A DNA stretch of 46,415 bases from Clostridia bacterium (lineage in GTDB: Bacteria > Bacillota > Clostridia > Oscillospirales > RGIG5554). The position numbers were made by a program, and so were the translations under genes. The stretch lies in NCBI GenBank assembly GCA_017507855.1, contig JAFWAE010000031.1, forward strand, positions 1 through 46,415, given 5' to 3'. Below are positions 1 to 46,415 of this stretch, piece after piece. Within the stretch, counting starts at the first letter, position 1. Each line of letters opens with the position of its first letter. The notes under the pieces are model-generated. The model saw only the letters and a list, made by a program, of their open reading frames with translations, was not told the origin of the DNA and did no database searches.

Positions 1-21
1 CCGTAGAGCAGGTGCCACAGT

Positions 22-180
22 TATATTCGCCTGCGGCGAGTTCTATTGCTTTGCAGTGGTATTCGGCTATCGCCGAGTGGTATTCGCTACGCGAGCTTGA
101 GAGGCGAATATAATATCACTGCGACCATCGGGAGCAATATCTCTGTTGCTTGCAACAATATCACGCTGACACGGTCAGCA
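22..180. repeat. Hairpin array 1 (tandem short palindromes)
   Basis: About 160 bases made almost only of 4-6 bp stems with tiny loops (for example ATTCGGC-TATC-GCCGA, TTCGC-TA-GCG, TTGC-TTG-GCAA), joined by TATTC or ATATC. An outer inverted repeat, TATATTCGCCT at 22-32 and AGGCGAATATA at 102-112, closes the first block into one branched structure. Same architecture as the arrays at 3645-3840 and 26593-26775. It runs towards the left window edge, so what lies upstream is unseen. The rest of 1-342 holds no credible gene. Confidence 0.75.
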
Positions 181-231
181 TATCACTTCCAATTTGATAC
201 GGCATTTGTGTCTGCAAATGCAGTGCTTGTC

Positions 232-270
232 AAGAAAAGAGGACAGAGAATGTAAAACACTCTCCGTCCT
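232..270 (-). terminator. Terminator of the DtxR-type regulator
   Basis: On the minus strand a GGAC-GAGAG stem (241-270) with an AT-rich loop is followed by TCTTTTCTT. It lies about 70 bases past the end of the minus-strand regulator gene. Confidence 0.6.
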
Positions 271-342
271 TTTCCTGTCAGTTCGAGTATACTGCTCTAT
301 GGAAGGCACCCCTTGCTTCCCGTCCTTTTCTTGTACAAGCCA

Positions 343-708
343 TTATTTCCCTTCCAAATACGTGCGAATGGCCTCAAAAGTGGCGTCACTGATGTCGTGC
401 TCCATACGGCAGGCATCCTCGGAGGCGATCTGCTCGTCCACTCCCAGGGTCACCAGCAATTGGGTGATCAGGCGATGGCGGTCGTAAATACGCTGGGCCT
501 CCGCGCGGCCATCTTCCGTCAAAAAGATGCGGCCATCCTCCTCCACCGTGACGTAGCCCCCTTTGCGAAGCAGGCCCACCGCACGGCTGACGCTGGGCTT
601 GGAATAGCCCATATGATCGCTAATATCCACCGCGTGCACGGAGGTACTGCGTTGGCTTAAAATTAAAATGGTTTCCAAATACATCTGGCCGGATTCCTGC
701 AACTGCAC
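343..708 (-). CDS. DtxR/IdeR/MntR-family metal-dependent transcriptional repressor
   Basis: Cytosolic DNA-binding repressor of 121 aa. A winged helix-turn-helix (residues about 22-65, with YSKPSVSRAVGLL as recognition region) is followed by a helical metal-binding and dimerisation domain. Candidate metal ligands are M9, H78, C100, E103 and H104: the MYLETI and ACRMEH motifs line up with Met10, Cys102, Glu105 and His106 of DtxR better than with the Asp8/Glu99 site of MntR, which points to iron rather than manganese (inference). There is no C-terminal SH3-like domain, so it is a short two-domain form. The GTG start at 708 is chosen because GAGGG precedes it by 6 bases and homologues begin near 'LQESG'; the GTG at 729 has a poor ribosome site. 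No metal transporter is adjacent, so the target is unknown. Confidence 0.85.
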   Translation of the reverse strand: MQLQESGQMYLETILILSQRSTSVHAVDISDHMGYSKPSVSRAVGLLRKGGYVTVEEDGRIFLTEDGRAEAQRIYDRHRLITQLLVTLGVDEQIASEDACRMEHDISDATFEAIRTYLEGK

Positions 709-739
709 GTAAATCCCTCGCTTTTTCACTCTTTTTTAT

Positions 740-768
740 AGCATACCATATTTTTCTTTTTTTTTCAA
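740..768 (-). promoter_or_regulatory. Promoter of the DtxR-type regulator
   Basis: Minus-strand TTGAAA (763-768), 17-base spacer, TATGCT (740-745), about 35 bases before the regulator start. Confidence 0.55.
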
Positions 769-805
769 GTCCTTTTCCCTATTAAGAAAAGTAAAAACGG
801 CAACG

Positions 806-836
806 AAAAACACCGAGCCTCAGCCTCGGTGTTTTT
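806..836 (-). terminator. Bidirectional rho-independent terminator
   Basis: AAAAACACCGAG stem, 7-base loop and its complement ending in TTTTT on either strand. It lies just after the stop of the 850-2097 minus-strand gene. Confidence 0.75.
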
Positions 837-849
837 CACGACCTTCAAA

Positions 850-2097
850 TCAGCCTTCCTTCTGCAACATAGCCTCCAAGCGAAGTTTTAGGCGTTTACC
901 GAAGGCCTCGGGAGCTTCAGGCAAACGAAATTCGCCGGGGGCCTTCTCGCGCCATTGCACCTTGTTCAACGCCGCCAAGGCCTCTGCGGAAGAGGCAAAG
1001 GGCGTATCAAAAGCCGGAAGCTGGTGGGACGCCGGCATTTTCTTATGCCAATTGGAGTCGTTTTCAATAAAGCGAAGAACGCCCTCCACCGTTGCGGCCC
1101 ATTCCTCCTCTACCAACAGGCGGGCATATTCCCCGATGGCCTTCTGTGCCGTCAGGGAGGCATCCTTGGCCATGCGGGCAAAGGCGTAGAAATTCACCGC
1201 GCGGGTATAGGCACCGCCGCCTGACCAGTTGCCTGTCACGCCGTTGAAGCCCAGCTGACGAAGGGTGGTCAGCAGTTGATGAATATAGCGGGTCTCCAAC
1301 TGTACGCCGCCCCCTGCTCCGTCGCCGTCGTCGCATTCGTCCAGCAGAAAATAGGGCCAGCTCCAGATCCGCTCAACGCCCTTTTGCTTCAGTGTCTCCA
1401 GTTCCTCCTTACGGGGGAAGGGATCCGGCTGTACCTGCTCCTGCTCGTAACAGCGCAGGGTCAAAGCACGGTAGTAATCGTGGCAGGGCAATTCCACCCC
1501 CACGGAAGCGTTGACGGTGTTTTCATCCGCCAGCAAGCCGCGGAGCATTTCGCTTTCACGCTGCCAAAAGCAAGCCTGCCAAGGGGTATAGTCGGGTGTG
1601 GCAAAAGCGGACAGAGCCCAAGGATTGATGACGATGGGCTTTTCGGGCAGAACCTGACGGAACACCTGCACAAACCGCTCCGTCAAGAGCAGATAATCCT
1701 CCAGCTTTCCCTCGCCCAAGTCTTCGGTAATACCGCCGGGATCCGCGCCAAACATCATCAATCCGTCGGCCTCGCCACAGGCGGCTACACTTTGACGCAA
1801 AATAGCCTCTCGCGCCTCCATTTCAACCTGATTACGGGGATGAAACAGAGAAAAATACCAAGGCGTATCCCCCTCGGATACCTTGAAATTGGTTTGAAAG
1901 CCTACCCAGACCTCAAATCCGGCCTCTTTTGCGCTGTGGATCTCCTTTGCCATGCGCGTGCAATAATCCTCCAGCTGCCCCTCGCTCATGGCCTTTACGT
2001 CCAGCACCCAAAATTCCAAACGGTCACTGCCACAACTGCGCCAAAAATCGTGCATAGAGGGAATATCGTTAAAGGAATACAAACCAACTGTTTTCAT
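850..2097 (-). CDS. Unrecognised cytosolic protein, possibly a TIM-barrel glycosidase-like enzyme
   Basis: 415 aa with no signal peptide and no membrane segment. I do not recognise the family. Alternating strand/helix segments such as RLEFWVLDV, GFEVWVGFQTNF, EADGLMMFGADPGG, KPIVINPWALSAF and GFNGVTGNWSGGGAYTRAVN suggest a (beta/alpha)8 barrel with many aromatic and acidic residues at strand ends, as in sugar-active enzymes. This is only an inference from pattern. The start at 2097 is preferred over an upstream in-frame ATG at 2127: AAAGGA precedes it, and the best -10 box (TACAAT, 2126-2131) overlaps the upstream ATG, so that codon would not be in the transcript. It is a single-gene unit between two terminators. 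Confidence 0.6.
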   Translation of the reverse strand: MKTVGLYSFNDIPSMHDFWRSCGSDRLEFWVLDVKAMSEGQLEDYCTRMAKEIHSAKEAGFEVWVGFQTNFKVSEGDTPWYFSLFHPRNQVEMEAREAILRQSVAACGEADGLMMFGADPGGITEDLGEGKLEDYLLLTERFVQVFRQVLPEKPIVINPWALSAFATPDYTPWQACFWQRESEMLRGLLADENTVNASVGVELPCHDYYRALTLRCYEQEQVQPDPFPRKEELETLKQKGVERIWSWPYFLLDECDDGDGAGGGVQLETRYIHQLLTTLRQLGFNGVTGNWSGGGAYTRAVNFYAFARMAKDASLTAQKAIGEYARLLVEEEWAATVEGVLRFIENDSNWHKKMPASHQLPAFDTPFASSAEALAALNKVQWREKAPGEFRLPEAPEAFGKRLKLRLEAMLQKEG

Positions 2098-2125
2098 TAC
2101 GTTCACGTCCTTTAGGCTTTTTTTC

Positions 2126-2155
2126 ATTGTACTTGAAACAAAACGTAAAAGTCAA
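2126..2155 (-). promoter_or_regulatory. Promoter of the 850-2097 gene
   Basis: Minus-strand TTGACT (2150-2155), 18-base spacer, TACAAT (2126-2131). It overlaps the alternative upstream ATG and so helps decide the start. Confidence 0.6.
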
Positions 2156-2185
2156 GTGCTTTCGTGAATTTCCCATACAAAATGC

Positions 2186-2217
2186 AAAAAGAGACGGAAG
2201 ATCCCGTCCCTTTTTTA
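2186..2217 (-). terminator. Terminator of the XRE-TPR regulator
   Basis: Minus-strand GGGACGG/CCGTCTC stem followed by TTTTTGC, 15 bases past the stop of the 2232-3293 gene. Confidence 0.65.
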
Positions 2218-2231
2218 AGAAAACTCATGTC

Positions 2232-3293
2232 TTATCCCTTCAGCGACTGAAAACGGCTGTGAGAACGAAGGTGATCAAACTGCGCCAAGTCAAGATATTC
2301 ACCCAGCTCGCAGATCATAGGCGTCCCTTCGTTGCCCAACCACTCCCGCGTATCCTCTTCGATATGATCGAACCAGGGCGCCGTATATTTGTACACCCCC
2401 GGATTGGAGAAAACGATCCTGTCGTAAGCTGCAGCGTATTCCTTCATTTGTTCCAGCAGAGGGCAGATCTGCTCTGCCGAAGCATTGGGCTCCTGTCTGA
2501 GAAGATAATTGACCTTCTTTCTGACGGCATAGTACAGACGATGGTTAAATTCCACGTAATTTCCGTCAGGTATCATCACGTCAACGAGCTTTTGCATCAT
2601 GTCCGTATATACCTCGGGCATCAAAGAAAGATCCCAAAGGGCAGCTTCTAAATGGCCCTTGATCCGCTTTTGCTTGAACAGGATCAGCTCGTCGCCCTCC
2701 AAAACGTTCTCCAAAATCGCATCGCGGGTGATCACGGTCTGCTCCGGGAGCATCTCGGCATATTCTCTGGCTTCGTTCTTGCGGCCTCTCCACCCCAAAA
2801 GCTGAGTGATTCCCTGAATGGCGTACCCGCGAAGTATGTCATCCTGGCAGTTTTTCACTACGTCATCAAACAGCTTAATAGCCTTTTCCTGCTCTGCCGC
2901 GTACTTTTCCTCATCCGCATACTCAAAGGAGCGGTTGGAAACCACCCACGCCAGATTGCTCAACCATTTCATATCTCCGGGATATTCGGATACGGCCAGT
3001 TCACAGATTCTTTGCCGTTCCGCAAAATCTTCCGTTTGGAAAGTGTGCTCGTAGGCTTGCTTGAGTTCCTCATAGCGTTGGTCATTCGTTCCGTCGCAAA
3101 TGCCAAGCAGCTCGTCGGCGGAAATGTGAAAGATTTTGGTCAAGGGAATGATCAGTGACAGATCGGGGCTGGAAACTCCCGTTTCCCATTTGGAAACAGT
3201 TTGGAAGGTAATGTTAAGACGCGAAGCCAGTTGTTCCTGCGTCATATAATTCTTCTGTCTGTATTCCTTGATCTTTTTTCCGATAGAGTTCAT
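2232..3293 (-). CDS. XRE-family transcriptional regulator with long helical C-terminal domain
   Basis: 353 aa. Residues 5-60 form a classic Cro/CI helix-turn-helix (MTQEQLASRLNITFQTVSKW). The rest is alpha-helical, with a region around residues 70-200 that resembles TPR-type helical pairs, and no enzymatic motif. Such two-part XRE proteins are usually local or peptide-responsive regulators; the ligand here cannot be told. The AAGGAG site 7 bases before the ATG supports the start. It is transcribed divergently from tRNA-Gln, 240 bases away. Confidence 0.8.
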   Translation of the reverse strand: MNSIGKKIKEYRQKNYMTQEQLASRLNITFQTVSKWETGVSSPDLSLIIPLTKIFHISADELLGICDGTNDQRYEELKQAYEHTFQTEDFAERQRICELAVSEYPGDMKWLSNLAWVVSNRSFEYADEEKYAAEQEKAIKLFDDVVKNCQDDILRGYAIQGITQLLGWRGRKNEAREYAEMLPEQTVITRDAILENVLEGDELILFKQKRIKGHLEAALWDLSLMPEVYTDMMQKLVDVMIPDGNYVEFNHRLYYAVRKKVNYLLRQEPNASAEQICPLLEQMKEYAAAYDRIVFSNPGVYKYTAPWFDHIEEDTREWLGNEGTPMICELGEYLDLAQFDHLRSHSRFQSLKG

Positions 3294-3343
3294 AACAAAA
3301 CTCTCCTTTGTAAAAACAAATTCCGTTCCGGCTCGGTAATCTT

Positions 3344-3371
3344 ATTATAACAGAAGCGTCTATAAAAGCAA
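3344..3371 (-). promoter_or_regulatory. Promoter of the XRE-TPR regulator
   Basis: Minus-strand TTGCTT (3366-3371), 16-base spacer, TATAAT (3344-3349). Confidence 0.55.
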
Positions 3372-3465
3372 TAACGCATTTTTTGAGTCAAACTCGAATG
3401 CAAGGCGAGTTGCAAGGCCAAAACCGAACTTAACAAAAGTTTTTTACGAAAACGCAAAAGGTGAC

Positions 3466-3494
3466 TTGACACAACCGAAAGGTTGTGCTATAAT
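3466..3494 (+). promoter_or_regulatory. tRNA-Gln promoter with a perfect inverted repeat in its spacer
   Basis: TTGACA (3466-3471), 17 bases, TATAAT (3489-3494). The spacer is filled by CACAACC-GAAA-GGTTGTG (3470-3487), a perfect 7-bp inverted repeat that overlaps the last two bases of the -35 box. This may be an operator. Confidence 0.8.
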
Positions 3495-3533
3495 AATTCG
3501 GACGTTGAGTATTGATTCTTTCTCACGTAATAT

Positions 3534-3609
3534 TGGGATATCGCCAAGTCGGTAAGGCACAGGACTTTGACTCCTGCATTCGCTGGTTCGAGTCCAGCTA
3601 TCCCAGCCA
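3534..3609 (+). tRNA. tRNA-Gln(TTG)
   Basis: Acceptor stem TGGGATA/TATCCCA, anticodon stem CAGGA/TCCTG with loop CTTTGAC (anticodon TTG), T arm GCTGG/CCAGC with loop TTCGAGT, and an encoded CCA end. It is transcribed alone from a consensus promoter and followed at once by a terminator. Confidence 0.95.
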
Positions 3610-3610
3610 G

Positions 3611-3642
3611 AAAAAAGCACTTGCATTTGCAAGTGCTTTTTT
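3611..3642 (+). terminator. tRNA-Gln terminator
   Basis: AAAAGCACTTGC-ATT-GCAAGTGCTTTTTT, starting one base after the CCA end. Confidence 0.9.
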
Positions 3643-3644
3643 CA

Positions 3645-3840
3645 ACTAAATCCGCCTTCTGCGGAAGAAATCCACCTTTGGTGGATGAAATCACTTCGTG
3701 ATGAAATCTGCCTTGCAGCAGGAGATGGAGGCGGATTTAGTTTATCCGAAGCCGCAGGCTTCGATTTCACCTGAGGCGGAACGCCGAAGATTTCATCCGA
3801 GCTTCGCTCGGATTTCATCGTGCGTAGCACGATTTCATTC
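3645..3840. repeat. Hairpin array 2, directly after tRNA-Gln
   Basis: Ten or so small palindromes (CCACCTTTGGTGG, CACTTCGTG, GAGCTTCGCTC, GTGCGTAGCAC and others) joined by GAAAT or GATTTCAT. An outer 12-bp inverted repeat, ACTAAATCCGCC (3645-3656) and GGCGGATTTAGT (3730-3741), encloses the first block. The array begins 2-3 bases after the U-tract of the tRNA terminator with TTCAACTAAATCC, the same junction found after tmRNA at 26588. It carries no gene; a reading frame runs through it by chance. Confidence 0.85.
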
Positions 3841-3878
3841 TTTTCGGGTCTGTAGACAGATACGAACCGGCGAAACGG

Positions 3879-3907
3879 TTGAAATGTTTACAAAATTGTG
3901 GTATAAT
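3879..3907 (+). promoter_or_regulatory. Promoter of the 205-aa membrane-anchored protein gene
   Basis: TTGAAA (3879-3884), 17 bases, TATAAT (3902-3907). It starts right after hairpin array 2 and shows that the coding region begins after 3913. Confidence 0.75.
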
Positions 3908-3931
3908 GAAAGTAAGAAAGGCGGTGGAGAT

Positions 3932-4549
3932 TTGCAAGACATTAAAACTAAAATCATATCACTTGTCGATAAATATAGAGAGCAATTAGCATCTAAGGGA
4001 ATCAAAATCGTTATTTCCAAGAAATACGTAGAAACAGAAGTTGAAGAAAGATCGGGAGGATATGCATATGCAGGACAAGCGATTTTTAACATCTTTGACC
4101 GAGTAAACGATAAAAAAAAGGAAAAAGAAAATGGATATAATTTTGAAAAGAATAAATACCATAGCATTGTAATAACGGTTATTCCTTTAGATAAAACACT
4201 TGTCAGTGTATCGGACTGTCGTGAATATGCGTTTGTTCTAAAAAAAGCGGAACGTGCCCATCTTGGATTAGAGCCTCAAAAAAAGATATATCAAGAAGAA
4301 AAAGTTCTTGCCAAAATAGAAAAAAGAATATTACGAATTCTCAAAAAGGCAGACAAAAAATCAGTGCAAAAAGTATGTAAAAATACTTTTTGGGATGCCT
4401 GTCGGTACGCTCATTCTTCGAAATATGCATACAAAACCGAGTTTTGTGGCAAAGAACGCTTTACATGGGACATGATATTCATGTTTTTAACGGTTGCCGT
4501 TGTTATTGCTATTTTGGCTACTGCATGGACAATAATTAAATTGCTTTAA
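3932..4549 (+). CDS. Unrecognised basic protein with a single C-terminal membrane anchor
   Basis: 205 aa, lysine-rich and soluble for about 175 residues, ending in one hydrophobic segment (about residues 179-202, FMFLTVAVVIAILATAWTII) and a two- to three-residue tail: a tail-anchored topology with the bulk in the cytoplasm. No family recognised. The N-terminal part (GIKIVISKKYVET) and the segment YHSIVITVIPLDKTLVSVSDC look like a small alpha/beta domain. The TTG start at 3932 is inferred because the promoter lies at 3879-3907 and a GGCGGTGGAG stretch precedes it; the longer frame upstream crosses the hairpin array and promoter. The gene is clearly more AT-rich than its neighbours and sits between a tRNA-linked array and a structured RNA, which suggests acquisition by transfer. 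Confidence 0.65.
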   Translation: MQDIKTKIISLVDKYREQLASKGIKIVISKKYVETEVEERSGGYAYAGQAIFNIFDRVNDKKKEKENGYNFEKNKYHSIVITVIPLDKTLVSVSDCREYAFVLKKAERAHLGLEPQKKIYQEEKVLAKIEKRILRILKKADKKSVQKVCKNTFWDACRYAHSSKYAYKTEFCGKERFTWDMIFMFLTVAVVIAILATAWTIIKLL

Positions 4550-4723
4550 TTTCATTACATAGGCCTCGTTGCAAGCATGGCGTTAAAAGTCCGGTAGAAC
4601 GCGGAAACTTTTAACTCCCATCATCGCCAAGGGGGTAGTCTACCCTCTGCAAAACCTACGTGCATCTAAATCAGCCACACATCACAAAGATCCCCATTCG
4701 GCTTTTGCCGCGTGGGGATCTTT
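4541..4723 (+). ncRNA. Candidate structured RNA, 6S-RNA-like
   Basis: About 170-180 bases without an open frame that fold as one long interrupted hairpin. Seen pairings: ATAGG with CCTAC, TTGCA with TGCAA, TGGCG (4579-4584 region) with CGCCA, and the apical stem GTTAAAAGT with ACTTTTAAC. A small hairpin GGGTA-GTC-TACCC lies on the 3' side of the central unpaired region. A closing stem, a central bubble with a small 3'-side hairpin and an apical stem is the known architecture of 6S RNA, and the length fits. A weak promoter (TTGCTA, 16 bases, GACAAT at 4506-4533) lies in the end of the upstream gene. Identity is inferred from shape only. Confidence 0.45.
4686..4723 (+). terminator. Terminator of the 6S-like RNA
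   Basis: AAAGATCCCCA stem with an inner CGGC/GCCG extension and complement TGGGGATCTTT, followed by CGTTTGCTT. Confidence 0.65.
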
Positions 4724-4746
4724 CGTTTGCTTAACCGTAATACGGT

Positions 4747-4785
4747 AAGAAGCCTTCTCTGAAAAAAGAGGGCTTCTTGTTTTTT
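4747..4785 (+). terminator. Second plus-strand terminator, overlapping the desulfurase stop
   Basis: AAGAAGCC/GGCTTCTT stem with a TCTCT/AGAG inner part, then GTTTTTT on the plus strand. It protects the convergent minus-strand gene from readthrough. Confidence 0.7.
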
Positions 4786-5922
4786 AGCGACGCGAGAGTT
4801 TCCCTTTGGCCTGTTGGGCAATGCGTTCCACCCCTTCGGCAAAACGGTCTATCTCGGCGGCGGTGTTGAACGGTCCCGGACTTACTCGCACGGTGCCCGT
4901 TTCCAATGTTCCGTTATAGCGGTGGGCGGTGGGGGCACAATGCAGACCCGCGCGCACGCAAAGCCCTGCTCATCCAACCGCGAGGCCACCTCTCCGCAAA
5001 AAAGCCCTGTCACGTTAAAGCTGACCGTGCACACACTGTTACAGGGACTTCCGTACACGTGCACCCCTGCAATGGCACGCAGGCAACGGTGTAGCTTTTC
5101 CAGCAGGATCTTTTCATTTTTTCGAATGCTTTCTCCGTGCTTGAGCACGTAATGAACCCCCGCTCCCAATCCGGCAATTCCCGGAGTATTGGGGGTCCCC
5201 GCCTCAAAGCGCTCCGGCCATTCTTCAGGAGGCAAAAATTCTGTGGAATTGGTTCCGCTTCCCCCTTCAATCCAGGTGCGGGGCGAAAGAGCTTCCCCCA
5301 GAATCAGCACCCCCGTTCCCTGAGGTCCCAGCAGACCTTTGTGTCCGGGCATACACCACGCGCTGTGCCCCCTTCCCCCGCTGATGGGCAGGATCCCCGC
5401 ACTTTGGGAAGCATCGCAAAGAAACAGGATCCCCTTTTCACGGCAAAGGTCCTCCAGTTTTTCCACGGGGAAAATACACCCCAGCACGTTGGATGCATGG
5501 GTGCAAACGATCGCCTTAGTTTCGGGGGTTATGGCCCGTTCAAAGGAACGGACCGTAGCCTCGTCATCTTCAAACACGTAATCCGCCGCCGTCCAACGAA
5601 CCTGTGCCGCCGTCAGCGGCCGCATGACCGAGTTGTGCTCCATGGGTGAAATCACCACGTGGTCCCCCGGGTGTAGCAACCCCTTGATGGCCAGGTTCAA
5701 GGCGTGAGTCGCATTGGCGGTAAAAATGATCTGTTCCGGTTGAGTATGAAAGAGACTTGCCAAAAGGCTGCGGGTTCGAAAGATCTCCTCCGAGGCCCGC
5801 ATAGCCAGCAAATGACCGCTCCGTCCGGGATTGCCTCCCCAGCGTCTCAGCGTCTCCCCGCAGGCACTCCACACCCCCTCCGGCTTTGGAAAGGAGGTGG
5901 CGGCATTGTCCAAATAAATCAC
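4784..5922 (-). pseudogene. Cysteine desulfurase-family (class V aminotransferase) gene with a one-base frameshift
   Basis: A PLP enzyme of the EF2568-like cysteine desulfurase group (TIGR01977 type), about 379 aa when repaired. Seen: LDNAATSFPKP at the N terminus, EHNSVMRPL, the HASNVLG and FLCDASQSAG motifs and the PLP-lysine motif PGHKGLLGPQG. The intact frame breaks at 4960-4962, where a run of T (minus strand) is one base short. The annotated frame then ends at 4882 after meaningless residues, while the next frame reads CVRAGLHCAPTAHRYNG and continues to a stop at 4784-4786. The lost part carries the catalytic Cys (RAGLHCA). The length 1139 is one short of a multiple of three. It may be a true mutation, programmed slippage or a sequencing/assembly error. 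The GTG start at 5922 follows GAGGAA and lies 10 bases after the DUF3343 stop. Confidence 0.85.
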
Positions 5923-5932
5923 GTTGATTTCC

Positions 5933-6202
5933 TCATTTCCATTTGATCTTTTGCGGCGTTTCCTCGTCGCTATACACACTTCGAGGGCGATGGGGGAAGG
6001 TTTTTACGGTCTCTAACGCCTTATAAGAATCCGCGGCTGATATGCGCAAGCAATAGTCACAGCTTGTTCCGGCAATATGCCTGTCCAGCTTCACCAGCAG
6101 GCTTTCCATACCCTGTTCCTCCAGCCTTTGACGGCAGCGTTGAGCGCCCGTCACAGAGCTGAACAAAAGCAATACCCCCTTGTCTTGGGGCAGATCGGTC
6201 AT
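5933..6202 (-). CDS. DUF3343 (putative Se/S carrier-like) protein
   Basis: 89 aa, small soluble alpha/beta protein: LLLFSSVTGAQRCRQRLEEQG, then LDRHIAGTSCDYCLRI with two cysteines (CDYC) near residues 57-60. DUF3343 proteins are known to occur beside EF2568-type cysteine desulfurases, SelD and YedF in selenium and sulfur trafficking loci, and here the next gene is such a desulfurase only 10 bases downstream. The pair is therefore probably an operon for sulfur or selenium delivery (inference). ATG at 6202 is chosen because AAGGAG lies 8 bases before it; the TTG at 6211 would leave no spacing. Confidence 0.8.
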   Translation of the reverse strand: MTDLPQDKGVLLLFSSVTGAQRCRQRLEEQGMESLLVKLDRHIAGTSCDYCLRISAADSYKALETVKTFPHRPRSVYSDEETPQKIKWK

Positions 6203-6274
6203 TTTTTTCAACTCCTTTCCGCATGTAAACCATGCTCACTTCATTGTATGCATTTATTCATTGGCGGTGATTGG

Positions 6275-6305
6275 TGAATAATCTCCCCGCCCCGGGTAAA
6301 CAATA
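6275..6305 (+). promoter_or_regulatory. Sigma-G-like promoter of the germination operon
   Basis: TGAATA (6275-6280), 18 bases, AACAATA (6299-6305). The known sigma-G consensus is about TGHATA and CANANTA with 17-18 bases between. No good sigma-A promoter is seen in this gap. Forespore expression would suit ypeB and gerA genes. Confidence 0.45.
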
Positions 6306-6335
6306 GATGCAATTCCACAAAGGAGCTGAAAAAGC

Positions 6336-7763
6336 ATGAAAAATATGAGTATTCGAGGCCTTGTGCGTTGTATCACTTTTTCTTTGGCAACCGTATTGCT
6401 GGTATTCGGTTGGGGTCTGACCCAACGCAACGAAGCGGGCAAAGTGACCCGCTTGCGAGCCATGGCCGATCAACGCACCTTTGCCGAGCTTTGCGAGCAC
6501 ATCGATAACATTCATATGGGCCTCCAAAAAGCCTCGGCCAGTGCCTCTCCCCGACGCTTCGTTACCTTGGCCTCGGACGTTTCCCGTTACGCGGGCGGAG
6601 CCCTTTCCTGCCTGGGACAGCTTCCCACCGCCTCGTCGGAATTACACGGGGTATACCTGTTTTTATCCCAGGTAGGCGACTTTGTACGCTACGCCTCCCA
6701 AAGTGCGGTGGACGATAACGCCGTTTCTCAAGAGCATCGGGATACCGTTTCCCGCCTTTGCACGTATGCCTCTTCCTTAAGTGAATCCCTGTATCGCATT
6801 GAAGACCAGCTTCACGAGGGCCGTTTTGTCATCGACTCCATGGCCTATGAGCCCCCTGCAAAGGAGTCCGAGGAAGAGCAAGAGGCGCAACAGGCTTCGG
6901 CTATGGAGGAGGAAGAAGCCCCTTCGGAGGAAAACGGAGATAAAGGTGGAAAGCTTTACAGCTCGTTCGGTGAGGCTCTCTACGACTTGGAGCAGGGCTT
7001 TGCCGACTACCCCACGCTTTTATACGACGGTCCCTTTTCCGAGCACCTCAACCGCCGCGAGGCCTTATATGTAAAGGAGGAGCCCTATATCTCCATCGGG
7101 GAAGCCCGTGAGCTGGCCGCCCGTTATTTGGCCGTTCCTCTTTCACAGCTCACCTACAACGGCGGAAACAGCGGTCTGCCGGAGACCTACTCCTTTTCCG
7201 CAGACGACCGAACCGCTGACATTACCATGCGTGGAGGTCTGCTTTGCGCCCTTTCCTGCAATCGCCCTGCCGGAGAAAGCCGCTTGTCCCACGAGCAGGC
7301 CGTTGAGATCGCGGCCGATTACCTTCTCAGTTTAGGTATTCCCAACATGAAGGAAAGTTATTATTACGGGGAAAGCGGCTCTCTTTGCATCAATTTTGCC
7401 TACGAAGAAAACGGGGTCTTGCTGTATCCCGACCTCATCAAGGTGAGCGTTTCCCTAACGGACGGCAGTATTACCGGCTACGAAGCCAGAGGCTATTTGC
7501 TCTGCCACACCCAACGGGAAAGCCTGACTCCTTCCCTGACGGAGCAGGAGGCCGCCGCCTTGCTTTACAGCGGTCTGAGCCGCGAACAGGACGGCCGTCT
7601 TTGCATCATTCCCTCTGCCGGAGAAAACGAACTGCTTTGCTGGGAATTTGCCTGCCGTACGGAAGACGGCTTCCCTCTGCTGATCTATATCAACGCCTTC
7701 AGCGGCGCAGAGGAGGAGATCCTGCTACTGTTGGAAAGTGAAAACGGGACATTAAGCCGATGA
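6336..7763 (+). CDS. ypeB: Germination protein YpeB
   Basis: 475 aa, close to the usual YpeB length of about 450. One N-terminal membrane segment (residues about 10-28, ITFSLATVLLVFGWGL) is followed by the helical YpeB domain (about 30-165), an acidic low-complexity linker (about 170-200) and C-terminal PepSY-like repeats (about 230-470; the ISIGEARELAARYL and LSHEQAVEIAADYLLSLGI segments). In Bacillus YpeB holds the cortex-lytic enzyme SleB in the spore inner membrane. No sleB is present next to it; instead three gerA-type genes follow, the next one overlapping by 4 bases (ATGA). An AAGGAG site lies 10 bases before the ATG. Confidence 0.9.
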   Translation: MKNMSIRGLVRCITFSLATVLLVFGWGLTQRNEAGKVTRLRAMADQRTFAELCEHIDNIHMGLQKASASASPRRFVTLASDVSRYAGGALSCLGQLPTASSELHGVYLFLSQVGDFVRYASQSAVDDNAVSQEHRDTVSRLCTYASSLSESLYRIEDQLHEGRFVIDSMAYEPPAKESEEEQEAQQASAMEEEEAPSEENGDKGGKLYSSFGEALYDLEQGFADYPTLLYDGPFSEHLNRREALYVKEEPYISIGEARELAARYLAVPLSQLTYNGGNSGLPETYSFSADDRTADITMRGGLLCALSCNRPAGESRLSHEQAVEIAADYLLSLGIPNMKESYYYGESGSLCINFAYEENGVLLYPDLIKVSVSLTDGSITGYEARGYLLCHTQRESLTPSLTEQEAAALLYSGLSREQDGRLCIIPSAGENELLCWEFACRTEDGFPLLIYINAFSGAEEEILLLLESENGTLSR

Positions 7764-9217
7764 ACGTGCACGACGACAGCCTTTCCTTTCAAAAGTTGAC
7801 GGCCTGTTTGAAGGGAAACCAGGATCTGTATTTCAGACAGGAGGGGATCGTGGGCATCGCGTTGGTAGATGGCATTGCCAACAAACAGCATTTTGCCGAT
7901 TACGTGCTTCACCCCCTTGGCAAGTGCAGCGGCTTTACAGAGGGAGATGCGGAAAAGCTGCACCGCCAGATCACGGAGGGCTCCCTTTGGTACCCCGCCT
8001 TTTGCGAGACCCAAAGCTTTTCGGAGCTGGTGACCAAGCTTTTACGCAACGGTGCGGCCTTGATCGTGGGAAACATGGCCTATGTCTTTGATATGAAGGC
8101 ATTCGACCGACGCGCCGTCAGCGAACCCACAGGGGAAAGTCTAGTCAAAGGGGCCAAAGATTCCTTCGTGGAAAACATCTCCACCAATACAGCCATTTTA
8201 CGGCAAAGGATCGGCTCTCCCGACCTGCGTATCGAAAGCCTGCAATTGGGCCGTCGCACCTCCACTACGGTATGCGTGATCTATTTGCAAGGCGTGGTGG
8301 ACCCCGCTCACGTCAAAGAGGTAAAGACCCGCCTCGGGAAGATCGACATAGCGGCACTGTTGACCACCTCCCCCGTAGAAGAGGCGTTGACCTTTTCCCC
8401 TCGCACCCTATTCCCCCAGGTGCTTTACACCGAACGACCCGACGTAGCTTGCGCCCGCCTTTGCGAGGGGCGCGTGGCCGTGATGATCAACGGATTGCCG
8501 ACGGTACTCATCGTCCCTGTAACTCTGCCTACGTTTCTCCATTCCAAGGAGGATATGGCCAACAACTATATCTTCAATTCCTGCGTACGCATCCTGCGCC
8601 ATTTTCTGGTGTTTGTCGTGCTTTATGCCCCTTCCATGTACGTGGCGCTGACCACCTTCCATGTGGAAATGATGCCCACCTCCTTCGTGGCAGCCATTGC
8701 CGCCTCCAAAAGCGGCGTGCCGCTAACCATTTTTTTGGAAGCGTTGTTGCTTTTACTGGCCTTTGAAACGTTGATCGAAGCCGGATTGCGCCTTCCTAAA
8801 ACCGTGGGTCAGTTGGTCTCCATCGTGGGGGCTTTGGTCGTGGGCGAAGCCGCCGTAACGGCCAAGCTTCTTTCTCCCGGAGTGGTGATCATCGTATCTC
8901 TTTCCGTCATTTCCAACTTCACCGTGCCCAATCAGGATTTTGCCAACGCCCTGCGACTTTGGCGCCTGATCCTGACTGTTTGTGCAGGTCTTTTTGGCGT
9001 ATTGGGCGTTTTTTCGGCCTCTCTATTGCTTCTGACCGATCTTTGCTCCATTACCCCGTACGGCATTCCTTATTGTGCTCCCTATGCGGGAGCTTCCCCC
9101 GTACAGCTGGAAAATTCCCTGCTGCGAGCCCGTTACAGCCGCGTAAACTATCGCCCGCGCTTTCTGACACCGTTAGACATCAAGCAATCCCCCATCCCCC
9201 CTGACGAGGAGGAATAA
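7760..9217 (+). CDS. GerA-family spore germinant receptor subunit A
   Basis: 485 aa, the typical length of GerAA/GerKA. The N-terminal hydrophilic half (residues about 1-240) includes the conserved LVKGAKDSFVENISTNTAILRQR region, which lies just before the membrane part in the family. Four to five membrane segments lie between about residues 245 and 430, including LVSIVGALVVGEAAVTAKLLSP, the conserved LPKTVGQLVSIVG motif. It is an inner-membrane spore protein that senses germinants together with the B and C subunits encoded next. Coupled to ypeB by an ATGA overlap; the ribosome site for the next gene lies inside its 3' end. Confidence 0.93.
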   Translation: MNVHDDSLSFQKLTACLKGNQDLYFRQEGIVGIALVDGIANKQHFADYVLHPLGKCSGFTEGDAEKLHRQITEGSLWYPAFCETQSFSELVTKLLRNGAALIVGNMAYVFDMKAFDRRAVSEPTGESLVKGAKDSFVENISTNTAILRQRIGSPDLRIESLQLGRRTSTTVCVIYLQGVVDPAHVKEVKTRLGKIDIAALLTTSPVEEALTFSPRTLFPQVLYTERPDVACARLCEGRVAVMINGLPTVLIVPVTLPTFLHSKEDMANNYIFNSCVRILRHFLVFVVLYAPSMYVALTTFHVEMMPTSFVAAIAASKSGVPLTIFLEALLLLLAFETLIEAGLRLPKTVGQLVSIVGALVVGEAAVTAKLLSPGVVIIVSLSVISNFTVPNQDFANALRLWRLILTVCAGLFGVLGVFSASLLLLTDLCSITPYGIPYCAPYAGASPVQLENSLLRARYSRVNYRPRFLTPLDIKQSPIPPDEEE

Positions 9218-9218
9218 C

Positions 9219-10142
9219 ATGCCCAAAAAGCCTTTTTTGATCCTTTCCTGCCTTCTGCTTTTAACCATTGCTTTTTTACCCGACAATGCCTTGGATCTGA
9301 GACGGCGAAAATTCATCGAGGACCTGTGCCTGATCCGTGCCGTAGGGGTGGACGTGGACCGTGACGGCCGCTTCGTGCTGACGGTCTGCGCTCCCAGCCC
9401 CTCCACCGAGGAGGCCTCCACCATCGTATACACAGCCACAGGCAACACCCCGGCCGAAGCGGAAAAAGCCCTGCAGACCTTTGCTGGATACGATATTTTT
9501 TGGGGGCATTTGGATTTTTTGGTTCTAGGCCATTCTGCCCTGGAGGTCGGCATTTCTCCCATCGTGGAATTTTTCCTTTTCAAGCCTGAGATCAGCTTTA
9601 ACCTGACCGTATACGCCTTGGAGAACGCAGAGGCTTCCCGGGTATTGGTGCAGGAAAAGGAGCAGCAGCCCGTTTTTGAACGCTTGGCTACCTTATCCCG
9701 TGTCACGGAGGTGGGAAGTCCCAACAGCATTTTTACCATTTTGGATACCGCCACCTCCATTTACCAAAATCAAGCCCCGCAACTTCCGTTTTTAAGCTTT
9801 TTCATTCCCTCCGACGGGGGGGATTACGCCCCCGGAGGAACCTTACGCTATACTCAAACAGCGTTTTTACCCGTACAAAAGCCCTTGGGGACCCGCGCCT
9901 CCCCCTTTTCTCATACCCTTTCCATTTCATCCTTGGGGCTTTTCTTTGCTTTTTTGGGAGCCATCACCTTCTTTTCGGCCCGTCACCTAAAAAAGAACAA
10001 GCTGAAAAAAGAAGCCCTACTCAGCTTTTTTTTAACGGCGGGAGGTGTCTTATTTACCGTTTGGGGTGCTTTTCACCGCCAGGCTGCAGGCCCTATTGAA
10101 TGGCTGTTGGAGTTGTTAGCCTTAAATCCCGGGCCCGTTTGA
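9219..10142 (+). CDS. GerC-like germination protein with an unusual membrane C terminus
   Basis: 307 aa. The N-terminal part has a hydrophobic segment (about residues 6-22), then DLRRRKFIEDLCLIRAVGVD, the RNAIVLGIGID-like opening of Ger(x)C proteins, and TVYALENAEASRVL. It is placed between the A and B subunit genes, as expected. Two departures are seen. No convincing lipobox follows the N-terminal segment. The usual C-terminal Ger(x)C domain (to about 370-400 aa) is missing: after about residue 225 there are two predicted membrane helices (ISSLGLFFAFLGAITFF and LLSFFLTAGGVLFTVWGAF). The start has GAGGAGG 6 bases upstream, so the N terminus is secure. Confidence 0.75.
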   Translation: MPKKPFLILSCLLLLTIAFLPDNALDLRRRKFIEDLCLIRAVGVDVDRDGRFVLTVCAPSPSTEEASTIVYTATGNTPAEAEKALQTFAGYDIFWGHLDFLVLGHSALEVGISPIVEFFLFKPEISFNLTVYALENAEASRVLVQEKEQQPVFERLATLSRVTEVGSPNSIFTILDTATSIYQNQAPQLPFLSFFIPSDGGDYAPGGTLRYTQTAFLPVQKPLGTRASPFSHTLSISSLGLFFAFLGAITFFSARHLKKNKLKKEALLSFFLTAGGVLFTVWGAFHRQAAGPIEWLLELLALNPGPV

Positions 10143-10168
10143 CCCGGTTTTGTTGAAAAGAGGTTTTT

Positions 10169-11275
10169 ATGGAAAAATGGACTTGCCGCCAAACAGCCAT
10201 GCTCGGCGGATTTATGATTTTTTCGGCAGTAGTAGGGGTAGCCCCTTCTTTGGTCACCTACGGCGCAGGCTCAACGGGGTGGCTGGCGATCTTTCCCGCA
10301 ATAATCGCCCTGCTTCCCGCTTTATTCCTCTGGACGGCCATCTGCCGCCGTCAAGGCGGCTTCAGCGAGCTTTGCACAAGGGCTGTGGGAAAAGCGGGCA
10401 GTAAGCTTTTGTTCTTTCTTTTAGCTGTGTGGAACACGATCTTTACTGCCTACAAGCTGTACTACATGCTTGAAAAGCTGGATTTCACCCTCTATAATTT
10501 TATTTCTCCCTCCATGCTTTGCGTCATCGTGCTGATCCCCGTTTGCTTTGCCCTGTTCTACGGCCCCGCCTTACAAGGACGCATGGCCCAGCTGCTCGGA
10601 CCGCTGATCCTGCTGACCTATCTTCCCTTTTGCTTTCTGCTGCTCCGCACGGCAGATTGGAGCCAGTTGCAAATACGTTCCCAAGATCTTCCGAACGCGG
10701 CACTTACCTCCCTGCAACTGACCGGGCTTTGGCTGACAGGCCTGTACCCCCTACTCGCCTGTGACCTGCTGTCCGACCGTCAAAACAGCTCCCACATTGG
10801 CTGGACAGTGGGCTTGTTTTGCCCGCTGATCACCCTTATCGCCGTGATACCCGTGGTAGCCGGGCTGGGCGCCACCTTAACCGCCCAGCTGCCCACCCCC
10901 GCCCTGTCCGCCATGAAGCTGGTCACCCTGTTCAACCGCATCAAGCGAGTGGAGGCTTTCGTATTTCCCGCCTGGTTTTTAACGGATTTCATTTCTATTA
11001 TCCTGCTTTCCTTCCTGTCTTTGCGATGTTGGAAAAAAGTTTGGCACTTTCGGGAAATTCCTGCCGTTGTCCCCGGCTTCGGCGTGTTGCTGTTTGGGCT
11101 TTCCTCACTGTTTTCCGCCAATCAGCAACAAGTGCTGGCCTTTGTCTCCGTGATCCTTTCGGGGGGGAATTGGCTGTTTATGGGTGTCATTCCCCTGCTG
11201 CTTTGGTTGACCGCCACCGTCAAGGAGCGCTTACACAGCAAACGCCCGCAGCCCGCTTTTCCCTCCTCGGTGTAA
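10169..11275 (+). CDS. GerB-type spore germination permease
   Basis: 368 aa, the usual GerAB length, with about ten hydrophobic helices throughout and an amino acid-polyamine-organocation-like fold: the N-terminal TCRQTAMLGGFMIFSAVVG is the unwound first helix region that binds germinant in this family. It forms the receptor complex with the A and C subunits in the spore inner membrane. Gene order is ypeB-A-C-B. AAAAGAGG precedes the ATG by 5 bases, and the gene follows the C gene by 26 bases. Operon ends at the terminator at 11294. Confidence 0.9.
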   Translation: MEKWTCRQTAMLGGFMIFSAVVGVAPSLVTYGAGSTGWLAIFPAIIALLPALFLWTAICRRQGGFSELCTRAVGKAGSKLLFFLLAVWNTIFTAYKLYYMLEKLDFTLYNFISPSMLCVIVLIPVCFALFYGPALQGRMAQLLGPLILLTYLPFCFLLLRTADWSQLQIRSQDLPNAALTSLQLTGLWLTGLYPLLACDLLSDRQNSSHIGWTVGLFCPLITLIAVIPVVAGLGATLTAQLPTPALSAMKLVTLFNRIKRVEAFVFPAWFLTDFISIILLSFLSLRCWKKVWHFREIPAVVPGFGVLLFGLSSLFSANQQQVLAFVSVILSGGNWLFMGVIPLLLWLTATVKERLHSKRPQPAFPSSV

Positions 11276-11293
11276 AAACGCATACAGCCACAC

Positions 11294-11346
11294 AAAAAAG
11301 CCGATACGGACTTGTTTCCGTATCGGCTTTCTGCTTTTCTTCTTTT
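11294..11346. terminator. Bidirectional terminator between gerB and the 83-aa gene
   Basis: AAAGCCGATACGGA stem, CTTGT loop, complement and a T-rich tail on the plus strand; on the minus strand the same stem ends in CTTTTTTG. It serves both convergent genes. Confidence 0.85.
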
Positions 11347-11399
11347 GTTTTTAAACGAAATGTGCCGCGCACCTCGCCGCGGTGTACCTTTCCTATTTC

Positions 11400-11645
11400 T
11401 CAACCAAAATCGTGCCTTGCTCCGCAATCGTTTCCTATTTCTTCAAACAGGCATACAAGGCTCTCGATTTTCTCAAAGCACTCCTTATCATCCAAGCTAT
11501 CATCCTCCAATATCACTTTGATTCTTTCCAATACTGCATAACATTCTTTTTCAAAAAGCTTTTCAATGTCTGACTCCGTAATTTTTCCCTCACACTTTTT
11601 TGTTACATTAGCCAAAATCGTTTGACAGAGTTTCACAAAAAACAT
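11400..11645 (-). CDS. Small acidic helical protein of unknown function, partner of the divergent XRE gene
   Basis: 81-83 aa, rich in Glu, Lys and Cys, predicted all-helical (ESDIEKLFEKECYAVLERIKVILEDDSLDD), with the C-terminal tail CGARHDFG. I know similar short Clostridia proteins only as hypotheticals. The ATG at 11645 has AAGGA six bases before it; an in-frame ATG at 11651 touches that site and is less likely. It is transcribed away from a 65-aa XRE protein across a shared regulatory region with an inverted repeat, as in the 36821-37447 module. Confidence 0.7.
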   Translation of the reverse strand: MFFVKLCQTILANVTKKCEGKITESDIEKLFEKECYAVLERIKVILEDDSLDDKECFEKIESLVCLFEEIGNDCGARHDFG

Positions 11646-11659
11646 CTCCATTCCTTTTT

Positions 11660-11718
11660 TATGGGGATTATATCCCCTTAATAATTCAGATTATAACCCC
11701 CATAATAATAAATGTCAA
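11660..11718. promoter_or_regulatory. Shared divergent promoter region with a 13-bp inverted repeat
   Basis: Minus-strand promoter TTGACA (11713-11718), 17 bases, TATAAT (11690-11695) for the small acidic protein. An inverted repeat with arms TATGGGGATTATA (11660-11672) and TATAACCCCCATA (11692-11704; 12 of 13 match) covers the -10 box and start point. It is probably the operator of the XRE protein. Confidence 0.65.
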
Positions 11719-11734
11719 GTATGGAGGATTTATC

Positions 11735-11932
11735 ATGATCATATTCGATAAGCTTTGGAAAACAATGAAGGAAAAAGGCGTGTCTACTTACAAGCTTCGC
11801 GAAGTGTGCGGTATAGACAGCAAGACTGTGCGTCGTCTTAAAGCGAATGATAATATTGAAACGAAGACGCTCGATAAACTTTGCGCCGCTCTTGATTGTA
11901 AACTTGAGGACATCGCGGAGTATAAGCCGTAA
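11735..11932 (+). CDS. Small XRE-family DNA-binding protein
   Basis: 65 aa, almost only a Cro/CI helix-turn-helix: VSTYKLREVCGIDSKTVRRL, then the typical second half KTLDKLCAALDCKLEDIAEY. Proteins of this exact size and form are common on Firmicute mobile elements and as small local repressors. TGGAGG stands 7 bases before the ATG. It is probably an autoregulator of the divergent pair, since an inverted repeat lies between the genes. It lies between two operons of housekeeping and sporulation genes. Confidence 0.8.
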   Translation: MIIFDKLWKTMKEKGVSTYKLREVCGIDSKTVRRLKANDNIETKTLDKLCAALDCKLEDIAEYKP

Positions 11933-12034
11933 TTTTTCCACAACAACCGAGTCAAATTTGTCATGCTTGGGGCAGAGAATTGATATTTCGGCCAAATAGC
12001 CATGACGGCTTAAGCCCCGCACCGTATGACAAGC

Positions 12035-12081
12035 AAAAAGAGAGAACAAGTCGGTAGGTAACCGAAATGTTCTCTCTTTTT
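12035..12081 (+). terminator. Terminator of the small XRE gene
   Basis: AAAAAGAGAGAACA stem, 19-base loop, TGTTCTCTCTTTTT. Between the gene and this terminator (11940-12033) lies a longer imperfect inverted repeat, GTCAT...ATGAC with GGGGC/GCCCC, of unknown role. Confidence 0.7.
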
Positions 12082-12164
12082 CTGTCGGTAGGGATCGTAT
12101 TGTGCTGAATTTCAAAAACGGTTCTTTGAAACACAGCGCCTTTCGTCGGGACGTTTTTTGCGCT

Positions 12165-13499
12165 TTAATAGCGCACAGCCTCGATCTGCTTGCTGTTTAA
12201 ATAGAAGGTGGTTCCGTCGGTATATTCGATGCTCACGGAGCTCAGCTCGGCATCCTCAATATCCCAGTTATAGTAGGGGCCCCAGTTCCACGAGCCATCC
12301 GTCAAGCCCTCTCCGGGGCCGTAAGGTCCGGTCTTATAGCAACGGAAATAGGAGGAATCCTCAATTTCACAGTCCACGTAATCTCCCACGGCATTCAACA
12401 GCCAAAAGCTGAAATTGAAATATTTGATGGTCTTGGTCTTGGACATATTGATGAAATTGATGTACACGCGCACACCGCCCACGCTGTTGGGACTGCCGAC
12501 ATAAAACTTGGTAATGCGGATCAGGGAGCGAGCCTCCTCGATCTCTGCCTTCTCCTTGGCCTCCTTCTTCAGCTCGTTGAGCTTGGTATTGGCCGCGGTA
12601 TAGGTGTCGTAATTGGTCACGTTCTTTCTTTCGGCGGAGGTGAGCTTGTTATAAGCCGTGCGGGCGGCGGTAATGGCCTCCTCGCTTTCCAGCTTCACCG
12701 TGCCGATGGCGTTGATCAGAGCAATAACGTTTTTCACCTTCAGATCGGAAAGGGTGGCAGATGCCTGAGCCACTTTTTCGTAATTATCCACTAAGGCGCG
12801 GATCTCCTCGGGATAGCTGTCATATACAGCCTGTGCATTGGCAATGGCCGCCTTGACCTCAGCTTCACGGGCCAGCGTCACCTCTCCGATGGCATCCACG
12901 GCCTTTTCAATATCGGCCACGCGCACATCTATGTAGCTTTGCTCCGCATCCAAAAGCACCTGATAATTGGAAACGCGCTGCTGCAGGTCGTTGAGGGTTT
13001 CGGGAGCAGCGGGAATCTTCACATTGGAAGAGGTCTTCTCGCCCTCATTCTCCTCGCCGATCAACGAATCCGGCCTGTCGGAGGAGGAAGAGGAAGAAGA
13101 GGAACCTGTTTTGGACGGCATAGGCAAGGCTTTAAGGTTGTTAAATGCCTTTCTTGCTTCGGCGATCAGGTGGCCGTTTGATACCGTGACCGTGCCGATG
13201 GCATTGATCTTTTTCTCCACGTTCGCAACCATTTCATCCTGTTTTTCTTCCCGCTCTACCAGCTTGTCGTAATAGGCGCGGGCATCCTTCATGACGGACA
13301 GGTTTTCCAGCTTTTCAACCTCTTTTTTCTCCAGCAAAGCCACGGCCTCTTCAGCGGCAACGATAGCAGCTTCGCTTTCCAGGGTAACCTCTCCGATGGA
13401 ATCGATCAAAGTGCGGGCGCTTTTCAGCTCCTCGCTTTCGCATCCGAAAAGGCCCAACATAAAAAACAAGGCCAAAAACAAAACCAATGTTTTTTTCAT
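12165..13499 (-). CDS. Lipoprotein with four repeated helical modules and a C-terminal beta domain
   Basis: 444 aa. A lipoprotein signal (hydrophobic run, lipobox LFGC at about residues 16-19) predicts attachment to the outer face of the membrane. Four related modules follow, each opening with an I(D/N)(S/A)IG(E/T)V motif and a helical pair: LIDSIGEVTLESEAAIVAAE, KINAIGTVTVSNGHLIAEAR, AVDAIGEVTLAREAEVKAAI and LINAIGTVKLESEEAITAAR; a Ser-rich linker (SSSSSSSS) lies between modules 2 and 3. The last 110 residues form a beta-rich domain (VRVYINFINMSKTKTIKYF) resembling DUF5780 (tentative). Start at 13499 is the ATG opening the signal peptide; an upstream in-frame ATG would place 11 residues before it. 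Function unknown; a cell-surface binding or spacer role is plausible. Confidence 0.8.
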   Translation of the reverse strand: MKKTLVLFLALFFMLGLFGCESEELKSARTLIDSIGEVTLESEAAIVAAEEAVALLEKKEVEKLENLSVMKDARAYYDKLVEREEKQDEMVANVEKKINAIGTVTVSNGHLIAEARKAFNNLKALPMPSKTGSSSSSSSSDRPDSLIGEENEGEKTSSNVKIPAAPETLNDLQQRVSNYQVLLDAEQSYIDVRVADIEKAVDAIGEVTLAREAEVKAAIANAQAVYDSYPEEIRALVDNYEKVAQASATLSDLKVKNVIALINAIGTVKLESEEAITAARTAYNKLTSAERKNVTNYDTYTAANTKLNELKKEAKEKAEIEEARSLIRITKFYVGSPNSVGGVRVYINFINMSKTKTIKYFNFSFWLLNAVGDYVDCEIEDSSYFRCYKTGPYGPGEGLTDGSWNWGPYYNWDIEDAELSSVSIEYTDGTTFYLNSKQIEAVRY

Positions 13500-13562
13500 A
13501 AGCGTGCAACCTTCTTTTTTTAATTTTAACAAGTATATACCTATTTGCTTTTTTTGTCAAAT

Positions 13563-13593
13563 AAAAAACCGCAGAGAAAAAATCTGCGGCTTT
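13563..13593 (-). terminator. Terminator of gpr
   Basis: Minus-strand GCCGCAGA/TCTGCGGT stem followed by TTTTTTATTT. Confidence 0.85.
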
Positions 13594-13599
13594 ATGGGT

Positions 13600-14472
13600 C
13601 TATCCGGCCAGGCGCTCCAGCTCCTCGGGATCTACCCCGCGATGCAGTGCCCCGTTGATTCCCCGAGCCAGAAGCTTGGAGACTTCCTCCAGAATATGGC
13701 CGATGTCCTTGGGGGTAACAAAAAAAGCGGAGGCCTCGTCCTGGCGGGGCAATTCCCGTTTCAGCAGATCCTCTGCCATGGTACGGGCAGACACCACCGT
13801 TGGCACGCCGATCCCGATGACGGGAACGCCAAGTGTTTCCCGGCTGAAGTGAGGGCGGGTATTTCCCACCCCTGCCCCGGGACGGATACCCGTGTCCGTC
13901 ATTTGCAGGGTCACCGACAGGCGGGAGATGCTTCGGGCCGCCAGGGAATCGATGACCAGCAGGCAGGAGGGGCGCACTTTATCCATCAAGCCGCGCACTA
14001 CCTCCACCGCCTCCACCCCCGTTTTTCCCAATACCCCGGGGGCAATGCAGGATACGCTGCGGGGCCTCCAGTCCTGAAACAAGGCAGGATCCTGCTCCAA
14101 CAAATGGCGCGTCACAAAAATGCGGCTGGCCGTGCGCGGTCCCAGGGAATCGGGGGTAATATCCATATTTCCCAAACCAATGACAAGCACGGGGGCGGGC
14201 TCTTCGGGTAGCCCCAAAGCCAAAAGCTGAGTCGAGATTTCTTCGGCCGCACGGCAAAAATCCTCATAGCTTCGCTGCCAGATCTGCCCGTAATCCAGCG
14301 TGACGTACGTGCCTTGCGGTTTGCCGATGGCCTCGGCCCCCCTGTCGTTGAGCACCTGAACGGTGGTCACGTTCAGTTCTCCTTTTTGTTGAGTCCGGGA
14401 TGTGACTCCCCGAGCCTTTGCCGCCTCATCCGCCTGTTCCATGGCCTCGTAAGCCAGATCGGTCTCTTTCAT
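13600..14472 (-). CDS. gpr: GPR endopeptidase (germination protease)
   Basis: 290 aa. Cytosolic aspartate-type protease that degrades small acid-soluble proteins during spore outgrowth; made in the forespore as a zymogen. Seen: N-terminal TDLAYEA, the conserved VLVIGLGNMDITPDSLGPR motif with the DxxxDxxG catalytic region, CIAPGVLGKTGVEAVEVV, VIDSLAARSISRLSVTLQMTDTG split across the second conserved block, and GVGNTR. The TDLAYEA leader next to the start matches the autoprocessing region of the family. AGAGGTG 8 bases before the ATG supports the start. A sigma-G-like promoter lies just upstream, as known for Bacillus gpr. It is a single-gene unit. Confidence 0.95.
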   Translation of the reverse strand: MKETDLAYEAMEQADEAAKARGVTSRTQQKGELNVTTVQVLNDRGAEAIGKPQGTYVTLDYGQIWQRSYEDFCRAAEEISTQLLALGLPEEPAPVLVIGLGNMDITPDSLGPRTASRIFVTRHLLEQDPALFQDWRPRSVSCIAPGVLGKTGVEAVEVVRGLMDKVRPSCLLVIDSLAARSISRLSVTLQMTDTGIRPGAGVGNTRPHFSRETLGVPVIGIGVPTVVSARTMAEDLLKRELPRQDEASAFFVTPKDIGHILEEVSKLLARGINGALHRGVDPEELERLAG

Positions 14473-14493
14473 CCGCGTTTCACCTCTTGGCTT

Positions 14494-14523
14494 TATTTTG
14501 CACTTTTAAGCAGGCAATATGTA
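14494..14523 (-). promoter_or_regulatory. Sigma-G-like promoter of gpr
   Basis: Minus-strand TACATA (14518-14523), 17 bases, CAAAATA (14494-14500). It matches the CANANTA -10 fully and the TGHATA -35 at five of six positions. Confidence 0.5.
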
Positions 14524-14541
14524 TTTTCCCCTTTAAAAGAA

Positions 14542-14570
14542 TTGAATTTTGACGAAGGCTATGGTATAAT
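14542..14570 (+). promoter_or_regulatory. purD promoter
   Basis: TTGAAT (14542-14547), 17 bases, TATAAT (14565-14570), 37 bases before the ATG. Confidence 0.7.
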
Positions 14571-14607
14571 AGAAAAAACAGCCAATCTAATGAAAGAGGT
14601 TTTACGT

Positions 14608-15873
14608 ATGAAGATCTTACTGGTGGGTAGTGGCGGACGCGAGCACGCCATTGCCGTAAAGCTGGCCCAAAGCCCGCTGACAGAAAAAATATACGCCGCT
14701 CCCGGCAACGGCGGCATGGCACAGATCGCCGAATGTTGCCCCGTCAAAGCCACCGATCTGGAAGGAATGGTGGCCTTGGCCAAGGAAAAGCAGGTGGATC
14801 TGGTCTTCGTAGCTCCCGACGATCCCTTGGCCATGGGCTTGGTGGACCGCCTGGAGGAAGCGGGCATTCCCGCTTTCGGCCCCAACGCCGCCGCCGCGCG
14901 GATCGAGGCCAGCAAATCCTTTGCCAAGGATCTGATGAAAAAATACCGCATTCCCACCGCCGATTACGAGGTGTTTGAGGACAAGGAAAAGGCCTTGGCC
15001 TACCTGCGGGAGAAAAACGCCTATCCCACCGTGATCAAAGCCGACGGATTGGCCTTGGGCAAGGGCGTGATCATTGCCCAAAATTACGAGCAGGCCGCCG
15101 AAGCCGTGACCGATATGCTGGAGGGCGGCCGTTTCGGCACCTCCGGCAAGCGCGTGGTCATTGAGGAATTCCTGACGGGCATCGAGGCCTCCGTGCTGGC
15201 CTTTACCGACGGCAAATGCGTACGCCCCATGGTCTCCGCCCAGGATCACAAGCGGGTGTTTGACAACGATCAGGGTCCCAACACCGGCGGCATGGGCGCC
15301 TTTTCTCCCAGCCTGGCTTATACCGACGAGCTGGCCGAGCTGTGCATGGACACCATTTACCTGCCCACCGTCCGCGCCATGGCTGCGGAGGGCTGTCCCT
15401 TTAAGGGCGTGCTGTACTTTGGTTTGATGCTTACCCCCAACGGTCCCAAGGTGATCGAATACAACTGCCGCTTCGGAGATCCCGAAACCCAAGTGGTGCT
15501 TCCCCGTCTGCAGAGCGATCTGGTGCCCATCCTGCTGGCGGTGTGCAACGGCACGCTGGAGCAGGCGGATATCCGCTGGGATCCCCGCCACGCCGTCTGC
15601 GTGGTTGCGGCCAGCGGAGGCTATCCCGGCTCTTACGAAACGGGCTTCCCCATTGCGGGGCTTGAGCGCGCGGAGGCGTTGGGATGCACGGTGTATCACG
15701 CAGGCACCAAGGCCGAAAACGGGCAGATCCTCACCGCCGGAGGCCGCGTGCTGGCGGTCAGTGCTTTGGGAGATTCCCATCAGCAAGCGGTAGAGCAGGC
15801 CTACAAGGGCTTGGCGGAGATCTCCTTTGAAAAGCTCCACGCCCGCAGCGACATCGGCAAGCGTACCGTATGA
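14608..15873 (+). CDS. purD: Phosphoribosylamine-glycine ligase
   Basis: 421 aa, the normal PurD length. It joins phosphoribosylamine and glycine with ATP to give GAR, the second step of purine synthesis, in the cytosol. Seen: the N-terminal GSGGREHA motif, the ATP-grasp domain with IKADGLALGKGV, AQDHKRVFDNDQGPNTGGMG and the metal-binding EYNCRFGDPETQVVLPRL. The ATG at 14608 follows AAAGAGG; the reading frame upstream of it crosses the promoter. The other pur genes are not adjacent; instead purD is coupled by an ATGA overlap to an RNA methyltransferase gene. Confidence 0.97.
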   Translation: MKILLVGSGGREHAIAVKLAQSPLTEKIYAAPGNGGMAQIAECCPVKATDLEGMVALAKEKQVDLVFVAPDDPLAMGLVDRLEEAGIPAFGPNAAAARIEASKSFAKDLMKKYRIPTADYEVFEDKEKALAYLREKNAYPTVIKADGLALGKGVIIAQNYEQAAEAVTDMLEGGRFGTSGKRVVIEEFLTGIEASVLAFTDGKCVRPMVSAQDHKRVFDNDQGPNTGGMGAFSPSLAYTDELAELCMDTIYLPTVRAMAAEGCPFKGVLYFGLMLTPNGPKVIEYNCRFGDPETQVVLPRLQSDLVPILLAVCNGTLEQADIRWDPRHAVCVVAASGGYPGSYETGFPIAGLERAEALGCTVYHAGTKAENGQILTAGGRVLAVSALGDSHQQAVEQAYKGLAEISFEKLHARSDIGKRTV

Positions 15874-16640
15874 GTCAAGAGACCTCTTCCTTTGAGCCCA
15901 CGGTATTGGAGGGCTTCCTATCCGTCAACGCAGCCCTCAACGGGCAAAGCCGCCGCATCTACGAGCTTTGGATCGCGGAAGGAAAAAAAGAGCCCAAGGT
16001 GAGAAATCTGGCCAACCGCGCCAAATTTGAGGGTATTTCCGTTCGCACCGTGAGCGCCGAGACCCTTGCCTCCAGGGCGGAGGGGCGCACCCACGGCGGC
16101 GTGCTGGCCTTCGTAGGGGCACGTCGAACGGTGACTCCCGCAGAGCTGACGGCCTCCCTGCCCGCTGACAGACCCGCCTTTTTAGCCTTGCTGGAGGGAA
16201 TCGAGGACCCGTACAATTTCGGAGCTTGCGTACGCTCCCTGTATGCAGCCGGAGTGCAAGGACTTTTGCTCCCCTCCCGCAACTGGATGAGTGCGGCCGG
16301 TACGGTAGCCCGCGCCTCTGCCGGTGCATCGGAGCTGATCCCCACGGCCGTATACCAGGACCCCGCCGAGGTCCGTCTGGCCATGGAACAACACGGCATT
16401 ACCATGATCATGGCCGGGCGGGGCGAGCGTTCCGTCTCCTTGTATCAAGCTCCATTGAATATTCCGTTGCTCCTTTGCATCGGCGGTGAAAACCGCGGCT
16501 TGAGCCGCGCCGTGGCCGACGCCTGTGCCACGCAGGTGTACATTCCCTACGGCAGCGATTTTCGCAATTCTCTGTCTGCCTCAGGCGCCTGTGCGGTATT
16601 TGCTTTTGAGATCTTGCGCCAGCGGCTGTCTGAATCATAA
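15870..16640 (+). CDS. TrmH/SpoU-family RNA 2'-O-methyltransferase
   Basis: 256 aa. An N-terminal substrate-binding domain (residues about 10-95, VLEGFLSVNAAL) precedes a SPOUT knot domain with the three family motifs: NFGACVRSLYAAGV (about 115-128), CIGGENRGLS (about 204-213) and the C-terminal FRNSLSASGACAVFAFE. It is likely to methylate a ribose in 23S rRNA or tRNA using S-adenosylmethionine; motif 3 has SLSAS where RlmB usually has SLNVS. The start overlaps the purD stop by four bases, so the two are translated together. A terminator follows directly. Confidence 0.88.
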   Translation: MSQETSSFEPTVLEGFLSVNAALNGQSRRIYELWIAEGKKEPKVRNLANRAKFEGISVRTVSAETLASRAEGRTHGGVLAFVGARRTVTPAELTASLPADRPAFLALLEGIEDPYNFGACVRSLYAAGVQGLLLPSRNWMSAAGTVARASAGASELIPTAVYQDPAEVRLAMEQHGITMIMAGRGERSVSLYQAPLNIPLLLCIGGENRGLSRAVADACATQVYIPYGSDFRNSLSASGACAVFAFEILRQRLSES

Positions 16641-16691
16641 AAAAAGACCGATCCTACCCCAAATGGGAGAAGATCGGTCTTTATTTTTTTT
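16641..16691 (+). terminator. Terminator of the purD operon
   Basis: AAAGACCGATC/GATCGGTCTTT stem followed by ATTTTTTTT, sitting against the end of the convergent minus-strand gene. Confidence 0.85.
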
Positions 16692-16696
16692 GATTC

Positions 16697-17710
16697 TTAC
16701 CGTCTGTAATATTCTTCTGCGGCGGCAAAGAAGGCGTGAATATTTTCCCACTTGGCTGCAGGGGGAATGTCGCAGCCCGAGGAAATGACAAAATTGGGAT
16801 ACAGGGGGCAGCAATCTTCCATCAGCTTCAGCGTTTCCTCGCGAATACTTTCGGGCGTACCGTTTAAAAACTGACCCGCGGGATCCACGTTGCCCATAAT
16901 AAGGGTGTTGGGATCCGCCAGGGGCAAAATGCGGCGCATATCCACCGCGTTCCCGAAATGATAAGCATCGGCCCCCACGCGGAAAATGGAGGCAGCCATA
17001 TCGGCCACGTTATTGCCGCAATTGTGGTACACCACGGCAAAATGATCGTCCCTGACCGAAGCGATCAGCTCACGCACGTAGGGCTCGGAAAACTCTTCTG
17101 CCAGGGCGGGAGACAGCATACCCGTCAAGGGCTCGGCAATGACCACCCCATTGGCACCCGCCTCGCGGTAGGCCAGCATATATTCCTTCAAAAAGGCACA
17201 TGCTTTTTTCATGACCGTGTGTACCGCATCCGGCTGGGTATAGCAGGCTACCATGATCTCCGTCACGTCCATGAGGCGACCGGCCAAAGAAAACGGCCCG
17301 ATCACCCCTGCCAGCACGGGACGGTCGGTAATCAGCTCGCAGGCCTTACGGATCTCCTCCACGTACAGACCCGTGCGCCCTGCCCCCACAGCAGGGATCT
17401 GCAAGGCCTCGGCTTGCTCCTCGTCCTCCACCAGTGCCCCCACTACAGTGGGCACCTCATCCTCCGAACGACGGATCTGGGCGCCGAATGCTTCCGCCTC
17501 TACGGAAAGGTCCATCATGCTGACGCAAGCCGCGGCATCCACTGCCTCTGCCACCAACTTCATGCCCTTGGATTGCAATCCCGGCAAGGAAGTCATTTCC
17601 CTTACAGTAACCCCCATTAAAGAAACGGAGGGAAAGGAAAGAATGGGTAGCGGTTTTTTGGAATTTTGAAGACGCATCTGATCAAAAAACTGTTTCATAT
17701 CGCGTTGCAT
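16697..17710 (-). CDS. UroD/MtaA-family corrinoid methyltransferase-like protein
   Basis: 337 aa with a uroporphyrinogen decarboxylase-type TIM barrel. The zinc triad of methylcobamide:coenzyme M methyltransferases (MtaA/MtbA/CmuA) is present: HxC in VYHNCGNN and Cys in ISSGCDIPP, near the C terminus. That points to methyl transfer from a corrinoid protein rather than heme synthesis. No corrinoid protein, activator or other heme gene is adjacent, so the methyl donor is unknown. The start at 17710 (MQRDMKQFF) is chosen because GGGAGG lies 8 bases upstream; the longer frame has no ribosome site and crosses the promoter. A second, divergent family member lies at 35513-36643. Confidence 0.82.
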   Translation of the reverse strand: MQRDMKQFFDQMRLQNSKKPLPILSFPSVSLMGVTVREMTSLPGLQSKGMKLVAEAVDAAACVSMMDLSVEAEAFGAQIRRSEDEVPTVVGALVEDEEQAEALQIPAVGAGRTGLYVEEIRKACELITDRPVLAGVIGPFSLAGRLMDVTEIMVACYTQPDAVHTVMKKACAFLKEYMLAYREAGANGVVIAEPLTGMLSPALAEEFSEPYVRELIASVRDDHFAVVYHNCGNNVADMAASIFRVGADAYHFGNAVDMRRILPLADPNTLIMGNVDPAGQFLNGTPESIREETLKLMEDCCPLYPNFVISSGCDIPPAAKWENIHAFFAAAEEYYRR

Positions 17711-17744
17711 AATTTCGGCCTCCCAATGATTGTGCACACAGTAT

Positions 17745-17773
17745 AGCATATTCGACTGCAAAAAAGATAGCAA
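17745..17773 (-). promoter_or_regulatory. Promoter of the MtaA-like gene
   Basis: Minus-strand TTGCTA (17768-17773), 17 bases, TATGCT (17745-17750). Confidence 0.5.
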
Positions 17774-17856
17774 TATTTTGCTGTTTTTAGTAAAATCCCC
17801 TTCAATCTTCACCGAGGCTTTTTGTCAAAAAAGGCGAAACTTTTTTAGACAAATTC

Positions 17857-17885
17857 TTGACAAGTACACGGGCATCTGCTATAAT
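17857..17885 (+). promoter_or_regulatory. Strong promoter of the potABCD leader RNA
   Basis: Consensus TTGACA (17857-17862), 17 bases, TATAAT (17880-17885). It lies 375 bases before potA. Confidence 0.85.
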
Positions 17886-17891
17886 TCGAGA

Positions 17892-18240
17892 TAGAGTTCT
17901 TTGTCGGGCTTTTTCGACAGAACTGCTTGACCGCTTTTGCCTTTGCAAAAGCCAAGGCCACACGGACAGCCGGGTCAACTGCCGCGGGCGGCGACAGCGC
18001 CGCATTATTGATTGCGTTAAAAGCGCAAATTTTATGAGTTGGTTACTTTATAACCAAAAATTGTGTACGGGGTACACAGCTTGTGAAACGGTCAATAAGA
18101 GCAGTAAAAGTAGTTCTTGCTGTATAGGCTCTGCAACCTCTCCCACCGAACGGGCATTTTCCGTGCCGTAGTTTTTCCGCGTGGGGATTTGGTCGTTTTC
18201 TTGGCACGCTGTGTATACCGCAGCGTGCTTTTTTATTTTT
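17892..18240 (+). ncRNA. Long structured leader RNA upstream of potA (candidate riboswitch or attenuator, or stand-alone ncRNA)
   Basis: About 350 bases without a credible open frame that form a chain of perfect stems: AGTTC...GAACT around TGTCG/CGACA (17895-17922); TTGACC/GGTCAA closing a multi-branch with GCTTTTGC/GCAAAAGC (17928-17978); GCGGC/GCCGC (17988-18003); TTGCG/CGCAA (about 18012-18028); TTGGTTA/TAACCAA (18039-18057); TGTGTAC/GTACACA (18062-18077); AGAGC/GCTCT (about 18099-18132). A terminator (18204-18240) ends 20 bases before the potA ATG. CGTGCC (18162-18167) can pair either with a local upstream CGG-CA element or with GGCACG (18203-18208) in the terminator's 5' arm, a switch-like arrangement. 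It could also be a known free RNA such as the raiA motif; I cannot test this. Confidence 0.65.
18204..18240 (+). terminator. Terminator in the potA leader
   Basis: GCACGCTG, 9-base loop, CAGCGTGC, then TTTTTTATTTTT. Only 20 bases remain before the potA start, so no separate promoter fits between; readthrough or antitermination seems required. Confidence 0.9.
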
Positions 18241-18260
18241 CTTGAAAAGGGGTAAGGTTT

Positions 18261-19727
18261 ATGGCAGGGGACGAAAAAATCATTGAACTGAAAAACATTT
18301 GCAAAACCTACGATCTTCACGAGGCGGTCACCAATTTGTCGCTTTCCATACGGAAAGGCGAATTTGTGACATTGCTGGGACCCTCCGGTTGCGGAAAGAC
18401 CACAACGCTGCGTATGATCGCCGGGTTTGAAAAGCCTTCTTCCGGCACGATCCTTTTTAACGGCAAGGACATTACCCAGATCCCCGCCCATCAGCGCAAC
18501 ATCAACACCGTGTTCCAAAAATATGCCCTTTTCCCCCATTTGAACGTATTCGGCAACATTGCCTTCGGGCTTCGTTTCAAAACCGTGCCCGACGGAGAGC
18601 CCTATGAGGAAAACGGTGAAATGTATCAAAACGTGCGAAAGCTGACCAAGGTGGAGATCGCCGAAAAGGTGGAGCGCGCGCTGAAAATGGTGGATCTGGA
18701 AGGCTACGGCCACCGCCATGTCAATACCCTCAGCGGCGGTCAACAGCAACGCGTGGCCATCGCCCGCGCTTTGGTCAACGAGCCTGACGTTTTGCTTTTG
18801 GACGAGCCCTTGGGGGCTTTGGATCTGAAGATGCGTAAGGATATGCAGCTGGAACTGATGAGCATGCATAAAAAGCTGGGTATTACCTTCATCTACGTCA
18901 CTCACGACCAGGAGGAGGCTCTGACCATGAGCGACACCATCGTCATCATGCGCGACGGTGTCATTCAGCAGATCGGCTCCCCCAAGAAGATCTACGACGA
19001 GCCTGCCAACGCCTTTGTGGCCGACTTTATCGGAGAAAGCAACATCTTCTCGGGCATCATGCGGGAAGATTTCAAGGTGGAATTTATCGACACCCTGTTT
19101 ACCTGCGTAGACAAGGGCTTTAAGAAGGACGAGCTCATCGACGTGATCGTACGTCCCGAGGATATCCGTGTGACCGAAGCAAACAGCGAGAATGCTCAGA
19201 TCAAGGCCGAGGTCCTCTCCTCCGTATTCAAGGGCACCTATTACCAGACCACCGTACTCACAGTGGACGGAGAAGAACGCAACGAGCTGCTGGTGCATGA
19301 CAACGTAGAATGCCGCGAGGGCTCTGTCATCGGCCTGTACATCGAGCCCTACGATCTGCATATCATGCGCAAGAGCCGCCTCATCAACACGCTGGAGACC
19401 GTTATGTGGGACGAGGGCGTGGTGGAGATCTGCGGCGGCCGATTCCCCTGCACCTCCCTGCTCCCCTCCGGCACTCCCGTGAAGGTGGAGATCGATTTTG
19501 ACGACGTGCGTCTGTTTGACGACGAGGAGGACGGCATCATCGGCGGCGAGGTGGTGGACAGCATCTACAAGGGAAGCTACTACCAATGCATCGTCCGCGC
19601 CGACGACCGATATCAGTTCTTTATCGATACCGAGGACGATTGGCTGATCGGGGACAGGGTGGGCATTTCCGTGGATCCGGACAAGCTCATCGTCACCCCC
19701 TTGGAGGAGGCCTCCGCGAATGCGTAA
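18261..19727 (+). CDS. potA: Spermidine/putrescine ABC transporter ATP-binding protein
   Basis: 488 aa, over 100 residues longer than typical PotA. Seen: Walker [10 protein letters not shown] (40-48), Q-loop [10 protein letters not shown], signature LSGGQQQ (157-163), Walker B VLLLDEP (about 177-183) and H-loop THDQEEAL (about 213). Residues about 107-130 are an extra loop within the helical subdomain. The C-terminal part has two TOBE-like units rather than one: [16 protein letters not shown] and [15 protein letters not shown], about 110 residues apart. It energises polyamine import with PotB, PotC and PotD encoded next; its stop overlaps potB by 8 bases. GGGGTAAGG precedes the ATG. Confidence 0.94.
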
Positions 19728-20541
19728 GAAGCCTGTATCGGCGGTTTCCAAGGTGGGCCGCTTTTCCTTCCCCCGAAAGGCCTTTGCCTTTCCCTATATG
19801 CTGTTTTTGCTGGTGTTCATCATCGTTCCGCTGGTGATGGTGCTCATCAACGCCTTTATCGACGATGCCACGGGCAGGCTCACCCTGCGCAATTTCGTGA
19901 CCTTCTTTTCCGATTCCACAGGTCTGCGGGTGCTGGGAAATTCCTTGGTCATCGGCTTGCTGACCACGGGCATCTGCCTGCTTTTGGGCTATCCCGCCGC
20001 TTATCTGCTCAGCCGCCACCATGCAAGCAACCGCATTCTGGTGCTGCTGTTCATCCTCCCCATGTGGGTCAACTTTTTGATCCGTACCTTATCCACTAAA
20101 GCCATTTTCTTGGCTCTTGGCGTGGAATTGGGCATGGGAACGGTCATTTTCGGCATGGTGTACAACTACCTTCCCTTTATGATCCTGCCTCTGCACACCA
20201 CCCTTTCGGACATCGACCACGCCTACACGGAGGCCGCCTCCGATTTGGGCGCCGACGGGGTGCAGACCTTCCTGCGCACCACCCTGCCCCTTTCCGTCCC
20301 CGGCATCGTTTCGGGCATTACCATGGTGTTTATTCCCACCATTTCCACCTTTGCCATCTCCGAGTTACTGTCCAACCGTCAGATCTTTCTCTTCGGCGAC
20401 AGCATCCAAACCAAGTTTTCCCAAGGATTGTACGGAGTGGGCAGTGTGATGAGCCTGGTCATGCTGGCCTTCGTATTGCTTTCCAGCGCCGTACTCAACC
20501 GCTTAAACCGGGATGACCCGAAAGGAGGCTCTCTGCTATGA
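19720..20541 (+). CDS. potB: Spermidine/putrescine ABC transporter permease PotB
   Basis: 273 aa, six membrane helices; the first ([21 protein letters not shown]) follows a basic N terminus. The permease EAA loop [20 protein letters not shown] (about residues 168-187) contacts PotA. It overlaps potA by 8 bases and potC by 4, so the three subunits are translationally coupled. Length and motif fit the CysTW/MalFG-like PotB group. Confidence 0.95.
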
Positions 20542-21347
20542 AACCGAGCAAGCTCTTCGGCAATCTGTATTTGGCAGTGATCCTTACGCTGCTGTACCTA
20601 CCCATTGCGGTGATCGTGGTATACAGCTTCTCGGGCAACAGCAATTTCAGCTTCTCCCAAGGCTTTACGCTGGAGGCTTACCGCTCCATCTTCACCAGCA
20701 AGCAGACCCCTCAGCTGCTGGCCGCCTTGAAAAACACGCTGATCATTGCCGCCGTTTCCTCCGTATTTGCCACCGCTCTGGGCACCTTTTCCGCCGTGGG
20801 CATCCACGCGCTGAGCCGCCGCGCCAAGAACGCGGTGATGGGCGTCAACCAGCTTCCGTTGATCAACAGCGAGATCGTGATGGCCGTGTCCTTGATGATC
20901 TTCTTCGTCAACGCAAGCTTTATTCCTGAAGGAATGACCCGCCTCATTCTCAGCCACATTTCCTTCTGCACGCCCTACGTGGTGCTTTCCGTTATGCCCA
21001 AGCTGGTACAGATGGACCCCAATTTGTACGAAGCCGCCGCCGATCTGGGGGCCAACCGCTTCCGCACCATGAGCGACGTCATCCTCCCCTGCATTTTCCC
21101 CGGTGTGGTCTCGGGCTTTGTGATGGCCTTTACCATCTCTTTGGACGATTTCATCATCACCCAGATCAACAAGGGCGAAACGGGGATCGAGACCCTTTCC
21201 ACCTACATTTACGAGGACGCCCGCCTCAAAAGCCTGCAGCCGTTTTGGTTTGCCGTATTCAGCATCATCTTTGTTGTGGTGCTGGCAGTGCTGCTGCTCA
21301 TCAATCTGCGCCGAACCAAGCCCATCTCTTCCCCGGCTATTCATTAA
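20538..21347 (+). CDS. potC: Spermidine/putrescine ABC transporter permease PotC
   Basis: 269 aa, six membrane helices starting with LYLAVILTLLYLPIAVIVVYSFS, and the EAA loop EAAADLGANRFRTMSDVILP (about residues 166-185). It pairs with PotB to form the membrane channel. ATG overlaps the potB stop (ATGA). FTISLDDFIITQINKGE, typical of PotC, is present. Confidence 0.95.
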   Translation: MKPSKLFGNLYLAVILTLLYLPIAVIVVYSFSGNSNFSFSQGFTLEAYRSIFTSKQTPQLLAALKNTLIIAAVSSVFATALGTFSAVGIHALSRRAKNAVMGVNQLPLINSEIVMAVSLMIFFVNASFIPEGMTRLILSHISFCTPYVVLSVMPKLVQMDPNLYEAAADLGANRFRTMSDVILPCIFPGVVSGFVMAFTISLDDFIITQINKGETGIETLSTYIYEDARLKSLQPFWFAVFSIIFVVVLAVLLLINLRRTKPISSPAIH

Positions 21348-21370
21348 TTTCCGAAAGGTAGGACTGTTTC

Positions 21371-22732
21371 ATGAAAAAAGCTTTTGCCGTTTTACTTTCC
21401 CTCTTCCTGCTGTTGGCCTGCGCCCCCACGGCCTTGGCCGCCGAGGACAAGCTGGTCGTCTACAACTGGGCAGACTATATTTATGACATTGAGCTGACGG
21501 AGTTCAAGGCCTATTACAAACAAACCACGGGCCGCGAGATCGACGTCACCTACGTGACCTTTGACACCAATGAGACCATGCTGACCAAGGTACTCAAGGG
21601 CAACGCCCAAGTGGACGTCATCTGCCCCTCGGAATACGCCATTCAGCGTCTGATGGAGAGCAACGCCCTTCGCAAGCTGAACTATTTTACAGACGAAAGC
21701 TTTGTCAACAGCGACAAGATCAACCCCGATATCGTCACCAAGATCCGCGAAAGCTTCTCCGATCTGGAGCAGGATATGACCGAATACATGGCTCCCTATA
21801 TGTGGGGAACGCTGGGCATTCTCTACAATGCGGATAAGATCGATTCCGCCGATGCCGAGGCAGCCGGCTGGGGCTTGCTATGGAACCTGCAGCAAAACGG
21901 CACCGCCGTGGGCGCACTGGACAAGAAGATCTATATGAAGGACAGCATCCGCGACAGCTACTGCGCCGTGCTGCTGTACATGAAGGAGCGCAATCTCCTC
22001 CCCGAGGCCTATGCCTCCATGTCCGTACAAACGCTCATCAACACCGTAGACGACACCTTGCTTGCCTTGGCTAAGGAGACCCTGATCTCCCAAAAGGAAA
22101 GCCTGTACGGCTATGAGGTGGACTTCGGCAAAAACGAGCTGATCGCAGGCACGGCTTGGGTGGATCTGGCATGGAGCGGCGATGCGCTGTACGCCATTGA
22201 GGAGGCCGAGGCCGAGGGCGTAAACCTGCAATACTTTACGCCCGAGAGCGGTGCCAACATTTGGTTCGACGGCTGGGTCATCCCCAATAACTGCCAGAAT
22301 GAAGAGGCCGCACGTCTGTTTATCGACTTTATGAACCGTCCCGACATTGCCATGAAGAACATGATGGAGATCGGCTACTCCTCCGCGGTGGATGCCGAGG
22401 CTCTGCGCCAAAGCGAGGAGGCCATTGCTGTGTTGGCAGAGGCCTATGCCGACGATCCCGAGGATGAGCAGGAGGTAGCCGAGCTGGCGGAGGCGTACCT
22501 GTCCAATCCTGTTCGCTACCCCAATGTCAACGACGATACCCTGGGCGTGATGCGGGACTTCGGTGTCCACAACGAGCAGGTCGTGGTCATGTGGGAAAGC
22601 GTACGCGGCTCCAATATCTCCGTCGTCTCCATTCTGCTGGTGCTGGCCGCGGTACTGGTCGTGCTTGCCGCCGCCTTTGCCGTATTTACCTTGACCAACA
22701 AAAAGAAGCGCCGCCGCGTAAAGGCTTCCTGA
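21371..22732 (+). CDS. potD: Spermidine/putrescine-binding protein PotD with an extra C-terminal membrane anchor
   Basis: 453 aa, about 100 longer than usual. An N-terminal signal peptide (residues 1-23) contains LLAC, which could serve as a lipobox. The mature part opens with LVVYNWADYIYD, the hallmark of PotD/PotF, and has YMWGTLGILYN, GTAWVDLAWSGDA and EGANIWFDGW-like ligand-site motifs. A Glu-rich insert (residues about 365-385) interrupts the C-terminal domain. The protein ends with a transmembrane helix (about 418-440, SILLVLAAVLVVLAAAFAVF) and a strongly basic tail KKKRRRVK, so it may be anchored at both ends or only at the C terminus. AAAGGTAGG precedes the ATG; 23 bases after potC. 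Confidence 0.93.
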   Translation: MKKAFAVLLSLFLLLACAPTALAAEDKLVVYNWADYIYDIELTEFKAYYKQTTGREIDVTYVTFDTNETMLTKVLKGNAQVDVICPSEYAIQRLMESNALRKLNYFTDESFVNSDKINPDIVTKIRESFSDLEQDMTEYMAPYMWGTLGILYNADKIDSADAEAAGWGLLWNLQQNGTAVGALDKKIYMKDSIRDSYCAVLLYMKERNLLPEAYASMSVQTLINTVDDTLLALAKETLISQKESLYGYEVDFGKNELIAGTAWVDLAWSGDALYAIEEAEAEGVNLQYFTPESGANIWFDGWVIPNNCQNEEAARLFIDFMNRPDIAMKNMMEIGYSSAVDAEALRQSEEAIAVLAEAYADDPEDEQEVAELAEAYLSNPVRYPNVNDDTLGVMRDFGVHNEQVVVMWESVRGSNISVVSILLVLAAVLVVLAAAFAVFTLTNKKKRRRVKAS

Positions 22733-22755
22733 TCTTCCCTTGTAAAATAAAAAAG

Positions 22756-22785
22756 AACCCCTTGCCGACTTGGCAGGGGGTTTTT
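22756..22785 (+). terminator. Terminator of potABCD
   Basis: ACCCCTTGCC-GACTT-GGCAGGGGGTTTTTG. Confidence 0.85.
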
Positions 22786-22849
22786 GTGTGGCCAAAGGAA
22801 GACGGGGCGGTCGATTCGCGGCAAATTTCGAGGCAAAGCCTTAACGGTT

Positions 22850-23025
22850 GTAGGGTCGATTCACGAATCGACCGCTCGTTTTCCTTTTCACCCAACGCCG
22901 TTGAAAAGGGGTAGCACGGACCGTCCGGAGGCCGGTCCCTACAAGCTCATTTTGTTTCGTTGTTTTACAGACATGGTGTTTGCGGAAACGGGATGTGTTT
23001 CGGTCGATTCGTGAATCGACCCTAC
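22850..23025. repeat. MITE-like element, GTCGATTC variant
   Basis: Terminal inverted repeats GTAGGGTCGATTC... (from 22850) and ...GAATCGACCCTAC (to 23025); each end is itself a palindrome (GGTCGATTC/GAATCGACC). 176 bases, no reading frame of note. A GGACCGTCC-type repeat (22918-22945) lies inside. A degenerate related piece (GGTCGATTCG followed by CGGCAAATTTCGAGG) stands just before at 22808-22840 and recurs at 35212-35240. Together these fill the gap 22786-23100. Confidence 0.75.
22918..22945. repeat. GGACCGTCC-type short palindromic repeat, copy 1
   Basis: GGACCGTCCGGAGGCCGGTCC then CTACAAG in the sequence order GGACCGTCC, GGAGG, CCGGTCC, CTACAAG; the same order recurs at 37632-37660 and 37879-37907. 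Confidence 0.75.
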
Positions 23026-23100
23026 AAAATTGATTTTGTTTCGTTGTTTTACAGATGCAATCGGCACCGCGACCGAGGCAAAACCGTCGCCGTCCCTTGC

Positions 23101-23136
23101 AAAAAAGGATCCCCTGCCCAATGGGCGGGGGATCCC
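23101..23136 (-). terminator. Terminator of the CotH-family gene
   Basis: Minus-strand GGGATCCCC-CGCCC/GGGC-AGGGGATCC stem ending in TTTTTTGC, 10 bases after the gene. Confidence 0.85.
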
Positions 23137-23145
23137 GTTACGCTT

Positions 23146-24759
23146 TTACGAGGGAATATTGGCGTCCAGGTAATTGTAGCGCCGTTGGAGGAAATTCTTC
23201 AGATATTGCAGGTTTTCCTCATAGGTCTTACAGCGGGAAGCCTCGTTGGAGGAATAGCCCGCTTTGGTTCCCAAAATATCCCACACTTGGAAATTATATG
23301 CGGCCGAAGGAGCCACCAAGGCACCCATGGCATCGATCTTTTCAAAGCACATGGCTAAAAGCTCATCCTTCACCTCGTCCCAACGGGCGCGCAGGCGGGC
23401 GGTGAAGGCGGGATCCTCAAACAGATAATTGAACCAAGTCAGCTTGATATAGGCATCCTCATCGTCCTTGCCCAAAGTGCAGAATTTTTCATACTGACCC
23501 CGATCCTGGGAAAAGTTTCCGAAAGCCAAGTCAAAGTCCCACAGGGGGCCCATTTCCAACAGGCCGCCGTCCCGCTTGGTGAAATAACAGCTGCGGCGGA
23601 AGCAGGAATCCAGATTATAGGTGATCTCGTGAGCAATAAACCAATCAATGGCGGAGTCTACGTCTATATATTCCTCATATCCGTCCAAAGCGATGACCGC
23701 CTTGTCTGCCTTGGCACACCAATCGTTGATGAAGCTGAAGTGGAGGGAGGACATCTTTTCGGTATCGGGGCTTTTGATGCGCACGAATTTCAGAATATCC
23801 GTATGAAAATAGTCGCGTCCCTTCTTATCCTCGGCATCCGAGCCTCCCACCTCCAGCAGGTATCCTGTGTCCGTGCGACCGTAATCCTCGTCGATCTCTA
23901 CACGCCCATCCTTAGCCTCCAGCTGTTCGCCCAAGGTGTACACGCCCTTGTATTCTCCGTTTAAAAACAAGTCCACGGGAATTTGATGCAAACGGGTAGA
24001 TAAATTGTCCAGCACCGTGGGCATCTCGTGGGCAATATAGCTGCGGATCAGGCTTCGGTCGCTGTAATTGGCCAACAAAACCCAATCCTTAGCCGCCTCC
24101 AGCCCCAACAGGGACTGCTTTTCAATAAACTTGATCTTATAGGGCTTCTTCTCCCAAAGCCAAGAGGAATGCCCACGTCCGCGTAGGGTCAGCTCCGTCA
24201 TTTCCAAGGTGGGATAGCCGCCCCCGTACATGGTCATAGCTCCGGTGACGTAGGTCTTCTGATCGTCCTGGGGAATATCCTCCCCCGTATCCAGCCAGAT
24301 CTCCACCACGGGAATGCTTTGAGCCTGACGGCGCGTCAGCACCCGATAGCTCTTCGTGCCGTTTTCGGAGGTCACCGTCAAACGGGCTCCCCCCGTCAGA
24401 TCTACCGTGCCGTCCTCGTTCAAGGAGCCGCGATCGAAGGTATAATCCCCTTCACTGACCTCCACCTGCAAACGCAGTGCGGCCAAATGCGCCTCGTCAA
24501 ACAAAAACGGAACCGTGCCCACCGCCGTATCTCCCGCCAGCGCAAACACCACGTCCTCTTCCAGGCAGGGATTTTCCGAAGCCAAAGCTTTCAATGCCGT
24601 CATCTCGGGCAAAACGGGGGGTGGCTCAGTGGTGGGGATCGTGGCAGGCTGAGTGTCAACGGGTTGCGTCACCGCAGGTGAGGCTGTACAACCGGCTGCC
24701 GCCAGCATCCACATTCCCACCAGCAACACCGCCGCCCAACGCAAGAAGGAAGCTTTCAT
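23146..24759 (-). CDS. CotH-family lipoprotein (putative protein kinase fold)
   Basis: 537 aa. A signal peptide ends in the lipobox AAAGC (Cys24), then a Thr/Pro-rich linker to about residue 50, a beta-rich domain to about 160 and the CotH domain. Seen in the CotH part: RGRGHSSWLWEKKPYKIKF (the conserved GN/HSSW and KxPYxxK block), DWVLLANYSDRSLIR, FLNGEYKGVYTLGEQ, and GPLWDFDLAFGN, whose DFD matches the metal-binding Asp of the atypical kinase. CotH of Bacillus phosphorylates spore coat proteins; extracellular bacterial lipoprotein members are common in Clostridia and often lie near cell-wall or cellulosome genes. Here it stands alone. AAAGGAG is 6 bases before the ATG. Confidence 0.88.
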   Translation of the reverse strand: MKASFLRWAAVLLVGMWMLAAAGCTASPAVTQPVDTQPATIPTTEPPPVLPEMTALKALASENPCLEEDVVFALAGDTAVGTVPFLFDEAHLAALRLQVEVSEGDYTFDRGSLNEDGTVDLTGGARLTVTSENGTKSYRVLTRRQAQSIPVVEIWLDTGEDIPQDDQKTYVTGAMTMYGGGYPTLEMTELTLRGRGHSSWLWEKKPYKIKFIEKQSLLGLEAAKDWVLLANYSDRSLIRSYIAHEMPTVLDNLSTRLHQIPVDLFLNGEYKGVYTLGEQLEAKDGRVEIDEDYGRTDTGYLLEVGGSDAEDKKGRDYFHTDILKFVRIKSPDTEKMSSLHFSFINDWCAKADKAVIALDGYEEYIDVDSAIDWFIAHEITYNLDSCFRRSCYFTKRDGGLLEMGPLWDFDLAFGNFSQDRGQYEKFCTLGKDDEDAYIKLTWFNYLFEDPAFTARLRARWDEVKDELLAMCFEKIDAMGALVAPSAAYNFQVWDILGTKAGYSSNEASRCKTYEENLQYLKNFLQRRYNYLDANIPS

Positions 24760-24796
24760 ATAATTCTCCTTTTATTACGGAAAAATCTCTTGGCTC

Positions 24797-24826
24797 ATTA
24801 TACCCCATAGATTCCTTTTTTGTCAA
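24797..24826 (-). promoter_or_regulatory. Promoter of the CotH-family gene
   Basis: Minus-strand TTGACA (24821-24826), 18 bases, TATAAT (24797-24802). Confidence 0.7.
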
Positions 24827-24832
24827 TATAGC

Positions 24833-24861
24833 TTGCGAAGGAGTTTCTTTTGTGGTAAAAT
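24833..24861 (+). promoter_or_regulatory. Promoter of the PHP phosphatase gene
   Basis: TTGCGA (24833-24838), 17 bases, TAAAAT (24856-24861), divergent from the CotH promoter a few bases away. Confidence 0.5.
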
Positions 24862-24898
24862 AAAAACATTCGCAGAAAAGAAGGAGCTTCTCTTCACT

Positions 24899-25702
24899 AT
24901 GCTTTTTGCCAACTATCACACCCATACGCCCCGCTGCAACCACGCCCGCGGGGAGGAACGGGAATATATCGAAGCCGCTATTCAAGCAGGCTATCAACTG
25001 CTCGGATTTTCCGACCATTCTCCCTATGTTTTTGAAAACGGACATGACTCCGGCTTTCGCATGAAATTGGAGGAAACCGAAAATTACGTCAGCACCCTGC
25101 AAGCCCTGCGGCGGGAATATGAGAAGGACATCACCCTGCTGATCGGCTTTGAGGCAGAATATTACCCCCGCCTTTTTGCCAAAACGCTGGCCTTCCTGCA
25201 CCCCTTTGATTACGATTTTCTGCTGCTGGGCCAGCATTTCACCGTCAATGAAACGGACGGGGTCAGTGTCAACCTTCCTATGACAGACGGTGATCTGCAT
25301 CAATTCGTAGACCAGACCTGTCAAGCCATGCACACCGGCGCGTTCACCTATTTCAACCACCCCGATATGCCCCTTCACACGGGCAGTCCCGCGGCGTACG
25401 AAAGGGAAATGACCCGCTTGTGCCAAACGGCCTTGGAAACGGACACTCCCCTGGAGTTGAATCTGTTGGGCATCCGCGGAAAACGGAACTATCCCCACGA
25501 GCCGTTTTGGGAGATCGTACAGCAAATTGGGAACCCCGTCATCATCGGCGTAGACGCCCACGATCCGCGCAATTTGGATCATCGCGAAGCCCTGGACGAG
25601 GCGTTAAAGCTGGTGGAAAAGTACCGTCTGCGCCTGATCGACCGCGTGCCGATAAAAGATCCGCACACCTGTGCGTTGGCTAAGGAGCTGAACCTATGCT
25701 AG
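24899..25702 (+). CDS. PHP-domain histidinol-phosphatase-type phosphoesterase
   Basis: 267 aa, the normal HisJ/HisK size. Metal-binding PHP motifs are in order: HTHTPRCNH (about residues 7-15), GFSDHSPY (about 38-45), GFEAEYYP (about 85-92), QHF and NHPDMP in the middle, and GVDAHDPRN (about 218-226) near the end. Family members cleave histidinol phosphate to histidinol in histidine synthesis, but other his genes are absent here, so other phosphoester substrates remain possible. The ATG at 24899 is the first codon of the domain; AAGGAG lies 12 bases upstream, slightly far. It overlaps the next gene by 7 bases. Confidence 0.87.
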   Translation: MLFANYHTHTPRCNHARGEEREYIEAAIQAGYQLLGFSDHSPYVFENGHDSGFRMKLEETENYVSTLQALRREYEKDITLLIGFEAEYYPRLFAKTLAFLHPFDYDFLLLGQHFTVNETDGVSVNLPMTDGDLHQFVDQTCQAMHTGAFTYFNHPDMPLHTGSPAAYEREMTRLCQTALETDTPLELNLLGIRGKRNYPHEPFWEIVQQIGNPVIIGVDAHDPRNLDHREALDEALKLVEKYRLRLIDRVPIKDPHTCALAKELNLC

Positions 25703-26088
25703 GCAAACATTGCCCCCGTTGCGGGGCTTGGATAGAGGAGGAGGTCTGCTGTCCCCTTTGCGGGGAGACGCTGACCTATGAGAATGCCGTGGAGATGAAA
25801 AAGGAGCGCCTCCCCTTCAACGCTCACACACGCTGGTTTTGGATCAAGACCTGCGGCTTGAGCGCGGCGGTGTTGTTGATCTGCCTGATAGCGGCGTCCT
25901 GCAACGGCACTCTGCCGAAGCTCGGCTGGCTTCCTGCCCTGCTCTCCCTTTGGTTGGGGTGGCAGGAAAGGGCTTTGATCCGCGCTCTTATGTGGAAATA
26001 CACCCCCTCCTACGCCAAGTTTTCCCTGCTGATCCTTCGCATTTTCCTTTCCGCCGCATCTCTGCTTCTTTGCCTGTTTTTGCGCTGA
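25696..26088 (+). CDS. Small zinc-ribbon membrane protein
   Basis: 130 aa of unknown function. The N terminus has two CxxC knuckles, CPRCG (residues 6-10) and CPLCG (19-23), forming a zinc ribbon. Three hydrophobic stretches follow (about 50-68 ending AASC, 77-88 and 108-128), so the ribbon is probably on the cytoplasmic side. The start overlaps the phosphatase stop by 7 bases, which indicates co-translation, but no functional link is evident. Confidence 0.75.
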   Translation: MLGKHCPRCGAWIEEEVCCPLCGETLTYENAVEMKKERLPFNAHTRWFWIKTCGLSAAVLLICLIAASCNGTLPKLGWLPALLSLWLGWQERALIRALMWKYTPSYAKFSLLILRIFLSAASLLLCLFLR

Positions 26089-26127
26089 AAACAAGCTCCT
26101 TTTCCCTTGCGGAAAGGAGCTTGTTTT
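26088..26127 (+). terminator. Terminator after the zinc-ribbon gene
   Basis: AAAACAAGCTCCTTT/AAGGAGCTTGTTTT stem with T-rich end, overlapping the stop codon region. Confidence 0.85.
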
Positions 26128-26163
26128 GATTTCTCACATTTTCTCACATTTGGCTTGGTCGCC

Positions 26164-26192
26164 TTGCAAAAAAGTCTGAAATGGGGTATAAT
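26164..26192 (+). promoter_or_regulatory. ssrA promoter
   Basis: TTGCAA (26164-26169), 17 bases, TATAAT (26187-26192), 16 bases before the mature 5' end. Confidence 0.75.
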
Positions 26193-26208
26193 AAACTTGC
26201 TTATGTAT

Positions 26209-26555
26209 GGGGGCGTACCGGTTTCGACAGGGGCGCTGCAGTGTGATAAGCGGGCAGCGGTGCGGAACCGCTATAAAAGCCGTAAAACAAAAATAACTGA
26301 CAACTCTAAGTTAGCTGTCGCTGCCTAATTAAGGCAGCCGTCATACCCCGGAGGACCACGGCCGGGGCTATGGCGTGACTGAGTGGTGCACGTGAGGCGG
26401 CCAAGCTTTGCCCCGCCCATGAATCATGAAGCTACCAAAACGCAGAGCCTGCTGTTCGGCGCTGCGCAGAGGGAACGTTAAACGACCAGCTGCGCCCGGA
26501 GAAATTTGCATGAATTTGCTTTTGGACAGGGGTTCGACTCCCCTCGCCTCCACCA
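26209..26555 (+). ncRNA. ssrA: Transfer-messenger RNA (tmRNA)
   Basis: 347 bases. The tRNA-like domain is complete: 5' GGGGGCG pairs with 3' CGCCTCC and is followed by ACCA; the 5' part carries the conserved GGTTTCGAC, and the 3' end has the T arm AGGGGTTCGACTCCCCT. The tag frame ends in DNSKLAVAA followed by TAA (about 26297-26328), upstream part about KTKIT; the resume codon is near 26285, and the terminal AVAA fits the ALAA-type ClpXP tag. It rescues stalled ribosomes with SmpB. One-piece tmRNA with its own promoter and terminator. Confidence 0.96.
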
Positions 26556-26590
26556 GAAAACGACAGATTCCGACAGGAATCTGTCGTTTT
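26556..26590 (+). terminator. ssrA terminator
   Basis: GAAAACGACAGATTCC-GACA-GGAATCTGTCGTTTTC, beginning one base after the CCA end. Confidence 0.9.
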
Positions 26591-26592
26591 CA

Positions 26593-26775
26593 ACTAAATC
26601 CACCCTTGCGGGTGGGTGAAATATTGCTTTGCAATGTGAAATACGCCTGCGACGTGTGAAATTCGCCTCGACGGCGAGTGGGTGGATTTCATTTCACTTG
26701 ATGCGATAGCATCAAATTTCACAATTTACGGAGTAAATTATTTCACCGTGAGCGTAAGCGAACGATTTCACTAAA
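26593..26775. repeat. Hairpin array 3, directly after tmRNA
   Basis: A run of small palindromes (ATTGCTTTGCAAT, CGCCTCGACGGCG, TTGATGCGATAGCATCAA, AATTTACGGAGTAAATT, GTGAGCGTAAGCGAAC) joined by GTGAAAT or TTTCAC. Outer inverted repeat AAATCCACCC (26596-26605) and GGGTGGATTT (26680-26689). It opens with TTCAACTAAATCC, the same junction as array 2 after tRNA-Gln. No gene. Confidence 0.85.
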
Positions 26776-27101
26776 AACGAACGGTTATGTGAGAGTTCGA
26801 ATTCATACGTAAACTGCCGAAAATATCTTTTTCGTAGTCCATAGACAAAACAAGCAAATCCGAACTGTTTCGTTACGACGGAACTGTTCGGATTTGTTTT
26901 TTACTTTGATTATCCATATTAAAAGATACCGCCGAGAGCGACCAAACGATTACTCTCGGAGGTGTTTTCTTACAATTTCTTTTTGACAACGCAGGTTTCA
27001 AGCATTCTCAAATGCCGCATCAAATATACTTCTCCATCCGCAAATATCTCGAACAACCTTTGCGGATAAACCTCAAAAAGAAAGCCGCGCGTGCTTTGGC
27101 A
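26776..27101. other. Gene-free stretch with two orphan hairpins
   Basis: No supportable gene. It holds an orphan plus-strand terminator (26855-26902: CAAATCCGAAC/GTTCGGATTTG then TTTTTT) with no gene before it, and a second stem, CCGAGAG/CTCTCGG (about 26929-26961). This could be the debris of a lost gene or mobile element between ssrA and the acyltransferase promoter. Confidence 0.5.
26855..26902 (+). terminator. Orphan terminator
   Basis: CAAATCCGAAC stem, about 20-base loop, GTTCGGATTTGTTTTTT. Confidence 0.7.
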
Positions 27102-27130
27102 TTGCAAATGCCGCAAAAACATGGTATAAT
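27102..27130 (+). promoter_or_regulatory. Promoter of the acyltransferase gene
   Basis: TTGCAA (27102-27107), 17 bases, TATAAT (27125-27130). Confidence 0.7.
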
Positions 27131-27202
27131 ATCTTCAAGGCACAGGAAACGGCACTTTTTTCATCTGCCGTGCCCCCAATATAAGTGACGGGACGTGATC
27201 CT

Positions 27203-28477
27203 ATGAAGATCAACACGCGCACACTGACTTACGAAGAAGTATTAAAGCTACCGCGGCTAAAAAGACAGAAGCCCCTCAAACCCAGCCGTCTGCTGGCCAC
27301 AGTGGTGCGCATTGCCTCTGCCCCCACATTCCGCAAGATCGACTTCTCCTACACCACCGAGCGTATGGAGTTGGTAAAGGGGCAGCCCTGTCTGATCCTG
27401 ATGAACCATTCCAGCTTCACAGACATGAAGCTGGCCTACGCTATTTTTTACCCCATGCGCTTCGGCATCGTATCCTCTGTGGACGGCATGACGGGTATTT
27501 TGGGCAAACTGATGCGGCTTTTGGGCTGCACTCCCACCCACAAATACGTGGCAGACCTTTCCCTCGTTCACGATATCCGGTATATGCTGAAGGTAAACAA
27601 GACCAGCGTATTGATGTACCCCGAAGCCGGCTACTCTTTTGACGGCCGTGCCACCGCCCTTCCTCGAAAGCTTGGCGTGCTGATGAAGCACCTGGGCGTC
27701 CCCGTGGTAACGGTGATCACCCAAGGTGCCTTTGCCCGCGACCCGCTGTACAACATGCTGCAGCTGCGCAACGTAAAGGTCAGCGCTCACGTAAAATGCC
27801 TAGCTACGGCAGAGGAGATCCGCGAAAAAAGCGTGGCTGAGCTGGATGCCTTGCTGGACGAAGCCTTTTCCTTTGATAATTTTGCCTGGCAACGGGATCA
27901 CCGCATTGCCGTGACCGAGCCCTTCCGCGCTGACGGGCTGCACCGCATTCTCTACAAATGTCCCCATTGCGGCGCAGAGGGTCGTATGGAGGGAAAGGGC
28001 ATTTTGCTGACCTGCCACGCCTGCAATAAGCAATGGGAGATGGACGAATACGGTCAGCTTTTGGCTTGCGACGGGGAGACCGAATACCCCCATATTCCCG
28101 ACTGGTACCGTTGGCAAAGAGACTGTGTGCGCGAGGAGCTGGAAAAAGGCACCTACCGCTTGGATGAGGAAGTGGACATTGCCGTACAGGTCAATTTAAA
28201 CGGCATCTGCAAAATCGGCACAGGCCGCCTGATCCACGACTTCAACGGCTTTCATCTAACGAGTACGGACGGTAAGTTGGACTATGTACAGCCCCCAACG
28301 GCCTCTCACACTCTGTATGCAGACTATTATTGGTATGAGATCGGAGATATGATCGGCATCGGAAACAACGAGTTTTCTTATTTTTGCTTTCCCAAACCCC
28401 ACGTTTCCGTCACCAAGGCCCGCCTGGCAACGGAAGAGCTGTACAAAATGAAAATGGCCAGAAAAGCGAAATACTGA
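27203..28477 (+). CDS. PlsC-type acyltransferase with a zinc-ribbon C-terminal half
   Basis: 424 aa. Residues about 60-230 are an acylglycerol-phosphate acyltransferase domain: NHSSFTD (the H-x4-D catalytic motif, about residue 68), GRATALPRKLG, and PEAGYSFDG in the place of the usual PEGTRS block. Residues about 255-285 contain CPHCG and CHAC knuckles of a zinc ribbon, followed by a beta-rich region to the end that I do not recognise. It probably acylates a lysophospholipid or similar acceptor at the membrane inner face; the ribbon suggests binding of a partner or nucleic acid. The start is uncertain: the ATG at 27203 has only a weak site (GGGAC), and a GTG at 27185 is possible. Confidence 0.75.
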   Translation: MKINTRTLTYEEVLKLPRLKRQKPLKPSRLLATVVRIASAPTFRKIDFSYTTERMELVKGQPCLILMNHSSFTDMKLAYAIFYPMRFGIVSSVDGMTGILGKLMRLLGCTPTHKYVADLSLVHDIRYMLKVNKTSVLMYPEAGYSFDGRATALPRKLGVLMKHLGVPVVTVITQGAFARDPLYNMLQLRNVKVSAHVKCLATAEEIREKSVAELDALLDEAFSFDNFAWQRDHRIAVTEPFRADGLHRILYKCPHCGAEGRMEGKGILLTCHACNKQWEMDEYGQLLACDGETEYPHIPDWYRWQRDCVREELEKGTYRLDEEVDIAVQVNLNGICKIGTGRLIHDFNGFHLTSTDGKLDYVQPPTASHTLYADYYWYEIGDMIGIGNNEFSYFCFPKPHVSVTKARLATEELYKMKMARKAKY

Positions 28478-28481
28478 CAAA

Positions 28482-28518
28482 AAAACGAGGACGGAGAAGC
28501 ACTCTCCGTCCTCGTTTG
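28482..28518. terminator. Bidirectional terminator between convergent genes
   Basis: AAACGAGGACGGAGA stem and complement TCTCCGTCCTCGTTT, T-rich on both strands. Confidence 0.8.
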
Positions 28519-28520
28519 CT

Positions 28521-29402
28521 TTATGCTTGATAGAAGCACGTATAACCGCTGTATTCCTTGGTCTTTACCGTGCCGCTTTGCTCGCTTTCCACTTCCTTGG
28601 TGAGGTTGCCATATTGGTCGTAGGTATACTCGTACTCCAACGAATATCCACTTTCCGTTCGCACACATTTGGCCAGCCTGCCCTTGGCGTCGTATTCGTT
28701 TTCAAAGGTGACGACGTGGCTATCTCCAATGGTCTTGCGGGTAACGTGGCCGCGCTCGTCGTAAGTGTAGCACACTGCCTCGGGATCGTTGGGCATGGTC
28801 TCTTTTACCAATCGGCCCAAGCTGTCGTATTCATACATGATGACCTGCACGTCGGAGCCGCCGTAGACGGAGGTCTCCTTGCTCACGCGGCCTTGGGCAT
28901 CGTATTCATAGGTAATTTCCGTTTCGTACCCCGCAGTGGAGGAGGCCTTTTGGGACAGGACACGCCCCTTCTCATCCAGCTCGTAGGTATAGGTATAGGC
29001 GTTGGCATAATACTCGCTTTCGTAATCCGAGGCGACGAGCAGACCGTTTTCGTCATAGGTGTAGGTGTACACCGTTGTTAAATCGCCCCCCAAATTGGTG
29101 GTTTCCGTAAGCCCGGTGTATTTCCAAACGAAGTGCTCCAGCAGCTGCTTGGCATCTCTGTAATCTCCCAGCTGTAAAAGCAGGGTGTAGGCCTCGGCGT
29201 ACTGACTGCGGCCGATCAGGCTGACGGCCTGCACGTAGATCTCCTCCAAGGAGTCGTCGGGGGAAGTATGTTGGGTTTGAGGCTGCGTGGGCTCAACGGC
29301 GGGCGCCGAGGGCTTGGTGGCGGGATCGGATGCGGGGGCGGAACAGGCAACCAGCATTACACAAAGCACCCATACAAGAAAAAGAACAGCTCGCTGTTTC
29401 AT
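28521..29402 (-). CDS. YD-repeat lipoprotein
   Basis: 293 aa. The signal peptide ends in lipobox LVAC (Cys20), then a Pro/Thr linker to about residue 45, a short helical part (about 50-90, TPR-like: AVSLIGRSQYAEAYTLLLQLG) and at least six tandem YD-type repeats of about 20-25 residues (YTYDENGLLVA, YELDEKGRVLS, YEYDAQGRVSK, YEYDSLGRLVK, YTYDERGHVTR, YTYDQYGNLTK). Such beta repeats occur in Rhs toxins and surface binding proteins; no toxin domain follows. It is likely an exposed binding protein. GGAGG 8 bases before the ATG at 29402 fixes the start; the longer frame has no ribosome site. The short RHS repeat set distinguishes it from full Rhs proteins. Confidence 0.82.
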   Translation of the reverse strand: MKQRAVLFLVWVLCVMLVACSAPASDPATKPSAPAVEPTQPQTQHTSPDDSLEEIYVQAVSLIGRSQYAEAYTLLLQLGDYRDAKQLLEHFVWKYTGLTETTNLGGDLTTVYTYTYDENGLLVASDYESEYYANAYTYTYELDEKGRVLSQKASSTAGYETEITYEYDAQGRVSKETSVYGGSDVQVIMYEYDSLGRLVKETMPNDPEAVCYTYDERGHVTRKTIGDSHVVTFENEYDAKGRLAKCVRTESGYSLEYEYTYDQYGNLTKEVESEQSGTVKTKEYSGYTCFYQA

Positions 29403-29609
29403 AAAAACAACCTCCAAATCGTTCTGCCTCAACATTATAGCACGCCTCTCCCGTTTTTTCAAGCCGCCTTTCCTCAAAAAGAGTGTGTTTTTCCTGCTTT
29501 GCGTTGAAAAAAAGAAAATGCCCCGCTTTTTCCTTTCTTTTTGACTTTACTTTTTGTCCGCAATTTGTTAAAATACAATGTAATTAAATTAAAGAAGGGT
29601 CTATAGATC

Positions 29610-30950
29610 ATGGAAAAACGGGAACGCTTATCTTCCCGCCTGGGTTTTATTCTGCTGAGCGCAGGCTGTGCCATCGGTTGCGGAAACGTATGGAAATTTC
29701 CCTGGATGGCGGGACAAAACGGGGGCGGTGTCTTTGTCGTCATTTACTTGTTGTGCCTGCTTTTGCTGGGACTTCCCGTCATGGTGATGGAATTTTCTTT
29801 GGGGCGCGCCTCTCAGGCCAGCCCTGTGATGATGTACCGCAAGCTGGAAAAGCCCGGTCAAAAATGGCATATTCACGGTTACTTTGCCCTGTTCGGTAAT
29901 GTCTGCCTGATGTCCTTTTACACCTGTGTATCCGGCTGGCTGATCTATTATTTTTACCGTTTCGTCACCGGCCAAACGGCCGGGCTGGGCTTTGGCGCCA
30001 TGACTGCCGATGCAGGGGTAAACATGCTTTTCATGGCCGTCGTCGTAATTGCGGGGTTTGTTATCCTCAGCTTCAAGCTACAGGGCGGGCTGGAACGCAT
30101 CAACAAATACATGATGCTGGCATTGCTGTTTCTGATCGTCGTGCTGGCGGCGCACAGTCTAACTATGAAAGGCGCCCCCGAAGGCCTGAAATTTTATCTA
30201 TTGCCCGACTTTTCCAAATTCAGTCCTTCCGTAATCGTCAGTGCCATGAATCAAGCTTTCTTCACCCTCAGCCTGGGTATCGGCTCCATGGCCATTTTCG
30301 GCAGCTATATAGGCAAAGAGCGCTCCTTGTTGGGTGAATCCGTCAACATCATTCTACTGGACAGCTTCGTGGCTATGACCGCAGGGCTGATTATCTTTCC
30401 CGCCTGCTTTACCTACGGGCTGGAGGTCAAATCGGGCCCGTCCCTGCTTTTCGACACCATGGCCACCGTGTTCAACCACATGGAGGGCGGTCGTCTTTGG
30501 GGGTCTGTGTTTTTCCTGTTCATGGTATTTGCCGCCATGTCCACGGTTTTGGCTGTATTTGAAAACATTTTGGCCTGCGTGCGCGAATTAACGGGCTGGA
30601 GTCGCCGCAAGGGCTGTGTGATCTGTGCCATTGGGCTGTTGCTGACCTCCACGACCACGGCTTTGGGCTTTAATTTGTGGAAATTCCAGCCCTTTGCCAA
30701 AGGTTCTACCTGGCTGGATCTGTGGGATTTCCTGGTCTCCACCAACCTGCTTCCCTTAGGATCCCTGATCTTTGCCGTTTTCTGCTGTAACAAACGCTAC
30801 GGTTGGGGTTGGGATAAATTCATGACCGAGGCCAACACAGGCAAAGGGCCCAAGGTTCAAAATTGGATGAAACCCCTGTTTTTCTACGTAGTGCCCGCCG
30901 CGATTCTGACCCTGTATATCATTGCCTTGATCAACTTTAATTGGAAATAA
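29610..30950 (+). CDS. Sodium-dependent transporter of the NSS (neurotransmitter:sodium symporter) family
   Basis: 446 aa, eleven or so membrane helices. The first helix carries the family signature SAGCAIGCGNVWKFPW followed by GGG, which forms the two sodium sites and the unwound substrate site, and the end of helix 2 has VMVMEFSLGRASQ. NSS bacterial members (LeuT, Tyt1, MhsT) import amino acids with sodium; the substrate here cannot be named. The gene stop is 14 bases before the tex start, so the two may be cotranscribed. GAAGGG precedes the ATG by 10 bases. Confidence 0.92.
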   Translation: MEKRERLSSRLGFILLSAGCAIGCGNVWKFPWMAGQNGGGVFVVIYLLCLLLLGLPVMVMEFSLGRASQASPVMMYRKLEKPGQKWHIHGYFALFGNVCLMSFYTCVSGWLIYYFYRFVTGQTAGLGFGAMTADAGVNMLFMAVVVIAGFVILSFKLQGGLERINKYMMLALLFLIVVLAAHSLTMKGAPEGLKFYLLPDFSKFSPSVIVSAMNQAFFTLSLGIGSMAIFGSYIGKERSLLGESVNIILLDSFVAMTAGLIIFPACFTYGLEVKSGPSLLFDTMATVFNHMEGGRLWGSVFFLFMVFAAMSTVLAVFENILACVRELTGWSRRKGCVICAIGLLLTSTTTALGFNLWKFQPFAKGSTWLDLWDFLVSTNLLPLGSLIFAVFCCNKRYGWGWDKFMTEANTGKGPKVQNWMKPLFFYVVPAAILTLYIIALINFNWK

Positions 30951-30964
30951 TAAAGGAGAAGCTT

Positions 30965-33106
<2,142 letters not shown>

Positions 33107-33111
33107 CAAAA

Positions 33112-33152
33112 CAAGCTCGTCTTGCCCCTTGGGCAGGACGGGCTTTTATTTT
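33112..33152 (+). terminator. Terminator of tex
   Basis: AAGC-CGTC-TGCCC/GGGCA-GACGGGCTT stem followed by TTATTTTG. Confidence 0.8.
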
Positions 33153-33190
33153 GATCCAAAAAGCCACGCAGTGTTTTTTTGCATTTTTTC

Positions 33191-33219
33191 TTGCATTTTT
33201 CTGTTAGACGGAGTAGAAT
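33191..33219 (+). promoter_or_regulatory. Promoter of the SIS-PIG-L operon
   Basis: TTGCAT (33191-33196), 17 bases, TAGAAT (33214-33219). Confidence 0.5.
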
Positions 33220-33285
33220 AAAGCAAGTACCCTGCAAACAAACTCCCTGCAGGTATAATTTCGTCAAACAAGGCGGTGACTCGGC

Positions 33286-34326
33286 ATGACTTACATGCTT
33301 CAAGAAATTCTTGCCTCCCCCGACATTCTTGCCTCTTTGGAGAAAGAAAACCGACATGTATTAACGGCGTTAGGGGCCGAATTAAGACAAAAACAGATCC
33401 GCTCGGTTACTTTTGCAGGAAGGGGAACTTCTGACCACGCCTCCATTTACGGGCAATATCTGCTCTCCATCATCGGCGGAGTGTGTGCAGGTCTGGCCAT
33501 TCCCTCTGCCATTTCCCTGTACGGCTCTCAGATTGATTACGGCGAAAGTCTGGTCATTGCCGTTTCCCAATCGGGTAGCGCGGCAGATGCCTTAGCCGTG
33601 CTGGAATGTGCCCGACAAAGCGGAGCCGTGACCCTGGCGATCACCAACGATCCCCAAAGTCCCTTGGCCAAGGCTGCCCAATGGCATCTTTTCTGCCACG
33701 CCGATGAGGAAAAATCTGTAGCCGCCACCAAAACTTTTACCTCTCAGCTGGCCCTGTTGTATCTGCTGGCGGCCTATTGGTTTGAAAGGGAGGATATGAA
33801 GCAATATTTTGCTCAACTGCCCCGTAAACTGAATGCATGGCTGTCCGAAGCCGTTCCCCAAATGGAAAGCTTTGTGCGGCCTTACAGATATATGGAAGAC
33901 GGCTTTATCCTTTCCAGAGGCATTACCTATCCCATCGCTCTGGAGACTATGCTAAAGGTCCAGGAGACCTGCTACGTCAAGCTGAAAGCCTATTCCTCTG
34001 CTGATTTTTATCACGGACCGCTGGCCCAAGTGGACCGCCGTACCCCTGTAATCGTTTACGCCCCATCCGGAGCCGCTTTGCAGGAAAATTTGGCCATGGC
34101 AGAAAAGATCCGCTCTTTGGGCAATGAACCGCTGGTCGTAACTGACAGTGAGCAGGTCTTTCAACAGGCAAGCTCGGCGTTCTTGCTTCCAAAGGCTGAG
34201 GACGAGCTGGCCGCACCCCTCTTTTTTGCCGTGTTTGCCCAATTGTTCGCCCAAGCTCTTTGCTTGGAGCGCGGAGGAGATCCCGATCATCCCCGCAACC
34301 TGAAAAAAGTTACGGTGACGAGGTAA
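33286..34326 (+). CDS. SIS-domain sugar isomerase (GlmS isomerase-like, without glutaminase domain)
   Basis: 346 aa with two SIS domains like the C-terminal half of GlmS. Seen: FAGRGTSDHASIYG (sugar-phosphate loop), SQSGSAADALAVLE, VAATKTFTSQLALL, LKAYSSADFYHGPLA (conserved lysine and Glu/His region), and the C-terminal DPDHPRNLKKVTVT tail that is diagnostic for GlmS/FrlB/AgaS-type isomerases and deaminases. The N-terminal glutaminase is absent, so it probably deaminates or isomerises an amino sugar phosphate or a deglycation substrate. It is followed 6 bases later by a PIG-L deacetylase, which fits amino-sugar breakdown. GGCGGTGA lies upstream of ATG 33286. Confidence 0.85.
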   Translation: MTYMLQEILASPDILASLEKENRHVLTALGAELRQKQIRSVTFAGRGTSDHASIYGQYLLSIIGGVCAGLAIPSAISLYGSQIDYGESLVIAVSQSGSAADALAVLECARQSGAVTLAITNDPQSPLAKAAQWHLFCHADEEKSVAATKTFTSQLALLYLLAAYWFEREDMKQYFAQLPRKLNAWLSEAVPQMESFVRPYRYMEDGFILSRGITYPIALETMLKVQETCYVKLKAYSSADFYHGPLAQVDRRTPVIVYAPSGAALQENLAMAEKIRSLGNEPLVVTDSEQVFQQASSAFLLPKAEDELAAPLFFAVFAQLFAQALCLERGGDPDHPRNLKKVTVTR

Positions 34327-34332
34327 ATACTC

Positions 34333-35178
34333 ATGAAATTTTTATCCGAACGCCCCAACACCCTGCTCTTTATCCCCGATAACTGCCCTCACGGCGAGCA
34401 AAGAACCACCCACCTTTGCATAGCTGCCCACCAAGACGACGTGGAGATCATGGCCTACGCCCCCATTGCGGAATGCTATGACTGCGGTCAAAAGCATTTT
34501 ATGGCCGTGACTCTGACAGACGGAGGGGGCTCCCCCCGCACGGGCCGCTTCGCCTGCTGTACGGACGAGGAAATGATCCGCCTGCGTATGAGGGAACAGC
34601 AAAAAGCCGCCGAATTGGGCCGTTACTGCGCCTTGGCTATGATGGGGCATACCAGCAACGCCGTCAAGGGCGGCGATCCTGCCGTCACGGAGGAGCTGGC
34701 CGAGCTGTTGCTGCAGACCCGCCCTCAATTTCTGTACACCCATAACCTGGCCGACAAGCACGACACCCACGTGGCTACCGCCCTGCGTACGGTGGAGGCC
34801 CTGCGCCTGATCCAATCTGACTACCGCCCCGAGCGGGTGTATATGATGGAGGTGTGGAGGGGCTTGGATTGGCTTTGCGAGGAGGACAAGGCCTTGTTTG
34901 ACACCTCCCCCCGCCCTCAGCTGGCCGCCGATCTGCTGGATGTGTTTGAAAGCCAGATCGAAGGGGGAAAAAGCTACCGTTCGGCGGCATTGGGGCGCAG
35001 GATCGCCAACGCCACCTTTTTTGAAAGCCACCGCGTAGACGGAGGCTCTTCCCTTTCCTACGGGTTGGATGCCACGGATTTTGTGTATTCCCCTCAAACG
35101 CCGCAGGAATTTATAGGGCAATGCATCGCCCGTTTCCGAGAGGATGTGCTCAGCCGCTTGGAGCGGCTGAGCCGATAA
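34333..35178 (+). CDS. PIG-L/LmbE-family deacetylase
   Basis: 281 aa. Zinc hydrolase of the GlcNAc deacetylase type: the metal and catalytic motif AHQDDVE (about residues 32-38) with a conserved Gln in place of the more common Pro, and the second motif THNLADKHDTH (about 136-146) giving the third zinc ligand. Family members remove acetyl from N-acetylglucosaminyl groups. Predicted cytosolic, no signal peptide. It is in an operon with the SIS-domain gene, so a role in N-acetyl amino-sugar turnover is likely. Confidence 0.87.
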   Translation: MKFLSERPNTLLFIPDNCPHGEQRTTHLCIAAHQDDVEIMAYAPIAECYDCGQKHFMAVTLTDGGGSPRTGRFACCTDEEMIRLRMREQQKAAELGRYCALAMMGHTSNAVKGGDPAVTEELAELLLQTRPQFLYTHNLADKHDTHVATALRTVEALRLIQSDYRPERVYMMEVWRGLDWLCEEDKALFDTSPRPQLAADLLDVFESQIEGGKSYRSAALGRRIANATFFESHRVDGGSSLSYGLDATDFVYSPQTPQEFIGQCIARFREDVLSRLERLSR

Positions 35179-35292
35179 GGAACGTTTCGCGGACGGGGGG
35201 GCGAAACGGTGGATTCGTGGCAAATTTCGAGGCGAAGCCGAGAATTTTGCAGATCGCACCCTACAAATTTCCATAAACGCAACCGCCCATCT

Positions 35293-35431
35293 GTAGGGGC
35301 GATTCAAGAATCGCCCGTTGGCAACATTCCCCCGTTGCCATCGTTTCAACGGAAATGCATGGAAACGCCGTTCCGTAGCCGTTGGGATTGCGAAAGGGGT
35401 GCGAGGCGGGCGATTCGTGAATCGCCCCTAC
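35293..35431. repeat. MITE-like element, copy A
   Basis: 139 bases with terminal inverted repeats GTAGGGGCGATTC and GAATCGCCCCTAC; each end continues into a palindrome (GGCGATTC-AA/GT-GAATCGCC). Internal part includes ATGCATGGAAACGCCGTTCC and GTAGCCGTTGGGATTGCGAA, shared with copy B at 37687-37827. A degenerate related piece lies at 35212-35265. These repeats fill the gap 35179-35460. Confidence 0.85.
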
Positions 35432-35465
35432 AAATTCATGTTTCGTTCTTTCACGGATATATCAA

Positions 35466-35503
35466 CAAAAAAGAGAGAGTTTTCATCAACTCTCTCTTTT
35501 CGT
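35466..35503 (-). terminator. Terminator of the second UroD-family gene
   Basis: Minus-strand AAAAGAGAGAGTTG/CAACT-like stem ending in CTCTCTTTTTTG. Confidence 0.8.
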
Positions 35504-35512
35504 TTATATAGC

Positions 35513-36643
35513 TCAGCCTGCAAAGTCCTCGGCGGCGCGGGCCATGGCCTCCACGTTTTCCTCCGAGATACCGTAGAACAAATAATCCGACGCGGCCAAA
35601 ATATGCTTGCGTCCCAACTTGGCCGCCGTTTTCAGGATTTCCGTACTACGCTGATAGATCTCCTCGGGGGTCTTGTACAGCAATTCATCCAACCCCACAT
35701 TGCCGCGGGTGCAAATATGGGCGGGGATCTTTCCCAAAGCATCCTCCAGCGAAACGATATTTCCCACAGGGGCCTGGGAGAGGGTCTCGAACAAGTCTGG
35801 CTTCATATCGTTATAAAAGCCGTAGGTCAGGAAGGGCTCCACGGGGGAACAGACGTGAGAGTAAACCAGCAGGCCCTTGGAACGGGCATTGTCCGCCACT
35901 TCAGCCCCGTGAGGGATAAAATAGCGCTTGTACAGGTCGGGAGAAGAGATCTCCGGGCCCGGACCTCCCAAAAAGATGAAATCAGCCCCGCCCGCCTTAA
36001 CCGCATCCAGGATCTTGTCGTTGATCTGCAGGATCTTGGGATAAAGGGCTTCCACGCGCTCTGTGTAGTCATAGGGGAAAAGCACCATATTCATGGTGGT
36101 GATCAGGCCCAGCATGCCCAAAGGATGGGCTTCCCATTGAATGGAGAGAGCCTCGTCCTCCCCGATGATACTGCGAATATGCGCCACGTGCTCGGTGATG
36201 CGGTGGTAATGGGTACTGCCCAGCAGAGCCTCCACATACAGCTCAAAGGCATCCAGATCCCCTTCCTCCTCCAAGGGTGTCTTGGTGGAGAAGCCTCCCT
36301 TCAGGCGATCCTCGATGGTACGCATGGTCAGCTTCAACGCAGGGTCGGGGGTAAAAAATTCGTTTTCAACAATGCGGCGATCCGCCGTTTCCGTTAAGGA
36401 CACATTCCGCCAGCCGAAGCCGTCCTCCGCCACGGCAATGACGGGATCCAGCCCGAAATTGTACAGCGGCACGATGTTGAACCGTTTGCAAGCGGCCACG
36501 GTGTCCTCCACCGTTGTTTGGGAAAACCACTCTTTTCCTGCCAAGCGAGTGTCAAATCCCGCTCCGGCACCGATCTGAGGGGAACAAAAGGGCTTTCCGC
36601 TTCCGTATTTGACATAAGAAACAAAGCGCTCCCGATTGGTCAT
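35513..36643 (-). CDS. Uroporphyrinogen decarboxylase-family protein (not a true HemE)
   Basis: 376 aa, UroD-fold barrel, likely cytosolic. It has SHVC near residue 268, matching the HxC zinc pair of corrinoid methyltransferases, but the third Cys is replaced: the equivalent C-terminal motif reads AASDYLFYG. It lacks the N-terminal Arg-rich substrate motif of HemE. So it is a divergent member, with decarboxylase or methyltransferase activity unproven. AGGAGG before ATG 36643 gives a secure start. Single-gene unit between a MITE and a small regulatory module. Confidence 0.75.
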   Translation of the reverse strand: MTNRERFVSYVKYGSGKPFCSPQIGAGAGFDTRLAGKEWFSQTTVEDTVAACKRFNIVPLYNFGLDPVIAVAEDGFGWRNVSLTETADRRIVENEFFTPDPALKLTMRTIEDRLKGGFSTKTPLEEEGDLDAFELYVEALLGSTHYHRITEHVAHIRSIIGEDEALSIQWEAHPLGMLGLITTMNMVLFPYDYTERVEALYPKILQINDKILDAVKAGGADFIFLGGPGPEISSPDLYKRYFIPHGAEVADNARSKGLLVYSHVCSPVEPFLTYGFYNDMKPDLFETLSQAPVGNIVSLEDALGKIPAHICTRGNVGLDELLYKTPEEIYQRSTEILKTAAKLGRKHILAASDYLFYGISEENVEAMARAAEDFAG

Positions 36644-36672
36644 TGTAACGCCTCCTGTTGTTTATATATATC

Positions 36673-36701
36673 AGCATAAGACAAGGATATTTTTTTGTCA
36701 A
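36673..36701 (-). promoter_or_regulatory. Promoter of the second UroD-family gene
   Basis: Minus-strand TTGACA (36696-36701), 17 bases, TATGCT (36673-36678). Confidence 0.65.
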
Positions 36702-36776
36702 GGCCTTTTTTGAAAAGACATGAAAAAGCACCAAAACAACCCCAAAAAAGTCAAAAAAAGATTTCGGGCGGGAGGC

Positions 36777-36811
36777 ATATTGGCACGTGATGCTGTTTCA
36801 CGGATGGGGGC
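36777..36811. repeat. Short dispersed repeat (copy A)
   Basis: ATATTGGCACGTGATGCTG followed by TTTCACGGAYGGGGGCGG; nearly identical to 37579-37613. Confidence 0.8.
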
Positions 36812-36820
36812 GGGCTCTTT

Positions 36821-37090
36821 CTATTTCCCCAAGCATCCTGCCTCCGAGAGAAACGAAACCGCAAATTCGCACCCCTTAAAAAAAGCCTTTTTCACAAACA
36901 GGGCTTCAACGTCACACAATGCAGCCACGTATGTTTCCACTGCCGCTTTCTGTTCCCCGTCGAGCAAAGCGTTTGCTGTTTCATGCAGCTCTGCGGCCTT
37001 TTGGGTAAGCCTGCGCTCCTCCTCCGTATCCATTTCGGCACACTCGTGCAAAAAATATTCGTCCCATAGCTTTTCAACTGTTTCTTTCAT
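36821..37090 (-). CDS. DUF6809-like small helical protein
   Basis: 89 aa, acidic and helical throughout: VEKLWDEYFLHECAEMDTEEER, then ALCDVEALFVKKAFFKGCEFAVSFLSEAG, which I recognise as the DUF6809 pattern. Function unknown. It is transcribed divergently from a 72-aa XRE protein across a region with three matching palindromes. AAGGAG precedes ATG by 7 bases. Small proteins of this kind regularly accompany a small XRE regulator; whether they bind each other is not known. Confidence 0.8.
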   Translation of the reverse strand: MKETVEKLWDEYFLHECAEMDTEEERRLTQKAAELHETANALLDGEQKAAVETYVAALCDVEALFVKKAFFKGCEFAVSFLSEAGCLGK

Positions 37091-37111
37091 GGCGTTTCTC
37101 CTTCAAAGTTC

Positions 37112-37191
37112 GCATTTGATCGAATGCATAAAATTATTATAGCATCCATTCGAATGCGTGTCAAGCATTTTTTTGAATGCGGTGATATAAT
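37112..37191. promoter_or_regulatory. Divergent promoters with three palindromic operators
   Basis: Operators of 16 bp with the form GCATT-N6-AATGC: 37112-37127, 37142-37157 (one mismatch, GCATC) and 37165-37180. The minus-strand promoter is TTGACA (37159-37164), 17 bases, TATAAT (37136-37141); the middle operator fills its spacer, the left one covers its start region and the right one abuts its -35 box. The plus-strand gene has an extended -10, TGATATAAT (37183-37191), next to the right operator. Confidence 0.8.
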
Positions 37192-37228
37192 AATTTTGTC
37201 AAGCACATTTTGGAATTGGAGATCATCT

Positions 37229-37447
37229 ATGTACGTGTATCAAAGGCTGAAGGACACGCGGGAAGACGCGGACAAAAAGCAAGAAGACATCGCTTCCGTT
37301 TTACACATCACCAGACAGCAATATCAGCTTTATGAAAGCGGAAAGCGGGAAATGCCCATGCACCATTTTGTCACCTTGGCGAAATACTACAACGTTTCTC
37401 TCGACTATCTGGCAGGACTGACCGACACGCCGAGAAAGCTTAAATAA
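37229..37447 (+). CDS. Small XRE-family repressor of the DUF6809 module
   Basis: 72 aa helix-turn-helix of the Cro/CI type: ADKKQEDIASVLHITRQQYQLYESG (helices 2 and 3 within about residues 12-36) and the common tail KYYNVSLDYLAGLTD. It probably binds the three operators in the intergenic region and controls itself and the divergent gene. The ATG at 37229 follows TTGGAGA; the upstream part of the frame crosses operators and promoter. Confidence 0.85.
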   Translation: MYVYQRLKDTREDADKKQEDIASVLHITRQQYQLYESGKREMPMHHFVTLAKYYNVSLDYLAGLTDTPRKLK

Positions 37448-37500
37448 TTGACAAACGGAAAATCGGCAGGGCGCTTTAGCCGCATGACGTTTGCTCACAG

Positions 37501-37538
37501 AAAAAAAGACAGGGAATTTTACGTTCTCTGTCTTTTTT
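37501..37538 (+). terminator. Terminator of the small XRE gene
   Basis: AAAAAGACAGGGAA, short loop, TTCTCTGTCTTTTTT. Confidence 0.85.
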
Positions 37539-37578
37539 GGTGTAACGATGACGATCCCTCCGTTTATAAAAGGGAGGG

Positions 37579-37660
37579 ATATTGGCACGTGATGCTGTTT
37601 CACGGACGGGGGCGGCATCGTGACCGAGGCAGGACCGTCCGGGAGGCCGGTCCCTACAAG
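37579..37660. repeat. Composite repeat: short dispersed repeat (copy B) joined to GGACCGTCC-type repeat (copy 2)
   Basis: 37579-37613 matches 36777-36811; 37602-37660 (GCGGACGGGGGCGGCATCG, TGACCGAGGCAGGACCGTCC and on to CTACAAG) is repeated at 37850-37908. Confidence 0.85.
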
Positions 37661-37686
37661 TTCCCATGGGCCTCATCTTAACAACC

Positions 37687-37827
37687 GTAGGGGCGATTCA
37701 AGAATCGCCCGTTGGCAACAATCCCCCCCGTTACGATCCTTTTAACGAAAATGCATGGAAACGCCGTTCCGTAGCCGTTGGGATTGCGAAAGGGTTACGC
37801 GGCGGGCGATTCTTGAATCGCCCCTAC
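37687..37827. repeat. MITE-like element, copy B
   Basis: 141 bases with the same terminal inverted repeats as copy A and near-identical interior; same orientation 2.4 kb away. Confidence 0.85.
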
Positions 37828-37849
37828 AAGCTCCCGTTTCGTGATTCCG

Positions 37850-37908
37850 CGGACGGGGGCGGCATCGTGACCGAGGCAGGACCGTCCGGGAGGCCGGTCC
37901 CTACAAGT
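37850..37908. repeat. GGACCGTCC-type repeat, copy 3
   Basis: 59-base direct repeat of 37602-37660, ending in GGCCGGTCCCTACAAG. Together with copy B and the composite repeat it fills the gap 37539-37930. Confidence 0.85.
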
Positions 37909-37931
37909 TAATTTTTTCGCCGTTGCTGACG

Positions 37932-37966
37932 AAAAAAAGCCTCCCTTATCCAAGGGAGGCTTTTTG
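37932..37966 (-). terminator. Terminator of the solute-binding protein gene
   Basis: AAAAAGCCTCCCTT/AAGGGAGGCTTTTT stem, U-rich on the minus strand. Confidence 0.85.
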
Positions 37967-37978
37967 GTTGCGGGAAAA

Positions 37979-39421
37979 TTACTGGCCCAACATGGTATCG
38001 ATGGTGAGCTGAGTCAGCTCTGCATGAGCCTCGTATTCGGCAGCAAAGTCGATTCCCTGCACCAAAGCAGCCGCCACAGCGAAGCTGGTGGCGTTCATAA
38101 TGCTCATATCCACCATGCTGAGCAGGGTGATGACGGGCATGACGGTGAGAGTTTCGCGGATGATATTCAGCATCTCCATGGATTCCTCGTCACGGAAATC
38201 GGTCAACTCATACTGCTCCAGCAGCATGGGCTCGATGACGGCCTGGGAATAGCAGGCGATGGCATCCAGCACCAGACCGACCTCCTCCAGCTTCTCCACA
38301 TTGGAGGGGATCAGGAAGCCGTAGGTGTTGTGGTCCATATAAGAATAGTAGCCTGTTTGCTGGTCGTTCAGTTTGGGCAGGGGCAGGAAGCCGAAGTCAT
38401 CCATTTCGCTGAAATACCACTTACTGCCGACAGCGGGATAGGGCGCAAAGAGCATACGGTCCTCTTGGAACATATCGTAATAATAGCCCCAGCTCTCGCC
38501 GCCGCTCAGGTCGTAGATGCCGTTTTTCAGCACCTCACGCAACTCGGAGACCAGATTCATGGTCTCAGCCGTGCCGGTGTTGAGCAGCCATTTGCCGTTT
38601 TCGTCCTTGCGCAGCATTTCGCCGCCCGCGCCGATGAACATGGCCAGGTCTACGTCATTATGAGGACCGCCCCAACCGTAGCTGTCTTCGCCGGTCCACA
38701 CATTGTCACCGTTATCCTTGGTGGCCATATTCACATATTCGCCGAATTTTTCGATGGTCCACTTGCCGTCGCGCACCAGCTGGTACAGATCGGGCAACCC
38801 CAGATCCTCGGCCATGGCCTTGTTGAAGAACACGCCCCAGGCATATTCCCAAGCAAAGGACACGTTGGGGGTCAGCACGTACTGCTTTTCCCAAAGACGG
38901 CCCACCTCATCGCCCACCTTGGTCCAATAGTCCTGCTCGGACTGGATGGTACTGATATCGTCCATATTCATGGCGTAGCCGTTATAGACGAAGTAGCCCA
39001 AGGACCAATAGGTGGAATAAAGGGCATCCGCATAGGTCTCGCCGCTCATGAGAACGGGATAGGCATTGCTGAACAGGGAGGTAGCCGCATCGGGGAGGAA
39101 CTCAAAAGAGCAGTTGAAGCGCTCGCCCAGCACGCTGTACATTTCAGCCAGCTTCTGCTGTTGCAGGGAGCCTTCAACAACACCTGTCAGAGTAGTACCT
39201 GCCGCATTGGCAATGGTAAACACTCTTTCGTTCAGGTCCACCTCGCCGATGCCGGACTTATACAGCGGATCGTCGGGATCCAGCCCGGAGGTAGGAGGTA
39301 CGGTGGTTGCGGGGGTGGTGGCGGGCGCGGTGGTGGCAGGGGTAGTTGCGGGCGTGCCGCCGCAGGCAACCATGGACACAACCATCATCAGCACCAGCAC
39401 GAAAGCCAAGATTTTTTTCAT
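37979..39421 (-). CDS. Extracellular solute-binding lipoprotein of an ABC-type sugar system, orphan
   Basis: 480 aa. Signal peptide with lipobox MVAC (Cys20), then a linker of TPATT/APATT repeats (about residues 23-42), then a two-lobe family 1-type binding protein: TPNVSFAWEYAWGVFFNKAMAEDLGLPDLY, split here into FNKAMAEDLGLP and WTIEKFGEYVNMATKD, plus SYGWGG and FAPYPAVGS. Such proteins bind sugars or glycans outside the cell. No permease or ATPase gene is nearby. It follows a glycosidase-like lipoprotein gene by 64 bases on the same strand, so the two may be cotranscribed. AAGGAG precedes the ATG. Confidence 0.85.
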   Translation of the reverse strand: MKKILAFVLVLMMVVSMVACGGTPATTPATTAPATTPATTVPPTSGLDPDDPLYKSGIGEVDLNERVFTIANAAGTTLTGVVEGSLQQQKLAEMYSVLGERFNCSFEFLPDAATSLFSNAYPVLMSGETYADALYSTYWSLGYFVYNGYAMNMDDISTIQSEQDYWTKVGDEVGRLWEKQYVLTPNVSFAWEYAWGVFFNKAMAEDLGLPDLYQLVRDGKWTIEKFGEYVNMATKDNGDNVWTGEDSYGWGGPHNDVDLAMFIGAGGEMLRKDENGKWLLNTGTAETMNLVSELREVLKNGIYDLSGGESWGYYYDMFQEDRMLFAPYPAVGSKWYFSEMDDFGFLPLPKLNDQQTGYYSYMDHNTYGFLIPSNVEKLEEVGLVLDAIACYSQAVIEPMLLEQYELTDFRDEESMEMLNIIRETLTVMPVITLLSMVDMSIMNATSFAVAAALVQGIDFAAEYEAHAELTQLTIDTMLGQ

Positions 39422-39484
39422 ACTGAGGTCTCCTTTTCTATTTTTATCGTTTCACCCGAAACGATTGGGGTTTAAAAGATGCGG

Positions 39485-41026
39485 TCAATCGTTGATCTGG
39501 GCGCGGCGGACAAAGACTCCGTCGCCTTCCACGGCCTCCAGCTCCACGTAGGGAGGCTTCATCACAGCTCCCTCCAGTTGGATCTCATACGTGGTCCAGG
39601 CGTCGCTGTTGCTTAGGGTCAGCTCCTTGGTTTTAAGACCTTCGTTCGTATTCCAAGTGATCTTGACCTTGCTCCCGTTGGAATGAAGCTTTATCTCCAG
39701 TTGCGCATCGAAGGTGCCGCAAAGATCCGCAAAATAGTCGGAGGTGGGTCGCAGGGTCACCTTCTTGTTGCCCGCACCAGTCTGGCCGTTGACCTTGATC
39801 TGCTGCAAGCCTTCCTCGGAAACCAATTCCAAGCCAATACTGCCGTCCGAGGTGGGGGTGCACACCATACGGGGCACCTCCGCCTTTTGATTGGGAGCAT
39901 GCTCGCCGTTAAGATACCAGTACAGCACGTCACCCGCAGGGGAATAAGAACCGTCCTTGCGGATCAATTGCATCCCCGCAGAGCCTTCCGTGCTGAACAG
40001 CGTCCAATACAGTACGTGAGAGTAGCCTTTTTCACGGGCAATGCGGATGGCGCGGTCGGCGTTGATATGAGATTCCCCCGACGACTCAGGCAGACCGAAT
40101 TCGCCGATGACCAGCTGGGCGTCCTTGCCCTTACCGCTCTCCTCCACCTTGGAACGCAGATAATCCAGCGCGGCGGCGTAGGCGTGATCGCTGGCCAGCT
40201 CGTAGCAGGAATAGGAATAGAAGTCGCAGGAGGTGTGGGGAATGACGTTGTTGGTGACGGTGGGTCTGCCCCTCATGGCCTTTTGAACCAGGTTGACTTC
40301 CAGCATATTATACACCTGTACGCCGTCGGTACCCACGTCCTGACGGGCCTGCTCCACCGCCTGCTGGCGCACGTTGATCCATTGAATGAGATTGTCAAAA
40401 ACCTCGTCGGAAGGATCGTATTCGGGATTGGACTCGTCCATACAGGCCCAGTCGCCCTCCCAGTTCTGGATGACGAAGGTCTTTCCGCTTCCCTTGTATT
40501 CGGTCAAAAACCAGCAAGCCAGATCGTAGATGGCGTTATATTCGTTTTGCAGGGTCTTCTCCGTCACCCCGTTGCGGAACCATTTGGCATACTCGGGATA
40601 GGGGATGGTCAACTGATAGGCGGCCACGAAGAAGGTGTGGAAATCCATGTCCCACAGGGGCTTGAATTCCGCGCCCGCAGCCAATTCTTTGGGAGTATGG
40701 TAAAAATTGCCCGCCCATTTGATGTTGGGCTGATACCAGGCAGTATAAGCGGGAGACAGCTGTACCTTAATGGTCTTCGTTCCCATTTCCAACGCCTTTT
40801 TGCCCCCGCTGATAATGCAGCTTTCGCCGTCAAAAGCATAGCTCGGGCCGATATTGATGACCCCTACAAAGTCCTCCATACTGTTCTTTCCTCCCCAATT
40901 CTGTTGTGAAACGGGCCCCTTTTGCCCGGGAACTGCCGCCGTGCACCCGCACAGGCAGGTCAGCATCAGACCAACGGCCGTTAACCGCACAACAAGGTTT
41001 TTTTTCAATTGTATTCTTTTTCGCAC
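39485..41026 (-). CDS. Glycoside-hydrolase-like lipoprotein (family not assigned)
   Basis: 513 aa. A basic N terminus and hydrophobic stretch end in lipobox CLCGC (about residue 28). The central part (about 50-370) looks like a TIM-barrel glycosidase: VQLSPAYTAWYQPNIKW, FVIQNWEGDWACMDES with a candidate acid (Glu), MLEVNLVQKAM, DFYSYSCYE and IGEFGLPES with a candidate nucleophile, then YWTLFS. The last 120 residues form a beta-sandwich-like domain (LEIKLHSNGSKVKITW) that may bind carbohydrate. Catalytic roles are inferred. GTG start at 41026 is supported by GGCGGTAGG five bases upstream. It is upstream of the solute-binding lipoprotein gene. Confidence 0.72.
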   Translation of the reverse strand: MRKRIQLKKNLVVRLTAVGLMLTCLCGCTAAVPGQKGPVSQQNWGGKNSMEDFVGVINIGPSYAFDGESCIISGGKKALEMGTKTIKVQLSPAYTAWYQPNIKWAGNFYHTPKELAAGAEFKPLWDMDFHTFFVAAYQLTIPYPEYAKWFRNGVTEKTLQNEYNAIYDLACWFLTEYKGSGKTFVIQNWEGDWACMDESNPEYDPSDEVFDNLIQWINVRQQAVEQARQDVGTDGVQVYNMLEVNLVQKAMRGRPTVTNNVIPHTSCDFYSYSCYELASDHAYAAALDYLRSKVEESGKGKDAQLVIGEFGLPESSGESHINADRAIRIAREKGYSHVLYWTLFSTEGSAGMQLIRKDGSYSPAGDVLYWYLNGEHAPNQKAEVPRMVCTPTSDGSIGLELVSEEGLQQIKVNGQTGAGNKKVTLRPTSDYFADLCGTFDAQLEIKLHSNGSKVKITWNTNEGLKTKELTLSNSDAWTTYEIQLEGAVMKPPYVELEAVEGDGVFVRRAQIND

Positions 41027-41180
41027 AAATACCTACCGCCTTTTCTGATAAGCTTTTCTCGCGAAGCGAAATCCCGACTCAGAGAGGATCAAACACGCTC
41101 GTTTTCGCTGTCCCACCCGTCTGTTTCGACTTTCCTGTTAAGAAAAATGTACAAAATCTCGGGCTTTTTGACAAGGTCTC

Positions 41181-41229
41181 AAAAAGAAAATGCGAGAATC
41201 GTCCTATTTTTTAATAGCATTCTCGCACT
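41181..41229 (-). terminator. Terminator of glnN
   Basis: Minus-strand TGCGAGAAT stem, long A/T-rich loop, ATTCTCGCA followed by TTTTCTTTTT, about 50 bases past the gene. Confidence 0.8.
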
Positions 41230-41280
41230 TTCCTAAATCATTCACATTTACCGAGTGTTAAAGGGGAAAATTCAAGAAGC

Positions 41281-43365
41281 CTACACGCTGTACAACAATT
41301 GCGCGTAAGTGGGCAAGGGCCAATAGGCGTGATCGGTAATCTTTTCCAGTTCATCCCCTGCCGCGCGCAAATCTTTCATGGCCGAAACCACTCGCTTGTC
41401 AAAAAACAAAGCCCTTTCGGAAAGATCTGCAATAGAAACGGACTCCGCCAAGGCCTTTTCCAGCCTTTCGATCCCCTGCCAAAGCTCGTCGGCCAGGTTC
41501 CCCAAGCGGTCAGCCAAAAGCGCGGGCGCTTTAGCCTCCGGAAGCCCTGCCTGGCGGCGTTTTAACACGCCTTGACAAAGCTCGGTCTGATAGCGCTCTA
41601 CTGCAGGAAAGATCATTTGACGGGCCATGTCCACCATGGTCAAAGCCTCAATATTCAACACCTTACAATAGTTTTCCAGCAGGATCTCACAGCGCGAATG
41701 CATTTCCGCAGGGGTAAGGATCCCGTGGCGGCCGAAAAGCAGCAAATTCTTTTCATCCAGCATATGGGGAACGGCCTGCGCCGTGGTGGTCAGGTTGGCC
41801 AAACCGCGGCGGGCAGCCTCCTGCTTCCATTCCTCGGTGTAGCTGTTGCCGTTGAATACGATGCGTTTGTGGGCGGCGTAGGTTTTGGCAATCAGAGAGT
41901 CAATGGCCTCTTGCCCGTCGGTTTTCTCCAATTCCTCCGCAAAGGAAGCCAGCACCTCACCCACGGCGGTATTCAGCACGGTATTGGCAGAGGCCACGGA
42001 CATGGCCGCGCCGGGCATACGGAATTCAAATTTATTTCCCGTGAAGGCAAGGGGGGAGGTACGGTTTCGGTCCGTGGTATCCTTGCGGAAGGTGGGCAGG
42101 GCATGAGCGCCCGTTTCCATGGTCACACGCTCGTAGGGCACATAGGCCGTGCCGTGCTCCATGGCCTCCAAAATATCCGTCAGCTCATCCCCCAAAAACA
42201 TGGACACGATGGCGGGGGGCGCTTCGTTGGCGCCCAAGCGGTGATCGTTGCCCGCCGAGGCAGCCGTGATGCGCAACATTTCCTGATATTCGTCCACCGC
42301 ACGGATAACGGCGGCCAAAAACAACAGAAAGACCTTATTTTCCGCCGGTTTCTTGCCGGGCTTAAAGATATTTTTTCCGCTGTCGGTGCTTAAAGACCAG
42401 TTGTTGTGCTTGCCGCTTCCGTTGACGCCTTCAAAGGGCTTTTCATGCAACAGGCAGACCATCCCGTGGCGCTCCGCCACCTTTTTCATAACCTCCATAG
42501 TCAGCTGGTTATGGTCGGTGGCCACATTGGCCGTGCCGAAGACGGGGGCCAGCTCGTGCTGGGCGGGGGCGGCCTCGTTATGCTCCGTGCGGGCGTACAC
42601 CCCCAGCTTCCACAGCTCCTCGTCCAGCTCCTTCATAAAGGCCGTCACACGGGGACGCATGGCGCCGAAATAATGGTCGTCCATCTCCTGCCCCTTGGGA
42701 GGGCGGGCACCGAAAAGGGTGCGCCCTGCAAAGCGCAGGTCGGGGCGTTGCTCAAACAGAGCGCGATCCACCAAGAAATACTCCTGCTCGGGGCCGAGGT
42801 TGGCGATGACCCGCTTTGCCTCCGTATCCCCGCAAAGGCGAAGCACCCGCAGGGCCTGCTCCTCCACGAAATCCATGGAACGGAGCAAGGGGGTCTTCTC
42901 GTCCAGCACCTCGCCGCTGTACGCGCAGAAGACGGAGGGAATACACAGGCATCCGTCCTTGATAAAGGCGTAGGAGGTGGGATCCCAGGCCGTATAGCCC
43001 CGCGCCTCGAAGGTGGCGCGCAGGCCGCCCGAGGGGAAGGAGGAGGCATCGGGCTCGCCCTTGATCAGCTCCTTGGCCGAAAACTCCGCCATCACCGCGC
43101 CGCCGTCCAGGGGAGCGAGAAAGGCATCGTGCTTTTCAGCGGTCACACCGGTCATGGGCTGGAACCAATGGGTAAAATGGGTGGCTCCGTGAGCCAGCGC
43201 CCAATCCTTCATGGCATTGGCCATGGCCTCGGCCAGCGCACTGTCGGGGCCTTGCCCCTCCTCCACGATACGCTGGTATGCCGCAAACGCTTCCTCGGGC
43301 AGCCATTGACGCATGGCCTCCTCGTTAAACACCGCTTGGCCGAAATATTCTGTAAGTGCGGGCAT
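41281..43365 (-). CDS. glnN: Glutamine synthetase type III
   Basis: 694 aa, the large GSIII size (type I is about 440-470). Makes glutamine from glutamate, ammonia and ATP in the cytosol. Seen: N-terminal GSIII domain (FTHWFQPMTGVTAEKHDAFL in two adjoining motifs), GPEQEYFLVD, AAPAQHELAP, NGSGKHNNWSLST, the DRNRTSPLAFTGNKFEFR catalytic block, and the C-terminal GSIII tail with NGNSYTEEW. Start at 43365 (MPALTEYFG) is preferred: AAGGA lies 10 bases upstream and GSIII proteins open near here. The leader of about 70 bases has a terminator-like hairpin. Confidence 0.96.
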   Translation of the reverse strand: MPALTEYFGQAVFNEEAMRQWLPEEAFAAYQRIVEEGQGPDSALAEAMANAMKDWALAHGATHFTHWFQPMTGVTAEKHDAFLAPLDGGAVMAEFSAKELIKGEPDASSFPSGGLRATFEARGYTAWDPTSYAFIKDGCLCIPSVFCAYSGEVLDEKTPLLRSMDFVEEQALRVLRLCGDTEAKRVIANLGPEQEYFLVDRALFEQRPDLRFAGRTLFGARPPKGQEMDDHYFGAMRPRVTAFMKELDEELWKLGVYARTEHNEAAPAQHELAPVFGTANVATDHNQLTMEVMKKVAERHGMVCLLHEKPFEGVNGSGKHNNWSLSTDSGKNIFKPGKKPAENKVFLLFLAAVIRAVDEYQEMLRITAASAGNDHRLGANEAPPAIVSMFLGDELTDILEAMEHGTAYVPYERVTMETGAHALPTFRKDTTDRNRTSPLAFTGNKFEFRMPGAAMSVASANTVLNTAVGEVLASFAEELEKTDGQEAIDSLIAKTYAAHKRIVFNGNSYTEEWKQEAARRGLANLTTTAQAVPHMLDEKNLLLFGRHGILTPAEMHSRCEILLENYCKVLNIEALTMVDMARQMIFPAVERYQTELCQGVLKRRQAGLPEAKAPALLADRLGNLADELWQGIERLEKALAESVSIADLSERALFFDKRVVSAMKDLRAAGDELEKITDHAYWPLPTYAQLLYSV

Positions 43366-43402
43366 ATGCACCCCGTCCTTTCCTTTCTCAGCATAAAAGA
43401 AG

Positions 43403-43432
43403 CGCCGCGGGCAGGAACCCACAGCGCCTTTC
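43403..43432 (-). promoter_or_regulatory. Terminator-like hairpin in the glnN leader
   Basis: On the minus strand, GCGCTGTGGG, loop TTCCTG, CCCGCGGCGC (10 pairs with two G-U), then TTCTTTTAT. It lies between the promoter and the start codon, so it could attenuate transcription. Confidence 0.5.
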
Positions 43433-43445
43433 CTACGATACGTTT

Positions 43446-43474
43446 ATTATAGCTTTGCCCCCTTTCCTTGTCAA
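43446..43474 (-). promoter_or_regulatory. glnN promoter
   Basis: Minus-strand TTGACA (43469-43474), 17 bases, TATAAT (43446-43451). Confidence 0.85.
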
Positions 43475-43502
43475 GGTTTTTTTGTTTTTTTCTTAGATTC
43501 TC

Positions 43503-43531
43503 TTGTCAAAAAAGCTCTTTTGTGATATGCT
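43503..43531 (+). promoter_or_regulatory. Promoter of the DUF6612-like lipoprotein gene
   Basis: TTGTCA (43503-43508), 17 bases, TATGCT (43526-43531), divergent from glnN. Confidence 0.7.
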
Positions 43532-43599
43532 TTAGAGGCGATTTCCCCCAAGGCTTTCTTGTGAGAAGGCCCAAAAACTGAAAAAGAGAGGTTTTACAC

Positions 43600-44379
43600 A
43601 TGAAGTATCTGTCCCGCTGTTTGGCGCTTCTGCTGGTAGCCGCTATGGCTGTTCTGGCAGGCTGTGCCGGTGCTCCTCAAGGTGCCTTTGAAGCCTATGA
43701 GGCTGCCATGGAAAAATTCGATTCCTTGGAATCGCTTCACGCCACCCAAGACGTTAAGGCGAAGGTATCCGTGAGCGGTGTTTCCGTGGATGTGCCCGTA
43801 AAGGCAGACCTGAAAATCGGCAAGGACGGTTCCATGAGCATGAGCATGGAAATGTCCGTGCTGGGAATGACGATGGAAATTCCCATGTATTACGCCGACG
43901 ATGTTTTGTACATGGAAATGTTTGGCATGAAGGTCAAAATGCCCGTCACCGATGAATTGTTGGAGGAAGAAATGGACGTGGATTCCGTAACTCCCCAATT
44001 CAATCTCCCCGAGGAAGCCCTGAAGGACGCCTCCTTTGAAAAGAAGGACGGCAATACCGTCTATTCCGCCGAGTTTGACGGTCAGCTGATCGCCGAAGAG
44101 TTGCTGGAGCTCGTCACTCCTTCTTTGGAAAATGCCGGTGAAGACGTGGTCCTTTCCTCCGTGACCTTCGGTGCGATCAAATACTCCTATACCATTGACA
44201 AGAACGGCTATTTGGCAGAGCAAAACCTGGTCTTTTCCATCACCTTCACGGCCGATGGAACCGAGGCCTCCGGTGAGTTTGACATGACCTTTAAGCTGGT
44301 GGATGCCGGCAAGGACGTAACTCCCGACAAGCCCGCCGATCTGTCCGAATATCAGGACCTGTCCGACATCGAGTTTTAA
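43600..44379 (+). CDS. Small surface lipoprotein, DUF6612/LppX-like
   Basis: 259 aa. Signal peptide with lipobox LAGC (Cys22). The rest is a beta-rich fold with a Met-rich stretch (MSMSMEMSVLGMTMEI, about residues 79-94) and YYADDVLYMEMFGMKVKMP, in the pattern of LppX/LolA-like or DUF6612 lipoproteins that hold hydrophobic ligands. Function unknown; the Met run could also bind metal (speculation). GAGAGG precedes ATG 43600. Single-gene unit with own promoter and terminator. Confidence 0.8.
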   Translation: MKYLSRCLALLLVAAMAVLAGCAGAPQGAFEAYEAAMEKFDSLESLHATQDVKAKVSVSGVSVDVPVKADLKIGKDGSMSMSMEMSVLGMTMEIPMYYADDVLYMEMFGMKVKMPVTDELLEEEMDVDSVTPQFNLPEEALKDASFEKKDGNTVYSAEFDGQLIAEELLELVTPSLENAGEDVVLSSVTFGAIKYSYTIDKNGYLAEQNLVFSITFTADGTEASGEFDMTFKLVDAGKDVTPDKPADLSEYQDLSDIEF

Positions 44380-44386
44380 GCGAAAC

Positions 44387-44421
44387 AAAAAACGCCTCTT
44401 GCGTAAAGAGGCGTTTTTTTG
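44387..44421. terminator. Bidirectional terminator
   Basis: AAAAAACGCCTCTT-GCGTA-AAGAGGCGTTTTTTT between convergent genes. Confidence 0.9.
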
Positions 44422-44430
44422 TTTGTCTTT

Positions 44431-46023
44431 TTATCGGGTCTTGCTGTACAGCCAATCCATGGCGACAGCCAGATCTGCCACGGTGGAGAAATCGTGGCCG
44501 CGGCCGGGGAATTCCACGTACACATAGTTATCGGAATTCATGGCCTTGAACGCCGCATCCATATTGCGGGAGCCTTCCACCTGCACAGTCACATCGGCAT
44601 CGCCGTGGACAATGTACAAGGGAGTCTTGGACAGAGCCTCTGCCACGGTCACGTCACTGGCGGCACAGCCGATAAAGGCGGCAGCAAATTTTTCGGGATA
44701 GCGAGCGGCAATATCGTAGGAGCCCATACCGCCCATGGAGGCGCCGGACAGATACAGACGCTTCTCGTTAACGGAGAACTCGTCCGACAGGCTGTCTACC
44801 AGCTCAATGAGGGCCTTGGTCAGCACGCTTTCGGGGGTCTCGCTGATCTTCACGTAATACTTGGCCTCGGCAGCGTTATAGATCATGGAATCGCTCCAGA
44901 AGCGATCCACAGGGCATTCGGGCACGATGAAGATGAATTCTTCCTTCTTTTGGTGCTGAACGAGCATATTCAGCTGGTTGAAGTCGCCCATGATCTGGGT
45001 AAGGTTATCGTTGCCGCGCAGACCGCCGCCGTGAAGATGCAGGTGCAAAGGATACTCCTTGGAAGCGTCGTAATTGGCGGGCAGGTAAATGCGATAATTG
45101 ACCTTAAAGCCGTTAGCCGCAGTAAACACGCGGGGGGTAGTGATCGTGCTCATCACACGGGTATCGATGCTTTCCACCGCGCTGACGTCATACATTCCCA
45201 CACCGTTGACCTCGCCGGTCTTGACGGGCTTGGCAATGGTGGAAGGCACGTCGCTGTCCGTACCGCGTAGGCGCACCACGCTATGGCCGCCCTGAATGAC
45301 AAAGTTACCGGCCTTCATATAAGTTTCACCGGGAGCCTCGTCCACACAGTCGACCACCAGCTGGCCGTTGATGGATATGAGGATACGCACGTCCTCCCCT
45401 TCGTTAAGCATGGCGATCTCGTAATGGTTATAATCCCAAAGGTCGATGAGCTCGTTGAGGACGATGGGTTGAGAAAGGGCGACCTCTTCCGCGCCGCTGT
45501 TATTGTAGCGGGAGAGCTTGACGGTGACGTTGGTGCCGTCATCGTAAAAATACAGCAAATAGCAGGGCTGTCCCGGACCCAGACCCGAGTTTTCCATGGG
45601 AGCGCGGAACAAAAGATTGACGGAGGGACGCAGGATCAAGCTCATATCCATGGACAGAACCTTATTCACCAGCTGTTCGGGTGCGCTGTAGGCGCCTAAG
45701 CAGTACAGTGCGTCCACACCCATGCCGAATTGCAGGGTGCCGTCGTTTTGAGGGAACATATAGTTGCTCCAGATTCTCTTCCAATTGGACACGTCCAGCT
45801 TATCGGACGTAAGGGCATACACTTCCAGATTTTCCATGGGATCTACCTCCGGTTCAGTTGTGGGAGCAGCGGTTGCGGGAGTCGTTGCGGGGGTCGTTGC
45901 TGGGGTCGTTGCTGGGGTCGTTGCTGGGGTCGTTGCGGGGATCGTTGCGGGCGCGGTACAGCCTGCACAAAGGGCGGCCAACAGCGCCAGGCACAAAAGC
46001 CCTCTCAAACAGCGCTTGTTCAT
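44431..46023 (-). CDS. Secreted lipoprotein esterase (alpha/beta hydrolase) with N-terminal beta-sandwich domain
   Basis: 530 aa. Signal peptide and lipobox CAGC (Cys22), then a linker of about six PATT repeats, a beta-rich domain (about 55-270, LQFGMGVDALYCLGA, resembling concanavalin-like binding modules) and an alpha/beta hydrolase of the PHB-depolymerase/feruloyl-esterase kind (about 290-530). Catalytic features: LHLHGGGLRG (oxyanion), GASMGGMG (GxSxG serine), VHGDADVTV (Asp) and GRGHDF (His). It probably removes acyl groups from polysaccharides at the cell surface. AAGGAG 9 bases before ATG 46023 fixes the start; the longer frame crosses the promoter. Confidence 0.85.
   Translation of the reverse strand: MNKRCLRGLLCLALLAALCAGCTAPATIPATTPATTPATTPATTPATTPATAAPTTEPEVDPMENLEVYALTSDKLDVSNWKRIWSNYMFPQNDGTLQFGMGVDALYCLGAYSAPEQLVNKVLSMDMSLILRPSVNLLFRAPMENSGLGPGQPCYLLYFYDDGTNVTVKLSRYNNSGAEEVALSQPIVLNELIDLWDYNHYEIAMLNEGEDVRILISINGQLVVDCVDEAPGETYMKAGNFVIQGGHSVVRLRGTDSDVPSTIAKPVKTGEVNGVGMYDVSAVESIDTRVMSTITTPRVFTAANGFKVNYRIYLPANYDASKEYPLHLHLHGGGLRGNDNLTQIMGDFNQLNMLVQHQKKEEFIFIVPECPVDRFWSDSMIYNAAEAKYYVKISETPESVLTKALIELVDSLSDEFSVNEKRLYLSGASMGGMGSYDIAARYPEKFAAAFIGCAASDVTVAEALSKTPLYIVHGDADVTVQVEGSRNMDAAFKAMNSDNYVYVEFPGRGHDFSTVADLAVAMDWLYSKTR
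45871..45952. repeat. 12-bp tandem repeat coding for the PATT linker
   Basis: About seven copies of GGGGTCGTTGCT-like units; nearly perfect at the DNA level, so copy number may vary. Same linker type as in the binding protein at 39300-39350. Confidence 0.9.
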
Positions 46024-46070
46024 GACGATTCTCTCCTTTTTCGGAATTTTGAGAAAAATCTCTTTTGTTA

Positions 46071-46099
46071 AGTGTACGGCTTTTTTGGACGTTTGTCTA
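46071..46099 (-). promoter_or_regulatory. Promoter of the esterase gene
   Basis: Minus-strand TAGACA (46094-46099), 17 bases, TACACT (46071-46076). Confidence 0.45.
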
Positions 46100-46308
46100 T
46101 GGATTATTTTCATAAAAGCAGGACGATTTTCATATAGAATGCATTTTTTCGCCCTTTTTGCGCCGCATACACCCATTGATCTGCGAATTTTCGATTCTTC
46201 CCCTTTTCGTTCAGTATAATCCTTTTTTCACCTCTTGTCTATGGACGATCCTCTCTTTTTTCAGGATATTCCCGCAAGGAGCGAGTGAAGAGTGAAGAGG
46301 TCATGCAC

Positions 46309-46415
46309 AGACGGATTCGGCACGGTGACCGAGGCAGGACCGTCGGGTTCTCACTGCGGTTCGGTCACGGCACGGCTCTGGAAGTCCCCCGGACTTCCAT
46401 TCACTCCCGTGCCGC
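46309..46415. repeat. Repeat-rich right edge
   Basis: TGACCGAGGCAGGACCGTC matches the core of the repeats at 37620 and 37868. TGACCGA/TCGGTCA and GGAAGTCC/GGACTTCC form hairpins, and CGGCACGG occurs twice. The element is cut by the window edge. 46100-46308 has no gene. Confidence 0.65.

Follow-up and report, generated by a model that had tools for sequence, protein, structure and literature searches.

The window analysed here, a 46,415-nt stretch of DNA from a Clostridia bacterium (contig JAFWAE010000031.1), carries a potABCD operon behind a long leader region, and the question raised by this locus is how the operon is regulated. The first gene, potA (18261-19727, + strand), encodes a protein with ABC_tran and TOBE_2 matches in Pfam and a TIGR01187 score of 364.8 bits, above the cut-off of 355.6. 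The products of potB (19720-20541, + strand), potC (20538-21347, + strand) and potD (21371-22732, + strand) belong to Pfam permease (PotB and PotC) and substrate-binding (PotD) families, and their top NCBIfam matches are spermidine/putrescine transporter subunits, with scores below the equivalog cut-offs. The operon identity given in the original prediction, which had been made from the window alone, agrees with these matches. PotA is long (488 aa) and contains two TOBE_2 stretches.

A σ70-type promoter was found at 17857-17885 (+ strand; TTGACA-17-TATAAT). It matches the consensus at 12 of 12 positions and has an extended −10 element (TG before the −10), and transcription is expected to start near 17892. 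The 349-nt leader had a predicted folding energy of −120.1 kcal/mol compared with −104.3 ± 5.3 kcal/mol for shuffled sequences (z = −2.96); the comparison with relatives described below is much stronger evidence for the leader than this single-sequence fold. An intrinsic terminator is located at 18203-18240 (+ strand; −18.5 kcal/mol), in which a stem of 11 pairs (18203-18229; 5' arm 18203-18213, 3' arm 18219-18229) is followed by the U-tract TTTTTATTTT. The potA ATG at 18261 is separated from the end of the stem by 31 nt and from that of the T-run by about 20 nt. The promoter, the long structured leader and the strong terminator some 20 bases from potA had all been proposed in the original prediction and were recovered here. 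A divergent gene (16697-17812, − strand), whose product resembles an enzyme of the uroporphyrinogen decarboxylase/methyltransferase type as judged by eye only, starts in the same intergenic region, upstream of the leader promoter.

In an Rfam scan of the leader, 17928-17985 (58 nt) matched RF02440 (SpF59_sRNA) over model positions 1-54 of 54 with 66.6 bits, compared with a gathering score of 37.2, and no second family reached its gathering score even at E values up to 10. The leader is therefore not a raiA, 6S, T-box or SAM-I RNA, and the earlier statement that no established riboswitch class fits it held. The individual candidates were rejected as follows: raiA RNA (RF03072) gave no match at E values up to 10, T-box and 6S RNA gave no family match in the leader, and the four-helix SAM-I aptamer gave no match at E values up to 10 in 17800-18300 and has different helices. 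By score over the whole model, the window segment is a member of RF02440. It does not behave as the free-standing sRNA gene that the Rfam type of this family implies, on the evidence of its position relative to genes and of the covariation between its core and the terminator, both described below. From the Rfam alias "ldcC RNA", it is clear that the neighboring gene had been noted before.

In order to place the leader among its relatives, genomes were compared starting at the order level (147 genomes) and then in a sample of the phylum (398 genomes). RF02440 was found once per genome in 32 of the 147 and 18 of the 398 genomes, and the element overall in 37 and 25 genomes, respectively; only some genomes carry it, and in a single copy. 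At least 118 further loci were obtained by a pattern scan of genome contigs. The resulting set comprised 163 loci, i.e., the window and 162 others, all from Bacillota where named; the taxa among the matches listed include Clostridia, Bacilli (Paenibacillus, Bacillus, Neobacillus, and Lactococcus) and Negativicutes (Acidaminococcus). No copies were detected in viral contigs with a strict pattern. A promoter-like site lies directly 5' of the element in 130 of the 163 loci, compared with 25.8 expected from shuffles. Conservation reaches far past the Rfam model (...UUAUUGAUUGAG...ACUUGUGAAACGGUCAAUAAGAGUAGUAAAAGU...UUGCUAUAUAGACUCUGA). A covariance model built from 47 loci (R1) scored the window at 186.9 bits (E = 4e-53), and a model of the 3' core (R2) scored it at 78 bits (E = 9e-15); both searches found the element once in the window's own genome.

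The first recognized downstream gene could be assigned in 155 of the 163 loci, and was speD in 52, an Orn/Lys/Arg decarboxylase gene in 41, potA in 31 and CASDH, the carboxy(nor)spermidine dehydrogenase gene, in 31. Together with L096, in which potA is also downstream, polyamine genes follow the element on the same strand in 156 of the 157 loci in which the first downstream gene can be read. Six of the remaining loci end with their contig. The one exception, L015 (G054, 1501-3053), precedes an M28 peptidase lipoprotein gene; it could be a relic, since its P10 region and 3' core are degenerate and R2 does not list its genome, or else a copy that has been retargeted. R1 detected seven further divergent loci in the phylum sample, all upstream of speD or a decarboxylase gene, and every further locus detected by R2 was upstream of polyamine genes. 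Representative operons contain genes for spermidine synthesis, namely speD (AdoMet decarboxylase), a decarboxylase gene, speE (spermidine synthase), the agmatinase gene, CASDH and nspC; the decarboxylase had no NCBIfam match at the threshold used, and CASDH resembled carboxynorspermidine synthase below the cut-off. These results indicate a conserved structured 5' untranslated domain in front of metabolically coherent genes, as expected of a riboswitch. Each sampled genome with the element has its single copy on either a synthesis or an uptake operon. In the window's own genome, which is 86% complete, SpeD gave no match in a search that had no positive control, and a partial match to an OKR decarboxylase was obtained.

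The gene context bears directly on the reading implied by the Rfam entry, namely that the element is a stand-alone, trans-acting sRNA that lies upstream of potA by chance. In Streptococcus pneumoniae, F59/SN20/srn235 (SpF59) is filed as an sRNA between SP0915 and SP0916, and this RNA of about 327 nt was still treated as a putative sRNA in 2025. Terminated leaders do pile up as short RNAs, which could be taken for such a product. However, the element lies upstream of polyamine genes on the same strand across three classes, and covariation links its conserved core to the terminator that precedes the gene. F59 itself has the strand order < > > and is therefore in line with SP0916, which we take to be a lysine decarboxylase gene; the pneumococcal RNA resembles the window leader in its reported length and in lying upstream of a gene on the same strand. 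A chance position of a trans-acting sRNA is accordingly very improbable. The stand-alone RNA that the original prediction had offered as its alternative, with raiA as an example, also gave no raiA match and disagrees with the polyamine-gene context of 156 of 157 readable loci. A high Rfam score to a listed sRNA had been named there as evidence against an attenuator, and the RF02440 match is formally such a score. It does not refute the attenuator, because polyamine genes follow members of the family in nearly all genomes examined, and the segment modeled by Rfam is a peripheral domain that some of them lack.

Members without the SpF59 domain (L184, L187, L227, L234, and others) retain the P0 strand and the 3' core, and have no Rfam match in their leaders. 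The 3' core, which occurs once per genome, matches no Rfam family. RF02440 thus represents a peripheral domain that members may lack, and the actual core of the element is absent from Rfam release 15. While RF02440 is a 54-nt model typed as an sRNA, the element in the window is about 215 nt long (17919-18134) with its 3' core outside Rfam. The evidence obtained here favors cis control.

The proposed fold begins with the 5' strand of P0, AGAACUGC (17919-17926, + strand), which pairs with 18110-18117 and thereby joins the 5' end of the element to the loop of P10 as a long-range pseudoknot. In 146 loci, P0 strands paired with their own partners at −10.3 kcal/mol compared with −7.65 ± 0.17 kcal/mol for swapped partners, and none of 5,000 permutations was as good. 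The 5' domain corresponding to SpF59 (17928-17985, + strand) contains P1 (17928-17932 with 17973-17977), P2 (17933-17940 with 17945-17952) and P3 (17956-17958 with 17969-17971), with covariation support. In addition, a pseudoknot is proposed at 17963-17984 (+ strand) between CGG in the P3 loop (17963-17965) and CCG (17982-17984), which is nearly invariant and paired in 95.7% of alignment cells. All six pairs of the P4 hairpin (17988-18003, + strand; GCGGCG/CGCCGC) covary among relatives. The central domain (18006-18097, + strand), defined by RNAalifold and pair counts, consists of P5 (18006-18013 with 18090-18097) around P6 (18014-18026) and P7 (18033-18039 with 18079-18085), with P8 at 18041-18055 and P9 at 18062-18078. 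The best-conserved part is the 3' core, GCUUGUGAAACGGUCAAUAAGAGC...GCUGUAUAGGCUCUG (18078-18133, + strand), in which P10 (18098-18102 with 18128-18132) carries the 3' strand of P0 in its loop; a compensatory change is seen in P10, C-G in the window and U-A in most relatives. Seven loci (L070, L100, L107, L116, L125, L133, and L144), mostly with potA downstream, represent a lineage variant in which P4 is separated from the CGG/CCG pseudoknot by an additional hairpin.

The alignment of related leaders suggested in the original prediction was examined for covariation. In this alignment (A1), the 55 proposed pairs of 11 helices were paired in 95.2% of cells compared with 25-41% when the partners were slid, P9 being omitted from the counts because it is poorly aligned. 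Double changes occurred in 132 cells and involved 18 pairs, compared with 34.7 ± 6.0 cells expected, and none of 500 shuffles was as high. RNAalifold recovered the majority of these helices. Covariation leaves P5 and the CGG/CCG pseudoknot unproven, since both hardly vary. The predicted multi-helix fold with its long-range P0 pseudoknot is supported by this covariation.

The same comparison bears on ribosome-mediated attenuation by a leader peptide, as with speFL or mdtUJI of E. coli. A short frame begins at a GUG in CUUGUGAAACGG in 40 of the 47 loci of the alignment, as such a mechanism would call for. On the other hand, a Shine-Dalgarno-like site precedes this GUG in 4 of 133 loci compared with 119 of 155 for true genes, 20 of 130 loci have indels that shift the frame, amino-acid changes are nonsynonymous, and core lengths modulo 3 are distributed 13/16/18. 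Since the frame is not kept and has no Shine-Dalgarno-like site, there is no conserved translatable uORF, and the leader-peptide attenuator was rejected as the least probable of the readings considered. The original description of the leader as free of a reading frame is in accordance with the lack of a conserved frame among relatives.

A terminator between the core and the gene was detected in 130 of 155 loci compared with 3 of 80 shuffles, and a simple detector found none in the other 25; the distance from the end of the stem to the gene has a median of 55 nt in the related leaders. The 5' arm of the terminator has a single complementary site in the core, formed by the last part of P9 together with the ACUUGUG strand of P7 (−5.9 compared with −2.8 kcal/mol for shuffled arms), whereas other core windows gained at most about 1 kcal/mol over shuffled arms. 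In 117 loci, this strand paired with its own terminator arm at −9.54 kcal/mol compared with −8.21 ± 0.17 kcal/mol for swapped arms (z = −7.7; 0 of 5,000 permutations), and the advantage of own arms was also present within a gene class. In flanking control segments, own terminator arms were no better than swapped ones. In the window, the predicted 5' strand of the antiterminator is CACAGCUUGUG (18075-18085, + strand), which overlaps the 3' strands of P9 and P7 and pairs with 18205-18213 (18075-18080 with 18208-18213 and 18083-18085 with 18205-18207). The 5' arm of the terminator (18203-18213) thus doubles as the 3' strand of the antiterminator, and the aptamer with P7 and P9 closed and the antiterminator are mutually exclusive, since they share 18075-18085. 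A terminator and a covarying antiterminator are therefore found as alternative folds in the expression platform, as is typical of riboswitches. In energy calculations, which are only indicative since pseudoknots and ligand lie outside the model, the aptamer with the terminator had −74.7 kcal/mol and the antiterminator state −49.7 kcal/mol for the full RNA; before the terminator 3' arm is made, the values were −55.7 and −49.7 kcal/mol, with the same restriction.

The layout of a transcription-terminating riboswitch or attenuator controlling potABCD, as originally predicted, is borne out by the terminator and the covarying antiterminator; the switch strand proposed at that time is not. Pairing of CGTGCC (18162-18167) with GGCACG can form, but the linker paired no better with its own arm (−7.26 kcal/mol) than with foreign arms (−7.66 kcal/mol) and is unconserved, and the competitor of the terminator is 18075-18085 instead. 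The putative cis-attenuator is well supported by the sequences compared here.

Based on this anatomy, the following mechanism is proposed. Transcription beginning near 17892 would yield an RNA that folds, at 17919-18134, into an aptamer held together by the pseudoknot of P0 and by P5, P7 and P10. With ample polyamine, this aptamer would be stable and keep the 3' strands of P9 and P7 (18075-18085) inside, the arm at 18203-18213 would be left free, and the terminator would form and turn potABCD off. When polyamine is scarce, P9 and P7 would open and CACAGCUUGUG would pair with the 5' arm of the terminator, so that no terminator forms and potABCD is transcribed. Because the target genes make or import spermidine, the most straightforward interpretation is that this polyamine acts as a negative effector. 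Direct binding of a ligand, spermidine as that ligand and the off direction upon binding are what we infer from this arrangement; the fold, P0, the terminator, the antiterminator pairing and the polyamine-gene context are the parts that sequence and covariation support. By analogy with the spermidine riboswitch of the SAM-I-variant type (PMC10853860), the off-switch logic would suit end-product control of synthesis and uptake.

Other candidates for the shared signal are putrescine, agmatine and decarboxylated SAM; alternatively, a protein might read the RNA. In the latter case, a polyamine-responsive RNA-binding protein rather than a ligand would stabilize one of the two folds, and the same fold, terminator and antiterminator would be expected. 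Antiterminator proteins usually bind short hairpins, whereas the conserved part here is large, complex and pseudoknotted; moreover, no recurrent partner gene is found beside the element, whose neighbors are enzyme or transporter genes. We therefore regard a protein-mediated attenuator as unlikely. A cis riboswitch that senses a different compound of the pathway (putrescine, agmatine, decarboxylated SAM, or MTA) is somewhat more doubtful still: speD and decarboxylase genes are frequent targets and PotABCD also imports putrescine, but spermidine is the one product common to all four target types, as judged from gene context and pathway knowledge. The routes to spermidine are speD-speE, CASDH-nspC, import by PotABCD, and a decarboxylase for its precursor. 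Taken together, the leader probably belongs to a widespread class of cis-acting RNAs, hitherto mis-filed, that control polyamine genes through transcription termination; most likely it is a riboswitch sensing spermidine.

Selective polyamine riboswitches have long been sought because polyamines bind RNA unselectively. The variants of the SAM-I riboswitch (Salvail et al. 2023) are the only convincing published spermidine riboswitch class that we found; this four-stem RNA lies upstream of ldcC, speE, speB and speD in Bacillota and has a narrow range, and its authors expected more classes (PMC10853860). The family described here likewise precedes polyamine genes in Bacillota, but it differs in its pseudoknotted fold, its wider distribution and its potABCD and CASDH targets. 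It appears reasonably likely that it represents a second and much wider class of polyamine riboswitch, with a modular pseudoknotted aptamer (the 3' core and P0, with an optional SpF59 domain), that governs the synthesis of spermidine (through speD, decarboxylase and CASDH-nspC genes) as well as its uptake (through potABCD) throughout Bacillota, among them gut commensals, Paenibacillus, Lactococcus and, judging from the literature on F59, probably the pneumococcus.

Other RNAs at polyamine genes differ more. The speF motif of alphaproteobacteria and the odc1 motif are analogous in being structured RNAs before ornithine decarboxylase genes; however, they occur in other taxa, the action of odc1 is on translation and involves an 11-aa uORF, and the window leader matches no Rfam family besides RF02440. 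Premature 3' ends are known in the potB 5' RNAs of Borrelia and in mdtUJI and the speA 5' UTR of E. coli, at genes for polyamine transport or synthesis, and are spermidine-dependent for potB and mdtUJI, but these systems depend on Rho, translation or a uORF and share no homologous RNA with the leader. A predicted terminator-type leader, the ABC-leader, precedes potABCD in Haemophilus somnus and Pasteurella multocida (PMC2965389); it is gammaproteobacterial and came from a terminator search. Our literature search, from which preprints and most subscription journals were excluded, found no paper naming the family or describing SpF59 as a riboswitch or polyamine leader.

The family provides widespread, ready-made test RNAs with a defined expression platform. 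If the proposed mechanism is true, one RNA on a synthesis or an import operon would balance spermidine in many Gram-positive bacteria. Transposon hits in F59/srn235 have been linked to lung fitness (PMC4387999), and a re-reading of this pneumococcal sRNA as the leader of the operon behind it is suggested.

Two further features of the window were observed. In the predicted fold of the leader, a 5' hairpin at 17894-17924 (AGUUCU...AGAACU) hides the 5' strand of P0, making it a possible second switch according to this model; a similar 5' hairpin can be drawn for L157. Further downstream, a tmRNA (26209-26555) is directly followed by a Gut-1 RNA (26591-26667), which belongs to an orphan sRNA family.
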